From assembly GCA_029858505.1 (NCBI GenBank), contig JAOUEW010000005.1:62001-126000 (forward strand): a stretch of DNA of 64,000 nucleotides, read 5' to 3'. Below, piece by piece: positions 1 to 64,000 of the stretch (position 1 is its first letter; each line of letters begins with the position of its first letter). The notes beneath the pieces are model-generated. The model was given only the letters and a program-made list of their open reading frames with translations, was not told the origin of the DNA and did not search any database. Source of the DNA: Deltaproteobacteria bacterium (lineage in GTDB: Bacteria > SAR324 > JACQKK01). Made by a program: the position numbers and the translations under genes.

Positions 1-54
1 TCATGGGGGAAAGAATAGCGGATAGATCCATGTTTCCTGGTTATTCACCCCGCC

Positions 55-262
55 GAACAACACCCCTGCCCCGGGGGCTTCCCCTCCCCTTCGTGGAGGG
101 GAAATACATTGAAGCCGGTGGGTGATGCGAGGACTTCCGTCCAGTCTATGTTTTCTGAACGGATGATTTGATGTGCCGATGACTTCGAGTAACGGGTGCT
201 GTTGGGGAATGATGGGTAATGAATAAATAGCCGTTGGATTCGAGTAACGGGTGCTGTTGGGT
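55..262 (-). repeat. Intergenic two-hairpin repeat, locus R1
   Basis: AACAACACCCCTGCCCCGGGGGCTTCCCCTCCCCTTCGTGGAGGGG... plus linker GACTTCGAGTAACGGGTGCTGTTGGG. Confidence 0.75.
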
Positions 263-323
263 TGACCTGCCCACCCCATGCCAGCTCATTCTAAGAACAG
301 GGATAGACCCCAGAAAGAACGCC

Positions 324-998
324 ATGACCCACGCCCTGGCCCTAGACACTTCCAGCGACGACCTGACCCTGGCCCTGATGAAAGATGGCCAGGTGGCCGC
401 CAGCCTGCAGCAGCCCATGGGGCGGCAAATCAACGCCCGCATTTTAGATGAAATCCACCGCCTGCTGACCCAGGAGGGGCTCACCCCCCGGCAGTTAGAC
501 CTGATCGGCGTGTCGGTGGGGCCCGGCTCCTTCACCGGCACACGGGTGGGCATGGCCCTGGCCCTGACCTTTGGGCAAGTGCTGAACAAACCGGTGATTG
601 GGATCGATACCCTGCGGGTGATGGCCGCCCAAACCACCCCCCGGGCAGAGCCGTTTTTGTGCGTGCTGCATTGCTCGCGGGATGAAGTGTTCATGGCCCG
701 TTATCAATGGGGGCCAACCGGGTATCCCCAGCGGCTGGATGATATTTCCATGGCTCTGCTGGAGGAATTCCCCGGCCGGGCCCAGAGCCTGCCCCTGGTC
801 TGGCGCAGCCTCACCCCCCGCTGGGGGGAGGATGTTCCCCCCCAGTTGGCCGGGTTGGAGCGCCTGCCCCTGACCCACCCCAGGGGCCCCCGGCTGCTGG
901 CCCTGGCCCTGGAAGACCGGCAGAACACCCCCGGCCCCTTTCCCCCGCCCGTTCCCCTGTACATCAAATCGGAGGCCTTCCGGCAATGGAAACCCTAG
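324..998 (+). CDS. tsaB: tRNA threonylcarbamoyladenosine biosynthesis protein TsaB
   Basis: ORF with TsaB-like N-terminus (ALDTSSDDLTLAL) and GVSVGPGSFTGTRVGMALA motif; adjacent to tsaD. Start chosen at internal ATG 324 of ORF 234..998. Confidence 0.93.
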   Translation: MTHALALDTSSDDLTLALMKDGQVAASLQQPMGRQINARILDEIHRLLTQEGLTPRQLDLIGVSVGPGSFTGTRVGMALALTFGQVLNKPVIGIDTLRVMAAQTTPRAEPFLCVLHCSRDEVFMARYQWGPTGYPQRLDDISMALLEEFPGRAQSLPLVWRSLTPRWGEDVPPQLAGLERLPLTHPRGPRLLALALEDRQNTPGPFPPPVPLYIKSEAFRQWKP

Positions 999-2008
999 GC
1001 TTGGCCATCGACACCACCTTTGATGACACCTCGGTGGCCCTGCTGCGGGGCACCCGCCAGGTGTTAAGCAACAAAACCCTGTCTCAGTACAAAGACCACG
1101 AGGCCTTTGGAGGGGTGATCCCCGAGCGGGCCAGCCGCCGCCACCTGGAGGTGATTCACCCCCTGATTCAAGACGCCCTGAAGGAAGGAGGCGCGGCGTT
1201 TGACCAGTTAGACTGGATCGCCGTGTCTCACAAACCAGGGCTGCTGGGGTCCATTCTGGTGGGGCTGACCGTGGCCAAAAGCTTGGCCTTTCTGCTGAAC
1301 CGCCCCCTCATCGGCATTAACCACATCGAGGCCCACCCCTACGCCAATTTTCTGGGCAACAGCCCCCTGGCCCAGGCCCTGGCCAATGGCCAAAACCCCT
1401 TCCCTCTGCTGCACTTGGTGGCGGCAGGGGGCCACACCCTGCTCATTTATCAGCGCGATCATTTTCAGTGGGAAATCGTGGGCCGCAGCCTAGACGACGC
1501 CGCTGGCGAATGCGTAGACAAAGCCGCCAAGATGTTTGGCCACCCCATGCCTGGGGGGCCGGTGGTGGACCGGCTGGCCATGGCCCACCCGCCGGGAGAC
1601 GTGGCCTTCCCCCGGCCACTGCTGAACGACCCAGGGCTGGATTTCTCCTTTAGCGGGTTGAAGACCGCCCTGCGCTATCACCTGGAGGCCCACCCCCAGG
1701 CCCCGGAAGGGCCCACCCTGGCCGCCTACTTTCAGGCGGTGTGCGATGTGCTAACGGCCAAAACCCTGCGGGCGGCCCGGCGGCTGAAGGTGGAGCGAAT
1801 CACGTTGTCGGGGGGGTTGTGCGCCAGCCAAAAACTGCGGGAGGAATTCCGCCGGGCGGCAGATCAAGAAGGGTTGGAATTGTTTGTGCCGCCCCCGGCC
1901 CTGTGCACCGACAACGCCGCCATGGTGGCCTGCCTGGGGGCCTTTCGCCACCAAGCGGGGCGGCACGACAGCCTGGCCCTGGACGGCGAGTCAAATCTGT
2001 TGGGATAG
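986..2008 (+). CDS. tsaD: tRNA N6-adenosine threonylcarbamoyltransferase TsaD (Kae1/YgjD)
   Basis: HxExH-type motif (INHIEAHPYA), HLVAAGGHTLL, DDAAGECVDKAAKMFG, SGGLCAS; overlaps tsaB by 13 nt. Confidence 0.96.
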   Translation: METLGLAIDTTFDDTSVALLRGTRQVLSNKTLSQYKDHEAFGGVIPERASRRHLEVIHPLIQDALKEGGAAFDQLDWIAVSHKPGLLGSILVGLTVAKSLAFLLNRPLIGINHIEAHPYANFLGNSPLAQALANGQNPFPLLHLVAAGGHTLLIYQRDHFQWEIVGRSLDDAAGECVDKAAKMFGHPMPGGPVVDRLAMAHPPGDVAFPRPLLNDPGLDFSFSGLKTALRYHLEAHPQAPEGPTLAAYFQAVCDVLTAKTLRAARRLKVERITLSGGLCASQKLREEFRRAADQEGLELFVPPPALCTDNAAMVACLGAFRHQAGRHDSLALDGESNLLG

Positions 2009-2059
2009 ATCAACACACGCCCGGCCCACAGCACCCCGCTACTCGAATCCATCGGCTCA

Positions 2060-2400
2060 TTCCGAACAGCACCCCTCCCTGGCGGCTGCGCCGCCTGTCC
2101 CTCCCCATTCGGAGAGGGACAATACGGCTTAGGCCGAGGGGTGGAGATAGAACCCGTTTGGATGAGGGGACTGGAAGGATAAAAACAAATCACTTTTCGG
2201 ATGCGAATGATTTCCCGAACAGCACCCCTCCCTGGCGGCTGCGCCGCCTGTCCCTCCCCATTCGGAGAGGGACAATACGGCTTAGGCCGAGGGGTGGAGA
2301 TAGAACCCGTTTGGATGAGGGGACTGGAAGGATAAAAACAGATCACTTTTCGACTTCGATTTACTTTCCCCTCCACGAAGGGGAGGGGAGGGGTCTTGTT
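2060..2400 (-). repeat. Intergenic two-hairpin repeat, locus R2 (two tandem units, 153-bp period)
   Basis: GAACAGCACCCCTCCCTGGCGGCTGCGCCGCCTGTCCCTCCCC... begins at 2064 and 2217. Confidence 0.9.
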
Positions 2401-2455
2401 CGGATGCGCGCAGGGGGAAGAAGAGGGATACGGTTAGAAAGAATTGAACCCGGAA

Positions 2456-2842
2456 TTAATGTCCACCCGCGTCGAGATAGGCTTGATACTGGGCGGCGTC
2501 CATCAACTGGTCCAGTTCTTTGGGGTCGCTCAACTCCAGGGCAAAAATCCAGCCCTCGCCAAAGGGGGCTTCGTTCACTTTTTCCGGGGCCTCGGTAAGG
2601 GCGGTGTTGATTTCGGTCACCGTTCCGCTGGCTGGGGCGTACAGGTCCGACACCGACTTCACGCTCTCCAGTTCCGCCGCCGATTCTCCCGCGGATACTT
2701 TTTTGCCCACTTCGGGCAGTTCCACGAACACGATGTCGGTCAATTGTTCTTGGGCGTAATGGGTAATGCCCACCCGGGCGGTCTTGCCCCCCACCTGGAT
2801 CCATTCGTGCTGCTTGGTGTATTTCCGATCGTTGGGATTCAT
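2456..2842 (-). CDS. gcvH: Glycine cleavage system H protein
   Basis: KYTKQHEWIQ N-terminus and lipoyl-lysine context ELESVKSVSDLYAPASGTV. Confidence 0.96.
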   Translation of the reverse strand: MNPNDRKYTKQHEWIQVGGKTARVGITHYAQEQLTDIVFVELPEVGKKVSAGESAAELESVKSVSDLYAPASGTVTEINTALTEAPEKVNEAPFGEGWIFALELSDPKELDQLMDAAQYQAYLDAGGH

Positions 2843-2899
2843 GCCCGTGAACGCTCTAAAGAAAGTTTGAAATTCGGGGTATCCCCCGCCATTACCCGC

Positions 2900-4129
2900 T
2901 TACACCCGCTTGAACACCAGGGTGGCGTTGGTTCCACCAAAGCCGAAAGAGTTGCTCATCACCACGTTCAGTTTGCGCTCTTTGGCCTTGTTGGGGGTCA
3001 CGTCCAGGTCGCACTCTGGGTCCAGGTTGTCCACGTTGATGGTGGGAGGCACCAGGTTGTGCTGCATCGACTTCAAGCTGACCACGGCCTCCAGGGCCCC
3101 GGCGGCACCCAACAGGTGGCCAGACATCGACTTGGAGGAACTGATGGAGACTTTCTTGGCGGCGTCTCCCATCAGCATTTTCATGGCCTTCAGTTCGTTG
3201 ATGTCTCCCACCGGGGTAGACGTGCCATGGGCGTTCACGTAGTCCACCTGGTCCGCGTTCACTCCGGCGTCATCCAGGGCCATCTTCATGGCCCTCAACG
3301 GGCCGTCGGTGGTGGGGGAGGTAATGTGGTTGGCGTCGGAGCTAAAGCCATAGCCCGCCAGTTCTCCGTAAATTTTGGCCCCACGGGCCTTGGCGAATTC
3401 GTATTCTTCCAAAATCAAAATGCCAGCGCCTTCTCCCAGCACAAAGCCGTCGCGGTCGCGGTCGTAGGGGCGGCTGGCTTTGGCGGGTTCATCGTTGCGT
3501 TGAGACAGGGCCTTCATGGCGGAAAACCCGCCAATGGCCAGGGGGCACACCACGGCTTCAGCCCCCCCCACAATCATCACGGTGGCGTCGCCCCGCTCGA
3601 TAATGCGGGCGGCGTCGCCGATGGAGTGGTTGGAGGACGAGCAGGCGCTCACCGTAGAGGTGGTGTAGCCCTTGCAGTTATACATGATGGAAATGTAACC
3701 AGAGGCCATGTTGGAAATAACCATGGGAATGAAGAACGGGGTGATCCTCCGGGGGCCGCTCTCCAGCAACACGGTGTGATATTTCTCGATCGACATCAGC
3801 CCGCCGATGCCAATGCCCACGCTCACGCCCACCTTGGGGGCCAATTCATCGGAGATGGTGAGGTTGGCGTCTTTCAGGGCTTGGTCCGCCGCCACGATGG
3901 CGTAATGGATGAACTCATCCATCTTCTTCAATTCCTTGGGGTCAATCACCCCGGTGGTGTCAAATCCCTTCACCTCACCGGCAATCTGGCTGCGGTAATC
4001 GGTGGCATCGAATTTGGTGATGCGGGTGATGCCGCTTTTTCCGTGAGAGATGCCGTCCCAAGTGGCATCCACGGTATTGCCCAGGGGAGAAATACACCCC
4101 AAGCCGGTCACGACGATCCGTTTCTTCAT
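2900..4129 (-). CDS. fabF: 3-oxoacyl-[acyl-carrier-protein] synthase II
   Basis: KKRIVVTGLGCISPLG, active-site Cys in TVSACSSSNHSIGDA, NAHGTSTPVGD, SNSFGFGGTNATLVF. Confidence 0.97.
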   Translation of the reverse strand: MKKRIVVTGLGCISPLGNTVDATWDGISHGKSGITRITKFDATDYRSQIAGEVKGFDTTGVIDPKELKKMDEFIHYAIVAADQALKDANLTISDELAPKVGVSVGIGIGGLMSIEKYHTVLLESGPRRITPFFIPMVISNMASGYISIMYNCKGYTTSTVSACSSSNHSIGDAARIIERGDATVMIVGGAEAVVCPLAIGGFSAMKALSQRNDEPAKASRPYDRDRDGFVLGEGAGILILEEYEFAKARGAKIYGELAGYGFSSDANHITSPTTDGPLRAMKMALDDAGVNADQVDYVNAHGTSTPVGDINELKAMKMLMGDAAKKVSISSSKSMSGHLLGAAGALEAVVSLKSMQHNLVPPTINVDNLDPECDLDVTPNKAKERKLNVVMSNSFGFGGTNATLVFKRV

Positions 4130-4470
4130 GAAAGACCTTATCGGTTGGTATGGAGAAAATTGAGACGGGTGGATGCGGAAAAACCCGATTGGGGGCGTGC
4201 CTGCCGGTCCGTCAGCGTTGGGTTGTCGGCCCTGACCACCGTGTGATGCCTTACACGTTTTCCGTCCTCGCTGTACTGTGCTTGCCGTGATTGCTTTGCT
4301 GGCTCTGCCGAACGTTTCGTTTGAACAGGCTTTCCAAAACTGATTCGCCCGGTTTCCCCTCCCTGGGCCTGTTTTTTCCAGGAATAGCGGCCCAAGAATG
4401 GGCGCCCCCCATCATACCACGGGGGGCCCAGAACGCGGGGCACAGACATGCCAGCCCGGTTGAAAACCGG

Positions 4471-4701
4471 TTAGCGGTTTTCGTTGATGTAGTCGATGGC
4501 CGATTGCACGGTGGTGATTTTTTCGGCTTCGTCATCGGGAATTTCGATGCCAAACTCTTCTTCAAACGCCATCACCAACTCCACGGTATCCAGGGAGTCG
4601 GCCCCCAGGTCGTCCACAAAATGGGAGGTGTTCTTGATTTCGCCCAATTCCACGTTCAATTGCTCGGCGATGATTTGTTTGACCTTGGCTTCGATTTCCA
4701 T
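4471..4701 (-). CDS. acpP: Acyl carrier protein
   Basis: Phosphopantetheine site [26 protein letters not shown]. Confidence 0.98.
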
Positions 4702-4812
4702 GACAAGCTCTCCTTAGGTTGAAAAACACCCGTTTTCCGGGTGGACATTGGCGGTTTTACCAGGCTTTTGTCAAATACGGGATGGCCCGGCGGATGTCAA
4801 TAGGGGGATCGG

Positions 4813-5550
4813 TTAGTACATTCCACCATTGATATGCAAGGTGGTGCCGGTAATGTATCCGGCATCCTCACCTGCCAAAAAGCACACGGCCTTGGCAATT
4901 TCTTCGGCCCGGCCCATGCGCCCCAGGGGCACGTTGGCCAAAATGGCCTTGGTCTGCTCTTCGTTCAGTTCGGCGGTCATGTCGGTTTCAATAAACCCGG
5001 GGGCCACGGCGTTGCAGGTAATGTTGCGCGAACCCACTTCCTTGGCCAAAGACTTGGTGAAACCGGTCATGGCGGCCTTGGCACTGGCGTAATTCACCTG
5101 GCCGGGGTTGCCGGTGTGCCCCACCACCGAGGTGATGTTGATGACCCGTCCCCAGCGTTGCTTCACCATGGTTTTAATCACGGCCCGGGTGGTGTGGAAC
5201 ACGCCGTCCAGGTTCACCCCCATCACTTGGCGCCAGTCGTCTTCTTTCATCCGCATAAACAACTGATCGCGGGTAATTCCGGCGTTGTTCACCAGAATGT
5301 GCAGCCCCCCCAGGGTGGCCACGGTTTCCTCCACCGCTTTTTCCATGGCGGCAGGGTCCGACACGTCCGCGGGGAAATACAGGCACTTACGGCCGGTTTT
5401 TTCCACCTCGGCCTGCACCGCCCGGCCCTGTTCTGGGGTGCGGTTGGTGAACGCCACGTTGGCGCCCGCCTTGGCCAGCTCCAGCAGAATGGCTTTGCCA
5501 ATTCCCCGGCCCCCGCCAGTCACGAAGGCCACTTTGTTTTCCAAACTCAT
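4813..5550 (-). CDS. fabG: 3-oxoacyl-[acyl-carrier-protein] reductase
   Basis: SDR motifs TGGGRGIGKAI, NNAGITRD, YASAKAAMTGFTKSLAKE. Confidence 0.96.
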   Translation of the reverse strand: MSLENKVAFVTGGGRGIGKAILLELAKAGANVAFTNRTPEQGRAVQAEVEKTGRKCLYFPADVSDPAAMEKAVEETVATLGGLHILVNNAGITRDQLFMRMKEDDWRQVMGVNLDGVFHTTRAVIKTMVKQRWGRVINITSVVGHTGNPGQVNYASAKAAMTGFTKSLAKEVGSRNITCNAVAPGFIETDMTAELNEEQTKAILANVPLGRMGRAEEIAKAVCFLAGEDAGYITGTTLHINGGMY

Positions 5551-5619
5551 CAGCGATTCGTCCCTTTTGAATGAACAACCATCATTTATTCATAGCAATA
5601 CAAGATATTCAAACCTAAC

Positions 5620-5705
5620 GAGACCTTTGCGTAACCTATTTTTTTCCATCCCCCTGCCCCCAATCCCTCTTTTCACGGCCAAAACTCTGGTGAGACAAAG
5701 GTCTC
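5620..5705. mobile_element. Candidate 86-bp MITE-like element
   Basis: Perfect 10-bp terminal inverted repeats GAGACCTTTG (5620-5629) / CAAAGGTCTC (5696-5705) immediately flanked by AAC (5617-5619 and 5706-5708), in the fabD-fabG intergenic region. Confidence 0.45.
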
Positions 5706-5832
5706 AACTATTCAAAGATACTCATAACCAGCTTCATCTTGGCAAAGCGTGCGGCGGCGTTCGCAACACACCAATCTCTCGTTCAATCAAAATCCCGGCG
5801 CTAGGCAGAAACTTGACGCACGGGTGCATTCG

Positions 5833-6750
5833 CTACGAAAACAACGCCTTCAGCACCGCCTGCAGAGATTCATCATCCCCCACGTTATAGGTCGTGAGGG
5901 ATTTGTCAATGCGCTTGTTCAGCCCGGCCAGCACCTTGCCGTGGCCCAGTTCCACCATGGTGGTGATGCCCTGGGCGGCCATGGCCCGCACCCCCGTGTC
6001 CCAGCGCACCGGGCTGGTGATCTGCTTCACCAGGGAGGGGAGGAAATCTCCCGCCCGATTGAGGAGGCGGTTGTCTACGTTCACCACCACCGGGCACTGG
6101 GCGTCTACAAACGAAATCCCCTTCAGCACGGCTTCCATGGCCTGGGCCGCTGGCGCCATGAGGGGCGAATGAAAGGGCGCGCTGACGGCCAACATTTTAC
6201 CCTTGGCCCGGGCCAGCACCCGCTCCACCGCTTGGGTGTGCCCGGAAATCACGATTTGTCCGGGAGCGTTGAAGTTGGCGGGACCCACCACTTGGCCCTT
6301 GGCCTCTTCGGCGCACAGGGCTTCCAATTCGGGGCCTTCCATGCCCAACACCGCCGCCATGGCACCCACCCCCACCGGGGTGGCCTGCTGCATGAATTTC
6401 CCCCGTTGATGGACGGCCTTCACCGCGTCGGAGAAGGACAGCACCCCGGCCGCCACCAGGGCGGAGTATTCGCCCAGGCTGTGGCCCGCCACCATGCGGG
6501 GGGCCGCGTTGGCCGATTGGGCCAGCAGGCGCTGGGCAATCACCGACACGGTCAAAATGGCCGGTTGGGCGTTTTGGGTTAGGCCCAGGGTGTCTTCGGG
6601 CCCTTCCAGGCACAGGGTTTTCAGGTCAAACCCCAGGGCATCGTTGGCTTCGGCAAACAGGTCCCGGGCCAGGGGGTGGGCGTCTACAAACCCCTTGCCC
6701 ATGCCCACCGCCTGAGAGCCCTGTCCGGGAAAAAGAAAGGCCAGAGTCAC
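5833..6750 (-). CDS. fabD: Malonyl CoA-acyl carrier protein transacylase
   Basis: FLFPGQGSQAVGMG, GHSLGEYSALVAAG motifs. Confidence 0.97.
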   Translation of the reverse strand: MTLAFLFPGQGSQAVGMGKGFVDAHPLARDLFAEANDALGFDLKTLCLEGPEDTLGLTQNAQPAILTVSVIAQRLLAQSANAAPRMVAGHSLGEYSALVAAGVLSFSDAVKAVHQRGKFMQQATPVGVGAMAAVLGMEGPELEALCAEEAKGQVVGPANFNAPGQIVISGHTQAVERVLARAKGKMLAVSAPFHSPLMAPAAQAMEAVLKGISFVDAQCPVVVNVDNRLLNRAGDFLPSLVKQITSPVRWDTGVRAMAAQGITTMVELGHGKVLAGLNKRIDKSLTTYNVGDDESLQAVLKALFS

Positions 6751-6773
6751 GGGTGTTCCTTATGGGTGGCGGT

Positions 6774-6956
6774 TTAGTAGTTTTCGACCTGCACCACTTC
6801 TTTGCCTTTGAAGTGCCCGCACTTGGGGCACACCCGGTGCAAAAGAATGGCCTCCTGGCAGTTTCCGCACTTCACCAGGGAAGGCGCCTTTAGGGCGTGG
6901 TGGCTGCGGCGGGTGTTTTTCTTGCGCTTTGAAGTTCTATCCTGTGGTACGGCCAT
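6774..6956 (-). CDS. rpmF: 50S ribosomal protein L32
   Basis: MAVPQDRTSKRKKNTRRSHHAL and zinc-binding C..C / C..C pattern (KCGNCQE...CPKCG). Confidence 0.97.
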   Translation of the reverse strand: MAVPQDRTSKRKKNTRRSHHALKAPSLVKCGNCQEAILLHRVCPKCGHFKGKEVVQVENY

Positions 6957-6997
6957 GGTCCGGCTCCGGTGTGGAATGGTGAAAAAGAAAGTAAAAA

Positions 6998-7675
6998 CTA
7001 TTCCGTTGGTTTCAGTAAATCTTTCAGCCCGGCAAAGGGGTGGTGGCTATCCTCGGCGGGGCAGCCGCAGGGGCCTTCGTTCAGGTTGTGCCCGCAGCGG
7101 GGGCAAAGCCCCTGGCAATCCTCACGGCAATGGCGTTGGGGCGGCAGGGCCAGCAGTATTTGCTCTTCCACCAACAGGTCCAGGTCCACCGTATCGCCAG
7201 AGAAAAACACCTGCTCCAGCTCTCCCGTTGTCCATTCGAATCCATCTAAATCTACGTTCAGCCCCCCGCTGGAATCTCCCCCCTCAAAATCCACGCGCCC
7301 CCCGATCACTCCCCCCCCCTTCCATTCTGCCCGGCCATGGTCCCCCAGGCTTGGTTCCCCTTTGGTATTTCCTTTGGCGTGTCCGGCGGGCCCCGGTTCG
7401 TGAATCAGTTCCACCGCCAGGGTGTCGGTCACTTCCACCCTCAAGGGGGCTAGGCAGCGGTCGCACAGGGCGGCGGGCTTGGCCCCCACGGTTCCTTCGG
7501 CGAAGATACGGTCGTCTCGCCGCCATAGGGTCAGGGTGCCCTCGGCTTGGCTGCCGGGCATACCGGCTGCGGGTTGGGGGCCGGTTAGTTCCACCAGCCG
7601 GGCCATAAGGGCTAGGTTAACCTTCACCTGCCAAGTGCGGGGGTCCACCCCAATTTGTGCCACCGGAATCTTCAC
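6998..7675 (-). CDS. DUF177 / YceD family protein
   Basis: CDRCLAPL and C-terminal CREDCQGLCPRCGHNLNEGPCGC; located directly upstream of rpmF as is typical. Confidence 0.9.
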   Translation of the reverse strand: MKIPVAQIGVDPRTWQVKVNLALMARLVELTGPQPAAGMPGSQAEGTLTLWRRDDRIFAEGTVGAKPAALCDRCLAPLRVEVTDTLAVELIHEPGPAGHAKGNTKGEPSLGDHGRAEWKGGGVIGGRVDFEGGDSSGGLNVDLDGFEWTTGELEQVFFSGDTVDLDLLVEEQILLALPPQRHCREDCQGLCPRCGHNLNEGPCGCPAEDSHHPFAGLKDLLKPTE

Positions 7676-7758
7676 TGAATTTTCACGGTATCTTTATTCC
7701 TGATGCGTCATGACAACACCCAGGCACACGACCCGGTTACACTGTAAAAAGTTTTTTT

Positions 7759-7850
7759 CATTACAGAGTCTTCGCTGTAATGTTTTGAGGCTGTTGTTTC
7801 GTCACGGCAACCGGCAGGGCTTCACCCCTGATGCCCGTGAAACAGCCAGC
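7759..7850 (-). promoter_or_regulatory. Structured 5' leader upstream of yceD-rpmF-fab
   Basis: 8-bp inverted repeat CATTACAG/CTGTAATG (7759-7766/7775-7782) and a larger GTTTC..GAAAC-closed stem containing CAGGG..CCCTG within 7796-7845, between a candidate promoter and yceD. Confidence 0.4.
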
Positions 7851-7877
7851 AAAACGCTGAAAACACCGGAAACAATC

Positions 7878-7906
7878 AGGCTAAATTTTCGGGAGGGTCT
7901 TGTCAA
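7878..7906 (-). promoter_or_regulatory. Candidate sigma70-type promoter for the yceD-rpmF-fab operon
   Basis: On the minus strand TTGACA (7906-7901), 17-bp spacer, TAGCCT (7883-7878). Confidence 0.4.
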
Positions 7907-7926
7907 GAAATCCTGTGGCTGGCGCT

Positions 7927-8199
7927 TCATGCCCGGACCAGGGTCCAAACCCCCACCGCCACAAACCCCACGCCCGCAACCACGTGCAACGCGCGAGGAT
8001 GCAGCCAGCGGGAAACCAAGTCTCCCGCCAGCACGCCCAGCCCCGCCGCCAACACCAACGCCATGGCGGCGGCTAAAAACACCGTAATTTTCCCGTTTTC
8101 CTGGTCGGCGGAAAACAACAGGGTGGCCAGTTGGGTTTTATCCCCCAACTCGGCCAAAAACACCGTGGAAAGCACGGTAAAAAACAGTTTCATATCCAT
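7927..8199 (-). CDS. Single-domain UPF0016 / TMEM165-GDT1 family membrane protein
   Basis: 90 aa with one hallmark motif AELGDKTQLATLLFSA and two further hydrophobic segments. Confidence 0.85.
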   Translation of the reverse strand: MDMKLFFTVLSTVFLAELGDKTQLATLLFSADQENGKITVFLAAAMALVLAAGLGVLAGDLVSRWLHPRALHVVAGVGFVAVGVWTLVRA

Positions 8200-8202
8200 A
8201 GA

Positions 8203-8487
8203 TTAGTGGCGATTTCCGCGCTCTTGGCCCTTCCCTTTTCCCTTGGCGCCCTTGCCTTGCTTGTCTTCCTTGGCGCCCTTCTTTTCTTTCATATCCTTAT
8301 GTTTTTCCTTCTCTTTTTTTCCTTTTTCATGACTATCGTCATCCTCATGATCGTCATGGTCGTCCATTTCTTCATGGGCGGCTTTGTCGTCGGCCCGCGC
8401 AGGAGACACCAGAGGTCCAGCGCCCAAGCCCAACACAAACGCCAGGGCCAAAGCAGAGATCCATTTCAACAGAGATTGAAGTTTCAT
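8203..8487 (-). CDS. Small secreted Asp/His- and Lys-rich low-complexity protein
   Basis: Signal peptide (LLKWISALALAFVLGLGAGPLVSPARA) followed by DDHDDHEDDDSHEKGKKEKEKHKD; 3-bp gap to the downstream GDT1-type gene. Confidence 0.7.
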   Translation of the reverse strand: MKLQSLLKWISALALAFVLGLGAGPLVSPARADDKAAHEEMDDHDDHEDDDSHEKGKKEKEKHKDMKEKKGAKEDKQGKGAKGKGKGQERGNRH

Positions 8488-8550
8488 ATTCTCGCCTCGG
8501 AAAAGGGGTGAACAGCCCAGGGGAAGTCAACATCCTATGTCTCATGAAAA

Positions 8551-8580
8551 AAACCCGGCGGGGTTTCCCTCGCCGGGTTT
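8551..8580 (-). terminator. Rho-independent terminator
   Basis: AAACCCGGCG/CGCCGGGTTT 10-bp stem; A-run on the left of the stem gives a U-run on the minus strand. Confidence 0.8.
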
Positions 8581-8604
8581 CTTCAAACACGCCCAAGAAA
8601 ACTA

Positions 8605-8763
8605 CTACTTGGCGGGAGCGGCAGGAGCGGCAGGAGCGGCGGCAGGAGCGGCTTCTTTCTTAGGAGCGGCTTTCTTGCCTTTTTTGGCCATGGCGCCAGA
8701 GGCCATGGTCAAGCCAAACAGAACGGCGGTCAACAAAGCAACCAGCATGTTGGTGCGTTTCAT
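8605..8763 (-). CDS. Small secreted Lys/Ala/Pro-rich protein, paralog of next gene
   Basis: MKRTNMLVALLTAVLFGLTMASGAMA signal peptide + KKGKKAAPKKEAAPAAAPAAPAAPAK; has its own terminator. Confidence 0.7.
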   Translation of the reverse strand: MKRTNMLVALLTAVLFGLTMASGAMAKKGKKAAPKKEAAPAAAPAAPAAPAK

Positions 8764-8930
8764 GTTTCCTCTTGTAGTGGAGTGTTGTTGAAAGGGCCCG
8801 GGCGAATTGGCCGGGTTAACAGTTATATTACCTATCCCTTCAAAAAAAACCAACGGAATAATTTTGAGGAGATGGTTTTTTAAACGCCTCGCCCTTGGAT
8901 AGAGACCCCCCCCTCCATAACAACAAAAAA

Positions 8931-8956
8931 ACCCGGTGTGGTTTCCCACACCGGGT
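8931..8956. terminator. Rho-independent (bidirectional) terminator
   Basis: ACCCGGTGTGG/CCACACCGGGT 11-bp stem with A-run on the left and T-run on the right. Confidence 0.85.
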
Positions 8957-8980
8957 CTTTTTTTTGCCCAGCCAAAACAA

Positions 8981-9169
8981 CTACTTCTTGGCGGGAGCGG
9001 CAGCAGGAGCAGCAGCAGGAGCGGCGGCAGGAGCAGCAGCAGGAGCAGCGGCGGCCTTGTCGTCTTTCTTGGCATCTTTCTTGGCTTTGTCGGCAGCCAT
9101 GGCGCCAGTAGACAGGGTCAGACCAAACACAACGGCAGTCATCAAAGCAACCAGATTGGTGCGTTTCAT
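8981..9169 (-). CDS. Small secreted Lys/Ala/Pro-rich protein (AAPAAAP repeats)
   Basis: MKRTNLVALMTAVVFGLTLSTGAMA signal peptide + ADKAKKDAKKDDKAAAAPAAAPAAAPAAAPAAAPAKK. Confidence 0.7.
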   Translation of the reverse strand: MKRTNLVALMTAVVFGLTLSTGAMAADKAKKDAKKDDKAAAAPAAAPAAAPAAAPAAAPAKK

Positions 9170-9270
9170 GTGTATTCCCTTATGGTTTGATTGTGGTGTT
9201 TTTGACAGTTGGCTTCCAGGCGATGATCCGCTGGAGGCCATGGATATAATATCAAGCCCCCATAAAAACG

Positions 9271-10407
9271 CTATAGGTCATTATTATGCGACTCTGCTGG
9301 CTTGGGAGGGAGGCGTTTTAACCAAGCTTGGAAAAACGTTTCCCAGTCGGCCCCGGTGGTCACGGCCATGTCTAGCACCCACAATCGCTCTGGCGTTTTC
9401 AGGCGTCCCGCCAGTTTCACCCCGTCTTTCTCTGTGGTGAGCCACAGGGGTCCGGTCTCCTCGCCAGGCGGCTCCTGCAGCCAGCCGTTCAATTGGCTCA
9501 CCGCCCCCGGTCCGTAGGGGTCATGATCGGGAAAGGCCTCCAGCCGCGCCACCCTGGCCCCCAGGCCTTCCACCGTGCGGGCAACCCCCTGGGGCTGGGC
9601 CAGGGCGCACACCAGGTTCACTTGCCGCCCAGCCAAGCTTTCCGGCGGTCGGGTCTCTTTGCCATCCAGGCGCCGCAGCTGGAGGGCCTGCCAGCCAAAG
9701 GTAAACACCGGCCGCTCCAGCCCCAGCCCCGCCAGCACGGCTTTCACCCGCTTGGCCGTATCTGGGCCGCTTTTGGTGCACACAATGGCATCGGCCCGGA
9801 CCAGGGCCCCCAGGGGTTCCCGCAGCCAGCCGCAGGGCAGCAGGCGCCCGCCGCCAAATTCTCGGCTGCCATCAACCAGCAGCAGGTTCAGGTCTCGGGC
9901 CAGGGCCCGGTGCTGAAAGCCGTCATCTAACAACAGCAGCCCAGGGCGGTCCCACAGCAGGGCCAAGCGCCCGGCCTCTGCCCGGCGGCTGGAGACATAC
10001 ACGGGCAGGTTGGGGTCCCCCTTGGCCAGCATGGCGGGCTCATCCCCCAGCCGGGCCGGGTCGGCCAGGGCCCCTTCCCGTTCCAGGGCCCGGCTCACGC
10101 GGTCGGCTCCCCGGCGGCGGTACCCCCGGCTGATCACCGCCGACTTGATTCCAAATGCTTCCACAGTGCGGGCCAGGTGCCGCACCACGGGGGTTTTCCC
10201 GGTGCCGCCAGCCGTCAGGTTTCCCACGCTGATCACAGGAACTCCCAGGCGCTCCACGGGCAGCAGCCCGAAAGAGTACAGGGCGTTTCGCAGGCGCACC
10301 AAACCGCCATACAACACCCCCAGGGGCCACAACATCAGGCAAACAGGGAAAGAAACAGGGGGGGACACCGGGGGAAATGCAGGGGGCGGAGATTCCGTGG
10401 AGACCAT
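9271..10407 (-). CDS. lpxK: Tetraacyldisaccharide 4'-kinase
   Basis: VPVISVGNLTAGGTGKTPVVRHLA, LLLLDDGFQHRALARDLNLLLVD, ISRGYRRRG. Confidence 0.95.
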   Translation of the reverse strand: MVSTESPPPAFPPVSPPVSFPVCLMLWPLGVLYGGLVRLRNALYSFGLLPVERLGVPVISVGNLTAGGTGKTPVVRHLARTVEAFGIKSAVISRGYRRRGADRVSRALEREGALADPARLGDEPAMLAKGDPNLPVYVSSRRAEAGRLALLWDRPGLLLLDDGFQHRALARDLNLLLVDGSREFGGGRLLPCGWLREPLGALVRADAIVCTKSGPDTAKRVKAVLAGLGLERPVFTFGWQALQLRRLDGKETRPPESLAGRQVNLVCALAQPQGVARTVEGLGARVARLEAFPDHDPYGPGAVSQLNGWLQEPPGEETGPLWLTTEKDGVKLAGRLKTPERLWVLDMAVTTGADWETFFQAWLKRLPPKPAESHNNDL

Positions 10408-10417
10408 GAAATGGGCC

Positions 10418-11992
10418 TTATTGGTCCTGTTGGGCCGACTTGGCATCCAACCGGCTGATGAGCACGGTCACGGCGTGGGTTAGTTCGGGCATCTTGCGTA
10501 AATCCTCCCGAATGTAGGTGATGAGGATGTCGTCACGGCCATCGTTGTTCAGATCCACCACCTCAAAACGCCGGGGCGTGATGGGGAGAAAATCCCTCAG
10601 CAGCCGGTTGTGCTGGGGAGACCACGTGCCCTCTGGGCGCCCCCAGTGAATGCCCATGTTGTCTTTGTCAATCGACAACATCAAATCCGGAAGGTGATCG
10701 GCATTCAGGTCTCCAAAGGCCACGATGGGCTGGTGGTCGTAACGCCCCAGGGAGAACTTCACCGAATAGGTTTCCATGGCGTTGGGCTGCGTGGGATAGC
10801 GCTTGTTTTTTCCCATGAAAAAGTAAGAGGCTTCCGCGCTCATGGTGCGGCTGATCAGCCCCTTTACCGCGTTCCAAAAACTGATGTCCACGTTCACCAC
10901 CACCAGGTCCACCAAGCCGTCGGCGTTGTTGTCGTTCAGCAGGGGCAGAGAGAACCCCTCTGACAAAAACACTTGATCGGGCTTCTGGACAAACTTCAAA
11001 GAGGGAGTGTCTCCCGGAGCCGCCTGGCCGTAATACACCAGGGTGCGGGTGTTCGACTTAAACGCCGAATCGGTGGGGGCCGTTTTGGTAAACACCAGGT
11101 CCACCAAGCCGTCTCCGTTCAAGTCACGGGCATCGTGCAGCCACAACGGAGGGTCTAAGGGCTGGTTGCGGTCGAAAGGCTTGGGCGGAGAAAGGTCCAG
11201 GCGGATGGCCGGATTGGCGCGCCCCTGGGGGGTGGGGCCCATCATGTAACCCAGCAACAGGTTGTCGTTAAACACCAACACATCCTTCCAGCCATTTTTA
11301 TCCAGGTCCACCAAGCGGACATCCGACATATCCCAGGCCAGAATGCGGGAGTTGAACAGGGTCATCACCCAGTTGGTGGGGTGGGTGGGCAGCCGCGCCT
11401 GGGTCATCCACTTTCCATGGGCATCCTGGGCGGCCACCGTGATTTCATCAAACCCAGGAATCAGCAATTCGTCTTGGCCGTCTCCGTTCAGGTCATACAC
11501 CCACCGAATTTCAGTTTTCAGTTCTCCCGCCGCCACCGGGAACAGGCTGTTCACCGCCAAGGTTTTTTTGGTTTTTTCATCGAAGCGGTCTTTTTCCCAG
11601 GGCCAAATTTCTACCCGCCCGGGAACCAGCAGGGCCAGGGCTGCCCCCTGTTTCAGGCGCATCACCCCCACCATCATGGTTTGAGAGGGAATCCCCACCG
11701 ATTGGCTGCGTTCAGGAAACCCCCCGGCCGACTGAAACGCCGTCGAGACAAAATAACGGGGCACCCGGCGGGTGCGGTCGACCTCTACCACCACCAAATC
11801 CTTCAGACCGTCCCCCGACACGTCCGCCGCCAGCACCTCGGCCAGTTCCCGCTCGACCGTAAGGGTATACCGAGAAAACCCATCGGCCCGTTGGGCCAGG
11901 GCCTGCCCCCCACAAAGACATACCCCCCCCACCAGACCCGCCCCCAGGACCAGTCTGTAAAAAATCTGCTTTGGGAGGGAAATTTCAAACAT
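10418..11992 (-). CDS. Secreted FG-GAP/VCBS repeat protein
   Basis: Signal peptide and repeated DLNGDGLVDLVF / DLNNDGRDDILIT / DNNADGLVDLVVV calcium-binding-type motifs. Confidence 0.8.
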   Translation of the reverse strand: MFEISLPKQIFYRLVLGAGLVGGVCLCGGQALAQRADGFSRYTLTVERELAEVLAADVSGDGLKDLVVVEVDRTRRVPRYFVSTAFQSAGGFPERSQSVGIPSQTMMVGVMRLKQGAALALLVPGRVEIWPWEKDRFDEKTKKTLAVNSLFPVAAGELKTEIRWVYDLNGDGQDELLIPGFDEITVAAQDAHGKWMTQARLPTHPTNWVMTLFNSRILAWDMSDVRLVDLDKNGWKDVLVFNDNLLLGYMMGPTPQGRANPAIRLDLSPPKPFDRNQPLDPPLWLHDARDLNGDGLVDLVFTKTAPTDSAFKSNTRTLVYYGQAAPGDTPSLKFVQKPDQVFLSEGFSLPLLNDNNADGLVDLVVVNVDISFWNAVKGLISRTMSAEASYFFMGKNKRYPTQPNAMETYSVKFSLGRYDHQPIVAFGDLNADHLPDLMLSIDKDNMGIHWGRPEGTWSPQHNRLLRDFLPITPRRFEVVDLNNDGRDDILITYIREDLRKMPELTHAVTVLISRLDAKSAQQDQ

Positions 11993-12194
11993 GGCCGCCC
12001 CGGAGAAGGAACCGTTTCAAACGTTTGTGGTGATTTACTATGGGGATTTGTCCGAAAAATGTAAAGTTTTGGTCGTGCACTGGCTAAGAGATCATCCCTT
12101 TTTCTTCTGGCACCGCCTTGACGGAACATTGGCCTTTCCCTCATGATGGTTCAACGTGTATTCGCTCTACATCGCCGTCTTTTCAGGGGTGACC

Positions 12195-13409
12195 ATGACC
12201 GCCAAAGGCAGCTCCCGTTTCAAATCTGGTCGGGTTTGGCTGGTCACCTTGGCCGCCCTGCTGGCCCTGGGGGGGTGTGCCGATAAAACCGGGTGGGTGC
12301 CGGTCTCTAACCCCGGCTTGATGGCCTGGAGCGATGACGGAGACCGGGCCGGGCTAGAATTCGCGGTTCTTCAATCTATTCAATATTATCGGAAAATCCC
12401 CCCTGCCACCAAATTTCAGATTGGCCCAGACACCTACACCGCCGAAGAAATGGCGCTGTCGCTGGAGTTGTTTTTGGCCATCCTGAGAGAATCCCCCGAC
12501 ACGGCCACCTTTCAGGCCCGCCTGGGCCAAAAGTTCAAAGTGGTCGAAACCCGCCGGGAAGAAGGCGACAACCTGCTCACTGGCTATTACGCGCCATCCA
12601 TTCCAGGCTCCCGAAAACCCACGGCTGAATTCAACACCCCCCTGCTGGCCCGCCCCGACAACCTGCTGGTGGTTGATTTGGAAAAGTTTGGGGTGGAAAC
12701 CACCCCCCGCCGCTCACTGGTGGGGCGGGTGGAGGGCAACCGGATCACCCCCTTTTTCACCCGCAAGGAAATTCAGGAAAAAAACGTGCTGAAGGACCAA
12801 GCCAAGGTGCTGGCCTGGGTCCGCCCCTTGGATTTGTATTTTCTGCAAATCCAAGGATCCGGGGTCATTCAATTCCCCGATGGCTCGCGCTTGGTGGCGG
12901 GCTACGACGTGAGCAACGGGCACCCCTACCGCAACATCGGACAAGTGTTGATCAACCGAGAGGTCATCACTCGAGAGGAAATGTCCATGCAGGCCATCCG
13001 GGCCTATCTGGAGGCCAACCCCAAACAAATGCACGGCATTCTGAACAAAAACCCCAGCTATGTGTTCTTTCGTGAGTTAAAGGGAAGCCCCCTGGGCAAC
13101 ATTCAGGTGCCCCTCACCCCCCTGCGCTCGGTGGCCATGGATGACAAACTCATCCCCAAGGGCGCCCTGGTGTACGTGGACACCGAAGTTCCCTCGCCCA
13201 ACGCCCCCGACCAGCGCCCCCGGATGCGCCGCTTCATGCTGATTCAGGATACCGGCGGGGCCATCCGCGGCCATGGCCGGGCCGATGTGTATTGGGGAGA
13301 GGGCGACCAGGCCGAACTGATGGCTGGTCACATGCGGCACCCTGGGCGGCTGTTTGTGGTGGTGGCTCGCCGGGAGTACCTCAAACCCTCCGTGGTTCAC
13401 AATCCTTAA
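12195..13409 (+). CDS. mltA: Membrane-bound lytic murein transglycosylase A
   Basis: Lipoprotein-like signal (LLALGGCAD), LLTGYYAP, LYFLQIQGSGVIQFPDG, FMLIQDTGGAIRGHGRADVYWG. Confidence 0.93.
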   Translation: MTAKGSSRFKSGRVWLVTLAALLALGGCADKTGWVPVSNPGLMAWSDDGDRAGLEFAVLQSIQYYRKIPPATKFQIGPDTYTAEEMALSLELFLAILRESPDTATFQARLGQKFKVVETRREEGDNLLTGYYAPSIPGSRKPTAEFNTPLLARPDNLLVVDLEKFGVETTPRRSLVGRVEGNRITPFFTRKEIQEKNVLKDQAKVLAWVRPLDLYFLQIQGSGVIQFPDGSRLVAGYDVSNGHPYRNIGQVLINREVITREEMSMQAIRAYLEANPKQMHGILNKNPSYVFFRELKGSPLGNIQVPLTPLRSVAMDDKLIPKGALVYVDTEVPSPNAPDQRPRMRRFMLIQDTGGAIRGHGRADVYWGEGDQAELMAGHMRHPGRLFVVVARREYLKPSVVHNP

Positions 13410-13414
13410 CACTC

Positions 13415-13450
13415 AAGGGGGGCTTCGCCCCCCAAGCCCCCCTTATTTTT
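13415..13450 (+). terminator. Terminator after mltA
   Basis: AAGGGGGGCTT/AAGCCCCCCTT 11-bp stem followed by ATTTTT. Confidence 0.75.
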
Positions 13451-13473
13451 CACGGTAAATTCCCAGGTGGTCG

Positions 13474-13706
13474 GAATGATGGAAGTAAAGGTGCTCCCCC
13501 GACTTGCCCAATTGTAGCACAACGTCTTGGGGGTCGCCCTGAAGGTTCTTATTTTTTACGGTATTTTGAGCGTGCTGGCCAGCTGTCGCCGAACGGTGTT
13601 CCAGCCCCCGCCCAGGGAATTCCCCCGTGTAGTGGGGGTTCTTCAGCGTGTTCTGAGCGTGTTCGTCCGCAGTTGCTGAACGGTGCTCCACCCCCTGGCC
13701 GGGGAA
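13474..13706 (-). repeat. 233-bp direct repeat, copy 1 (orphan copy)
   Basis: Near-identical to 14591..14823; minus strand encodes EHRSATADEHAQNTLKNPHYTGEFPGRGLEHRSATAGQHAQNTVKNKNLQGD.QDVVLQLGKSGEHLYFHHSD. Confidence 0.9.
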
Positions 13707-13724
13707 GGTGCCGTCGAATATAAA

Positions 13725-13752
13725 AGGCCGGTAATAAATACCGGCCTTTTTC
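13725..13752. terminator. Terminator following the 253-aa gene
   Basis: AAAGGCCGGTA/TACCGGCCTTT inverted repeat with T-rich flanks on both strands. Confidence 0.75.
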
Positions 13753-13760
13753 AATCAAAG

Positions 13761-14522
13761 TTACTTTGCGATTTCAAATTTCAGCCTGACATAACCAGTG
13801 CCTTTCACCAGGGTAAGATATAAATAATTTCCATGCACTTCATAGTCAAGGATTTTTACTTTCCCTTTTTCCTTGTGCTTCCACTCAGTTCTATCGGGGA
13901 AATATGATTTATACTCATCCCAGTTCCAATAAAATTTGATCGGTTTTTTATAAGTTTTTGAAAAGGCCGTGCCAAAATAAAAAACACGGTCACTTTTCAT
14001 ATCTTCAGAAAGATAAATGTCCCGCTTCTCATCGTAATAAGCCAAATTAAAAATGGCTGGCGACTCACTCTTGTCCGATTCTCGAAAAAATTTAATGTAT
14101 ACATAATATGAATCTCTGATTACCCTCCTGACTTGCACAGTAATAGTAAATATATCTTTTGAGTAACCACTTGGTTCATACTGCAAATACTCGTTAAATT
14201 CCATGTCTGCGAGTTTCCACTTTTTTTCCGTGGCATACCGGTAATAAATTGCGGCTTCTTTTTCATTAAAATACAATACGGTCACAGCAACATTAGGGGA
14301 AGCACCCTCCCCCAAATCCCATTCATCAACTGTAATTTTATTAAACGTTTCTTTGTATTTCTGTGGGATATCTATTTCCACCTCGTCATAATAAAATCGA
14401 TCCCCTTTTTTTTGAATAGATTTCCCAATTTCATCCTGGCCCCATATAGGGGTGGAAATAAATAGTATGCAAAAAACCACTCCCCACATCACTACCGTGC
14501 TGGATGTTTTATATTTTTGCAT
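13761..14522 (-). CDS. Exported protein of unknown function, AT-rich (candidate immunity-type partner)
   Basis: 253 aa, N-terminal signal (VVMWGVVFCILFISTPIWG), no recognised domain; visibly lower GC than neighbours. Confidence 0.6.
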   Translation of the reverse strand: MQKYKTSSTVVMWGVVFCILFISTPIWGQDEIGKSIQKKGDRFYYDEVEIDIPQKYKETFNKITVDEWDLGEGASPNVAVTVLYFNEKEAAIYYRYATEKKWKLADMEFNEYLQYEPSGYSKDIFTITVQVRRVIRDSYYVYIKFFRESDKSESPAIFNLAYYDEKRDIYLSEDMKSDRVFYFGTAFSKTYKKPIKFYWNWDEYKSYFPDRTEWKHKEKGKVKILDYEVHGNYLYLTLVKGTGYVRLKFEIAK

Positions 14523-14905
14523 TACTTGACTCCTTTCTTAAATACATTTCCGCCACTTATAACGCCCGTGTCTTTAAAGCCTTTTATGTCAGAATGGTGG
14601 AAGTAGAGGTGCTCCCCCGACTTGCCCAATTGTAGCACAACGTCTTGAGAGTCGCCCTGAAGGTTCTTATTTTTTACGGTATTTTGAGCGTGCTGGCCAG
14701 CTGTCGCCGAACGGTGTTCCAGCCCCCGCCCAGGGAATTCCCCCGTATAGTGGGGGTTCTTCAGCGTGTTCTGAGCGTGTTCGTCCGCAGTTGCTGAACG
14801 GTGCTCCAGGCCTTGGCCGGGGAGCGCACCCGTTGCTCCCCCGGCCCCCTTGCCCTTTCCATTGCCCAAACCCTGACCATTGGATTCAGGCTGTTTCCCC
14901 TCCAC
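14522..14905 (-). CDS. Putative polymorphic-toxin-like C-terminal fragment
   Basis: Gly-rich lead, two internal PGxGLEHRSATAxxHAQNTxKN repeats, then GKSGEHLYFHHSDIKGFKDTGVISGGNVFKKGVK; stop overlaps the start of the 253-aa gene; N-terminus encoded by intergenic repeat locus R3. Confidence 0.45.
   Translation of the reverse strand: MEGKQPESNGQGLGNGKGKGAGGATGALPGQGLEHRSATADEHAQNTLKNPHYTGEFPGRGLEHRSATAGQHAQNTVKNKNLQGDSQDVVLQLGKSGEHLYFHHSDIKGFKDTGVISGGNVFKKGVK
14591..14823 (-). repeat. 233-bp direct repeat, copy 2
   Basis: Near-identical to 13474..13706. Confidence 0.9.
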
Positions 14906-15007
14906 GAAGGGGAGGGGATGCCCCGCCAGGGGCAGGGGAGGGGTGTTTTTGCCATTCCCCCATTACTTCGGGAGAGGGACAGGCGGCACCGCCGCCGGGG
15001 GTGAGGT
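14894..15007 (+). repeat. Intergenic two-hairpin repeat, locus R3
   Basis: TTTCCCCTCCACGAAGGGGAGGGGATGCCCCGCCAGGGGCAGGGGAGGGGTGTT plus GAGAGGGACAGGCGGCACCGCCGCC. Confidence 0.75.
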
Positions 15008-15146
15008 CCTTCTTCGCTTTTCCTTTGTCTGGGTTTGCAGAATACGCCGCCGAGCCCTGGCATTTCCCCCGTGCGTGTTCGGGTGTATGCTTTGAAGGGC
15101 CCACGGGCCCTGAACGCCCTCGCCCACCCTCCATATCAGACCCCCC

Positions 15147-16145
15147 ATGACACCCACCACCAAACCCTTTGGAACCACCGGCCAGCAAGTATCGTCCATG
15201 GGTCTGGGTTGCATGGGCATGAGCGGTACCTACGGCCGCAGCGCCGATGAGGACGCCATCCGCACCCTGCACCGCTCGCTGGAGATGGGCTGCACCTTTC
15301 TGGATACCGCCGACGTGTACGGCAGCGGGCACAACGAACAACTGCTGGGGCGGGCCATTGCGGGCAAACGGTCCCAGGTGTTTCTGGCCACCAAGTTTGG
15401 GTTGAGCGGCATATCCAACAGCCCCGGCCTGCTAACGGTGAACGGCCGTCCGGAATACGCCCAGGCCGCCTGCGAGGCCAGCCTGAAGCGCCTGCAGGTA
15501 GACGTGATTGATCTGTATTACCTGCACCGGCTAGACAAAACCGTGCCCATCGAAGAAACCGTGGGGGCCATGGGCCGCTTGGTGGAACAGGGCAAGGTTC
15601 GCTACCTGGGCCTGTCGGAGGTCTCTGCCGCCACTCTGGAGCGGGCCCACCGCGCCCACCCCATCGCCGCCCTTCAATCGGAATACTCCCTGTGGTGGAC
15701 GGAACCTGAAGCGGGTGCGCTGCCCGCCTGCCGCAAACTGGGCGTGGCCTTTGTGGCCTATTCGCCCCTGGGGCGGGGCATGCTGGCGGGGAAAATCCAA
15801 TCCCCCACGGAACTCGACGAAAAAGACTGGCGGCGGGTTGGCCCCCGTTTTCAGGCCGGGGCCTTCGAGCACAACCTTCAGCTCACCCAAGCCGTCAGCC
15901 GCATGGCCGCCCGCAAGGGGGTCTCTCCGGGCCAGATCGCCCTGGCCTGGCTGCTGCACGAAGGCCCAGAGGTGTTCCCCATTCCCGGCACCAAGCGCAT
16001 CGCCTACCTGGAAGAAAACTGGCAGGCCCTGAACCTGACCCTAACCCCCGAAGACCGCCAAGAGTTGCGAGACATCATGGGTGCCGTGGAGATTCAGGGC
16101 CACCGTTACCCAGAACGAGCCGCCCAACTGATTGACCAGGGGTAG
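15147..16145 (+). CDS. Aldo/keto reductase
   Basis: LGCMGMSGTYG, DTADVYGSGHNEQLLGRAI, DLYYLHRLDKTVPIEETVGAM, IPGTKRIAYLEENW. Confidence 0.93.
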   Translation: MTPTTKPFGTTGQQVSSMGLGCMGMSGTYGRSADEDAIRTLHRSLEMGCTFLDTADVYGSGHNEQLLGRAIAGKRSQVFLATKFGLSGISNSPGLLTVNGRPEYAQAACEASLKRLQVDVIDLYYLHRLDKTVPIEETVGAMGRLVEQGKVRYLGLSEVSAATLERAHRAHPIAALQSEYSLWWTEPEAGALPACRKLGVAFVAYSPLGRGMLAGKIQSPTELDEKDWRRVGPRFQAGAFEHNLQLTQAVSRMAARKGVSPGQIALAWLLHEGPEVFPIPGTKRIAYLEENWQALNLTLTPEDRQELRDIMGAVEIQGHRYPERAAQLIDQG

Positions 16146-16415
16146 GGGAACAGCGTGTAGCCAAACAGTGACGCGCTTGCATCCGTTTAGTTTGCGCCAA
16201 CCGAACGGATGTATTGAATCACCAAAGGATTCGAGCCTTGCCCCTCTCCTTCGGGGAAGGGCAACCGCCCGCAGGGCGGTGGGGAGGGGTGTTGTAGGGA
16301 ACAGCGTGAAGCCAAACAGTGACGCGCTTGCATCCGTTTAGTTTGCGCCAACCGAACGGTTGTATTGAATCACCAATGGATTCGAGCCTCGCCCATTGGG
16401 CGGTGGGGTGTCGTG
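16146..16415 (+). repeat. Intergenic two-hairpin repeat, locus R4 (tandem, 151-bp period)
   Basis: ACAGCGTG[TA]AGCCAAACAGTGACGCGCTTGCATCCG... begins at 16150 and 16301, separated by hairpins TTGCCC..GGGCAA and CCGCCCGCAGGGCGG. Confidence 0.85.
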
Positions 16416-16456
16416 GGGGGGCCAGGGGGCTTCGCTCCCCATAAAATCATCATCAA

Positions 16457-17413
16457 ATGAACTGGCTAAATCCCATGAACTTGGTTTCCCATCGCCATCA
16501 CCAACTTCACCGCATGATCGCCCTGCTGGCAACCCTGTTGGGCCTGGGAGCTTTCTCTGCCCTGGCGGCGGAACCCCCGCCCATTCCCGTGCTGGCGTCC
16601 ATTCCTCCCCTGGCGGCCATGGCGCGGGCGGTGGGTGGCGACCGGGTGACGGTGGAAGTGCTGATTCCTCCTGGGCAAAACGACCATACCTATTCCCTCA
16701 CCCCCGCCCAGGCCCGGCGCTTTTCCTCCGCCCGCATGTTGGCCGCCGTGGGGCTGGGCTACGAATTCTGGGCCCCCCGCATGGTGGCCAATGCCAACAA
16801 CCCCCGGCTGGTGGTGGTGTACGCCGGAGAGGGGCTGCCCGGCGGGCCCCAGTCATGGCATCATGAAGAGCACGAGGGAGAGGCCCACGACGAAGCCGAG
16901 GAGGGAGACATCCGCCACAACCCCCATGTGTGGGTAGACCCGGTATGGGCGGGAATCATGGCCGAGCGGATTGCCGATGGGCTGGCCAAGGCCGACCCCC
17001 CCCACGCCCAAGAATACCACCAGCGGCTGCGGGTGTTTCAACAAGAAACCGCCCAGTTGCACCAAGAATACAAACAGGCCCTGGCCCCCTTGAAGGGGCG
17101 TCCCCTGGTGGTGTACCACGCCAGCTTTGCCCACTTGGCCCACCGCTACGGAATGCCTTTGATTGCCGTGGTGGAAGGGGGCCACGAGCAAGAACCCACC
17201 CCCGCCCAAATGGCCCGGGCCATTCAAGCCGGGCGGGCCGCCGGGGTAAAGGCCGTGTTTTCCGAGCCCCAGTTCCCCCCCCAGGCGGTCCGCCTGCTGG
17301 CCAAAGAAATGGGCGCCGAAGTGCTGACCCTGGACGTGCTGGGGGGAGCGGAGGAAACCTACCCCGCCCTGATGCGGAGAAACCTGGCGGCCATAACGAA
17401 AGGACTACGATGA
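16457..17413 (+). CDS. znuA: Zinc ABC transporter substrate-binding protein (ZnuA-like)
   Basis: Signal peptide, His/Glu-rich loop HHEEHEGEAHDEAEEGDIRHNPHVWVDP, YHASFAHLAHRYG. Confidence 0.85.
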   Translation: MNWLNPMNLVSHRHHQLHRMIALLATLLGLGAFSALAAEPPPIPVLASIPPLAAMARAVGGDRVTVEVLIPPGQNDHTYSLTPAQARRFSSARMLAAVGLGYEFWAPRMVANANNPRLVVVYAGEGLPGGPQSWHHEEHEGEAHDEAEEGDIRHNPHVWVDPVWAGIMAERIADGLAKADPPHAQEYHQRLRVFQQETAQLHQEYKQALAPLKGRPLVVYHASFAHLAHRYGMPLIAVVEGGHEQEPTPAQMARAIQAGRAAGVKAVFSEPQFPPQAVRLLAKEMGAEVLTLDVLGGAEETYPALMRRNLAAITKGLR

Positions 17414-18186
17414 GCCCCACCGTCACACCGGTAGACATTCGAGACCTGACCGTTACCCTGGGGGGCTTGGCGGTGCTAGACAACGTGAGCCTGACCATTG
17501 CCCAGGGAGAATTCCTGGCCCTGCTGGGCCCAAACGGCGCGGGAAAGTCTACCCTGCTCAAGGTCATTGGCGGGCTGCTGACCCCAGACTCCGGGAGCGT
17601 GCGGGTGTTTGGCCGAGAACCCGGCCGCCCCGGCACCAACCCCGTGGGCTACATGCCCCAGGCGGGGGCCATCAATCCCCGCTTTCCCATCTCGGCCAGG
17701 GGGGTGGTAATGATGGGCCGCTACCCAGCCCTGGGGCCGGGGCGCTACCCCAGATCCGCCGACCGGGCCGCCGTGGCCCAGGCCCTCTCCGCCGTGGGGG
17801 CCGAAAACCTGGCCACCAAGCCCCTGGCCAAGTTGTCCGGGGGGCAGCGCCAGCGGGTGTTTTTGGCCCGGGCCCTGGTGAACAACCCGGACCTGCTGCT
17901 GCTGGATGAACCCACCGCCGGCATGGACACCCAGGCCGTGGAACAATTCTACTCCCTCATCCGCGGCCTGCGAGACCAGGGCAAGGCCGTGGTGGTGGTG
18001 TCTCACGACATTGGGGTGGTGGCCCCCCAGGTGGACCGGGTGGCCTGCCTGAACCGCCGCTTGGTGGCCCACGGCCTGCCCGGCCAGGTGCTGGACCAAC
18101 ACGTGTTAGAAAGCATGTACGGCTGCGACGCCATGCTGTTCACCCATGGAGACCACCCCCACATGGTGGTGAACAGGCACAAATGA
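17410..18186 (+). CDS. znuC: Zinc ABC transporter ATP-binding protein (ZnuC-like)
   Basis: GPNGAGKSTLLK, LSGGQRQRVFLARAL, LLLDEPTAGMD; ATGA overlap with preceding gene. Confidence 0.88.
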   Translation: MSPTVTPVDIRDLTVTLGGLAVLDNVSLTIAQGEFLALLGPNGAGKSTLLKVIGGLLTPDSGSVRVFGREPGRPGTNPVGYMPQAGAINPRFPISARGVVMMGRYPALGPGRYPRSADRAAVAQALSAVGAENLATKPLAKLSGGQRQRVFLARALVNNPDLLLLDEPTAGMDTQAVEQFYSLIRGLRDQGKAVVVVSHDIGVVAPQVDRVACLNRRLVAHGLPGQVLDQHVLESMYGCDAMLFTHGDHPHMVVNRHK

Positions 18187-19046
18187 CGCCCTCCCTCTCT
18201 CTTCCCCTGGCCGCCCTTAATATTGGCCTTCCCGATGTTCTGCAATCGGGCATATTGCAATACGGGTTCATGCAGCGGGCCATGACCGCCGGGGTGCTCA
18301 CCGGGGTGCTGTGCGCGGTGGTGGGGGTGTTCGTGGTGCATCGGGGCTTGAGCTTCATGGGGGCGGGCATTTCCCATGCCAGTTTTGGCGGGGTGGCCCT
18401 GGGGGCCTGGCTGGGGGTGAACCCCCTGGCGGGGGCCCTGGTGTTCTGCCTGCTGGTGGCCTGGTCCATTGGCTGGATTTCGTTGAAAACCCAGGTGCGG
18501 GAAGACACCGCCATCGGCATCTTCTTCGCCTCCACCATGGCCCTGGGCATTCTGCTGGTGGGGTACTCCCCCCCCTTGCAGCGAGAACTGCTGGCTTATT
18601 TGTTTGGCTCCATTTTGTCGGTGTCGGTGGACGACCTGGTGTTCATCTCTCTGGCGGGGGGGCTGGTGCTGGCCCTGCTGGGCTGGTTTGGCAAAGAATT
18701 GCTGTTCACCATTTTCGATCCCGACGGCGCGGTGGTGGCGGGCATTCCCGCTAACCGGTATTACTTTCTGCTCATCACCCTGGTCACCTTCACCCTGGTG
18801 ATATCCATCAAGGTGGCGGGCATTGTGCTGGTGCCGGCCCTGCTGGTCACTCCCGCCGCCGCCGCCAGCCAGTTGTCGGAGCGTTTCGGAATCATCTTGT
18901 TGTTGTCCACCCTGTTTGGGCTGGCGGCCACCCTGGGGGGGCTGGTGTTGTCGTACCTGTTCAACACCCCCTCCGGCGCCACCATTGTGCTGCTCATCAC
19001 GTTTTTGTTCCTGCTGGCCTCGCTCGTAGCCCGGTTACGAAAGTGA
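18183..19046 (+). CDS. znuB: Zinc ABC transporter permease (ZnuB-like)
   Basis: Polytopic ABC-3 type permease; AVVGVFVVHRGLSFMGAGISHASFGGVALG; ATGA overlap with znuC. Confidence 0.88.
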   Translation: MTPSLSLPLAALNIGLPDVLQSGILQYGFMQRAMTAGVLTGVLCAVVGVFVVHRGLSFMGAGISHASFGGVALGAWLGVNPLAGALVFCLLVAWSIGWISLKTQVREDTAIGIFFASTMALGILLVGYSPPLQRELLAYLFGSILSVSVDDLVFISLAGGLVLALLGWFGKELLFTIFDPDGAVVAGIPANRYYFLLITLVTFTLVISIKVAGIVLVPALLVTPAAAASQLSERFGIILLLSTLFGLAATLGGLVLSYLFNTPSGATIVLLITFLFLLASLVARLRK

Positions 19047-19079
19047 ACCTAGCGGAAAAATAAATCGCATCCAAAAAGT

Positions 19080-19345
19080 TGGGTGCTTGTTTCCGTCCGG
19101 CTTCACTCACTGAACAATTGAAAAGAGTAGCCGGGGGATTTGAGTATTGTCCCTCTCCGACGGGGGGCGCGGTCTAGCGGGGCACAGCCCCGCTTTTCGC
19201 GCCGGGGACAGCCGCCTGAAAGGCGGCAGGGAGGGGTGTTGTTCGGAAACAACTCGAAGCCGGGGGGTTGGGTGCTTGCTTCCTTCCAATCTATATATTC
19301 CGAACGGATGAAAAGAATAACCAATGGCTTCGAGTCAAGGGGGCG
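19080..19345 (+). repeat. Intergenic two-hairpin repeat, locus R5 (expanded first hairpin)
   Basis: TATTGTCCCTCTCCGACGGGG..., GCCGCCTGAAAGGCGGC, GGGAGGGGTGTTGTTCGG with linkers on both sides. Confidence 0.8.
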
Positions 19346-19353
19346 GAGACGCC

Positions 19354-19995
19354 CTACTCCGCTCCCTGCTTCCATTCGGCGAATTCGGGCATGGCCAGTA
19401 GGGTATCTCGATAGGCCTGGGCCAGGGGCCGGGAGGAAAGATCCAACTGGTAGGTGTGAAAGCGGGTAGCCACCGGCAAAAACATGGCATCGGCCAGGGT
19501 GAAGGCCCCAAACAGCCAGGGGCCCTGGTCCAGGTGTTCTTCCCGCAGAGATTGCCACAGGCTGCCCACCCGCTCGATGTCGGCCCTCACGGCGGCGGCC
19601 TTGCCGGGGGGCGGAGGGTCCATGGGGGCTGGTGTGCGGAGGAGTTTCATGGGGCAGGCCCGCCGCAGGGCGGAAAACTCGGAATGCATTTCAGCCGAGA
19701 CCGCCCGCACCCTAGCCCGCTGGCCCAAATCCGCCGGCAGCAACACGCCCCCGGCATAGGCCTCGTTCACGTACTCCATGATGGCCAGAGAATCCCACAC
19801 CGCCAGAGGGCCGTCTAGCAGAACCGGCACCTTGCCCGCTTCAGAATATTGCCTAGCCTGGGCTTTAAACTCCGGGTGAGAGAAATTCAGCAGAACCTCC
19901 CGAAACGGCACCCCGGTTTTCTTCAACACCAGCCAGGGCCGCAGGGACCAACTGGAGGTATTTTTGTTTCCAATCACCAGGGTCAGGTCTGCCAT
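19354..19995 (-). CDS. Glutathione S-transferase family protein
   Basis: LVIGNKNTSSWSLRPWLVLKKTGVPF, GKVPVLLDGPLAVWDSLAIMEYVNE. Confidence 0.88.
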   Translation of the reverse strand: MADLTLVIGNKNTSSWSLRPWLVLKKTGVPFREVLLNFSHPEFKAQARQYSEAGKVPVLLDGPLAVWDSLAIMEYVNEAYAGGVLLPADLGQRARVRAVSAEMHSEFSALRRACPMKLLRTPAPMDPPPPGKAAAVRADIERVGSLWQSLREEHLDQGPWLFGAFTLADAMFLPVATRFHTYQLDLSSRPLAQAYRDTLLAMPEFAEWKQGAE

Positions 19996-19998
19996 GGG

Positions 19999-20355
19999 TT
20001 AGGCCGCGGTTTGGGTTTCCAGTTTTTTCAGCAGCGTCACAATTTGTTGGCTGATAGGTTCAATGGTGAGAAAATCTTTCTCTGCTTCGGCCAAGTTTCC
20101 CTGGGTTTTCAACTGATAGATGCTTTTCACCGTGGCGTGAAGGGTTTGGTGGATTTTTTCCAGCGCCACCATGTCGGGCAGGTTTCCATAACGCTCCAGG
20201 CCATGGGCGTAAATCCATTTCCCCAAATCGCATTCGGTGTGGGAAGTCGCCTGGGCTTCGGTCAGGGTTTCCCTTCCATCTAAGAATCCGCGCAAACGGG
20301 TTTTCCAAGACAGATGACGGGTGATGGCCAACATAAAATCCAAGGTAGCACTCAT
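19999..20355 (-). CDS. Stand-alone CZB (chemoreceptor zinc-binding) domain protein
   Basis: ITRHLSWKTRLRGFLDG..CDLGKWIYAHGLERYG..HQTLHATVKSIY pattern typical of CZB domains; no MCP domain. Confidence 0.75.
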   Translation of the reverse strand: MSATLDFMLAITRHLSWKTRLRGFLDGRETLTEAQATSHTECDLGKWIYAHGLERYGNLPDMVALEKIHQTLHATVKSIYQLKTQGNLAEAEKDFLTIEPISQQIVTLLKKLETQTAA

Positions 20356-20529
20356 GACATTCTCCGGGCAAAAAAGGGGACATCTTCCAACGGTTCGTTC
20401 CCCCATGCCCCTCTTTCTGGCAGAACGCACTGCAAACTTCGGTGAGATAGTCACGGGGACAAGCCGTTTACTTGTAGGACGGAGGTCTTGAGCACGGAAG
20501 AAGAGAGCGGAAAGAGAGAACTGCCCCTG

Positions 20530-21567
20530 TCAGGTCAACAGGGGCTTGCGGATGGCGGTGATGGTTTTGATCCAGTCGGTGCGCTGGCGGTCCCGCTCGG
20601 ACAGGTCATGAATGCCCTGCAGGGTCAGGTAGTCGTCAATCATGGAAAACGCCTTCTTGCACAGGTTCAGAATGTCATCCCGCAGGGCCACCCGCTTGTT
20701 CTGGTTTTTTTCCCGGGTCAGCAAATCGCCCTTCAGGTGGGCCAGCCAAATGTAGGAGCGCATGTCTTCCGGGTCCCGCTGAATCAGCTGGTTCAACTCT
20801 CTGGCCACCGCCAGGGGAGACTCTCCCTGGCGCAGGCGGTTTTGCAACTGGCGCTTGGCGTAGCGCACCTCCAGCCGCTGCACCAGCCCCTCCAGTTCAC
20901 TCAAGTACTCCGCCATTTTTTGCTGGGGGGTCAGCCGCCGCTGGGTGTCTTTGGGGGTCATTTCCGGCGGGGTGCGGTCGAAATGAAATTCTCCTTGGGC
21001 CAGCAGCTCGATAAACGGCTCCACCGTGTTCCGGGTTTCCAGCGAGGCCAGCAGCTTGGCCAGATAGGTCAGGTACAGCCGCTGCACCAGAATGTCATCG
21101 GGCCAGGTTTGGGCCGCGGTGTTCACGGCTAATATTCCCTGGCTCATTCGGTTGCCCGCCTGAATGTAATTCCCTCGGGCTTCCTCAAATTCTTTTTTGG
21201 CCTGGTCCAGGTCGTCGGGGGTCAGGTTGCCTGCCCGGGCCTGAAAGCTCCGCAGCACCCGCTCGCTGGCCCGCACCGTTTGCAGGGCGGTCATCACTTC
21301 GGTGTAGTCGTTTTCCGCCTGGCGGCAAACCTGCTGCACGTTGGCCAGTTCCTCTTCCGGGCAATTGCCGGGGCGGCGTTTCACCGGGTCTTTGGGGGGA
21401 ATAAACACCCGTTCCTTGGGATCCGCTTCCCCCACCGTTTCTTTCAACAGGGGTTCTCCCCTCACGGGAACTTCCTCTGTCACCGTTTCTGCCATGGGTG
21501 GCTGCATGGTTCCTCCTTGGGGTGCTTCAGGGGCTTCCCCCTGATCCGTGGGTTTGTTCTCCTTCAT
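20530..21567 (-). CDS. Hypothetical protein, predicted helical
   Basis: 345-aa ORF without shadow-ORF character; upstream sigma70-like promoter. Confidence 0.65.
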   Translation of the reverse strand: MKENKPTDQGEAPEAPQGGTMQPPMAETVTEEVPVRGEPLLKETVGEADPKERVFIPPKDPVKRRPGNCPEEELANVQQVCRQAENDYTEVMTALQTVRASERVLRSFQARAGNLTPDDLDQAKKEFEEARGNYIQAGNRMSQGILAVNTAAQTWPDDILVQRLYLTYLAKLLASLETRNTVEPFIELLAQGEFHFDRTPPEMTPKDTQRRLTPQQKMAEYLSELEGLVQRLEVRYAKRQLQNRLRQGESPLAVARELNQLIQRDPEDMRSYIWLAHLKGDLLTREKNQNKRVALRDDILNLCKKAFSMIDDYLTLQGIHDLSERDRQRTDWIKTITAIRKPLLT

Positions 21568-21598
21568 GTTTTATCCCCTTCCCCCATGATTTATCCTA

Positions 21599-21627
21599 TA
21601 AATATACTTTACATGACATCTTGTCAA
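21599..21627 (-). promoter_or_regulatory. Candidate sigma70-type promoter
   Basis: Minus strand TTGACA (21627-21622), 17-bp spacer, TATTTA (21604-21599). Confidence 0.45.
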
Positions 21628-21926
21628 GAAAAGAAAACACAGGGGTTGATGGAATGAAGGGGCCTTGCCCCCACCCTTTCACCGCAAAAAACCTGAAAAT
21701 GCCAACGTCTTTGCCTGAATCCGACCCTACCTCTGAAATAGGCTTCCCGTCCAGGAAATCGATGTCTTCTGAGCGGGGTCTTCCAAAACACATTCCCTGG
21801 GGTTCCAGGGCCTGCATCCCTATAAAAAATGGTATATTCCCTTGAATGAAACGATGGCCCTTCCCGGAGGGCTCCCTTTCTCGCGGTTTTCACCTTCCCT
21901 GCCCAGGGATCGCCAAGGATTCGGCC

Positions 21927-24239
21927 ATGCGGGTCAAGTTGATTGCCTTGGGAGACCACCGCCAAGCCTGGGAGGAACGGCTGGACATGCTGGAGGAAAT
22001 GCTGCCTTCGGTATCGTTCTGCTCGTACATTTTCGGCGGAAAGGAGGGCCTGACCGAACTGATGGAGGCCTATTTTGCCCCGCCGTTTTCCACCGAACCC
22101 CCAGACCTGATTCTGGCGGCCCTGGACGAGGGCGAGGAACGGGACCGCCAGTTGGCGTTTTTATCCAAAGTGCGGGAGGCCAACCCCCAAACCGCCCCCG
22201 ACTTGGTGCTGGCCCTGTTCGGGGTTACCGCTGGGCTGCGGCAGTTGGTTGAAACCGCTGGCCCCGTGCAATTCATGCTAGAAAACCAATCTCGCTTCAA
22301 CATCTCCGACCCCGAACTGCTGCTGGAACACTATCCAGAGGAATACCCTCATCCCCGGGTGAACGGCTATTTGCGGGCCCTGAAGGTTCCCCTGCCGGGG
22401 GCGGCCCCCGGCACCGTGGCCTGGGGCGAGGTGGGGCTGATGGACCTGCCCATGGGCACCCTCATCTCCCTGCACCGGGTGGGGGAAGTCATGGCCATGG
22501 ACGGCCCCCAAGACCCCCGCCGTTGGCTGAAGAACGTGCTGAAGAAAGAACAGATCACCACCCCCTGGAAGGCCCCGGCCGCCTTGTACCGGGAACCCAA
22601 GGGGTTGTTCTTGTACCCCGGAATTCCCGCCAACCGGGTTCAGGGGGTTGTGGTGAAGGGGGTGGGGTTCTCTGGTCTGCTGGATACCCGCCGCCTGGGA
22701 AACCGCGAGGCCCCGGCCCAACTGGCGGGCGCCCTGGAGGTGATCGCCGACCGCCGCCGCCAAGAATGGCAGGCCGCCGAAACCCGGCTGCGCACCGCCG
22801 AAAACCGGGCCGAGCTGCCGGTGTGGTGCCATGGGCGGCTGCCCACCCTGGAACGCCTGATGGTGCGGGTGCTGCAACGGTGGGGGTTTGCCCGGGCCGG
22901 AATGATTTTGCCCGGAGAGAACCCCTCGGTGGAAGAGCCGGGGCTGGTGCTGGAACTGACCGCGGTGAAACAGCGGGTGACCCTGGCCCAGGGGCTAGAG
23001 CGTTTGCCCGCGGTGTCGTTGGCCCCAGAACTGCGGGGGAAGCTGGGCTTTCTGGCCCGGGACCGCTCTTGGCACGACCTGCCCTGGGAGGTCATTGACC
23101 GGGTGGGATGGGAAGAACGGGTAGAGGCCGCCCGGGTGGAGGAATGGCGCAAGCGCATGGCCGCCGACATCCGCGCCGCCCGCAAACAGGCCGCGGGAGA
23201 ACACCGCCGCCAAATTTTGCTGGGCCAAGAAGAATCGGTACTGGAGCGGGCCCGGGAGAACCTGGGGGATTTTCTGCTGCGGGGCGGGCGGGTGCGGTTG
23301 TGGGAGGGCGCGGCACCTCCGGCCATCTCCAAGGCCCTGGTGCTGACCCACGACCGGGAAGAAGCGGAAATAATGCTGGCGGACATGCCCCACGTTTCGA
23401 AAAAACGCTGGCTGGACCTGTCGCCCTTCCGCTCGCCGGAAAGCCTGCAAGCCAGCCAGCGAGAAACCCTGAACCACTACCTGGACGGCGGGGCGGTGTT
23501 CATTACCCCAGGGGCCCTGCGGCGGGTCACCCACATTCACGATACCCTGTCTCGTCAGTTGGTCGAAGCCAGAGAATCCCTCGACACCAGCCGGGCCGAA
23601 CACCAAACCCAAACCGCCACAGAAGCCCGGGCCAAAGAGACCTCCCAGCGGCTGGCCCTGCAATACGCCGGGGTGGTGCTGAACGACTGGGTGGCGGCCC
23701 GAGAACCCGCCCTGACCGCGCGGCTGGCCGCCCTGCGCCGCCGCCAAGAGCAAGACTGGTTCACCCCGGCCCTGGTCACCTCCTGCGCCATTGTGGGCAA
23801 CAGTGACGACAGCCGCCAGGGGCTCACCGCCGCCGCCCAGCGGCTGTTCCCTGGGATGAAACCCGCCCGGCTGCGGGTGCTGCCCTATCAGTTCGACCCC
23901 CCCGACAACCCCCGCCAACGGCGGGAGATGCTGGAAGACTATCTGCGGGTGGTGGAAAACGAACTCAACTTTCAGCCCGACTGGAGCATGATTCTGCTGG
24001 AAGACGAACCGGCCACGGCCTTTCCGCTGCTGGAACGCATCCGGGCCGCCAAGCCGCCCCTCAGCCGGGCCCCAGTGGTTCTGCTACTCACCCGCCCCTG
24101 GCTGCCGGAAGAGCACGCCCCCCTGCCCTGGCGGCGGGTGCGGGTGATTCCCCGCTTTCACACCAAGGGCCCTGGCCCAGATCAATACATCGATATGATC
24201 GAAAGCCTGTTCCAGGAACCCGCAGAGGACACCCCGTGA
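21927..24239 (+). CDS. Large protein of unknown function, possibly with degenerate receiver-like domains
   Basis: Start at MRVKLIALGDHRQAW; repeated alpha/beta-like segments (PDLILAALDEGEERDRQLAFLSKVRE; KALVLTHDREEAEIML; DWSMILLEDEPATAFPLLERIRAAKPPLSRAPVVLLL...YIDMIESLF). Stop overlaps mutS2 GTG start. Confidence 0.7.
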   Translation: MRVKLIALGDHRQAWEERLDMLEEMLPSVSFCSYIFGGKEGLTELMEAYFAPPFSTEPPDLILAALDEGEERDRQLAFLSKVREANPQTAPDLVLALFGVTAGLRQLVETAGPVQFMLENQSRFNISDPELLLEHYPEEYPHPRVNGYLRALKVPLPGAAPGTVAWGEVGLMDLPMGTLISLHRVGEVMAMDGPQDPRRWLKNVLKKEQITTPWKAPAALYREPKGLFLYPGIPANRVQGVVVKGVGFSGLLDTRRLGNREAPAQLAGALEVIADRRRQEWQAAETRLRTAENRAELPVWCHGRLPTLERLMVRVLQRWGFARAGMILPGENPSVEEPGLVLELTAVKQRVTLAQGLERLPAVSLAPELRGKLGFLARDRSWHDLPWEVIDRVGWEERVEAARVEEWRKRMAADIRAARKQAAGEHRRQILLGQEESVLERARENLGDFLLRGGRVRLWEGAAPPAISKALVLTHDREEAEIMLADMPHVSKKRWLDLSPFRSPESLQASQRETLNHYLDGGAVFITPGALRRVTHIHDTLSRQLVEARESLDTSRAEHQTQTATEARAKETSQRLALQYAGVVLNDWVAAREPALTARLAALRRRQEQDWFTPALVTSCAIVGNSDDSRQGLTAAAQRLFPGMKPARLRVLPYQFDPPDNPRQRREMLEDYLRVVENELNFQPDWSMILLEDEPATAFPLLERIRAAKPPLSRAPVVLLLTRPWLPEEHAPLPWRRVRVIPRFHTKGPGPDQYIDMIESLFQEPAEDTP

Positions 24240-26773
24240 GCGCGTTGAATTCCGTAAACCCCGCTTCCCACCCGGACCTTCAGGGCCAGGCCCAAACCCT
24301 GGCCGCCCTGGAATGGCCCCGGCTGCTGGCCGCCCTGGGCCAACGGCTGGCCACCCCCCTGGGGGCGGCCGCCCTGGAGCGGATGCCCTTTCACCGCCGG
24401 GCCAAAGACGCGGCGGAGGCCATGGCCCGGGTGGAGGAAATGACCCGCCTGCTTGGCGCCCAGGGGGGGCTTCCCCTGGCCGGTGAACCGGCGGTGGAAG
24501 AACTGGCCCTGCTGGCGGCCAAGGGCGGGCGGCTGGAAGGCAGCGACCTGCTGGCGGTGGCGCGGGCCCAACGGGCCGCCGAAGACACCGCCCGCATGCT
24601 GCGCCGCCCAGAGCGCTACCCCCGCTTGGCCGCCCTGGCCGAAGGGGTGCTGCCCCTGCCCGAACTGCGGGCCCGGCTGGAACAGGCCATTACCCCCCGG
24701 GGCGCCCTCAACGAATCGGCCTTTCCAGAATTAGGGAAGATTGCCCGTGAACTGGCGGGCAAACGGGATGACATCGTGAAACGGCTGACCGGCTGGATTC
24801 AGTCGGGCCGCTGGGGAGACGCCCTGCAAGAGCCGCTGTACACCCTGCGGGGCAACCGCCACGTGGTGCCAGTGAAGGCCGACTTCAAGGGCCGGGTGGG
24901 GGGCATTGTCCACGACGTATCTTCCAGTGGCGCCACCTTGTTTGTGGAACCCACGGAACTGGTGGAGCCGGGCAACGAACTGGCCATGATTCAGCGGCGG
25001 CTGGCCCAGGAAACCGACCGCATTCTGCGGGAGTTGTCGGCCCTGGTGGGGGAACATGCTCCGGCTCTGGGGGCCAACCTGGGCTGGTTGGGCCAAGCCG
25101 ACCTGCTCCAAGCCCAGGGGCGGCTGGCCGAGGCCTGGGGGGCGGTGTGCCCCCAGGTGGGAGACGAGGGGGTGATGGAACTGAAGGGCGTGGTGCACCC
25201 CCTGATGGCCCTGAATACCCCCCCGCCGGTGGCCAACGATCTTTCCCTGGGGCGTAACATCCGCTGCCTGATCTTGTCTGGGGCCAACACCGGCGGCAAG
25301 ACCGTGCTGCTGAAAACCGTGGGGCTGTGCGCCCTGCTGGTGGCAGCGGGCATGCCCATCCCGGCCCGCGCTGGTTCCCGGTTCGACCTGTTTCCCCAGG
25401 TCTGGGCCGACATCGGGGACCGGCAAGACTTGGCCCACGCCCTTTCCACCTTCTCAGCCCAGTTGGGGGCCCTGGGGAGCCTGCTGGGCTGGGCCGGTCC
25501 CGGCACCCTGGTGCTGCTGGATGAAGTGCTGCACGGCACCGACCCTGACCAGGGCAGCGCCCTGGCCCAGGCCGTGCTAGAAGAACTGGCCCGCCGGGGG
25601 GCGGTGACCCTGGTGACCACCCACTACGGGCGGCTGAAGGGGCTGGCTGGGGAGGCCGCCATGGGCAACGCTTCGGTGGCCTTCGACCCCGCCACCCTGG
25701 CCCCCACCTATCGGCTGATTCCAGGGCTGCCCGGCGGCAGCCAGGGCTTTCACACCGCCCGCCGCCTGGGCCTGGGCGATGCCCTGGTGGCCCGGGCCGA
25801 GCAGTTGGCCGCTGGCGAAGCCGCCCCCCTGGAACCCCTGATGGAGAAGTTGAGATCCCTGGAACACCAACTGGCCCAACAGGAAGCCGCCTTGGTTCAA
25901 CAGCGGGAGCACCACGCCCGGCAGAGCGAAGCCCTGACTGCCCGGGAAAACGAATTGGCCCTGCGAGAAGCCGAGGTGCGCCGCATGGAGCGGGGGCGGT
26001 TGTCGGGGGCCTTGGCCCAGGCACGGGAGCGGGTGGCCCGGCTGGAAACCTTTTTGACCGGCCAAGAGACCCAAGCCGAAGCTCTGGCCCAGGCCCAAGC
26101 CCTGGCGGCGGCGGCCCGCCAAGAACTGCGAGACACCCAGGCCCAAGCCACCCAAGCCCTGCAAGACCAATCTCCTGAATTGCCCGCCATGGATTGGAAC
26201 TTGGCCCGCCCCGGTCTGGCGGTGTATCTGCCGGGGCTGGGACAAGCCGGACGGTTGGAGAACATCCCCGACATGACCCACCCCGCCGGGAAGCGGGTCT
26301 CGGTGCGGCTGGGGGGGCTGGTGCTGGAACTGCCCGCGGAAGAAATTACCCCCCTGCCCAAGGGCATGGCCCAGCCCCCCAAAGCCCCAGACCAGCGGCC
26401 ACCCACAGGATTAGCCGCTGGAAAGCCCGCCAAAAAACCGGGCGGGAAAAGCAGCCCTGGGGCCAGCACCTCTCAGCCCGCCCCTGACCAACGCCTGGCC
26501 CCAGAGATTCCCCCGGTGATGCAGCGCGCCGACAACACCGTGACCCTGCTGGGCCTGCGGGCCGAAGAAGCCCTAGACGCCATGAACGCTTTTCTGGACC
26601 AAGCCGTTCGGGCGGGCACGGGAACGGTGGTGATCGTCCATGGGTTTGGCACCGGTGCCCTGCGTAACGCCGTGCGTAAGGCCCTGAAAGACAACCCCTA
26701 CGTGGCAGGCTTCCGCCCCGGCGGCGAGGGCGAAGGCCGAGACGGCGTGACCGTGGCGGCGCTGAAAGATTAA
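24236..26773 (+). CDS. mutS2: Endonuclease MutS2
   Basis: Walker A LSGANTGGKTVLLKT, LDEVLHGTDPDQGSALAQAVLEEL, C-terminal Smr domain VTLLGLRAEEALDAMNAFLDQ...VIVHGFGTGALRNAVRKAL; GTG start. Confidence 0.93.
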   Translation: MSALNSVNPASHPDLQGQAQTLAALEWPRLLAALGQRLATPLGAAALERMPFHRRAKDAAEAMARVEEMTRLLGAQGGLPLAGEPAVEELALLAAKGGRLEGSDLLAVARAQRAAEDTARMLRRPERYPRLAALAEGVLPLPELRARLEQAITPRGALNESAFPELGKIARELAGKRDDIVKRLTGWIQSGRWGDALQEPLYTLRGNRHVVPVKADFKGRVGGIVHDVSSSGATLFVEPTELVEPGNELAMIQRRLAQETDRILRELSALVGEHAPALGANLGWLGQADLLQAQGRLAEAWGAVCPQVGDEGVMELKGVVHPLMALNTPPPVANDLSLGRNIRCLILSGANTGGKTVLLKTVGLCALLVAAGMPIPARAGSRFDLFPQVWADIGDRQDLAHALSTFSAQLGALGSLLGWAGPGTLVLLDEVLHGTDPDQGSALAQAVLEELARRGAVTLVTTHYGRLKGLAGEAAMGNASVAFDPATLAPTYRLIPGLPGGSQGFHTARRLGLGDALVARAEQLAAGEAAPLEPLMEKLRSLEHQLAQQEAALVQQREHHARQSEALTARENELALREAEVRRMERGRLSGALAQARERVARLETFLTGQETQAEALAQAQALAAAARQELRDTQAQATQALQDQSPELPAMDWNLARPGLAVYLPGLGQAGRLENIPDMTHPAGKRVSVRLGGLVLELPAEEITPLPKGMAQPPKAPDQRPPTGLAAGKPAKKPGGKSSPGASTSQPAPDQRLAPEIPPVMQRADNTVTLLGLRAEEALDAMNAFLDQAVRAGTGTVVIVHGFGTGALRNAVRKALKDNPYVAGFRPGGEGEGRDGVTVAALKD

Positions 26774-26923
26774 CAATGCCCGCAACGGCAGGCCTCTTCT
26801 GTTCCTCAAATTATCCACTCTTTTCAAAAAACTGAAAAACAGATTACAGTAGAAAACTTGTGGGCTCACCCCCTGGCTCTTGATACTCTCCCCCACTCTC
26901 CCTTTCTCACGGCTAAAATTCGG

Positions 26924-27388
26924 ATGACGCGCGAGTCTCAAGATCACGATCGGGTTGTCGTTCAGGTGCAGTGCCACTACCCCGGCATGGAGCTGCCCCG
27001 CCAAGGCCACCCCAACGACGCGGGCTATGACCTGACCGCCATGGCGGTGGAACCCCTGCGGGAAGGGGTGTTCGCCTTCGACACCGGCATTTCGGTGGCC
27101 CCAGCCCCCGGTTATTATTGCGAGGTGGTCCCCCGCAGCAGTATCATGAAAAGCGATTTCATCATGGCCAACAGCGTGGGAATCATTGACCCCGACTACC
27201 GGGGGCGCATCCGGGTGGTGCTGAGATACCTGGGGGCGGGGCACCCCGCTCAGTCCGCAGAAGCCCTGGCCGGCACCCGCATTGCCCAGCTCATCGTGCG
27301 GCGGAGAGAAAACGCCGTGCTGCAAGCGGCGGACAACCTGGACGACACCGCCCGGGGCTCTGGCGGATTCGGCTCGACGGGGAAATAA
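26924..27388 (+). CDS. dut: dUTP diphosphatase-family protein
   Basis: NDAGYDLTA, VVPRSSIMKSDFIMANSVGIIDPDYRGRIRVVLRYL, C-terminal RGSGGFGSTGK. Confidence 0.88.
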   Translation: MTRESQDHDRVVVQVQCHYPGMELPRQGHPNDAGYDLTAMAVEPLREGVFAFDTGISVAPAPGYYCEVVPRSSIMKSDFIMANSVGIIDPDYRGRIRVVLRYLGAGHPAQSAEALAGTRIAQLIVRRRENAVLQAADNLDDTARGSGGFGSTGK

Positions 27389-27684
27389 TGCTGATCAAAG
27401 ACCTGAAACAAGACTGCCCCCGCTGCCAGACCACCGGAAAGGTGGCGGCTTTTAGCCAGTGGGGCATCCAGCAAACCAACATCGGGGGCACCTGCCCAGA
27501 CTGCAAGGGGCGGGGGTACCTGCCCAGCCTCCTGGGGCAAGACGTGCTACACTTTCTGAACGACCAAACCCTGGACAAGCACGCCGCACGGTTGAAGGAA
27601 CTGGAAGACCGCTTGGCCGCCGCCCAGCAACAGTTGGAATCCATTAACCAGCACCTGACCAAGCTGGAAAAACCCAGCCGCTAG
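27388..27684 (+). CDS. Small zinc-ribbon/coiled-coil protein
   Basis: CPRCQTTGK...GGTCPDCKGRGYLP followed by coiled coil; overlaps dut stop. Confidence 0.65.
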   Translation: MLIKDLKQDCPRCQTTGKVAAFSQWGIQQTNIGGTCPDCKGRGYLPSLLGQDVLHFLNDQTLDKHAARLKELEDRLAAAQQQLESINQHLTKLEKPSR

Positions 27685-27717
27685 TTTCACCCCCCTTACG
27701 TTTTTACGTTTCAGCCT

Positions 27718-28524
27718 ATGGCCCCCAAACAACCCCTCACCTCCGGCACCGTGGTCGCCCAGGCCTTTCGGGTGTACCTGGACCACATTGCCACCCTGGT
27801 CACGGCGGCGTTGTTCCCCCTGGCGGCTTTGTTTTTGGTGGAAATGACCTTGGCGGGTTCGGGCATGAAACCCAACGAACAAATGCTGTCCATTCTGCCC
27901 CTGGCCCTGCTGGTGAACGCCTGCCTAGATGCCATGGCAGCCTTTGCCGCCCAAGAAGCCCGAGAGGGAACCGAACCCAAGGCTGGCCTGTTGTTCCGCC
28001 GGGTGTGGCTGACCGGCTTCGCCCCCTTGACCCTGGGTTATACCCTGGCTGGCATGGTGATGATGGTGGGGTTTCTCCCCATGCTTATCCCCATGGCCAT
28101 GGCCGGGGCCAACACCCCCCCCAGCCCATTGGTGCTGGTGCTGCTGCCCCTGTGCATGGCTCCGGGGCTAATCGTGGGGGGGATGATGTCGCTGGTTATT
28201 CCGCTGATTGCTTTGGAGCGGATGCCCCCTTTGCAGGCCCTGCGGGTGTCTTACCAGGTCATGCGTAAACAAGCCGCCCTGGGCATGGGGGTATTTGGAT
28301 TTGGCCTGCTGGCAGGGTCCATGGTTCCCATGCTGCTGGTGATGATGGCCGGGGAGGGGCCCCTTTCTCCCTTGTTGTTTCTGTTGCTGATGGGATTGAC
28401 CGCTCCCCTGGCCTGCCTAGGAAAAAGTTTGTTGTACTTTAACCTGAAGGAGCGGGGAGAACTGTCGCCTTTCATCCCGCCCATTTCTCCCCCCACCCCC
28501 CCCTCATCCACACCGGGCGCTTAA
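27718..28524 (+). CDS. Multi-pass membrane protein of unknown function
   Basis: Six or so hydrophobic segments; LRVSYQVMRKQAALGMGVFGFGLLAG. Confidence 0.65.
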   Translation: MAPKQPLTSGTVVAQAFRVYLDHIATLVTAALFPLAALFLVEMTLAGSGMKPNEQMLSILPLALLVNACLDAMAAFAAQEAREGTEPKAGLLFRRVWLTGFAPLTLGYTLAGMVMMVGFLPMLIPMAMAGANTPPSPLVLVLLPLCMAPGLIVGGMMSLVIPLIALERMPPLQALRVSYQVMRKQAALGMGVFGFGLLAGSMVPMLLVMMAGEGPLSPLLFLLLMGLTAPLACLGKSLLYFNLKERGELSPFIPPISPPTPPSSTPGA

Positions 28525-28765
28525 ATCACTCCCGATTTTTTGGGTCAAAAACAACAAAAAATCACCTGTATTTTTCATTTTGTTTAAAAATTTATTCTGT
28601 AAATTATCAGATAGATATCTTCGTATTTGAGCGGTATGGCCGCCCTCCACACTCCTTCGTTTCACGTTCGTGTCACGCACCCTGTGGTAGATTGACTCCC
28701 GCCTGGAAGTTCGTAAAACACCCAAATTTTTCCAGGACATAAATCAACTCACCATGGAGATCATC

Positions 28766-29263
28766 ATGACCCCTTTTCGTTCCATGCTGTTCAATCGTAT
28801 TTTCCCCCTGGCCGCTTTGGCTGGGCTGATCCTTTCCGGTTGTTCCGCCGGATTTGTGGCCAAATCCAACTACATTGACAAAACCGTGAAAGCCTTCGTT
28901 TACAAAATGCCAGCCAAGGACCTGCAACCCAAAGTGAAAGACCTCATGCATGCCCGCCTCTATTTGGTGGAACAACAGGATGGATTTGTAACCTTAGGCA
29001 AGCAAAAAAGCCTTGAGGAAGATAGCGCCGACCCGACCCACCAAAAACCCGCGGAGTTCAAGGAGAGGGCCATGTGTCAGGTGTTTGAGGTCGATAAAAA
29101 CTCCAGCCGAGTGGAGTGCTACCAATGGACCATTCCCTTGGAAAAAAAAGGTCGAAGCTTATTTCTGGAATATCAGTTGGTAAAAATGGTGGACCCGAAA
29201 GCCTATGACAAAATTGAAGCGGATGGCGATCAGGCCGCCAAGGACGCTGAAGCTAAAAAATAA
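28766..29263 (+). CDS. Putative lipoprotein
   Basis: Lipobox-like LILSGCSAG after a hydrophobic signal. Confidence 0.65.
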   Translation: MTPFRSMLFNRIFPLAALAGLILSGCSAGFVAKSNYIDKTVKAFVYKMPAKDLQPKVKDLMHARLYLVEQQDGFVTLGKQKSLEEDSADPTHQKPAEFKERAMCQVFEVDKNSSRVECYQWTIPLEKKGRSLFLEYQLVKMVDPKAYDKIEADGDQAAKDAEAKK

Positions 29264-29280
29264 CCGCGGACTGTATCCTG

Positions 29281-29309
29281 GGAGAGAGAGCCCTGGGGGC
29301 TCTCTCTCC
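29281..29309 (+). terminator. Strong hairpin (terminator-like, no U-tract)
   Basis: Perfect 13-bp stem GGAGAGAGAGCCC-TGG-GGGCTCTCTCTCC. Confidence 0.5.
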
Positions 29310-29403
29310 TCCCCCCCTACACATCCCCCGCTAATCGTTGTATTCTTTTGAAGATCGTTAAATCACTCCAAAATCATCCCATCGTCTGCGTATCCCTCTG
29401 CCC

Positions 29404-30624
29404 ATGAAACCCTTTCATTCGCTGATGGCCCTGCTGTTGGCCGCCACGGGAGCTTCCTCGGAATGGGCCCTGGCCAAAACCCCCGACCGCCCCGCCCATC
29501 ACGATCCATCGGGGGGGTTTCTCAACACCTATCCCACCCCCAGCCATGGCATGCCCCAGTTCCTTAAATGGCGCTGGCAGCACTGGTGGGGCATTAACCA
29601 CACCGAGGACCAGGTGGAACTGCCCCCGGACCCCCCCGGCACCACCGGAGACGTGGAGCACCCCCTGGAACCCTTCCCCTTAACCCCCGTGGACCCAGCC
29701 TGCTTGGCCGCCAACACCCGCCACCCAACCTACACCTGGATTGGCCACTCCACGTTTCTATTGCAGGTAGACGGGGTGAACCTGCTGGCCGACCCGTATT
29801 TTTCCGACCGGGCTTCGCCCTTGACCTTCATGGGGCCCAAGCGGGTGGTGCCCCCGGCCCTGGCCATGGACCAGCTTCCGCCCATCCACGTGGTGCTGAT
29901 TTCTCACAACCATTACGACCATATGGACCTGGCGGCCCTGCGGGCCCTGAACGAGCGGGCCAAAACCAACACCCCTGGCCGCCAGCCCATCCTTCTGGTG
30001 CCCCTGGGAGTAAAGGCTTATTTGAGAGGCAAGGGGATCTTCAACGTGGAGGAGTTTGACTGGTGGGACAGCCAAGTGGCCGGAACAGAAGGCTACCGGG
30101 CAAAGGGTCAGACGCTGGCAGAAAAGAAAAGCGGCAGCACCATCGAGGCGGTGTTTGTGCCAGCCCAACACTTTACCGCCCGGGGGGCGGGTGACCTGAA
30201 CAAAACCCTGTGGGGGGGATGGGTGGTGAAGGGGAAAACCTTCCGGTTTTACTACGCGGGAGACACCGGTTATGCCCCCATTTTTCAAGACATCGGCCAA
30301 CGGCTGGGGCCCTTTGACCTGGCCGCCATTCCCATTGGGGCCTATAACCCCCGCTGGATGATGGGCCCGGTGCACGTGAACCCAGAGGATGCCGTGAAGA
30401 TTCACCAAGACATCCGTGCCCGGCAGTCGGTGGGGGTGCACTGGGGAACCCTCTCCCAAACCGATGAACCCCTGAGCGAACCGCCTCGCCGATTGGTGCA
30501 GGCCCGCCAAACGGCTGGGCTGGCCCCGGACCGCTTTCTGGTCGTCCGCCATGGGGCCACCCTGTGGTCGCCAGAAGGCCCCCAGGGGGCACGCCCGCCC
30601 CTGCGGGAGGGCTGCCCCCGTTAG
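29404..30624 (+). CDS. MBL-fold metallo-hydrolase (NAPE-PLD-like)
   Basis: WIGHSTFLLQVDGVNLLADPYFSDRASP, LISHNHYDHMD, YYAGDTGY, GVHWGTL. Confidence 0.88.
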   Translation: MKPFHSLMALLLAATGASSEWALAKTPDRPAHHDPSGGFLNTYPTPSHGMPQFLKWRWQHWWGINHTEDQVELPPDPPGTTGDVEHPLEPFPLTPVDPACLAANTRHPTYTWIGHSTFLLQVDGVNLLADPYFSDRASPLTFMGPKRVVPPALAMDQLPPIHVVLISHNHYDHMDLAALRALNERAKTNTPGRQPILLVPLGVKAYLRGKGIFNVEEFDWWDSQVAGTEGYRAKGQTLAEKKSGSTIEAVFVPAQHFTARGAGDLNKTLWGGWVVKGKTFRFYYAGDTGYAPIFQDIGQRLGPFDLAAIPIGAYNPRWMMGPVHVNPEDAVKIHQDIRARQSVGVHWGTLSQTDEPLSEPPRRLVQARQTAGLAPDRFLVVRHGATLWSPEGPQGARPPLREGCPR

Positions 30625-30953
30625 CCTGCCATGCGCTGCTGGGCCGCCATCAGGTTCAGGGGCACTTCCACATAGCGGGTTTCTGCCGCCAGGCCGCGCT
30701 CCAACAGCAGCAGCTCCGCCTCGGCGGCTTCCCGCAGCACTTGCTCCAGGGTGCCCTTGGCCAGGCAGGCTTCCAGGTGCTTCTTCATGGCCCGCACCAG
30801 GGCCGCTTCGGCAACCTGCTCCGTCTTGCCCATGGCCTCTACCCCCAACAAATCACAGGCCGCCGCAATGCCTTTTCCCGCCCCGCTGGCCTTTCCCACC
30901 GCAATGGGAAAACGGAACGTCATGTAAATTTCTTGATGATTGGCTTGATCCAT
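30621..30953 (-). CDS. Hypothetical protein
   Basis: 110 codons from MDQANHQEIYMTFRFPIAVGK; no recognised family. Confidence 0.5.
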   Translation of the reverse strand: MDQANHQEIYMTFRFPIAVGKASGAGKGIAAACDLLGVEAMGKTEQVAEAALVRAMKKHLEACLAKGTLEQVLREAAEAELLLLERGLAAETRYVEVPLNLMAAQQRMAG

Positions 30954-31109
30954 CGCTCGTCCTCCATGGATGACATTGGAATACACCGGGCCGCCGGAAT
31001 GCCAGGCAGCACACGGCCGCACAATACCCATGGGGGTTAAAGCAAGGATCGGGCCACTCTATCTCTCCCGGAATTGCCCCGGTTTCTGCTTGCCTTTGAA
31101 CATGCTAAG

Positions 31110-31149
31110 ATGGCGGAAACGCGCATATCTCCATCGGAGTTTCCGCCAT
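31110..31149. promoter_or_regulatory. 11-bp inverted repeat overlapping antitoxin start codon
   Basis: ATGGCGGAAAC (31110-31120) / GTTTCCGCCAT (31139-31149); gene starts at 31148; extended -10-like TGCTAAGAT overlaps the left arm. Confidence 0.65.
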
Positions 31150-31378
31150 GCAAATCACTACCAGCAAAATCACCAAGCATTTTCAGGCCACCATCCCCGA
31201 ACCGGTGCGGAAGGCCCTGAACCTCCACGCTGGGGAAGCCATCGCCTTCGACATCGAGGGCGGGGAAATTCGCCTGCGTAAGGCCGAGGCCATGGACATG
31301 GAATGGCCCCAAGCCCTGGAACCCACCCTGAGCGAATGGGCGGGGGAAGCCGATGAAGAGGCCTACCGTGACCTATAA
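31148..31378 (+). CDS. AbrB/MazE-family (SpoVT-AbrB) antitoxin
   Basis: MQITTSKITKHFQATIPEPVRKALNLHAGEAIAFDIEGGEIRLRKA. Confidence 0.88.
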   Translation: MQITTSKITKHFQATIPEPVRKALNLHAGEAIAFDIEGGEIRLRKAEAMDMEWPQALEPTLSEWAGEADEEAYRDL

Positions 31379-31472
31379 TGCTTTTGACGTGGTGGTGGTT
31401 CCCTTCCCGTTCACCGACCGCATGGCGGTAAAGAAACTCCCCGCCATTCTGGGCGGCAACATGATAGGGTAA
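31368..31472 (+). pseudogene. Truncated PemK/MazF-family toxin remnant
   Basis: GTG-initiated frame reads VTYNAFDVVVVPFPFTDRMAVKKLPAILGGNMIG*, the start of a PemK-like toxin that stops after 34 codons; overlaps antitoxin 3' end. Confidence 0.75.
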
Positions 31473-31538
31473 GGGGCGAAGACCACCTTCAAGGCCGTCG
31501 GCAAGACATTGCAGCGCATGGGACTACGGGAGACCCGC

Positions 31539-31970
31539 ATGACTATTTTTTTGACGGCCCTGGGCATGGTTGCCCTGACGGGTGTGATTTATTTTCTGCG
31601 GGCCAAGGCCAGGACCGCCGCGGGATTGGTTGGCCCCATGCTGAAAGAAGCCGAGGGCTGGCTGACCAAGAACAACCTGACCTCTGACGCGGTGTGGTAC
31701 ACGGCTTACAGTGCCCCAGGCATGGCCCGCACCCTGGGCGCCACGGTGATGGTGGGAACCAGCCAAGACCACAAGGGCCAGCCGGTGGGCTTCGCGCTAG
31801 AGGTGCTGCCGGGGCGGGGAGTGATGGCGGGGGTGATGCTGGCCCCCTACAACATCGTGGCCCACCACGAGGAGGCTTCGTTTCGGGCCAGGCAGTCGGG
31901 CCAGCCCCTGCTGGATGTGTTTCAGGTGATGGCGGCTCGCTTTCGCGCGGGTTTGGCCAACACCCCGTAA
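31539..31970 (+). CDS. Hypothetical protein with N-terminal TM segment
   Basis: MTIFLTALGMVALTGVIYFLRAK start. Confidence 0.55.
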   Translation: MTIFLTALGMVALTGVIYFLRAKARTAAGLVGPMLKEAEGWLTKNNLTSDAVWYTAYSAPGMARTLGATVMVGTSQDHKGQPVGFALEVLPGRGVMAGVMLAPYNIVAHHEEASFRARQSGQPLLDVFQVMAARFRAGLANTP

Positions 31971-31986
31971 CCCCGCCAAATCCTCC

Positions 31987-33051
31987 TCACAATCTTTCCA
32001 GCACCAAGTCCAACACTTGTTCGGGGGTCACCAACTCCAGGCATTCTTTGTTCACCGCCCGTTTGCAGCGGCCCTTGCCGTTTTTAGAGCATGGGCGGCA
32101 GGGGAGGTTCACCTCGGCCACGACACTGCCGGGCCTGACGGGAAAATAGCCCAGGTGGCGGGTGGTGGGGCCGAACAGGGCCACCACCGGGCGGCCCACC
32201 GCCTCGGCGATGTGGCTCATGCCGGTGTCGTTGGCCACCATCACCTGGGTTTGGGCGGCCCACCAGGCGCTTTCCAGCAGGGTGGTCTTCCCCGACAGAT
32301 CCATCACCCGGTCTTCCAGCCCCTGGCTTTTCAACTGCCGGGCCAAGGCTTGAACATTCCGGTCTTCATTCCCGCCAAACAACATCACCCCCCCTTTCGT
32401 GCGCGCAAGAAACAGCTCTACCAACCGGCTGACATGATGCTCTGGCCAGCGTTTCAACTCCCAGGCCGCCACCGGGGCCAGCCCCAGCACGGGCCGCCCG
32501 GCTTTTTTCCATCCCTCCAACTGGGCCCGCTCTGGGCGGAATTTCTCCGTCCAGCCGGGCGGCTCCAATTCTCCCAGGTGAATCTCTGTTCCCCCGCCGT
32601 CATCCGTTACCCCCCAGGGGGCCAGGGCGGCCAGAAAATCTTGTTCTTTTCCGGGGGTCGTGGCGTAGGTGTTCCAGCCAAACCACAGCAGCAGCACCCG
32701 CTGCAGGGTGCGCTTGGAGTATGCCGTGACTGGGGCCCCCGTCAGCCGAGAGAGCAGGCGGCTGCGGAGGGATTGATGCACGTCCACCACCAAGTCAAAC
32801 TTTTCCCGGCGGAGTTCCCCCGCCAGCTTGAGCAGCCCCCCCAGCCCCGTGGTCCGGGCAAACCCCAGGGCCTGGTGCAGGTGGGGGTTGCCCCGCACCA
32901 GCGGCAGAAACGTATCGGAAGTTAGAAAGGTGATGCGGGCCTGGGGGTAGCGGGAGCGGATTTGCCGGGGCAGACCCGTGCACTTCACCACGTCACCCAA
33001 CGAAGAGAACCGGATGATGAGAATACGGGGCTGGGGGGGCAGGGATTTCAT
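31987..33051 (-). CDS. Glycosyltransferase family 9 (heptosyltransferase-like)
   Basis: RILIIRFSSLGDVVKCTGLPRQIRSRYP, VANDTGMSHIAEAVGRPVVALFGPT. Confidence 0.9.
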   Translation of the reverse strand: MKSLPPQPRILIIRFSSLGDVVKCTGLPRQIRSRYPQARITFLTSDTFLPLVRGNPHLHQALGFARTTGLGGLLKLAGELRREKFDLVVDVHQSLRSRLLSRLTGAPVTAYSKRTLQRVLLLWFGWNTYATTPGKEQDFLAALAPWGVTDDGGGTEIHLGELEPPGWTEKFRPERAQLEGWKKAGRPVLGLAPVAAWELKRWPEHHVSRLVELFLARTKGGVMLFGGNEDRNVQALARQLKSQGLEDRVMDLSGKTTLLESAWWAAQTQVMVANDTGMSHIAEAVGRPVVALFGPTTRHLGYFPVRPGSVVAEVNLPCRPCSKNGKGRCKRAVNKECLELVTPEQVLDLVLERL

Positions 33052-33061
33052 GGGCCTCTCT

Positions 33062-34042
33062 TCACGTGTCCACTTGGGCATCGGCCAAGGTGAGGTGATA
33101 GTGAAGGTAATAATACAACCCCACGGCGGTGGTGGGGGCCCATTGGCCCAACAAGAACAACATGGAAGACGCCAGAGCCGTTTCCCGGGCCACCCCAAAG
33201 GGCAGCAGAGAAAACACGAACGTGGCCTGCATCACCCCAAAGAACCCCGGCGGGCCAGGCAGGCTCACCGCCAAGGCCGACACGGCAATCACAATCATGG
33301 CCGCTCCAAAGCCGATGGGCTGCCCAAAGGCCTGCAAAGACAGCATGACCATCACGCCGCTGAAACCCCACCGCACCACCGAATGGAACAGCATGGGGGC
33401 CAACAACCCTGGAGAGGTGAGGGAGGACAACCCCTGGGCCATGGCATGCACCAAGGCCCCGCCTTTTTCGCGGGGCCCCGCGGGCAGCCACGCGGCCAGG
33501 GCGTTCCACAGGGCTTCCACCTGGTGGGGCCAGCCGGCAAACCACACCAGCCCGGCCAACACCCCGGCCATCAATACCGCCACGGTGTGGGCCCCGGCCT
33601 GAATGTCTTGGGGAAAGGGAGAAATCGTGGCCACGGCGGCCAGGTAAAACGCGAAGATGGCGGCCACGTCCAACACCCGCTCCACCACCAGGGTCATCAG
33701 CACCCCGCTTTTGGTCAGCCCCTGCTGGCGGGCAAACACCACCGCCCGCAGAATTTCTCCCAGCCGGGCTGGCAGCAGGTTGTTCCCGCCAAAGCCAATC
33801 ATCATGGCCGGAAAAACCTGGCCTGTGGTGTAGCGACCCAGGGGGCGGAGAATCCACCGCCAGCGCAGGGCCGCCAGCCAATGATAAACAGCCAAGCACG
33901 CCATGAAGGGCGCCAGCACCCAGTAACTTCCCCCGGCCAGCAGGCGGCCCAACTGGGGCCAGTCTACCCCCCAAAAGGCGTACACCACCAAAGCGGCGGT
34001 GAACGCCAGCATCAACCCCAGGGAAGCAAGCCGCTTGGCCAA
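33062..34042 (-). CDS. Flippase-like membrane protein (UPF0104/YbhN-like)
   Basis: Polytopic protein with VFPAMMIGFGGNNLLPARLGEILRAVVFARQ. Confidence 0.8.
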   Translation of the reverse strand: MAKRLASLGLMLAFTAALVVYAFWGVDWPQLGRLLAGGSYWVLAPFMACLAVYHWLAALRWRWILRPLGRYTTGQVFPAMMIGFGGNNLLPARLGEILRAVVFARQQGLTKSGVLMTLVVERVLDVAAIFAFYLAAVATISPFPQDIQAGAHTVAVLMAGVLAGLVWFAGWPHQVEALWNALAAWLPAGPREKGGALVHAMAQGLSSLTSPGLLAPMLFHSVVRWGFSGVMVMLSLQAFGQPIGFGAAMIVIAVSALAVSLPGPPGFFGVMQATFVFSLLPFGVARETALASSMLFLLGQWAPTTAVGLYYYLHYHLTLADAQVDT

Positions 34043-34076
34043 AACATCACTCCATTGGACATCACTTCGTTGGGGA

Positions 34077-35480
34077 TCACCCCCGGCCCATCAGGAAACG
34101 GTGAATGGAGCGGGCGGCTTGGCGCCCCTCCCAAATGGCCCACACCACCAAAGACTGCCCCCGGCCCATGTCTCCGGCCACGAACACTTTGTCCACGCTG
34201 GTGCGGTGGGCGGCGTCGTGCTTCACGGTGCCCCGCTCAGAGAACGCCACCCCCAGTTGGGTCAGCAGGCCTTCCTTCACCGGGCCAGTGAAGCCCATGG
34301 CCAGCAGCACCAGGTCGGCCTTCAGGGTAAATTCGGTGCCCTTCAGTTCCACCATGGTGGGCCGTCCGCCGTTGTTGGCGGGCTCCCAAGCCACTTTCAC
34401 GCCGTGCAGTTCCTTCACCCGGCCCTGGGCATCGGCCGAGAAGCGCTTGGTCAACACGCTCCACATCCGCTCGCCGCCTTCCTCGTGAGAGGTCGACACC
34501 TTGGGGCTGGGGGGTTTGGGCAATATTTCCAGTTGGGTGACCTGGGCGGCCCCTTGGCGGTGGCTGGTGCCCACGCAGTCGGCCCCGGTGTCGCCCCCGC
34601 CAATCACCACCACGTGCTTTTTGGTGGCCAGCAGGGCGGTGTCAGGGTCCAGGGTATCGCCCTGAATGCGGCGGTTCTGTTGAGACAAAAACTCCATGGC
34701 AAAGTGCACGCCTTTCAGGCCGCTGCCCTCCACCCCCTCCAGCCCCCGGGGGGTTTGGGCGCCGCCCGCCAGCAGCACCGCGTCGAATCCGCTCAGCAAT
34801 TCCTTGGCGGGCAGGTCCTTCCCCACCTGGCAGTTCATTTGGAACACCACGCCTTCTTCCCGCAGTTGTTCCACCCGGCGGAAGATCAGGTGTTTTTCCA
34901 GTTTGAAATCGGGAATGCCATAGGTCAGCAGCCCGCCGGGGCGGTCGTCTTTTTCAAACACGGTGACCTGGTGCCCCATGCGGGCCAGTTCTTGGGCGGC
35001 CGCCAGGCCCGCCGGGCCCGACCCCACCACCGCCACCCGCTTCCAGGTTTGGGTGGGGGGCAGCACCGGTTTCACCCATTCTTCTTTCCAACCCCGCTCG
35101 ATGATCGCTTTCTCGATGACCTTGATGGCCACCGGGTCGGCGTTGATGCCCAACACGCAGCTGGTCTCGCAGGGCGCCGGGCACACCCGGCCGGTCACTT
35201 CGGGAAAGTTGTTGGTGCGGTGGAGTTCGTCCAACGCCTGGCGCCACTGGCCCCGGTACACCAGGTCGTTCCAGTCGGGGATTAAATTGCCCAGGGGGCA
35301 GCCTTGATGACAGGTGGGCACCCCGCAGTCCATGCAGCGGGCCCCCTGCACCTGCAGGTTTTCCTCTGGCCAAGCAATCTCAAACTCATGATAATGCTTC
35401 ACCCGTTCCGCCACGGGGCGGTTGGGGGGAATCTGCCGTTCAAACTCCAAAAATCCCGTGGGTTTTCCCATATCAGGCAA
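34077..35480 (-). CDS. gltD: Glutamate synthase small subunit
   Basis: [70 protein letters not shown]. Confidence 0.96.
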
Positions 35481-38400
35481 TCTCCTTCTCTTGGCGAACC
35501 TTGCCGTCCCACTGCATCACCCGTTTGTATTCCACCGGCATCACCTTCACGATTTTGGCCAGGGCGGCCTCCCAATGGGCCAGCAGGCGTTTGGCTTTGG
35601 GGCTGTGGGTGAGGGCCACGTGGCGCTCCAGCAGGTCCTGCAAAAACGTTTTGTCGTCGGCCTCCAGGGGTTCCAGGGCCACCATTTCGGTATTGCAGCG
35701 GGTGTGGAATTTACCGTCTTCATCCAGCACATAGGCAATGCCGCCCGACATGCCCGCCGCGAAGTTCAGCCCGGTGGGGCCCAGCACCACCACCCGCCCG
35801 CCAGTCATGTACTCACATCCGTGGTCGCCCACCCCCTCCACCACCGTGGTGGCGCCAGAGTTACGCACGCAGAAGCGTTCACCCCCCAGGCCGTTGAAGA
35901 AGGCCTCTCCCCGGGTGGCGCCGTACAGCACCACGTTGCCCACGATCATGTTGTTTTCCGGCACCAGGGTGGCGCCCTCCGGCGGCCGCACAATCACCCG
36001 CCCGCCAGACAACCCCTTGCCCACATAGTCGTTGGCCTCTCCCTGAAGGGTGAGGGTGATGCCCTGGGGCAGGAACGCGCCAAAACTTTGGCCGGCGGTG
36101 CCCTGAAAGTTGATTTGAATGGTGCCGTCGGGCAGGCCGTTGGCGCCATATTTGCGGCTGACCCGACTGCCCAGCATGGTGCCGGTGGACAGGTTCAAGT
36201 TGCGGATGGGCAGGTCCATCTTGACCGGCTTGCCGTGTTCCAGAGCGTCCTTGGCCCGCTCGATCAGGGTGTGGTCCAACACACCGGCAATGCCGTGGTC
36301 TTGTTCCTCGGATTTTCTCACCCGCACCTCCGGCCCCACCGGGGGCCGGTACAGCAGGGGGGTCAAGTCCAGACCATGGGCCTTCCAATGGGTTTCGGCC
36401 CGCTTGTATTCCAGCAAGTCGGCTCGGCCAATCATCTCATCCATGGTGCGGAAGCCCAGTTGGGCCATCCACCGCCGGACGTCTTCGGCAATAAAGGTGA
36501 AAAAGTTCACCAGGTGTTCCGGCTGGCCGGTAAATTTCTTGCGCAGGCGTTTGTCTTGGGTGGCCACCCCCACCGGGCAGGTGTTCAGGTGGCACACCCG
36601 CATCATGATGCACCCCTGGGTGATGAGAGCCGTGGTGGAAAAGCCGAATTCCTCGGCCCCCAGCAGGGCGGCCACCGCCACGTCGCGGCCGGTTTTCAAC
36701 TGGCCGTCGGTCTGCACCCGAATCCTACCGCGAAGGTTGTTCATCACCAGGGTCTGGTGGGTTTCCGCCAAGCCCAGTTCCCAGGGGGCCCCGGCAAACT
36801 GAATGGAACTGAGGGGAGAAGCCCCGGTTCCCCCGTCGTGGCCAGAGATCAGCACCTTGTCGGCCTTGGCCTTGGCCACCCCCGCCGCCACGGTACCCAC
36901 GCCGGTTTCGCTCACCAGCTTCACGCTGATGATGGCTTCTGGGTTGGCGTTCTTCAAATCGAAGATCAACTGTTTCAGATCTTCGATGGAGTAAATATCG
37001 TGATGGGGCGGGGGAGAAATCAACCCCACGCCGGGGGTGGTGAAGCGGATGGAACCGATGTAGGAATCCACCTTGTGGCCAGGAAGCTGGCCGCCCTCAC
37101 CGGGCTTGGCCCCCTGGGCGATTTTGATTTGAATCTCTTTGGCGTTCACCAGGTAATGGCTGTTCACCCCAAAGCGTCCGCTGGCCACCTGCTTGATGGC
37201 GCTGTTGCGGCTGTCTCCGTTCGGCATGGGGGCAAACCGGGTGGGGTCTTCCCCCCCCTCGCCAGAGTTGGAGCGCCCGCCAATGCGGTTCATGGCGATG
37301 GCCAGGTTCTCGTGGGCTTCGCGGCTGATGGAGCCCAGGCTCATGGCGCCGGTGGCAAACCGCTTCATGATCTCGCTGGCGGGTTCCACCTGTTCCAGCG
37401 GAATGGGGGTTCCCGGCTTGAAGCGGAACAACCCCCGCAGGGTGGCCATTTTTTCGCTTTGGTCGTTCACCAGCTCGGCATAGCGCTGATAGGTTTCCCA
37501 ATCGTTTTCCCGCACGGCCTTTTGCAGGGCGTGAATCATGGCCGGGTTGATCTGGTGAAACTCACCCTCCCGCCGCCACTTGTACACCCCACCCACGTCC
37601 AGCACAAAGTTATGGCCCTCATCCTCGGCATAGGCCATGCGGTGGCGGCGCAGGGTTTCTTGGGCAATTTCCTCCAACCCCACCCCTTCAATGCGGGTGT
37701 GGGTTCCGGTGAAGCAGGTATCCACCAACTCTCGTTTCAGCCCCAGCACCTCGAAAATCTGGGCGCCATGGTAACTTTGCAGGGTAGAAATGCCCATTTT
37801 GGAGAAAATCTTGAGCAGGGATTTTTTCACCGCCTTGATGTAATTCTTCACCGCCGGGGGGGTGTCGGCATCGGGAGAATCCTTCAGGGGGGTGAATTCA
37901 TCCACCAGGGTTTCAAAGGCCAGGTAGGGGTTCACCGCGGTGGCCCCATAGCCCAGCAGCAGGGCAAAGTGGTGCCCTTCCCGGGCTTCGCCGGTTTCTA
38001 AAATCAACCCCACGTTGTTGCGGGTGCCCTCGCGGATGAGGTGATGATGCACGCTGGCGGTAGCCAGCAGGCTGGGAATGGGGGCCAGTTGGGAGCTCAT
38101 CCCCCGGTCGGTGAGAATGATGAGGCTGTAACCCGCCCGCACGGCGGCATCGGCCTCCCGGTTCAACCGCTCCAGGGCTTGGCCCAACCCCTTGGGGCCG
38201 TCTTCCGCCCGGAACAACATGGAAAGGGTTTTGGCCTGAAAATCGCCCACGGTCACGTGGCGCAGCCGCTCCAAGTCGTAGTTGGTCAGGATGGGGTGAG
38301 GAATGTTCAACACATGGGCGTTGCGGGGGGCTTCGTCCATCAAGTTCCCCTCTTTCCCCACAAAGGCCACCAAACTCATCACCATGGCTTCCCGAATGGG

Positions 38401-39990
38401 GTCTATGGGAGGGTTGGTCACCTGAGCAAAGTTCTGCTTGAAGTAATCGAACAGCAGCCGGGGGCGGTTGCTCAACACCGCCAGAGGAATATCGGCCCCC
38501 ATGGAACCGATGGGTTCCTCGCCCTTTTCGGCCATGGAAGCCAAAATGATCTTCAGATCTTCTTTGGTGTAGCCAAAGGCCTGCTGGCGCCGCAGCACCG
38601 TGGAGTGATCTGGCTGATGCACGTGGGGCGGCTGGGGCAGGTCGTCCAGGTGAATGATGTTCTTGGCAATCCATTCCCGATAGGGATGCTGGGCCACCAC
38701 CTGGGCCTTCATTTCCTCGTCTTCAATCACCCGCCCCAGGGTGGTGTCCACCACAAAGATGCGCCCCGGCCGCAAGCGGGTCTTGCGCTCCACGTTGGCC
38801 GGGGGAATATCCAGCACACCGGCTTCGCTGGCCATGATGACCAGGCCGTCTTTGGTGATGGTGATGCGGGCCGGGCGCAAACCGTTTCGGTCCAGGGTGG
38901 CCCCCACCATGCGGCCATCGGAAAAGGCGATGGCGGCCGGGCCGTCCCAGGGTTCCATCAGGTTGGCGTGGTAGGCATAGAAGGCCTTGCGGTCTTCGTC
39001 CATGTGGTCGTTGTTGTCCCAGGCCTCGGGAATCATCATCATCATGGCGTGGGGCAACTTCCGCCCGGTCATCACCAAAAACTCCAGCACGTTGTCGAAC
39101 ATGGAGGAATCGGAACCCCGGGCGTTGATGACCGGCACCACTTTATCTAAACCACCACCAAACAGCGGCGAACTCAGGTTTTTCTCCCGCGAACCCATCC
39201 AGTTGATGTTGCCCCGCAGGGTATTGATTTCCCCGTTGTGGGCCATCATGCGGAAGGGGTGGGCCAGCTCCCAAGAAGGAAAGGTGTTGGTGGAGTAACG
39301 GGCGTGCACCAACGAAATGGCCGTGGTCATGGTTTCATCCGTCAAATCCGGATAAAACTTCTCCACCTGTTGGGGGGTAAGCATGCCCTTGTACACCATG
39401 GTGGCGCACGAAAAGCTGGGCACCGAGAAATGGTGCAGCCCCTGGGCCCACACGGATTTCTCCATGGCCCGCCGGGCGGTGTACAACCGGCGCTCGAAGG
39501 CGGTTTCATCCAAGCCCGCGGGCCGGTCAATGAACACTTGGCGCACAAACGGCCGGGAATCTTGGGCCGCTTTTCCCAAGGAGGCCGGATCGGTGGGCAC
39601 GTCTCTCCAGCCCAGCACCGTCAGGTTTTCGCCCTTCAAAGCCTGGTCCACCAGGGCCTGGGCCTGGGCCCGTTCCTGGGGGTCCAGGGGGAAAAACATC
39701 ATCCCCGCCCCGTAACTGCCGGGGGAGGGCAGAGCAATCTTCAGCTTGGCCGCCTGGGCCGCCAGAAATTCGTGGGGAATTTGCATCAAAATCCCGGCGC
39801 CGTCACCCTCATCGGGGTCGGAACCCCGGGCCCCCCGGTGATCTAAGTTCACCAGAATTTCCAGCCCCTGGCGCACCAGGTTGTGGCTCTTCTTCCCGTG
39901 GATGTCCACGATAAAACCAACGCCGCAGCTGTCTTTTTCCAGGGAGGGGTCGTACAGCCCCTGGCGCGGGGGGAAGAGAGGATGACTCAT
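35473..39990 (-). CDS. gltB: Glutamate synthase large subunit
   Basis: Class II amidotransferase start [26 protein letters not shown], central and FMN domains ([28 protein letters not shown]), Fe-S cluster CPVGVATQ. Confidence 0.97.
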
Positions 39991-40273
39991 GGACGTAGGT
40001 GCTCCTGAGGGCGCGGCCCGGTTGGGCGGTTTGGGCGCCGGGGTTGGGGTGATGGGTTGGGCCGGGCGTCTCCCTCCGCCGCAGGAACCTAAGGTCCCGG
40101 CGGAATCGCCTGGTTTTGGTTTGGGAAAGGGACTTCCCCGGCCCGCTTGGGAGGAGAACCAGCCCAGAGAGGCAAACTTACCCCTGGGTCCGGCTTTGCG
40201 CGGAACACCTTCAACACACGGCCTATTCTAATCGAATTTTGAGGAATTTCCCAGGAACTGTCAAGGCAGAGAA

Positions 40274-40496
40274 CAACAACACCCCTCCCCTGCCCCCTAA
40301 CGGGGGCATCCCCTCCCCTTCGTGGAGGGGAAATAAATCGAAGCCGAAAAGTGATCTGCTTGCTTCCTTCCAGTCTATATTTTTCCGAACGGTTGAAAAG
40401 AATAGCCGGTGGATTCGAGTATTGTCCCTCCACGAGTGGGAGGGACAGGCGGCGTAGCCGCCAGGGAGGGGTGTTGTTGGGAGAAACTCGAATCCG
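40274..40496. repeat. Intergenic two-hairpin repeat, locus R6 (two hairpin classes in opposite orientation)
   Basis: AACAACACCCCTCCCCTGCCCCCTAACGGGGGCA... then linker, then TATTGTCCCTCCACGAGTGGGAGGGACAGGCGGCGTAGCCGCCAGGGAGGGGTGTTGTT. Confidence 0.85.
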
Positions 40497-40525
40497 ACAA
40501 GAGAAGCACTTGCTTCTTTCCGAAG

Positions 40526-41557
40526 TTACTTTCGCCAACTGCGCACCAGGGTGGTAAGGCCCTGGGCCTTCAGGCGGGCGGCGGCCCGCTGGGCTTCATC
40601 GGGGGAGTTGAAGGGCCCATGCACCACGGAATAATTGCCGCCGGGGGGGTTGTCTAGCCACAGGCGGGTATTCCCTGCCCGGGCCTGGGCGTTGGCCATT
40701 TTTACCCTGGCGGCGTCTGGGTCGGCGGCCCCGGCCACCTGCACCACAAACTGGGTATAGGCCCGCAGGCCCAGGCGGCGGTCTAGGCCGGGGGGCCAAG
40801 CCGTCACCTGAATGCGCACGGGGGTTGTGCCCCCGCCCACCATGCCCAGTCGGCGGGCCGCCGCCAGCGACAGGTCAATCACCCGGCCCTTGGCATAGGG
40901 CCCCCGGTCGTTCACCCGCACTTCCACCACCCGCCCGTTCACCTGGTTCACCACCCGCACCCGGGTGCCCAGGGGCAGCATGGGGTGGGCGGCTGTAAAG
41001 CCGTATTGATCGTAGGTCTCTCCGTTGGCGGTGGGCTTGCCGTGAAAATCTGGCCCATACCAAGAGGCCATGCCCTCCAGCCAGGGGCGCACGGGCGATA
41101 GATCCAACCCATCGCCGTCCTTCCCCTCCTGCCGGGGGGTGGGGTCCACCGCCCCCAGCAGCGTGGCTGGCACCGTCACGCCTTCTTTGCCCACGGCTGG
41201 CTCGGCGTAGCCCTGGCCCCTGGCCTCGGCTGGCTGCCAACCCATGGGGGGAAGAGACACCGGCCCCTCGGCTATGTCTTCGTCTTCTGTGGAATCCTGT
41301 GGCAGGGCCCCGGCTGGCTGCGTGGCGGTTTGCTGCACGGGCGCTTGGGCGGCTGGCTGTGCGGTTTTAAGCGCACGGCCCCCACGGTGAACCGTGGAAG
41401 GAGCAGAGGCCGAACAGCCCGCCAGCACCAGCAGGGCCAGCACCACCGGTGCCAGGGCCGCCGATAGGGGTTTAAAACCCCGGCCGCCCGCCCCGCCCCC
41501 CTCCAGGCATTCAGGCACCCCGGCTTGGTTCGTTTGATTGGAAGAATTGGAGATCAT
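40526..41557 (-). CDS. rlpA: RlpA-type septal ring lytic transglycosylase with SPOR domain
   Basis: GMASWYGPDFHGKPTANGETYDQYGFTAAHPMLPLGTRVRVVN, RVNDRGPYAKGRVIDLSLAAA, C-terminal SPOR-like region, lipobox LAGCSA. Confidence 0.93.
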   Translation of the reverse strand: MISNSSNQTNQAGVPECLEGGGAGGRGFKPLSAALAPVVLALLVLAGCSASAPSTVHRGGRALKTAQPAAQAPVQQTATQPAGALPQDSTEDEDIAEGPVSLPPMGWQPAEARGQGYAEPAVGKEGVTVPATLLGAVDPTPRQEGKDGDGLDLSPVRPWLEGMASWYGPDFHGKPTANGETYDQYGFTAAHPMLPLGTRVRVVNQVNGRVVEVRVNDRGPYAKGRVIDLSLAAARRLGMVGGGTTPVRIQVTAWPPGLDRRLGLRAYTQFVVQVAGAADPDAARVKMANAQARAGNTRLWLDNPPGGNYSVVHGPFNSPDEAQRAAARLKAQGLTTLVRSWRK

Positions 41558-41632
41558 GGTTGGGTTCGTTCATGCACAAACCCGGCCACAATTTTAAGAA
41601 CAGGGGAGTTTAAGAACAGGGGAGGTTAGCGG

Positions 41633-41938
41633 TTATAACTCATATACCCTCTGGGCCTCCCTCAGCACACGCTCCTTGGCCCGTTTGCCTAAAAACCCCG
41701 GCGTCCGCAAGTCCGTTTCCCGGTGAAACAGGTCTCCCAACTCATACCGCATTTCCGAAAGCCCAAACAGCCCCACCCGCGTGCCGGGCTCGAATTCCAC
41801 CAGCACGTCCACGTCGCTGTCCGGGCCAAAGTCTTCCCGCAGCACGCTGCCGAACAGGCTCAGCTTGCGAATGTGGTGCTTGCGGCAGAACGCCGCGATG
41901 GCCTCGGTGGGGATGGGGATTTTGAGGGTGGGGGTCAT
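41633..41938 (-). CDS. MNT-type nucleotidyltransferase
   Basis: [27 protein letters not shown] motif. Confidence 0.85.
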
Positions 41939-42423
41939 GGGGTTTCCCAAGGCTTATATTTTGCCATGAATTGAAAGGTTCTTAATAACGGCCACTTTTC
42001 TGGCACAGCATTATTCAATATATCCATTGGAGATATTTTTTCATAAATTTGACTGGCTAAGTCTGCACCTAACATGATTTTACCCCCACCAATTTCCGTG
42101 TGGTTTTTTTTGCTCCCAATTACAAAAACCGCAAACTGTTCTATCTCCCCTTCAATTTTTAGACCGGTAAAAAGGTTTGGGATATATTTTTTCCCCAGGT
42201 CAAACTTTTTTTTGTACCTTTCCTCACGCCTTTCCCAACTGTCTGCATCCATAGAAGGTTCTAGATGAACCAACTTTTTATCTATGGGATGATAGGCAAC
42301 GATATCCAATTCCATTTCATGGCCACCCTCCGCCCTTTTGCCTACCCGAATATTTTGCAACACAAAATATCCTTGAAATTCATACCATTCCTTCAGTAAT
42401 TGCTCTAAAAAGTTTTGCGCCAT
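41935..42423 (-). CDS. Putative restriction-endonuclease-like protein
   Basis: [65 protein letters not shown]-rich; ExDxVA...HxE pattern. Confidence 0.5.
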
Positions 42424-42509
42424 GGTTCCCTCCCTTTTATGATTGGTTTTTTTAAAACCCAAACATACCCCTACCACCCTCCCCTGCCAGCAACAAGTTT
42501 TTGCCGACG

Positions 42510-43490
42510 CTACTTCTCTCCCCTCAACTTCTTGGCCACCCGTTTGGCAAAATAGGTTAAGATCACATCGGCCCCTGCGCGGCGGATGCCGATGAGGGAC
42601 TCCATCATCACCCGGTCTAAATCGAGCCAGCCTTTTTGGTGAGCGGCCCACATCATGGAATACTCCCCGCTGACCTGATAGGCCGCCACGGGGATGTTGG
42701 TGGCGGCTTTCACCTGGTGGATGATGTCGAGGTAGGGCATGGCGGGCTTCACCATCACGATGTCGGCGGATTCGGCCACGTCTTGCAGCACTTCCCGCAG
42801 GGCTTCCCTGGCGTTGGCGGGGTCCATTTGGTAGCCCGCGCGGTCGCCGAACTGGGGGGCGCTTTGGGCGGCCTCGCGGAAGGGGCCGTAGAAGCCGGAA
42901 GCGTATTTGGCCGAGTAGGCCATGATGGGCAGATGAGAAAACCCCCCGGCGTCCAGTTCTCGGCGGATGGCCGCCACCCGCCCGTCCATCATGTCGGAGG
43001 GGCTCACCATGTCTACCCCGGCTTTGGCGTGGGCCATGGCCATGGATGCCAGCACCGGCAGGGTTTCGTCGTTCAGAATGGCGCCGTCTTTCACCAGCCC
43101 GCAATGGCCGTGCTCCAGCCAGTCGCACAGGCACACGTCGGTCATCACCAGCAGGCCCGGCACGGCTTTTTTCACGGCGCGGATGGCTTGGGGAATGAGC
43201 CCGTCCGGGTCGGCGGCCAGCTTGCCGGTGAGGTCTTTTTTGTCGGGCACCCCAAACAGGTTAATCATGGAAATACCCAGGTCGTGGGCTTGCTGGGCCT
43301 CCTTCACCAGTTCATCCACCGACAATTGAAACACCTCCGGCATGGAGCTCACGGGGTTTCGCACCCCCTTGCCTGGGGCCACGAACAGCGGGTAGATCAG
43401 GCTTTCCACCGGCAGGCGGGTTTCGGTCACCATGTGGCGCAGGGCGGGGCTGCCCCGCAGGCGCCGGGAGCGGGTTTGGGGGAAGGGCAT
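42510..43490 (-). CDS. hemB: Delta-aminolevulinic acid dehydratase (porphobilinogen synthase)
   Basis: SVDELVKEAQQAHDLGISMINLFGVPDKKD, VMTDVCLCDWLEHGHCG, VSPSDMMDGRVAAIR, MVKPAMPYLDII. Confidence 0.96.
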   Translation of the reverse strand: MPFPQTRSRRLRGSPALRHMVTETRLPVESLIYPLFVAPGKGVRNPVSSMPEVFQLSVDELVKEAQQAHDLGISMINLFGVPDKKDLTGKLAADPDGLIPQAIRAVKKAVPGLLVMTDVCLCDWLEHGHCGLVKDGAILNDETLPVLASMAMAHAKAGVDMVSPSDMMDGRVAAIRRELDAGGFSHLPIMAYSAKYASGFYGPFREAAQSAPQFGDRAGYQMDPANAREALREVLQDVAESADIVMVKPAMPYLDIIHQVKAATNIPVAAYQVSGEYSMMWAAHQKGWLDLDRVMMESLIGIRRAGADVILTYFAKRVAKKLRGEK

Positions 43491-43566
43491 GGGTTCTCCT
43501 TAGCATAACGGTGCCAGACGGAAGGTGAGATAAAAATCGGAAACCTTTACAAAAAACTGGGGCTGT

Positions 43567-44475
43567 CTAACTGGCCGGTTTGATGGTCACCCGCACCGGC
43601 TCGCCCCCCCGCAGGCCCTGGGCATCGCGCAGGCTTTCCGAGTACACCGCCAGCTCCAGCACGCCATCGCTGTTAAACAGGGCCCCCACGGTTTCTTCTG
43701 GGGGCAGCCAAGATTCTCCCGGTTTTTTGGCGGGGGGTTCAGAGAGTTCCGCCAGGGGGATGTCTTCATAGGTCTCGCAAAACACGGCTTCCACCACCCG
43801 GGTGCTTTCGCGCAGGCCCCACACGGCGGCCATGGGACCCAGTTCCACCCGCACCACCCGGTGGCCCTCCAGCATTTCACGGCTGATGTTGGTGACGGCG
43901 TTGCCGAACCGGTCGAAGAACAACACCCGGCCCAGCACCTCTCCCCCGCGAATCCAGGGGGCTTCTTCCTCCAGGGGCAGCATGTCCTCCCCAGGTTCGC
44001 CCAGGGCGGCGGGGGATTCTCCCCGGGCCAGCCAGGCCGCCAGGGGAGAAAACAACGTCAGGCCGTCGAAGGTGGCACTTTTCTGGGGCTCATCCCAGCC
44101 CGAGGCCGCCAGAGATTCTGGCGTGATCCGCCAGATGCGTTGAATGCCCGCATCTTGGGCGGCCAAATGCAGCAAGCCGTTGTCCGGCCCCACCAGCCAG
44201 TTCCGGCGGGTTTGCACCACCAGGGCATCTCGGCTGGTGCCCACGCCGGGGTCCACCACCGCCAAGTGAATGGTCCCTTGAGGAAACTGAGCCGCCGCCC
44301 GGCGCAGGCACCAGGCCCCCTGCACCACCGACTGGGGGGGAATGTCGTGGGAGATATCCACCAGCCGGGCCTGGGGCAACAGCGAGAGGATCCGGCCCTT
44401 CATGGCCCCCACATAGCCGTCCATGGTGCCAAAGTCGGTGGTGAGGGTAATGATGGGTGAGTCCATGACGGCCAT
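43567..44475 (-). CDS. SAM hydroxide adenosyltransferase (DUF62)
   Basis: ITLTTDFGTMDGYVGAMKGRI, VVDPGVGTSRDALVVQT, LVGPDNGLL, YVGAM and DRFGNAVTNI. Confidence 0.9.
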   Translation of the reverse strand: MAVMDSPIITLTTDFGTMDGYVGAMKGRILSLLPQARLVDISHDIPPQSVVQGAWCLRRAAAQFPQGTIHLAVVDPGVGTSRDALVVQTRRNWLVGPDNGLLHLAAQDAGIQRIWRITPESLAASGWDEPQKSATFDGLTLFSPLAAWLARGESPAALGEPGEDMLPLEEEAPWIRGGEVLGRVLFFDRFGNAVTNISREMLEGHRVVRVELGPMAAVWGLRESTRVVEAVFCETYEDIPLAELSEPPAKKPGESWLPPEETVGALFNSDGVLELAVYSESLRDAQGLRGGEPVRVTIKPAS

Positions 44476-44551
44476 GCCCCCAAGAAGAGAGGATTTGTTG
44501 GATGTGGTATCCCTGCCCAATCCATTTGCGGGTCCCTGCCGACCCTTTGTC

Positions 44552-45172
44552 TTAACCACCGGTCGAATTCCCCGCCGGCTGCCCGGCAGATTCACCGGCA
44601 TTGAGGGGCCGGGCCCACACCACCCCCTGGGCGGCATCGGCAAAATACGGGGCGAAACCCTCGGTGGGGGCAAACCCCAGGGCCTTCAAGAAATCTTTCC
44701 CGGCTTGGTTTTCGTTTTCCATGGGGGCATCCAGCCCCACAAAGTTATATCCACGGGCCACCCGCAGGGCGTGGTCCATCAGCCGCCGGCCCAGCCCTTT
44801 GCGCCGGAAGGGGGGGTCCACCATCAGGGTCAGCACCGTCAGGCGGCGCTTCCAGGTGTCTCCCTTCACCATCAGGGCCCCCCGCAATTGGGTGGTTTTC
44901 TCCTGGGCGTCCAGTTCGGCCACCACCACGGTTCCCACGTCCCGGTCTCCCAGGGTGGCCAACAGCCGGTGGTATTGAAACCGGTAGGGTTCGGCATAGG
45001 CCCGCTGGTCCAAAAAATACAGCCGGTCCAGGTCTTCTTTTTCCAAGGCCCGGATGGACAACGCCAGGGTCGGCCCGTTGGGGGCTGGTTTTTTCGGCGT
45101 ATCTGCGCTCACGTTTTCTTTCTGCTCTGTTTCTTTTTTCTCAGACTGGGTCATGTTTTCCGTTTTATTCAT
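44552..45172 (-). CDS. GNAT-family N-acetyltransferase
   Basis: LTLMVDPPFRRKGLGRRLMDHALRVA acetyl-CoA motif. Confidence 0.82.
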   Translation of the reverse strand: MNKTENMTQSEKKETEQKENVSADTPKKPAPNGPTLALSIRALEKEDLDRLYFLDQRAYAEPYRFQYHRLLATLGDRDVGTVVVAELDAQEKTTQLRGALMVKGDTWKRRLTVLTLMVDPPFRRKGLGRRLMDHALRVARGYNFVGLDAPMENENQAGKDFLKALGFAPTEGFAPYFADAAQGVVWARPLNAGESAGQPAGNSTGG

Positions 45173-45247
45173 TCTGTTCCACCGAATCTCTTGTTTTCTC
45201 TGAAACCCCCCTCCTGGTCCCTCTCTGAAACACCCCTGCGGGCATCC

Positions 45248-45718
45248 CAACAGCACCCCTCCCCTGCCCCCTGCGGGGGCATCCCCTTCGTGGAGGGGAA
45301 ATCACTCGCATCCGAAAAGTGATCTGCTTACTTCCGTCCGGCTTCATTCACTGAACAGATTGGATTCTCTACCCTTCGGTCTAAGCCGTATTGTCCCTCT
45401 CCGATGGGGAGGGACAGGCGGCGAAGCCGCCAGGGAGGGGTGCTGTTCGGAAATCACTCGCATCCGAAAAGTGATCTGCTTACTTCCGTCCGGCTTCATT
45501 CACTGAACAGATTTGATTCTCCACCCTTCGGCCGAAGCCGTATTGTCCCTCTCCGATGGGGAGGGACAGGCGGCGAAGCCGCCAGGGAGGGGTGCTGTTC
45601 GGAAATCACTCGCATCCGAAAAGTGATCTGCTTGCTACCTTCCGGTCTTTTATATTCCGCGCGGATTCAATCTCTACCCATTGGCCTACCTCCACGAAGG
45701 GGAGGGGTGCTGTTGGGA
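45248..45718. repeat. Intergenic two-hairpin repeat, locus R7 (three tandem linkers, 151/153-bp period)
   Basis: ATCACTCGCATCCGAAAAGTGATCTGCTT begins at 45301, 45452 and 45605, alternating with hairpin modules. Confidence 0.9.
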
Positions 45719-45751
45719 AGGCCAGCCCCTGCGCTGTTTTACCCTGCTGTT

Positions 45752-46588
45752 TTAACCTGCCCAGCCCAGCCAAGCCCGGGCGGTGGCGGTGGTGCGTTCG
45801 GCCACTTCGCCGGGGGGAATCCCCTTCAGCCGGGCCACGGCCTCTACCACCAGGGGCAGGTTGGCCGGTTCATTGCGGCCCCTGGGGTCTGGCCCCAAAA
45901 CCGGGCTGTCCGTTTCCAGCAGCAGGCTTTCCAGGGGCAGGGCCCGCACCAGGTTTTCCTTTTGGGGCGAACGCAGCACGCTGGGGGGGATGGAAAATAA
46001 ATATCCGGCCCGGGCGCCTTCCAGGGCGTGGCCTGCCTTGCCGTCGAAGGCGTGCATCAACACCCGCCTGGCTTGGTGCTCCCGCAGCAGCTCCAGGGTC
46101 ACGCGGCCAGCGGAGCGGGAATGCACGTTCAGGGGCAGGTCCAGCGCTTTGGCCAGGGCCGCCAGGCGGATCAGAGCCTGGGCCTGGGCTTGGCGGGGGG
46201 CCTGTTGCTGGCATACCCAGCGGTCCAGCCCCACTTCTCCCACCCCGGCAATGCGGTGGCGGTTCTCCCGAATTTGAGCTTCTACCCGGGCCAGTTGTTC
46301 CTCCAGGTTTTCGGCGGGGGGCAGCGCCTGGGGCCCCTGGGGGGTGTGGCGGGTATCGGCCCAACGGTCGGGATGCAGCCCCAAAAAGGGCAGCCAGGCA
46401 GGTTGGTTCTCGCCAGGGCCGGGCCCCGCCAGCACCGCCTGGTTGTCGGCCTCGTCTTCTCCCACCACCACCACGGCCCCCACCCCCCGCTGCCGGGCCT
46501 GGGCCAGCACTTGGCCCCGGTCAGACGAAAACTGGGGGTGGGTTAGGTGCGCGTGGCAGTCGATCAAAAGGAAGGTCACGGGGGGCAT
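45752..46588 (-). CDS. tatD: TatD-family hydrolase
   Basis: LIDCHAHLTHPQF, GEVGLD, LPLNVHSRSAG, VLMHAFDGK, LLLETDSP. Confidence 0.92.
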   Translation of the reverse strand: MPPVTFLLIDCHAHLTHPQFSSDRGQVLAQARQRGVGAVVVVGEDEADNQAVLAGPGPGENQPAWLPFLGLHPDRWADTRHTPQGPQALPPAENLEEQLARVEAQIRENRHRIAGVGEVGLDRWVCQQQAPRQAQAQALIRLAALAKALDLPLNVHSRSAGRVTLELLREHQARRVLMHAFDGKAGHALEGARAGYLFSIPPSVLRSPQKENLVRALPLESLLLETDSPVLGPDPRGRNEPANLPLVVEAVARLKGIPPGEVAERTTATARAWLGWAG

Positions 46589-46704
46589 CCTGGACTGATC
46601 TTTCCTTTTCGGGTGATTATGAATACTATTTTACAACCCCCTGGGAAAATCAACCCGAATCCCGCCTGACCCTGCAAACACGATTGAAAGGACCACAAAC
46701 CCGC

Positions 46705-48135
46705 ATGTTCGAGACCCGCGCCAAAATTGTATGCACCCTGGGCCCCACCAGCAACTCCTACGACACCATCCGCGAACTGATTCTGTGCGGGATGAAAGTA
46801 TGCCGGTTGAACCTCTCCCACGGTTCCCACGAAGACCACAAAAAAGTCATCGCCAACATCCGCAAAGCCAGCCAAGACATCGGCCGCCCGGTGGCCATTC
46901 TGCTGGACCTGCAGGGCCCCAAAATCCGGGTGGGCCGTTTTGCCAACGGCAGCGCCACCTTGAAAGAGGGCGATCTGTTCACCATTACCGTGCGCGACGT
47001 GCCCGGAGACAGCCAAGTGGTCTCCACCACCTACAAGGGGCTGGCCAAAGACGTGCGGGTGGGCGACTCCATTTTGCTCGACGACGGCCTGTTCTCGCTG
47101 GTGGTGAAAGAAAAGACCGAAACCGATGTCATCACCGAAGTGCTGGTGGGGGGCGAACTGAAGAACAACAAGGGCATTAACCTGCCCAACATTCCCCTGT
47201 CGGTCGAAACCCTGTCGGACAAAGACCGCCGCGACGTGAAACTGGCCGTGGAAGAAAAGCTGGATTACGTGGCCATGTCCTTCGTGCGCCATCCGGAAGA
47301 CATTGACCTGCTGCGCGACTACATGAAGACCCTGGGAGAACCCATCCCCATCGTGTCGAAGATTGAAAAGCCCGAAGCCCTGCACCATATCGACGAAATC
47401 ATTGCCAAAACCGACGCGGTGATGGTGGCCCGGGGCGACCTGGGGGTAGAAATTCCCGCCGAGGAAGTGCCCGCCATTCAAAAGCGCATCATTCACCGCT
47501 GCAACCACGCGGGCAAGCCCGTCATCACCGCCACACAAATGCTGGATTCGATGGTGCACAACCCCCGCCCCACCCGGGCCGAGGCCAGCGACGTGGCCAA
47601 CGCCATTCTAGACGGCACCGACGCGGTAATGCTTTCCGCCGAGACCGCCAGCGGGAAATACCCGGCGGAAACCGTGCGCACCATGAATTCCATCATTCGG
47701 GCCACCGAACTGTCGCTGGATGAGCAAGACCATTACGGGCGGTTCCGCCGCTGGGGGGGCAAAGAGCTGCCCTTCAACGAAGGCATTGCCATGTCGGCTT
47801 GCACCCTGGCCGAGCAGGTCGATGCCCGGGCCATCGCCTGCATCACCGAAACCGGCTCCATGGCCATGGCCATTGCCCGGCGGCGGCCCATTAAACCCAT
47901 TTACGCCATTAGCCCCCACGAAACCGTGCTGCGCAAACTTTGCCTGGTGTGGGGCATCGAGGGCTTCCAGGCCGCCCATCTCACCCGCAACATCGACGTG
48001 GCCGTTCACGAGGTGGAGGCCATTCTAATTGCCAAGGGTCTGCTGAACCATGGCGACAAATGCGTCCTTACGGCGGGGCTTCCCTTTTCTGAAATGCGCC
48101 CCACCAACATGGTTCGCGTAGACGTGGTGCTCTAA
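46705..48135 (+). CDS. pyk: Pyruvate kinase
   Basis: TRAKIVCTLGPTSNS, RLNLSHGSHEDH, DLQGPKIRVG, ISKIEKPEAL, MVARGDLGVEIP, ATQMLDSMVHNPRPTRAE. Confidence 0.97.
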   Translation: MFETRAKIVCTLGPTSNSYDTIRELILCGMKVCRLNLSHGSHEDHKKVIANIRKASQDIGRPVAILLDLQGPKIRVGRFANGSATLKEGDLFTITVRDVPGDSQVVSTTYKGLAKDVRVGDSILLDDGLFSLVVKEKTETDVITEVLVGGELKNNKGINLPNIPLSVETLSDKDRRDVKLAVEEKLDYVAMSFVRHPEDIDLLRDYMKTLGEPIPIVSKIEKPEALHHIDEIIAKTDAVMVARGDLGVEIPAEEVPAIQKRIIHRCNHAGKPVITATQMLDSMVHNPRPTRAEASDVANAILDGTDAVMLSAETASGKYPAETVRTMNSIIRATELSLDEQDHYGRFRRWGGKELPFNEGIAMSACTLAEQVDARAIACITETGSMAMAIARRRPIKPIYAISPHETVLRKLCLVWGIEGFQAAHLTRNIDVAVHEVEAILIAKGLLNHGDKCVLTAGLPFSEMRPTNMVRVDVVL

Positions 48136-48142
48136 CCCCATT

Positions 48143-48163
48143 CCGGCAGGGCCGGTTTTTTTT
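48143..48163 (+). terminator. Rho-independent terminator after pyk
   Basis: CCGGC-AGG-GCCGG followed by T8. Confidence 0.8.
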
Positions 48164-48193
48164 CCGGCCCGCTTGTCTTTCCCCCCCTAAATA

Positions 48194-48877
48194 GTGTACA
48201 AAACACAAAATCAACCTTTCCCCGGTTGTGGACATCCGGCCTTGCCGCCGGTGGAAAACATACCTTTTTATGAACCCACCTGCCGGGTCGAATCCACCTT
48301 AAAACCCAAGTTTCCCATGCCGAAAAAAAACATCTGGGCCGTGCAGCGGTTTTTGTTCACCGCCTATATTGTTACGGCCTCCTTTTCCGTGGTGGGGGGG
48401 GTCATCACCGCGCCCCTGTTGACCCATTTGTTTTTTCGGGATTGGCGTTTTTGGCTGTACTGGCGGCATAGTTTTCGGCTGTTGATTCACGCCTACAAAA
48501 TGATGCCCGCCATTGCCCTGAACGAAAACAAGGGGTTTATGTTTTCCGTGCCCCTGCAGGCCCCCCCGTTAACCTCCCCCGACCCCTCCGCGGTTCGCCT
48601 GCGCAACGACTGGGAGCATGGGAAGACCTGTGGCCCCTGCATGGCCTGCTGTGAAAAAATCAACTGCCCGTTGTTAGACCGCAACACCAGCCTCTGCGCC
48701 GGATACGATTCTCCCTTTTGGCGGTATTTCAATTGCGGCCGGTTCCCCACCCAGCCCCACGAAATGGAATACTACGACTGCCGGAAGTGGATTCTGCTGC
48801 CCGCCACCCCCAAGAAGGCCCGGGCAGAAGAGCCCAGGGCCGGAGAAAACATGGAGCCGGAATTTCAGCCGGAATAA
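48194..48877 (+). CDS. Hypothetical protein with cysteine cluster
   Basis: GKTCGPCMACCEKINCPLLDRNTSLCAGYDSPFWRYFNCGRFP after N-terminal hydrophobic region. Confidence 0.65.
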   Translation: MYKTQNQPFPGCGHPALPPVENIPFYEPTCRVESTLKPKFPMPKKNIWAVQRFLFTAYIVTASFSVVGGVITAPLLTHLFFRDWRFWLYWRHSFRLLIHAYKMMPAIALNENKGFMFSVPLQAPPLTSPDPSAVRLRNDWEHGKTCGPCMACCEKINCPLLDRNTSLCAGYDSPFWRYFNCGRFPTQPHEMEYYDCRKWILLPATPKKARAEEPRAGENMEPEFQPE

Positions 48878-48948
48878 CCCGCCTCTCCCTCGCAGGCCCC
48901 TCTCCTCGCCGCCTTCCCGTCGTTTCCTTCGGCGGGAATACCGTATAG

Positions 48949-50343
<1,395 letters not shown>

Positions 50344-50672
50344 AACCAAGGGAACGGGAGGAACAGAGAAAAAAAGGGAGGGAAAAAGGGGAGGAAAAAA
50401 GGGGGGGGGGGAAAAAGGGTGCTAAGCCATCCCCCTGGTTCCGCAGGGGTCTCCCACGAATGGGGGAAAACCTGGCCGTTGAATAGAACAGGGAATTTGG
50501 AAAAGACGGGAGAAGAGATAAGAGACAGGAATGGAGACAGAGAGATCGCGGAAAGAAACCCGCAAGTGCTAGCAGCAAGCCCTGACCTGAAAGCCTGAGA
50601 CCCCTCTGAACATCAAACCGCGGGGAGAGGTGCCAAGCAAGGCTTGTCGAAGCCCACGACCCTGGCCACCCC

Positions 50673-54091
<3,419 letters not shown>

Positions 54092-54147
54092 TCAACCAAC
54101 AAATAGGGGAAACTGATGCCGAGCCATAGAACGCCAAGGCAGACGGG

Positions 54148-54624
54148 TCAGGCCGGATCCGCCGCTGAGCGGGCGTTTCGGGCCAGGCGGTCCAACACGC
54201 CATTCACAAACCGCCCGGTTTCTTCATCCATAAAAGTGTGGGCCAGTTCCACCGCCTCGTCCAGCACCACCGCTGCCGGGGTATCGCCCCAACAGGTCAG
54301 CTCGCAGGCCCCCATGCGCAATAGCACCCGGGTGAGCAAGGGCAGCCGGTCCATGCGCCAGTTGTCCAGGGCTTCGGCCAAGCGGGTTTCCAGGGCATCT
54401 CGATGATCCAGCACCGCCTGCACCAGGGGGCGGCCAAAGTCCTCCACCCTGGCCGAAACCTTCAGCGCCTTCCAGGCTTCTTTTGAGGCGGGGTTTAAAT
54501 CGGGGTTGACCTCGGCTTGATACAGCATTTTCAGGGCTTCCTCGCGGGCCTGCCGCCGAATGCCTTTGGCTGGCGGGTCTCCCGCGGGGGACGCGTCCCC
54601 GGAACCCTTGGGTTTCTTGTTCAC
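54148..54624 (-). CDS. nusB: Transcription antitermination protein NusB
   Basis: RRQAREEALKMLYQAEVN..., RVLLRMGACEL, VLDEAVELAHTFMDEETGRFVNGVLD. Confidence 0.93.
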   Translation of the reverse strand: MNKKPKGSGDASPAGDPPAKGIRRQAREEALKMLYQAEVNPDLNPASKEAWKALKVSARVEDFGRPLVQAVLDHRDALETRLAEALDNWRMDRLPLLTRVLLRMGACELTCWGDTPAAVVLDEAVELAHTFMDEETGRFVNGVLDRLARNARSAADPA

Positions 54625-54659
54625 CGTGGTCTCTTGAAGGCGGGATCGAAAGGCGTGGA

Positions 54660-55439
54660 TTATTTTCCGGGCCGTAAGTGAAACCGGTCCAGGATTTCTT
54701 TGGAAAGCCGGATGTAGGCCGTGGCCCCCACCGAATTGATGGAATAGGTGATCACCGACTGCCCCAGGGCGCTGGCTTCGGTGATTTCTTTGCTTTTAGG
54801 GATGATGGTTTTAAACACGGCGTCTTGCAGGGTTTCGTACACCTCGCGGCTGATGCGGCGGTGGACTTCTACTCCCCGGTCGTACATGGTGAGCAAAATT
54901 CCGGCAATCCGCAGGTTGGGATTCACCTTCATTTGCAGGCTGCGAAACGCCATTAAAAACCGCTTGAGCGACTTGATGGCCAGCGACTCGCACTGCAGGG
55001 GGAGAATCACCAAATCGGCGGCGGTCATGGCGTTCACCGTCAGGGTTTTGGTGGAGGCCGGAGCGTCGAGAATAATAAAGTCGTAGGCGGTGGCCTCTGC
55101 GTTCAACCGGCGCTGCAGGGTGTAGGGGTCGGCCAGAACGGTTTCCAGCTGGCGTTCCTGGTCCAGGGTTTCAATGTTCGAAAACACGTAATCCATCCCG
55201 TTCCCAGAGCCGGGGTGGATGATTTCTTTCAGGGGGATGGCCGGGTCGGCCAGCAACTGGCGGGTGCCCCGGGTGACCTGCCCTTTGATGCCGTAGGAAA
55301 ACCGAATCGACCCTTGGGGGTCCATATCCACCAGCAGCACCCGGTAACCCCCCACCGCAAACGCCATGGCCAAATTGACCGCCGAGGTGGTTTTTCCTAC
55401 CCCTCCCTTTTCACTGGCAAACACAATGGTGGTCGGCAT
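54660..55439 (-). CDS. ParA/Soj-family ATPase (no ParB partner nearby)
   Basis: IVFASEKGGVGKTTSAVNLAMAF deviant Walker A, VLLVDMDPQGSI. Confidence 0.9.
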   Translation of the reverse strand: MPTTIVFASEKGGVGKTTSAVNLAMAFAVGGYRVLLVDMDPQGSIRFSYGIKGQVTRGTRQLLADPAIPLKEIIHPGSGNGMDYVFSNIETLDQERQLETVLADPYTLQRRLNAEATAYDFIILDAPASTKTLTVNAMTAADLVILPLQCESLAIKSLKRFLMAFRSLQMKVNPNLRIAGILLTMYDRGVEVHRRISREVYETLQDAVFKTIIPKSKEITEASALGQSVITYSINSVGATAYIRLSKEILDRFHLRPGK

Positions 55440-55565
55440 GGAGGCTTGCATGGGTAAGGGTGGACAAAACCGGAGACCTTCCCCGCCGAGGGCGGGGAAA
55501 CATCCAAGAGTCTTGTCATGTTTACCTGGGAATGAGGGATTTGACAAGAACATCTGGCGGGGGGG

Positions 55566-55724
55566 TTATCCGCCGTGCTGCCCCCGGTCTTCTTTGATAT
55601 AATTACGATAAATGAACGAGTACAAAAATATCACCAACCCCAGGGGAATGACCATCAACATCGCCACCCCCAGAAACTCCATGTAGGTATGCACATGCCC
55701 CACATGCGATTCAACGGAACCCAT
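55566..55724 (-). CDS. Small membrane protein at the end of the cox operon
   Basis: 52 aa MGSVESHVGHVHTYMEFLGVAMLMVIPLGLVIFLYSFIYRNYIKEDRG; one TM segment. Confidence 0.6.
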   Translation of the reverse strand: MGSVESHVGHVHTYMEFLGVAMLMVIPLGLVIFLYSFIYRNYIKEDRGQHGG

Positions 55725-55802
55725 AGATGACCTCGGATAAAGGTTGCATAGCGTAGACAGCCTTGCGGCTGCCCCCCCCACTTATACCCCAAACCGCCGG
55801 GC

Positions 55803-56390
55803 TTACAGCAGGTACACCAGCACAAACAACATCGGCCACACGCCCACCACAAACAGCCAGAACATTTGGGCCGCGATAAAAACATTTTGTCGGGAATGCA
55901 TATCGTCGGCGGCTTTCAGCGCCAAAATGGCCCAAATCAGAAACCCCATGGCCGTTACCGCGTGAACGGCGTGGGTGCCAATCAGCAGGTAAAACAACCC
56001 CCCGTACATGCTGCCGGAAAACGTGAGACCAAAACCGATCAGACGAATCCATTCAAATCCCTGAATTCCCAAGAACAACACCCCCAGGGCCGTGCCAATG
56101 CCCAGGTGTTTCAGCACTTTTTCCTTAGAACTCTTCCCGTAAAAGCCTTTCCCGGCCAGAATCAAAAACACTCCGCTGGCCAGCAGCACCATGGTATTTG
56201 CCCAGGTGACCTCCACCGGCAGGCGGGGCTGACCAGGAGGAGGCCAGTTCACCATGTTGTTCCGCAGGCTTAAATACATATACAACATACCGGCAAACAC
56301 CAGGGTTTCGGTGGTAATGAAATAAATCATGCCCACAATGGCATTCAGGTTGTTTTTCCGGGGATCCCGGAGAGCGGTGGAGGTTGTCAT
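55803..56390 (-). CDS. Cytochrome c oxidase subunit III family protein (paralog 2)
   Basis: GMIYFITTETLVFAGMLYMYL...FYLLIGTHAVHAVTAMGFL...QMFWLFVVGVWPMLFVLVYL. Confidence 0.85.
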   Translation of the reverse strand: MTTSTALRDPRKNNLNAIVGMIYFITTETLVFAGMLYMYLSLRNNMVNWPPPGQPRLPVEVTWANTMVLLASGVFLILAGKGFYGKSSKEKVLKHLGIGTALGVLFLGIQGFEWIRLIGFGLTFSGSMYGGLFYLLIGTHAVHAVTAMGFLIWAILALKAADDMHSRQNVFIAAQMFWLFVVGVWPMLFVLVYLL

Positions 56391-56510
56391 GGTGAAAATC
56401 CTTTGATCGAAACGGGAATCGTCTGAAAAAGTATCTGAAAAAAGAAAGGGGGCCTTGCGGTTTCACAAGGCCCCTCTCATTACATCATGGATTGCACCTT
56501 AAGCCAACGT

Positions 56511-56855
56511 TTAGAACGACTTGGGCTCATTCAGCTGCACGCAATCCGCGGCACCTCGGCACCAGTTGATTCCCTGGTGGTTCCACACGTCGAAGTACGA
56601 CAGAATGAACAAGACCGCCACGAAAAACACGCTGGAGATCCACAGACCCCATACAAACTTGGGTTCCACGTTCAGGTGCAGGAACTGAGAAGCCAGGATC
56701 AACCACTGAACCACCATGATACTGAACACAACGGTGGAGACAGTAGAGCCGTGGCCCATGAACTTAGCCGCCAGGTAGGAAATGGTCATGGTCCCTACCA
56801 GCATGGCCCAGGTCATCCGCGCTTTCTTTAAATCCACTTTCGCATCAATAGCCAT
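56511..56855 (-). CDS. Prokaryotic cytochrome c oxidase subunit IV-type protein
   Basis: Three-TM small protein between the two subunit III genes: TWAMLVGTMTISYLAAKF...FSIMVVQWLILASQFLHL. Confidence 0.75.
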   Translation of the reverse strand: MAIDAKVDLKKARMTWAMLVGTMTISYLAAKFMGHGSTVSTVVFSIMVVQWLILASQFLHLNVEPKFVWGLWISSVFFVAVLFILSYFDVWNHQGINWCRGAADCVQLNEPKSF

Positions 56856-56954
56856 GTATTCCTCCTATTGGAATGGCCTTGTCTTGATTCCGTCGGGGCC
56901 GAAAGGCCTTGGGGTTGGCTGTGGGCTCCCCTGGCATCGGCCCCTCAGGGTTGG

Positions 56955-57551
56955 TTACTTGGCGATGTAGAGCAGCGGGAACACGATCAACCACACCATG
57001 TCCACAAAGTGCCAGTAGATTCCGGCGGTTTCCACCCGTTGCAGCTGCTCGCCCCGTTTGGCCGTGCGGGCCACCAGGGTGAGGGCAATAATGCCCACCA
57101 CAATGTGAGAACCGTGGATACCGGTGATCAGGTAGTAATAGGCCCAGAACACGCTCTTGTGGATGGTCAATCCCGCGCTAATTTCATGGGAATATTCAAA
57201 ACCCTTGATCACCAAGAACGCCAAGCCCAAAGCCACCGTAATCATGATGTTTTTGGCGGCCGAAGCACCGTCTTTGCGTTGGGCATCGGCGTGAGCCATC
57301 ACCACGAACAAGTCGCTGGTCAGCAGGATAATGGCGTTGATAAATCCAATGGTGGTTGCAGTGTGGTGCGCTTCCTCGGCCCATTCGGGATGAGCCAAGC
57401 GGCCCATCATATAGGACACAAGCAGTCCGCCGAAGATCAACACCTCACCGCCCAGCAGGAACCACATGGCCAGCCGCGAGGAGGGAATGCCCGTGTTAGA
57501 ACGGGTAATCACCCCAGTAGCGGTTCGCATATCGTTGGTCAAAGCCGACAT
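56955..57551 (-). CDS. coxC: Cytochrome c oxidase subunit III (paralog 1)
   Basis: LAMWFLLGGEVLIFGGLLVSYM...YYYLITGIHGSHIVVGIIAL...GIYWHFVDMVWLIVFPLLYI. Confidence 0.9.
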   Translation of the reverse strand: MSALTNDMRTATGVITRSNTGIPSSRLAMWFLLGGEVLIFGGLLVSYMMGRLAHPEWAEEAHHTATTIGFINAIILLTSDLFVVMAHADAQRKDGASAAKNIMITVALGLAFLVIKGFEYSHEISAGLTIHKSVFWAYYYLITGIHGSHIVVGIIALTLVARTAKRGEQLQRVETAGIYWHFVDMVWLIVFPLLYIAK

Positions 57552-57607
57552 AATGTTTCTCCGGTGAATGAATGAACGTTCCAAATAGATTTCACGGCTT
57601 GCACTGT

Positions 57608-57660
57608 CCCGCCCCCGTTTCCGGGGAAGGGGGCGGGTGCCGGGGGTTTCCCCGCACCCG
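57608..57660 (-). promoter_or_regulatory. Tandem hairpins in the coxA-coxC intergenic region
   Basis: CCCGCCCCC/GGGGGCGGG (9-bp stem) overlapping CGGGTGCCGGGG/CCCCGCACCCG. Confidence 0.5.
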
Positions 57661-57696
57661 CCTTTCTTCAACAAAATTCAAACAACCAACAACCCG

Positions 57697-59394
57697 TTAC
57701 TGAATCCACTGGGGAGAGAAGTCCTCCTTGGCACCAGGCACGGAGTACTCGTGGGGCCCACGATACACAGTGAGCACCTTGTCGAAGTTTCCGTGGGGCG
57801 GGGGAGAAGCAGCGGCCCACTCCAGGGTGGTGGCGTTGTAAGGGTTGGCGGTGGCTTTCGGACCGCTGGCCCAGCTGCGGAAGAAGTTCAGCAGGAAGAC
57901 CAACTGCGTAGCCAACAAGCCCAGCAAGCAGATGGTGGCAATCACGTTCAGGTTATGCTGAGCGGGAGTGTTCATCTCATCCCAAGCTTTGTAGTCGTAA
58001 ATCCGCCGGTGTTGGCCGTTCAGCCCCGTGATGAACAGGGGGATGAAAATGCCGTTGAAGAACACCACCGTCAGCATCCAGTGCAGTTTGCCCAAACCTT
58101 CGTTCAGATGGCGCCCGAACCATTTGGGGAACCAGAAGGTGATGGCGGCAAAGGCGCCGAAGAAGGTGGCGGGGAACAGGGTGTAATGGAAGTGAGCCAC
58201 CACGAAGTAGTTATCGTGGAAGTAGATGTCGGAAGCGGAGGTTCCCAGGTGGATGCCGGTAATACCGCCCACCAGGAATTCTGCCACGCCCGAGATGGCC
58301 CACAGCATGGGTACCGTGAAGCGGATGGAACCGCCGTACAGAGAAAGGATCAACGCGAACAGCATCACGCCGAAAGGAATGGAGATGATGATGGTCGTGA
58401 TGGTGAAGTAGTTGGCCATGCGGGGATCAATCCCGGCTTGGAACTGGTGGTGAGCCCACACGATGAAGCTGAGGGCACCCAAGAACAGGGTGAAGTACAC
58501 CACGATACGGTAGCCAAAGAACGGCTTGCGGGCAAACACCGGAATGATGTCGGCGAAAAAGCCCAGGGCCGGCAGCAACACCACGTACACTTCGGGGTGG
58601 CCAAAGAACCAGAACAAATGCTGGAACAAGACCGGGTCACCACCCAATTCAGGGTTGAAGAATCCGGTACCGACCATCCGGTCCGACAGCATCATGATCG
58701 CGCCCGCCACCAGGGGGCCCACCGACAGGGCGAACACCAAGCTGGCAATGTTGATCATCCACAGGCTCATGGGCATTTGGAACAGACCCATGCCCTTGGT
58801 GCGCAAGTTCAAGGTGGTGGTCATGAAGTTGATCCCGCCCAACAGGAAGGAAGCAAACTCCAAGGCCACGGCCAGAATCCACAGGTTACCGCCCCAGTAC
58901 ACCCCGCCGTTGTGCATTTCCACAACGCCGTCCACGATTTTGGAGGAGTTCAGGGGGGGATAGAACGTCCAGGCGCCAGAAGCCGAACCGCCCGGCACAA
59001 AGAACGAGGCGATCAGGATAATGGCGGACAGCAGGAAGATTTGATACGACAAGCGGTTCAACCGAGGGAACGCCATGTCGTCCGCGCCAATCATCAACGG
59101 GATCAAAAAGTTCCCGAAGGCGGCAATCAAGGTGGGCATCGCCACCCAGAAGATCATCACGGTTCCATGCATGGTAACCATGGAGTTATACAGACCACCG
59201 TCCACGTCGCCCACCAGGGGCACCGGGGCGTCGGCCCAGGCCAGTTTCATGCGGAACACGTAGGCCAAAAAGCCACCCACGCAGGCCATGAACATGGCGG
59301 TCAACAGGTACTGCAGACCAATGTTTTTATGATCGAGCGGGAAAATGTATTTTTCCGTGAACGTCGGCTCATGATGAGAGCTACCCATTTTCAC
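57697..59394 (-). CDS. coxA: Cytochrome c oxidase subunit I
   Basis: MVTMHGTVMIFWVAMP, FGHPEVYVVLLPALG, VWAHHQF, HDNYFVVAHFHYTLF metal-ligand motifs. Confidence 0.96.
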   Translation of the reverse strand: MKMGSSHHEPTFTEKYIFPLDHKNIGLQYLLTAMFMACVGGFLAYVFRMKLAWADAPVPLVGDVDGGLYNSMVTMHGTVMIFWVAMPTLIAAFGNFLIPLMIGADDMAFPRLNRLSYQIFLLSAIILIASFFVPGGSASGAWTFYPPLNSSKIVDGVVEMHNGGVYWGGNLWILAVALEFASFLLGGINFMTTTLNLRTKGMGLFQMPMSLWMINIASLVFALSVGPLVAGAIMMLSDRMVGTGFFNPELGGDPVLFQHLFWFFGHPEVYVVLLPALGFFADIIPVFARKPFFGYRIVVYFTLFLGALSFIVWAHHQFQAGIDPRMANYFTITTIIISIPFGVMLFALILSLYGGSIRFTVPMLWAISGVAEFLVGGITGIHLGTSASDIYFHDNYFVVAHFHYTLFPATFFGAFAAITFWFPKWFGRHLNEGLGKLHWMLTVVFFNGIFIPLFITGLNGQHRRIYDYKAWDEMNTPAQHNLNVIATICLLGLLATQLVFLLNFFRSWASGPKATANPYNATTLEWAAASPPPHGNFDKVLTVYRGPHEYSVPGAKEDFSPQWIQ

Positions 59395-59465
59395 CTCCTT
59401 CGATGAATCTCAATTGGGAGCAAAGTTAAACAATCACGTGAAACTGAACAAGTATTGCGCCTGGC

Positions 59466-60209
59466 TTAGTGGGCGGCGTTGTGGGCCACCACCACCCCTT
59501 TGGGGGCGCTGTCGGCTTTGGTCACGCCTTTGGCTTTCACCCACTTGTCGTAATCGTCAGGGGTGTGAACCACCAAGCGTCCGGCCATGTCGCCATGACC
59601 GCGGCCGCAAATTTCGGCGCAAGCCAAGTCGTAGGTGCCAGGTTTCACCGCCTCGAACCAGCCCTTGTAGGTCCGGCCGGGGATGATGTCCATCGTCACC
59701 CGCAAAGCGTTGATTTTGAACGAATGCAGCACATCCTCAGAGTTGAGGCTGTAAATGGTTTTGGTACCCGTGCGAACGTGAAGCTTGGGAGCCCCATTGG
59801 CCGAATCGGAATACTCACCGGCATCGTTAAACATTTCGGTGGTCACGTTTCCGGCTTTGGTTTTGTGGGTAAACACCCAGGTCCACTGCTTGGCCAACAC
59901 GCCCACCTGGTCGCCCTCGGCGGGAATTTGCATTTTAATCGTGTTCCACAGCGGCACGTTGCGGATGTCAATCATGAAGTCAAACATGGTAATGGCTGCC
60001 ACGATTCCCAACAGAACGCCCACTTGCTTGCCGGTGTTGCCGGCAATGTATTGGGCCTTCACGCCAGGCTTGGCTTTGAACATCAGCGAAAAGCCGATGA
60101 TCATGGCCATGGCCGCCAAAAACCACAAACCAACCACAACGGTGATGAATTCCATCAGACCGTCAAGATCTTGAAACGTTCCTACGTTTTCAGGCAATGT
60201 ACCCCACAT
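59466..60209 (-). CDS. coxB: Cytochrome c oxidase subunit II
   Basis: CuA site DVLHSFKINALRVTMDIIPG...CAEICGRGHGDMAGRLVV; two N-terminal TM segments. Confidence 0.93.
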   Translation of the reverse strand: MWGTLPENVGTFQDLDGLMEFITVVVGLWFLAAMAMIIGFSLMFKAKPGVKAQYIAGNTGKQVGVLLGIVAAITMFDFMIDIRNVPLWNTIKMQIPAEGDQVGVLAKQWTWVFTHKTKAGNVTTEMFNDAGEYSDSANGAPKLHVRTGTKTIYSLNSEDVLHSFKINALRVTMDIIPGRTYKGWFEAVKPGTYDLACAEICGRGHGDMAGRLVVHTPDDYDKWVKAKGVTKADSAPKGVVVAHNAAH

Positions 60210-60534
60210 CGCGTACCTCCTTCTCATGTCGGGTTTAGAATCAATGCAGCCTCGGGGCCTGTCCGGTTTCCGCTGCATCTTGCCAAGGCCCGCGGCCCGT
60301 GGGGCCCGGCATCGGCAAGAGGGTTAGGCAGTGAAAAACCCGGTCTGGCGTTACCGCCAGCCTGAACCGTCCCCTAGGGGCGGGTCAGGGCACCCAGACT
60401 GCGAGAAAACGATCACAACGGCACTAACACAACAAAACCGCTCGTTTGAAACGTGTTGAGCATCCAACCAATTTCCCGGCCGATGCGGTCTGCCGGCATT
60501 TCCTTTGGACGGAAGGGTTTCTGGTGGAAACCGG

Positions 60535-60756
60535 TTATTGATTCCAAAGGGTGAAAAAATACCCCATCAACATCAACGGGGCGGCCATCCATCCCAATTC
60601 CGAGCCAAATTCGGCCCAGCCCTGGGCGGTGGAAGCCCTGCCGGGGGTTTGTTTCCCTTGGGCCCTCACCATTTCCACCCAGCACCCGCCGTACACCAAC
60701 AAACAAATTCCCAGGGAAACCAGAAACACAACCTGGACATCCGTGGTGGGGTGCAT
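60535..60756 (-). CDS. Small two-TM membrane protein upstream of coxB
   Basis: 73 aa MHPTTDVQVVFLVSLGICLLVYGGCWVEM...GWMAAPLMLMGYFFTLWNQ. Confidence 0.55.
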   Translation of the reverse strand: MHPTTDVQVVFLVSLGICLLVYGGCWVEMVRAQGKQTPGRASTAQGWAEFGSELGWMAAPLMLMGYFFTLWNQ

Positions 60757-61035
60757 GCGTTTGCCTTTTCGGTGAGCATTGTTCTGGCTTTTCAGCCTGT
60801 TATCTAAACGATTCGCTTTGAATTCAGGGGAAATATTCACCCTTTCGCCCAGAATTTGGCGTTCCCCCCATATCAGGGGAAAACCCAGCAAATCGTTTTA
60901 TGGCCAACGAATACTTATGCGTCAAATGGGGAATATGTCAACCCCTTTTCCCCGGTTTTTTCATAATTTTTTCAAAATTTGGAATAGATAGCCCATTGGA
61001 ATACAAAAGAAAGATTCCTGTCCTAGGCCAAAAAG

Positions 61036-62196
61036 TTATGGAGACAGGGGCTTTGAGGGGCTGGCTGTCTGATTGCTTTCTAGCTTTTTCAGGGCTTCTC
61101 CGGCATACAATTTTACCCGCACCGACTCGGAATGGAGGGCAAAGTAACCCAGGGCCTTGGCCGCCTCTTCCCCTCCAACTTCTCCCAGGGCCTTCACAGC
61201 CGCCACCCGCACCACCAAGTCCCGGTCCGACCGCACGGTCCGCACCAGCAAATTCACCGCTTTTTTGGTTTTTCGCACCCCCAGAGCGGTGGCCGCCGCC
61301 GCCCGCACCGCCGGGTTGCGATCGTTGGTCAGGGTGGCCATTAAAATGGCATCGGCGCTGTCGCTCCCCACGGCGGAAAGGCTTTGGGCCGCCTCCACCC
61401 GCACCACCTCTGAGGTGTCTTTCTCCAGGGCTTGGTTTAAGGCGGCCTGGGCCTGGGCGTGGGGCTTGGAATATTTTAACCGCCCCAGGGACCAGGCCAC
61501 CTTGCGGCGCACCTCTACCCGCCCCTCGGCCAGCAGGGCCTGGGCCAGCACGTCGCCGCTTTGTTCACGGGCGGTGCGCCCCAGGCTGTCGGCGGCGGCC
61601 AGCCGGGTCTCCCAGTCGCTGTCTTGCAACAAAGCTTCCCACAGGGGCGGGTCGGCTTTTTCCCCCTCCAGCTTCCCCAGGGCCCGGGCCGCCGCCCGGC
61701 GCACGGTTTCTCGGGGGTCTTCCTTCAGGGCCCGGGCCAAGGGGGCTGCCCCTTCGGCCTTGCCCAGCCGCCCCAGGGCCTCGGCGGCATACACCCGCAC
61801 AAACTCACCGGGGTCTTCTCCCAGGGCCATGGCCAAGGTCTCCCCACCCTGGGGGTCGCCCAATTCTCCCAGGTTGCGGGCAGCCTGTTCCCGAATCCGG
61901 TCGGTCTCGCCATATTTCAGCTGCTTCACGCAGTCTGGGGCGCGTTCGCACCCCGTGCCCCGCGCTTGGAGAGAAGCCTCCCCCAGCAGCATTCCCCCGG
62001 CCACTCCCAGGCACGCCACCACAAGCCCCTTCCATGGTGTTCCCCATGACCTCCCCCGCACCCGTTGGGCTGCCACCAGTAACGTCCACTTTTGTCTGTT
62101 CACCCGTATATCTCCTTGGCCAAAGAACTTTGCCCTTGAAAGCATTGCTCTTGGAAGCGTTACCCTTGGAATACGACGTTTCGAAAAGGATGACAT
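61036..62196 (-). CDS. HEAT-repeat protein, exported
   Basis: Repeated VRRAAARALGKL / VRVYAAEALGRLG / VRVAAVKALGEVG units after a signal-like segment. Confidence 0.85.
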   Translation of the reverse strand: MSSFSKRRIPRVTLPRAMLSRAKFFGQGDIRVNRQKWTLLVAAQRVRGRSWGTPWKGLVVACLGVAGGMLLGEASLQARGTGCERAPDCVKQLKYGETDRIREQAARNLGELGDPQGGETLAMALGEDPGEFVRVYAAEALGRLGKAEGAAPLARALKEDPRETVRRAAARALGKLEGEKADPPLWEALLQDSDWETRLAAADSLGRTAREQSGDVLAQALLAEGRVEVRRKVAWSLGRLKYSKPHAQAQAALNQALEKDTSEVVRVEAAQSLSAVGSDSADAILMATLTNDRNPAVRAAAATALGVRKTKKAVNLLVRTVRSDRDLVVRVAAVKALGEVGGEEAAKALGYFALHSESVRVKLYAGEALKKLESNQTASPSKPLSP

Positions 62197-62702
62197 ACAA
62201 ACTCAACGCATCTTAAAAAATAGACGGCCGGAAAGAAAGGGAAAGAAGGGGCAGGGAAGGGAGAACCGCTGTTTGATTGGGATGCTTCGCCCCCCACACC
62301 CCCTCTTCACACCAAAAACCCAGGCTATCCCCAGGTCTCAGGGGAAAATTGGGGAGACAGGGTAAGGGGAAGGGAGAAGAAAGAGCACAGGAGCAGAAAG
62401 AGAAAACGATTTGGACGAACCACAAAACCACCCCCGGCCCAGGGGAAACCCGGAGAAATCCCTGTGGTATTTATTTAAGGATTATGTTCAAACCAAGGAT
62501 TGCATGTTGGATTCTTTTTATGATAACTTGATGGGAATGAGACTCTTTCTTGGTTGTTCGTTTTCTTCCTTCGCTTCGCTTGCTCTTCGCTAGGGCTCCT
62601 TCTCATTTCAACCGGCAACGCTAAAGGCTTTTCCCCTGGGGGGGAAGTCTGCCTGCGGAACAATGCCAACGTATTCCATTCGGGCAAACAAGGGGACATG
62701 GC

Positions 62703-63941
62703 GTGGAACAAACCATTCTGGTGGTGGATGATGAGCAGGTGAACCGGGTGTTGATGGGCAAAATCCTTTCTCCCTCTTATACGGCGCTGCGCTATGCCGC
62801 CGACGGGGAGGAAGCCCTGGCCATCTGCCGCCGGGAACCGGTGGACTTGGTGGTGTCGGACTTGTACATGGCCCCCATGGACGGGGTGACCTTCTTGAAG
62901 AACCTGCGGCAAGAAGGCCTGAACCCGGCCTTTCTGGTGCTCACCTCTCAGGCCGACCAAAGCCAAGCCCTGGATTTAACCCGCCAATACGGAATTGCTG
63001 GGTATTTGATCAAGCCCATCACCAACGCTCAACAGTTTTTGTTCCATGTGAACACCGCCCTGGAAAAAAAGCGGCTGGAACAACTGGCGGAAGACCTGAT
63101 GAAACAGGTTCAAGCACACAACCTGCAACTGGAACAGCGGGTGGCGGAACGGACCGCTGAGTTGGTGGAAAAAAACCTAGCCCTGGAGCGGCTGTCGAAA
63201 TTCCGGGGGGATGTGTTGAACATTCTGGGGCACGAGCTGAACACCCCCCTGGCCCTGCTGCAAGGGTACTTTTCCATGAAGCCCTCGGCAGACCCCGCCC
63301 AGGCCGCCCGCCGAGAGCGGATCATCCAGGGCTCCATTTTCCGCATTCAGCAGCTGGTGGACCAGGGGCTCACCAACTTAAGGGCCGGGGTAGACAACCC
63401 CCACTTTCATCTTTCGCTGAAACCCGTGGACCCCCTGGCCCTGGCCCAAAGCGTGGTGGAGCGGCTGAACGGGCTGCTGGCCCCCCGGAACCTGCACATT
63501 GACTTCGACCCGCCGCCACCGCCCTCTAGTCTGTCTCAATGGGACGCCCAACGGGTGGAAAGCGTGATGGAAGAGCTGCTGGTCAACGCCGTGCGGGCCA
63601 CCCCCGATGGTGGAAAAATCAGCCTGGTCATGAAAACCCAGGGGGGGGAAGGTTGTTTGCTCACCGGGGGGCAAGAAAAAATCTGCCTGTTCGTGGAAAA
63701 CCAGGGCACCCCCCTTACCCCCCAACAGGCCGAAACCATCTTTCAGCCCTTCGTGACCCTGGGGGACCCCAGCCATCACGGCAGCGGGTTATTGACCCAG
63801 GGGGCCCATGGCAGCGGGCTGGGGCTTTCGGCCTCGCGCATCTGGGCGGAACTGCACGGGGGAAAACTGGCGGGGGGCCCCCTGCCGGATGGCTCCGGCA
63901 ATCGGTTTTCGCTGTGTCTGCCCAACCAGCCGGTTCGATAG
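62703..63941 (+). CDS. Response regulator-histidine kinase hybrid
   Basis: REC domain (TILVVDDEQVNR...VDLVVSDLYMAPMDG...LIKPI), HisKA ILGHELNTPLALLQGY, HATPase HGSGLGLSASRIWAELHGG. Confidence 0.92.
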   Translation: MEQTILVVDDEQVNRVLMGKILSPSYTALRYAADGEEALAICRREPVDLVVSDLYMAPMDGVTFLKNLRQEGLNPAFLVLTSQADQSQALDLTRQYGIAGYLIKPITNAQQFLFHVNTALEKKRLEQLAEDLMKQVQAHNLQLEQRVAERTAELVEKNLALERLSKFRGDVLNILGHELNTPLALLQGYFSMKPSADPAQAARRERIIQGSIFRIQQLVDQGLTNLRAGVDNPHFHLSLKPVDPLALAQSVVERLNGLLAPRNLHIDFDPPPPPSSLSQWDAQRVESVMEELLVNAVRATPDGGKISLVMKTQGGEGCLLTGGQEKICLFVENQGTPLTPQQAETIFQPFVTLGDPSHHGSGLLTQGAHGSGLGLSASRIWAELHGGKLAGGPLPDGSGNRFSLCLPNQPVR

Positions 63942-64000
63942 ATTATCGAACCTATCGCCGCCAGGGGGCGCACAGGGCCTCCCCCCCACCTCTCCCCCCT

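Follow-up and report, generated by a model that had tools for sequence, protein, structure and literature searches.

The intergenic region between positions 45248 and 45718 of the DNA analysed here (the window, 64,000 nt from a SAR324 bacterium) carries palindromic, tandemly repeated modules, and it raises the question of which structure these modules preserve and in which kind of molecule. A first-pass annotation had described seven loci of this sort (R1 to R7) as two-hairpin modules that alternate with a linker of approx. 90 nt. Repeat finding recovered all of them (7/7); however, only one end is present at R1 and at R3, and R2 and R7 close in degenerate partial modules. The linker is also real, but the repeat unit proved to be an inverted pair of modules, of which the 152-bp tandem is an extension (Table 1). 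Several of the loci are found after tsaD and in the gaps that separate the aldo/keto reductase gene from znuA, a zinc ABC permease gene from a GST gene, gltB from a lytic transglycosylase gene, and a SAM hydroxide adenosyltransferase gene from tatD. The closest records of the TsaD protein of the window belong to the SAR324 cluster / Lambdaproteobacteria, with 56–64% identity.

Table 1. Repeat modules of the window and their parts (HP1 and HP2, first and second hairpin; R1 and R2 in the last column are covariance models)
Feature	Position	Strand	Composition	Support
Type B end module, reverse orientation	45249..45304	-	HP1, HP2 TGCCCCC-GCA-GGGGGCA and third strand GGGGAGGGG	model R2, 65.5 bits; sequence
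Linker 1	45299..45388	+	~90 nt, first half of 152-bp unit	
Type A end module	45389..45447	+	HP1, HP2 and third strand	model R1, 87.3 bits, E 3.8e-21
HP1	45393..45415	+	pyrimidine arm GTCCCTCTCC (45393-45402), loop GAT, purine arm GGGGAGGGAC (45406-45415)	sequence, pair counts
HP2	45417..45431	+	GGCGGC-GAA-GCCGCC, hairpin in the place of triplex loop 2	covariation, pairing
Third strand	45432..45440	+	AGGGAGGGG, mirror image of HP1 purine arm GGGGAGGGA	mirror covariation
Second tandem type A module	45541..45599	+	152 bp on	model R1, 87.3 bits; tandem array
Degenerate partial module	45684..45714	+	CCTCCACGAAGGGGAGGGGTGCTGTT, without HP2	sequence
Type B module of best complete unit (inverted pair)	40275..40336	-		model R2, 88.9 bits
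Type A module of the same unit	40420..40478	+		model R1, 75.7 bits
Type A module, tandem copy 1	2065..2124	-		model R1, 83.4 bits
Type A module, tandem copy 2	2218..2277	-	153 bp on	model R1, 83.4 bits
Weak partial type B end, array of the tandem copies at 2065 and 2218	2362..2435	+		model R2, 33.8 bits
Single type B module	56..107	-	HP2 shortened	model R2, 55.6 bits
Single type B module	14891..14950	+		model R2, 75.4 bits
Type A module, divergent HP1	16236..16296	+	HP1 TTGCCC..GGGCAA, HP2 ACCGCCC-GCA-GGGCGGT	model R1, 64.5 bits
Type A module with insertion	19145..19243	+	~45 nt inside HP1	model R1, 54.5 bits; sequence

The family is dispersed beyond the window. With covariance models for both end types, at least 218 distinct modules were detected in about 122 loci of the genome of origin (G000; an assembly of 2.79 Mb in 14 contigs, 97% complete), a count that was made without a redundant contig and, with 150 candidates scored per model, is a lower bound. 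As the annotation had stated, modules occur in both orientations and in convergent, divergent and co-directional gaps. Their arrangement follows a simple grammar: neighbours that face outwards are mostly 191–209 bp apart (median ~202 bp), those in the same orientation mostly 150–160 bp, and those that face inwards are found almost only as junctions of 5–48 bp between units. From these spacings, the unit consists of two inverted modules of ~60 nt each around a linker of ~90 nt, as in the complete unit at 40275-40478, whose outer ends are 203 bp apart, and tandem growth adds a linker and a module, i.e., ~152 bp. Spacings of 153 bp in R2 (array 2062-2352, 99% matches) and 151 bp in R4 (16146/16297, 96%) agree with those read earlier; in R7 (45297-45645, 96–97%) the units measure 152+152 bp instead of 151 and 153. 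Within one locus the tandem units are 95–99% alike, far above the likeness between loci, which points to local duplication. Matches in contig C6 (105,880 bp) and in the initial 105,880 bp of C11 have identical positions, and C6 was taken as the redundant contig; this may also explain the 4% contamination estimated for the assembly. For at least nine contig ends, in C8, C9, C10, C11 and C13, the distance to a module is no more than 300 bp; the assembly thus seems to be interrupted by the repeats, and the true copy number is probably underestimated.

The family conserves structure, as had been suspected. In alignments of 32 distinct A ends and 22 B ends, pairing in the second helix of the A ends is complete (100%) across the 32 sequences, and six of the seven pairs in this helix change on both sides; its covariation score was reached by 0/500 shuffles, and only 49–56% of cells were paired in slid controls. 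The B end, previously noted as a second class of the repeat, gives the same outcome from fewer changes: 0/500 shuffles reach either its covariation score or its count of cells changed on both sides. The stem variants listed for HP2 were all found, i.e., GGCGGC-GAA/GTA/GCA-GCCGCC, GCCGCCT-GAA-AGGCGGC, and (A)CCGCCC-GCA-GGGCGG(T) in R4. HP1 keeps one non-Watson-Crick pair beside its loop, a point against the triplex reading proposed below, and its variant in R4 is as reported; the description of R5 needs correction, given that its first hairpin is interrupted by ~45 nt with a GC hairpin of their own (window 19163-19210). The idea that the linker is a structured RNA was rejected, because no covariation was seen between its ends, and pairing was as good or better with swapped partners. 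The loops of HP2 are also restricted: in ~105 modules, GNA was found 67 times, GNNA 26 times and ANA nine times (GNA/GNNA 93/~105). DNA mini-hairpins with a GNA or GNNA loop on a closing C-G pair are reportedly exceptionally stable (Hirao, Yoshizawa, Nakano and colleagues). Half of the tetraloops (13/26) have a pyrimidine as third base and hence are not GNRA. Among imperfect pairs in distinct HP2 hairpins, G.T appeared six times and A.C never (p 0.03), indicating that one strand is the one that folds.

The feature that two hairpins leave unexplained is the G-rich tail that follows HP2. In the annotation, GGGAGGGGTG was regarded as a flanking anchor and the conserved GGGAGGGG as the mere end of the module; both descriptions had to be abandoned, since the former mirrors the HP1 purine arm and covaries with it, and the latter is itself part of the structure. 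The tail GGGAGGGG mirrors the purine arm GGGGAGGG, in the order GGGGAGGG(A) / (A)GGGAGGGG. A ends have the arm GGGG-A-GGG and the tail GGG-A-GGGG, and B ends have GGGG-A-GGGG in both. The G-run on the 3' side of the arm's A has the same length as that on the 5' side of the tail's A in 80/82 modules (46 at 3/3 and 34 at 4/4), although this figure overstates the number of events because repeats within one genome share ancestry; both exceptions have a doubled A in the arm. Across the 82 modules the 3' run of the tail stays at four G regardless of the arm, revealing a mirror register and not an alternative Watson-Crick partner, and a direct copy of the arm would predict tail runs of 4,3 in A ends, where 3,4 is observed. 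Arm position 28 and tail position 48 of the A ends are A/A in 29 cases, G/G in three and discordant in none. Alternative Watson-Crick pairing of the tail was tried and rejected, given that the run it predicts does not covary. A rarer subtype with a GGGTGAGG tail has four copies in the same genome (C1:58128, C1:182673, C1:182862 and C9:47801); here and in other genera, the arm GGAGAGGGG is accompanied by the tail GGGGTGAGG, a mirror with T or A opposite A. The third strand covaries with its arm in few independent lineages, namely the A end, the B end, the AACGCCC/ACCGCCC classes, the GGGTGAGG subtype and the other genera. The proposal of an RNA or a cruciform does not account for this segment: covariation in mirror register follows neither from an RNA hairpin nor from a cruciform.

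A class II intrastrand DNA triplex is built in just this order, from pyrimidine arm, purine arm and third strand. The closest described elements are the still poorly understood Box C/PIT/TM motifs, present in E. coli and in more than 260 genomes (PMC4666352, and Hoyne & Maher 2000 as related there). The consensus of Box C/PIT/TM_ECO is CCCTCNCCC N3-6 GGGNGAGGG N3 GGGNGAGGG (Holder et al. 2015, PMC4666352). These motifs and the SAR324 modules share a pyrimidine arm, a purine arm and a mirror-image third strand; both are G-rich, intergenic and present in many copies without orientation bias, with some inverted pairs, and both allow T or A opposite the A of the arm. The A and B ends contain 8–9 mirror triads, where the Box C class II definition asks for at least 7–8. 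The differences concern the sequence, with GGGGAGGG/GGGAGGGG as arm and tail against GGGAGAGGG/GGGTGAGGG; the pairs, which in the SAR324 unit of 200 bp point outwards whereas most E. coli pairs in PMC4666352 point inwards; and loop 2, of 3 nt in Box C/PIT/TM and replaced in the modules by a covarying hairpin of 13–18 nt. The aligned modules therefore work like a class already described but fall outside its short-loop definition (1–6 nt, at most 10). Holder et al. searched for triplexes with loops of 1–6 nt and an earlier search, as summarized in the same paper, used 0–10 nt (PMC4666352). Such limits would make published scans miss these modules, and explain why many hairpin-bridged motifs would have escaped them.

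From this evidence, we consider it probable that the modules are a Box C/PIT/TM-like, non-autonomous DNA repeat whose purine-rich strand folds into a class II intrastrand triplex bridged by a hairpin; that a DNA triplex is the fold under selection is fairly likely. The purine-rich strand would fold when it becomes single-stranded, during replication or recombination or under negative supercoiling. The pyrimidine arm would pair with the purine arm as HP1, the chain would turn through the very stable mini-hairpin HP2 with its GNA/GNNA loop, and the GGGAGGGG tail would lie antiparallel in the major groove as a third strand, forming C-G*G and T-A*A/T triads. Box C/TM of E. coli, with the same order of pyrimidine, purine and third segments, forms a triplex in vitro, but footprinting in vivo detected little triplex, and the evidence was weak or ambiguous (Holder et al., PMC4666352). 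Whether three-stranded DNA matters in living bacteria has been an open question since the Box C/PIT motifs were described, and the coupled change of third strand and partner arm argues, on evolutionary grounds, that the three-stranded fold is itself maintained. The naturally occurring variants of the family also lend themselves to a direct triplex test.

The spreading unit would be two inverted modules around the ~90-nt spacer, with the number of units changing locally by 152-bp tandem duplication. Its distribution suggests that it is mobile, possibly through recognition or instability of its ends; propagation could occur through stalled or re-templated replication, or by means of some trans-acting enzyme. 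The search turned up neither empty sites nor duplicated targets nor an enzyme for mobilisation, the family comparison covering nine genomes of other genera. The E. coli motif is intergenic, has no link to a gene class and is associated with rearrangement (PMC4666352). The modules would have no per-gene regulatory role; in the cell they might serve genome plasticity, as has been proposed in print for the closest kind of element, or with equal likelihood persist selfishly.

A structured non-coding RNA, with two hairpins and a purine tail, that is transcribed and binds a protein or a target, is an unlikely alternative, even though it would explain the strong covariation of the stems and the presence in one strand of G.U yet no A.C pairs. 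No Rfam family passed its threshold in the window. Nevertheless, a module aligns over the full length (1-56/56) of whalefall-1 (RF01762), with 17.8 bits in the window, and the complete genome gave 32 matches with E <= 0.01, the best with 31.9 bits and E 2.1e-6; all are below the gathering score of 37, and one of 14 control genomes also matched. The best match is the C9 copy of the GGGTGAGG subtype. Whalefall-1, known from whale-fall metagenomes only, was rated as certainly RNA (Weinberg et al. 2010, PMC2864571). Its consensus, UCuCuCC..GGaGaGAC-A-hairpin-CAGgGuGAGG, has two hairpins and a G-rich tail as in the module, which presents the same architecture with a GGGUGAGG tail; the whalefall-1 tail, compared by eye, is an approximate mirror of its own purine arm (6/7 positions). 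Whalefall-1 is classed as a non-coding RNA, and the SAR324 modules score under its threshold (17.8–31.9 bits). Against an RNA stand the copy number of at least 218 in gaps of every orientation, the lack of a promoter-like site at the locus, and the tetraloops, which are GNNA rather than GNRA. The mirror register weighs in the same direction, having no explanation in RNA, where purine-motif triplexes do not form (PMC4666352).

Less likely still is an ordinary REP/BIME- or MITE-like element in which a single-strand transposase recognises the hairpins, and the G-rich tail is the recognised end. Inverted ends, a defined unit length, dispersal and genus-specific amplification are all expected from it; the pairs at 191–209 bp show terminal inverted repeats, a fixed unit length and no coding capacity, as MITEs do, and like REP/BIME elements the family is intergenic, palindromic, dispersed and paired in opposite orientation. 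However, the RAYT gene that the annotation had suggested looking for is absent: no RAYT/Y1 transposase (Y1_Tnp PF01797) was detected in G000, with the control positive in 5/14 genomes, and among the relatives it was found in G008 alone (none in G001-G007 and G009). A search for Y2 (IS91) gave no matches, but its control matched nowhere either, and the result carries no weight. The mirror-repeat third strand also separates the family from REP/BIME, since recognition of an end does not need a tail that covaries with the HP1 arm. BOX, RU/ERIC and MITE-like repeats are modular, with distinct ends, a variable number of internal units and inverted ends. No sequence relation to them was found, and their ends are simple inverted repeats, while those of the SAR324 family are triplex-type modules. 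The 1.4-kb inverted pair at C4:115677-117077 was inspected as a candidate autonomous element and rejected, as no transposase-like ORF lies between its ends.

It is quite improbable that the perfect stems reflect mutation instead of selection, with template switching in quasi-palindromes recopying one arm from the other. HP2 does differ by whole-stem changes (GGCGGC, GCCGCCT, GCCGTCC, AACGCCC, TGCCTGC) and is almost always perfect, as such a process would predict, but its loops remain GNA/GNNA, the one-sided G.T bias is left unexplained, and template switching cannot produce the covariation of arm and tail because its copies are inverted and never mirror. Least credible of all is a terminator or attenuator with two exclusive pairings of the pyrimidine arm, for although the sequence of the tail could partly replace the purine arm, the modules have no T-run (U-run in a transcript), a search for terminator-like sites found none at the locus and, across the region, a lower number than shuffling gives, the register of the alternative pairing does not covary while the 3' run of the tail is constant, and both orientations occur, so that the earlier statement that this is not simply a terminator holds.

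A BLAST search with the unit gave no matches in 57 relatives. The covariance-model scan that the annotation had recommended, besides the significant covariation described above, identified diverged copies among nine genomes of the same family and other genera: the A-end model matched 47 times in G003 and also in G001, G005, G006 and G008, i.e., five other genera, and gave two single marginal matches in unrelated genomes. The plan and size of the units of G003 are those of G000 (inverted unit of about 203–210 bp), and its main type has one mismatched triad, which counts against the triplex reading. Linkers are similar to each other within each genus, and all cross-genus pairs (G000 versus G003) lacked a match; judged by sequence, only the ends of the unit seem to be constrained. 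Searches with a strict sequence pattern in the genome contigs, and with a G006 module against plasmids, gave no matches, and the literature yielded nothing on intergenic palindromic repeats in SAR324.

A generic pattern (arm, purine arm, 12–28 nt, GGGTGAGG) was present in 21/287 genomes of many families, and its reversed control in 0/287. Outside the positive members of the family, loop 2 contains a perfect stem of at least four pairs in 17/31 distinct cases, and the loops of these hairpins mostly start with G and end with A. In G238 (L241) the motif of two arms and tail is present with a conserved, unpaired stretch of ~28 nt, GTAACGATTCCAAACGACTGCAATCATG, as loop 2, and thus the hairpin in loop 2 is common and not universal. 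It is tempting, though tentative, to propose a widespread and so far unrecognised class of repeats with lineage-specific sequences and the same selected fold in unrelated phyla, of which whalefall-1 would be a DNA member. Whalefall-1 and the SAR324 modules may thus be of one kind, a warning that an element acting as DNA can be labelled an RNA on the strength of covariation by itself.

The window also contains other repeats. A direct repeat of 236 nt, with copies 96% identical at 13470-13705 and 14588-14823, flanks an unassigned minus-strand ORF (13761-14522) with no Pfam match. In addition, short repeats of 9/12 bp (GCGGCAGGAGC) extend over 8603-9061, partly within a small minus-strand ORF (8605-9075) also with no Pfam match, and a related pair of 66 nt, 82% identical, is located at 8687-8752 and 9096-9161.
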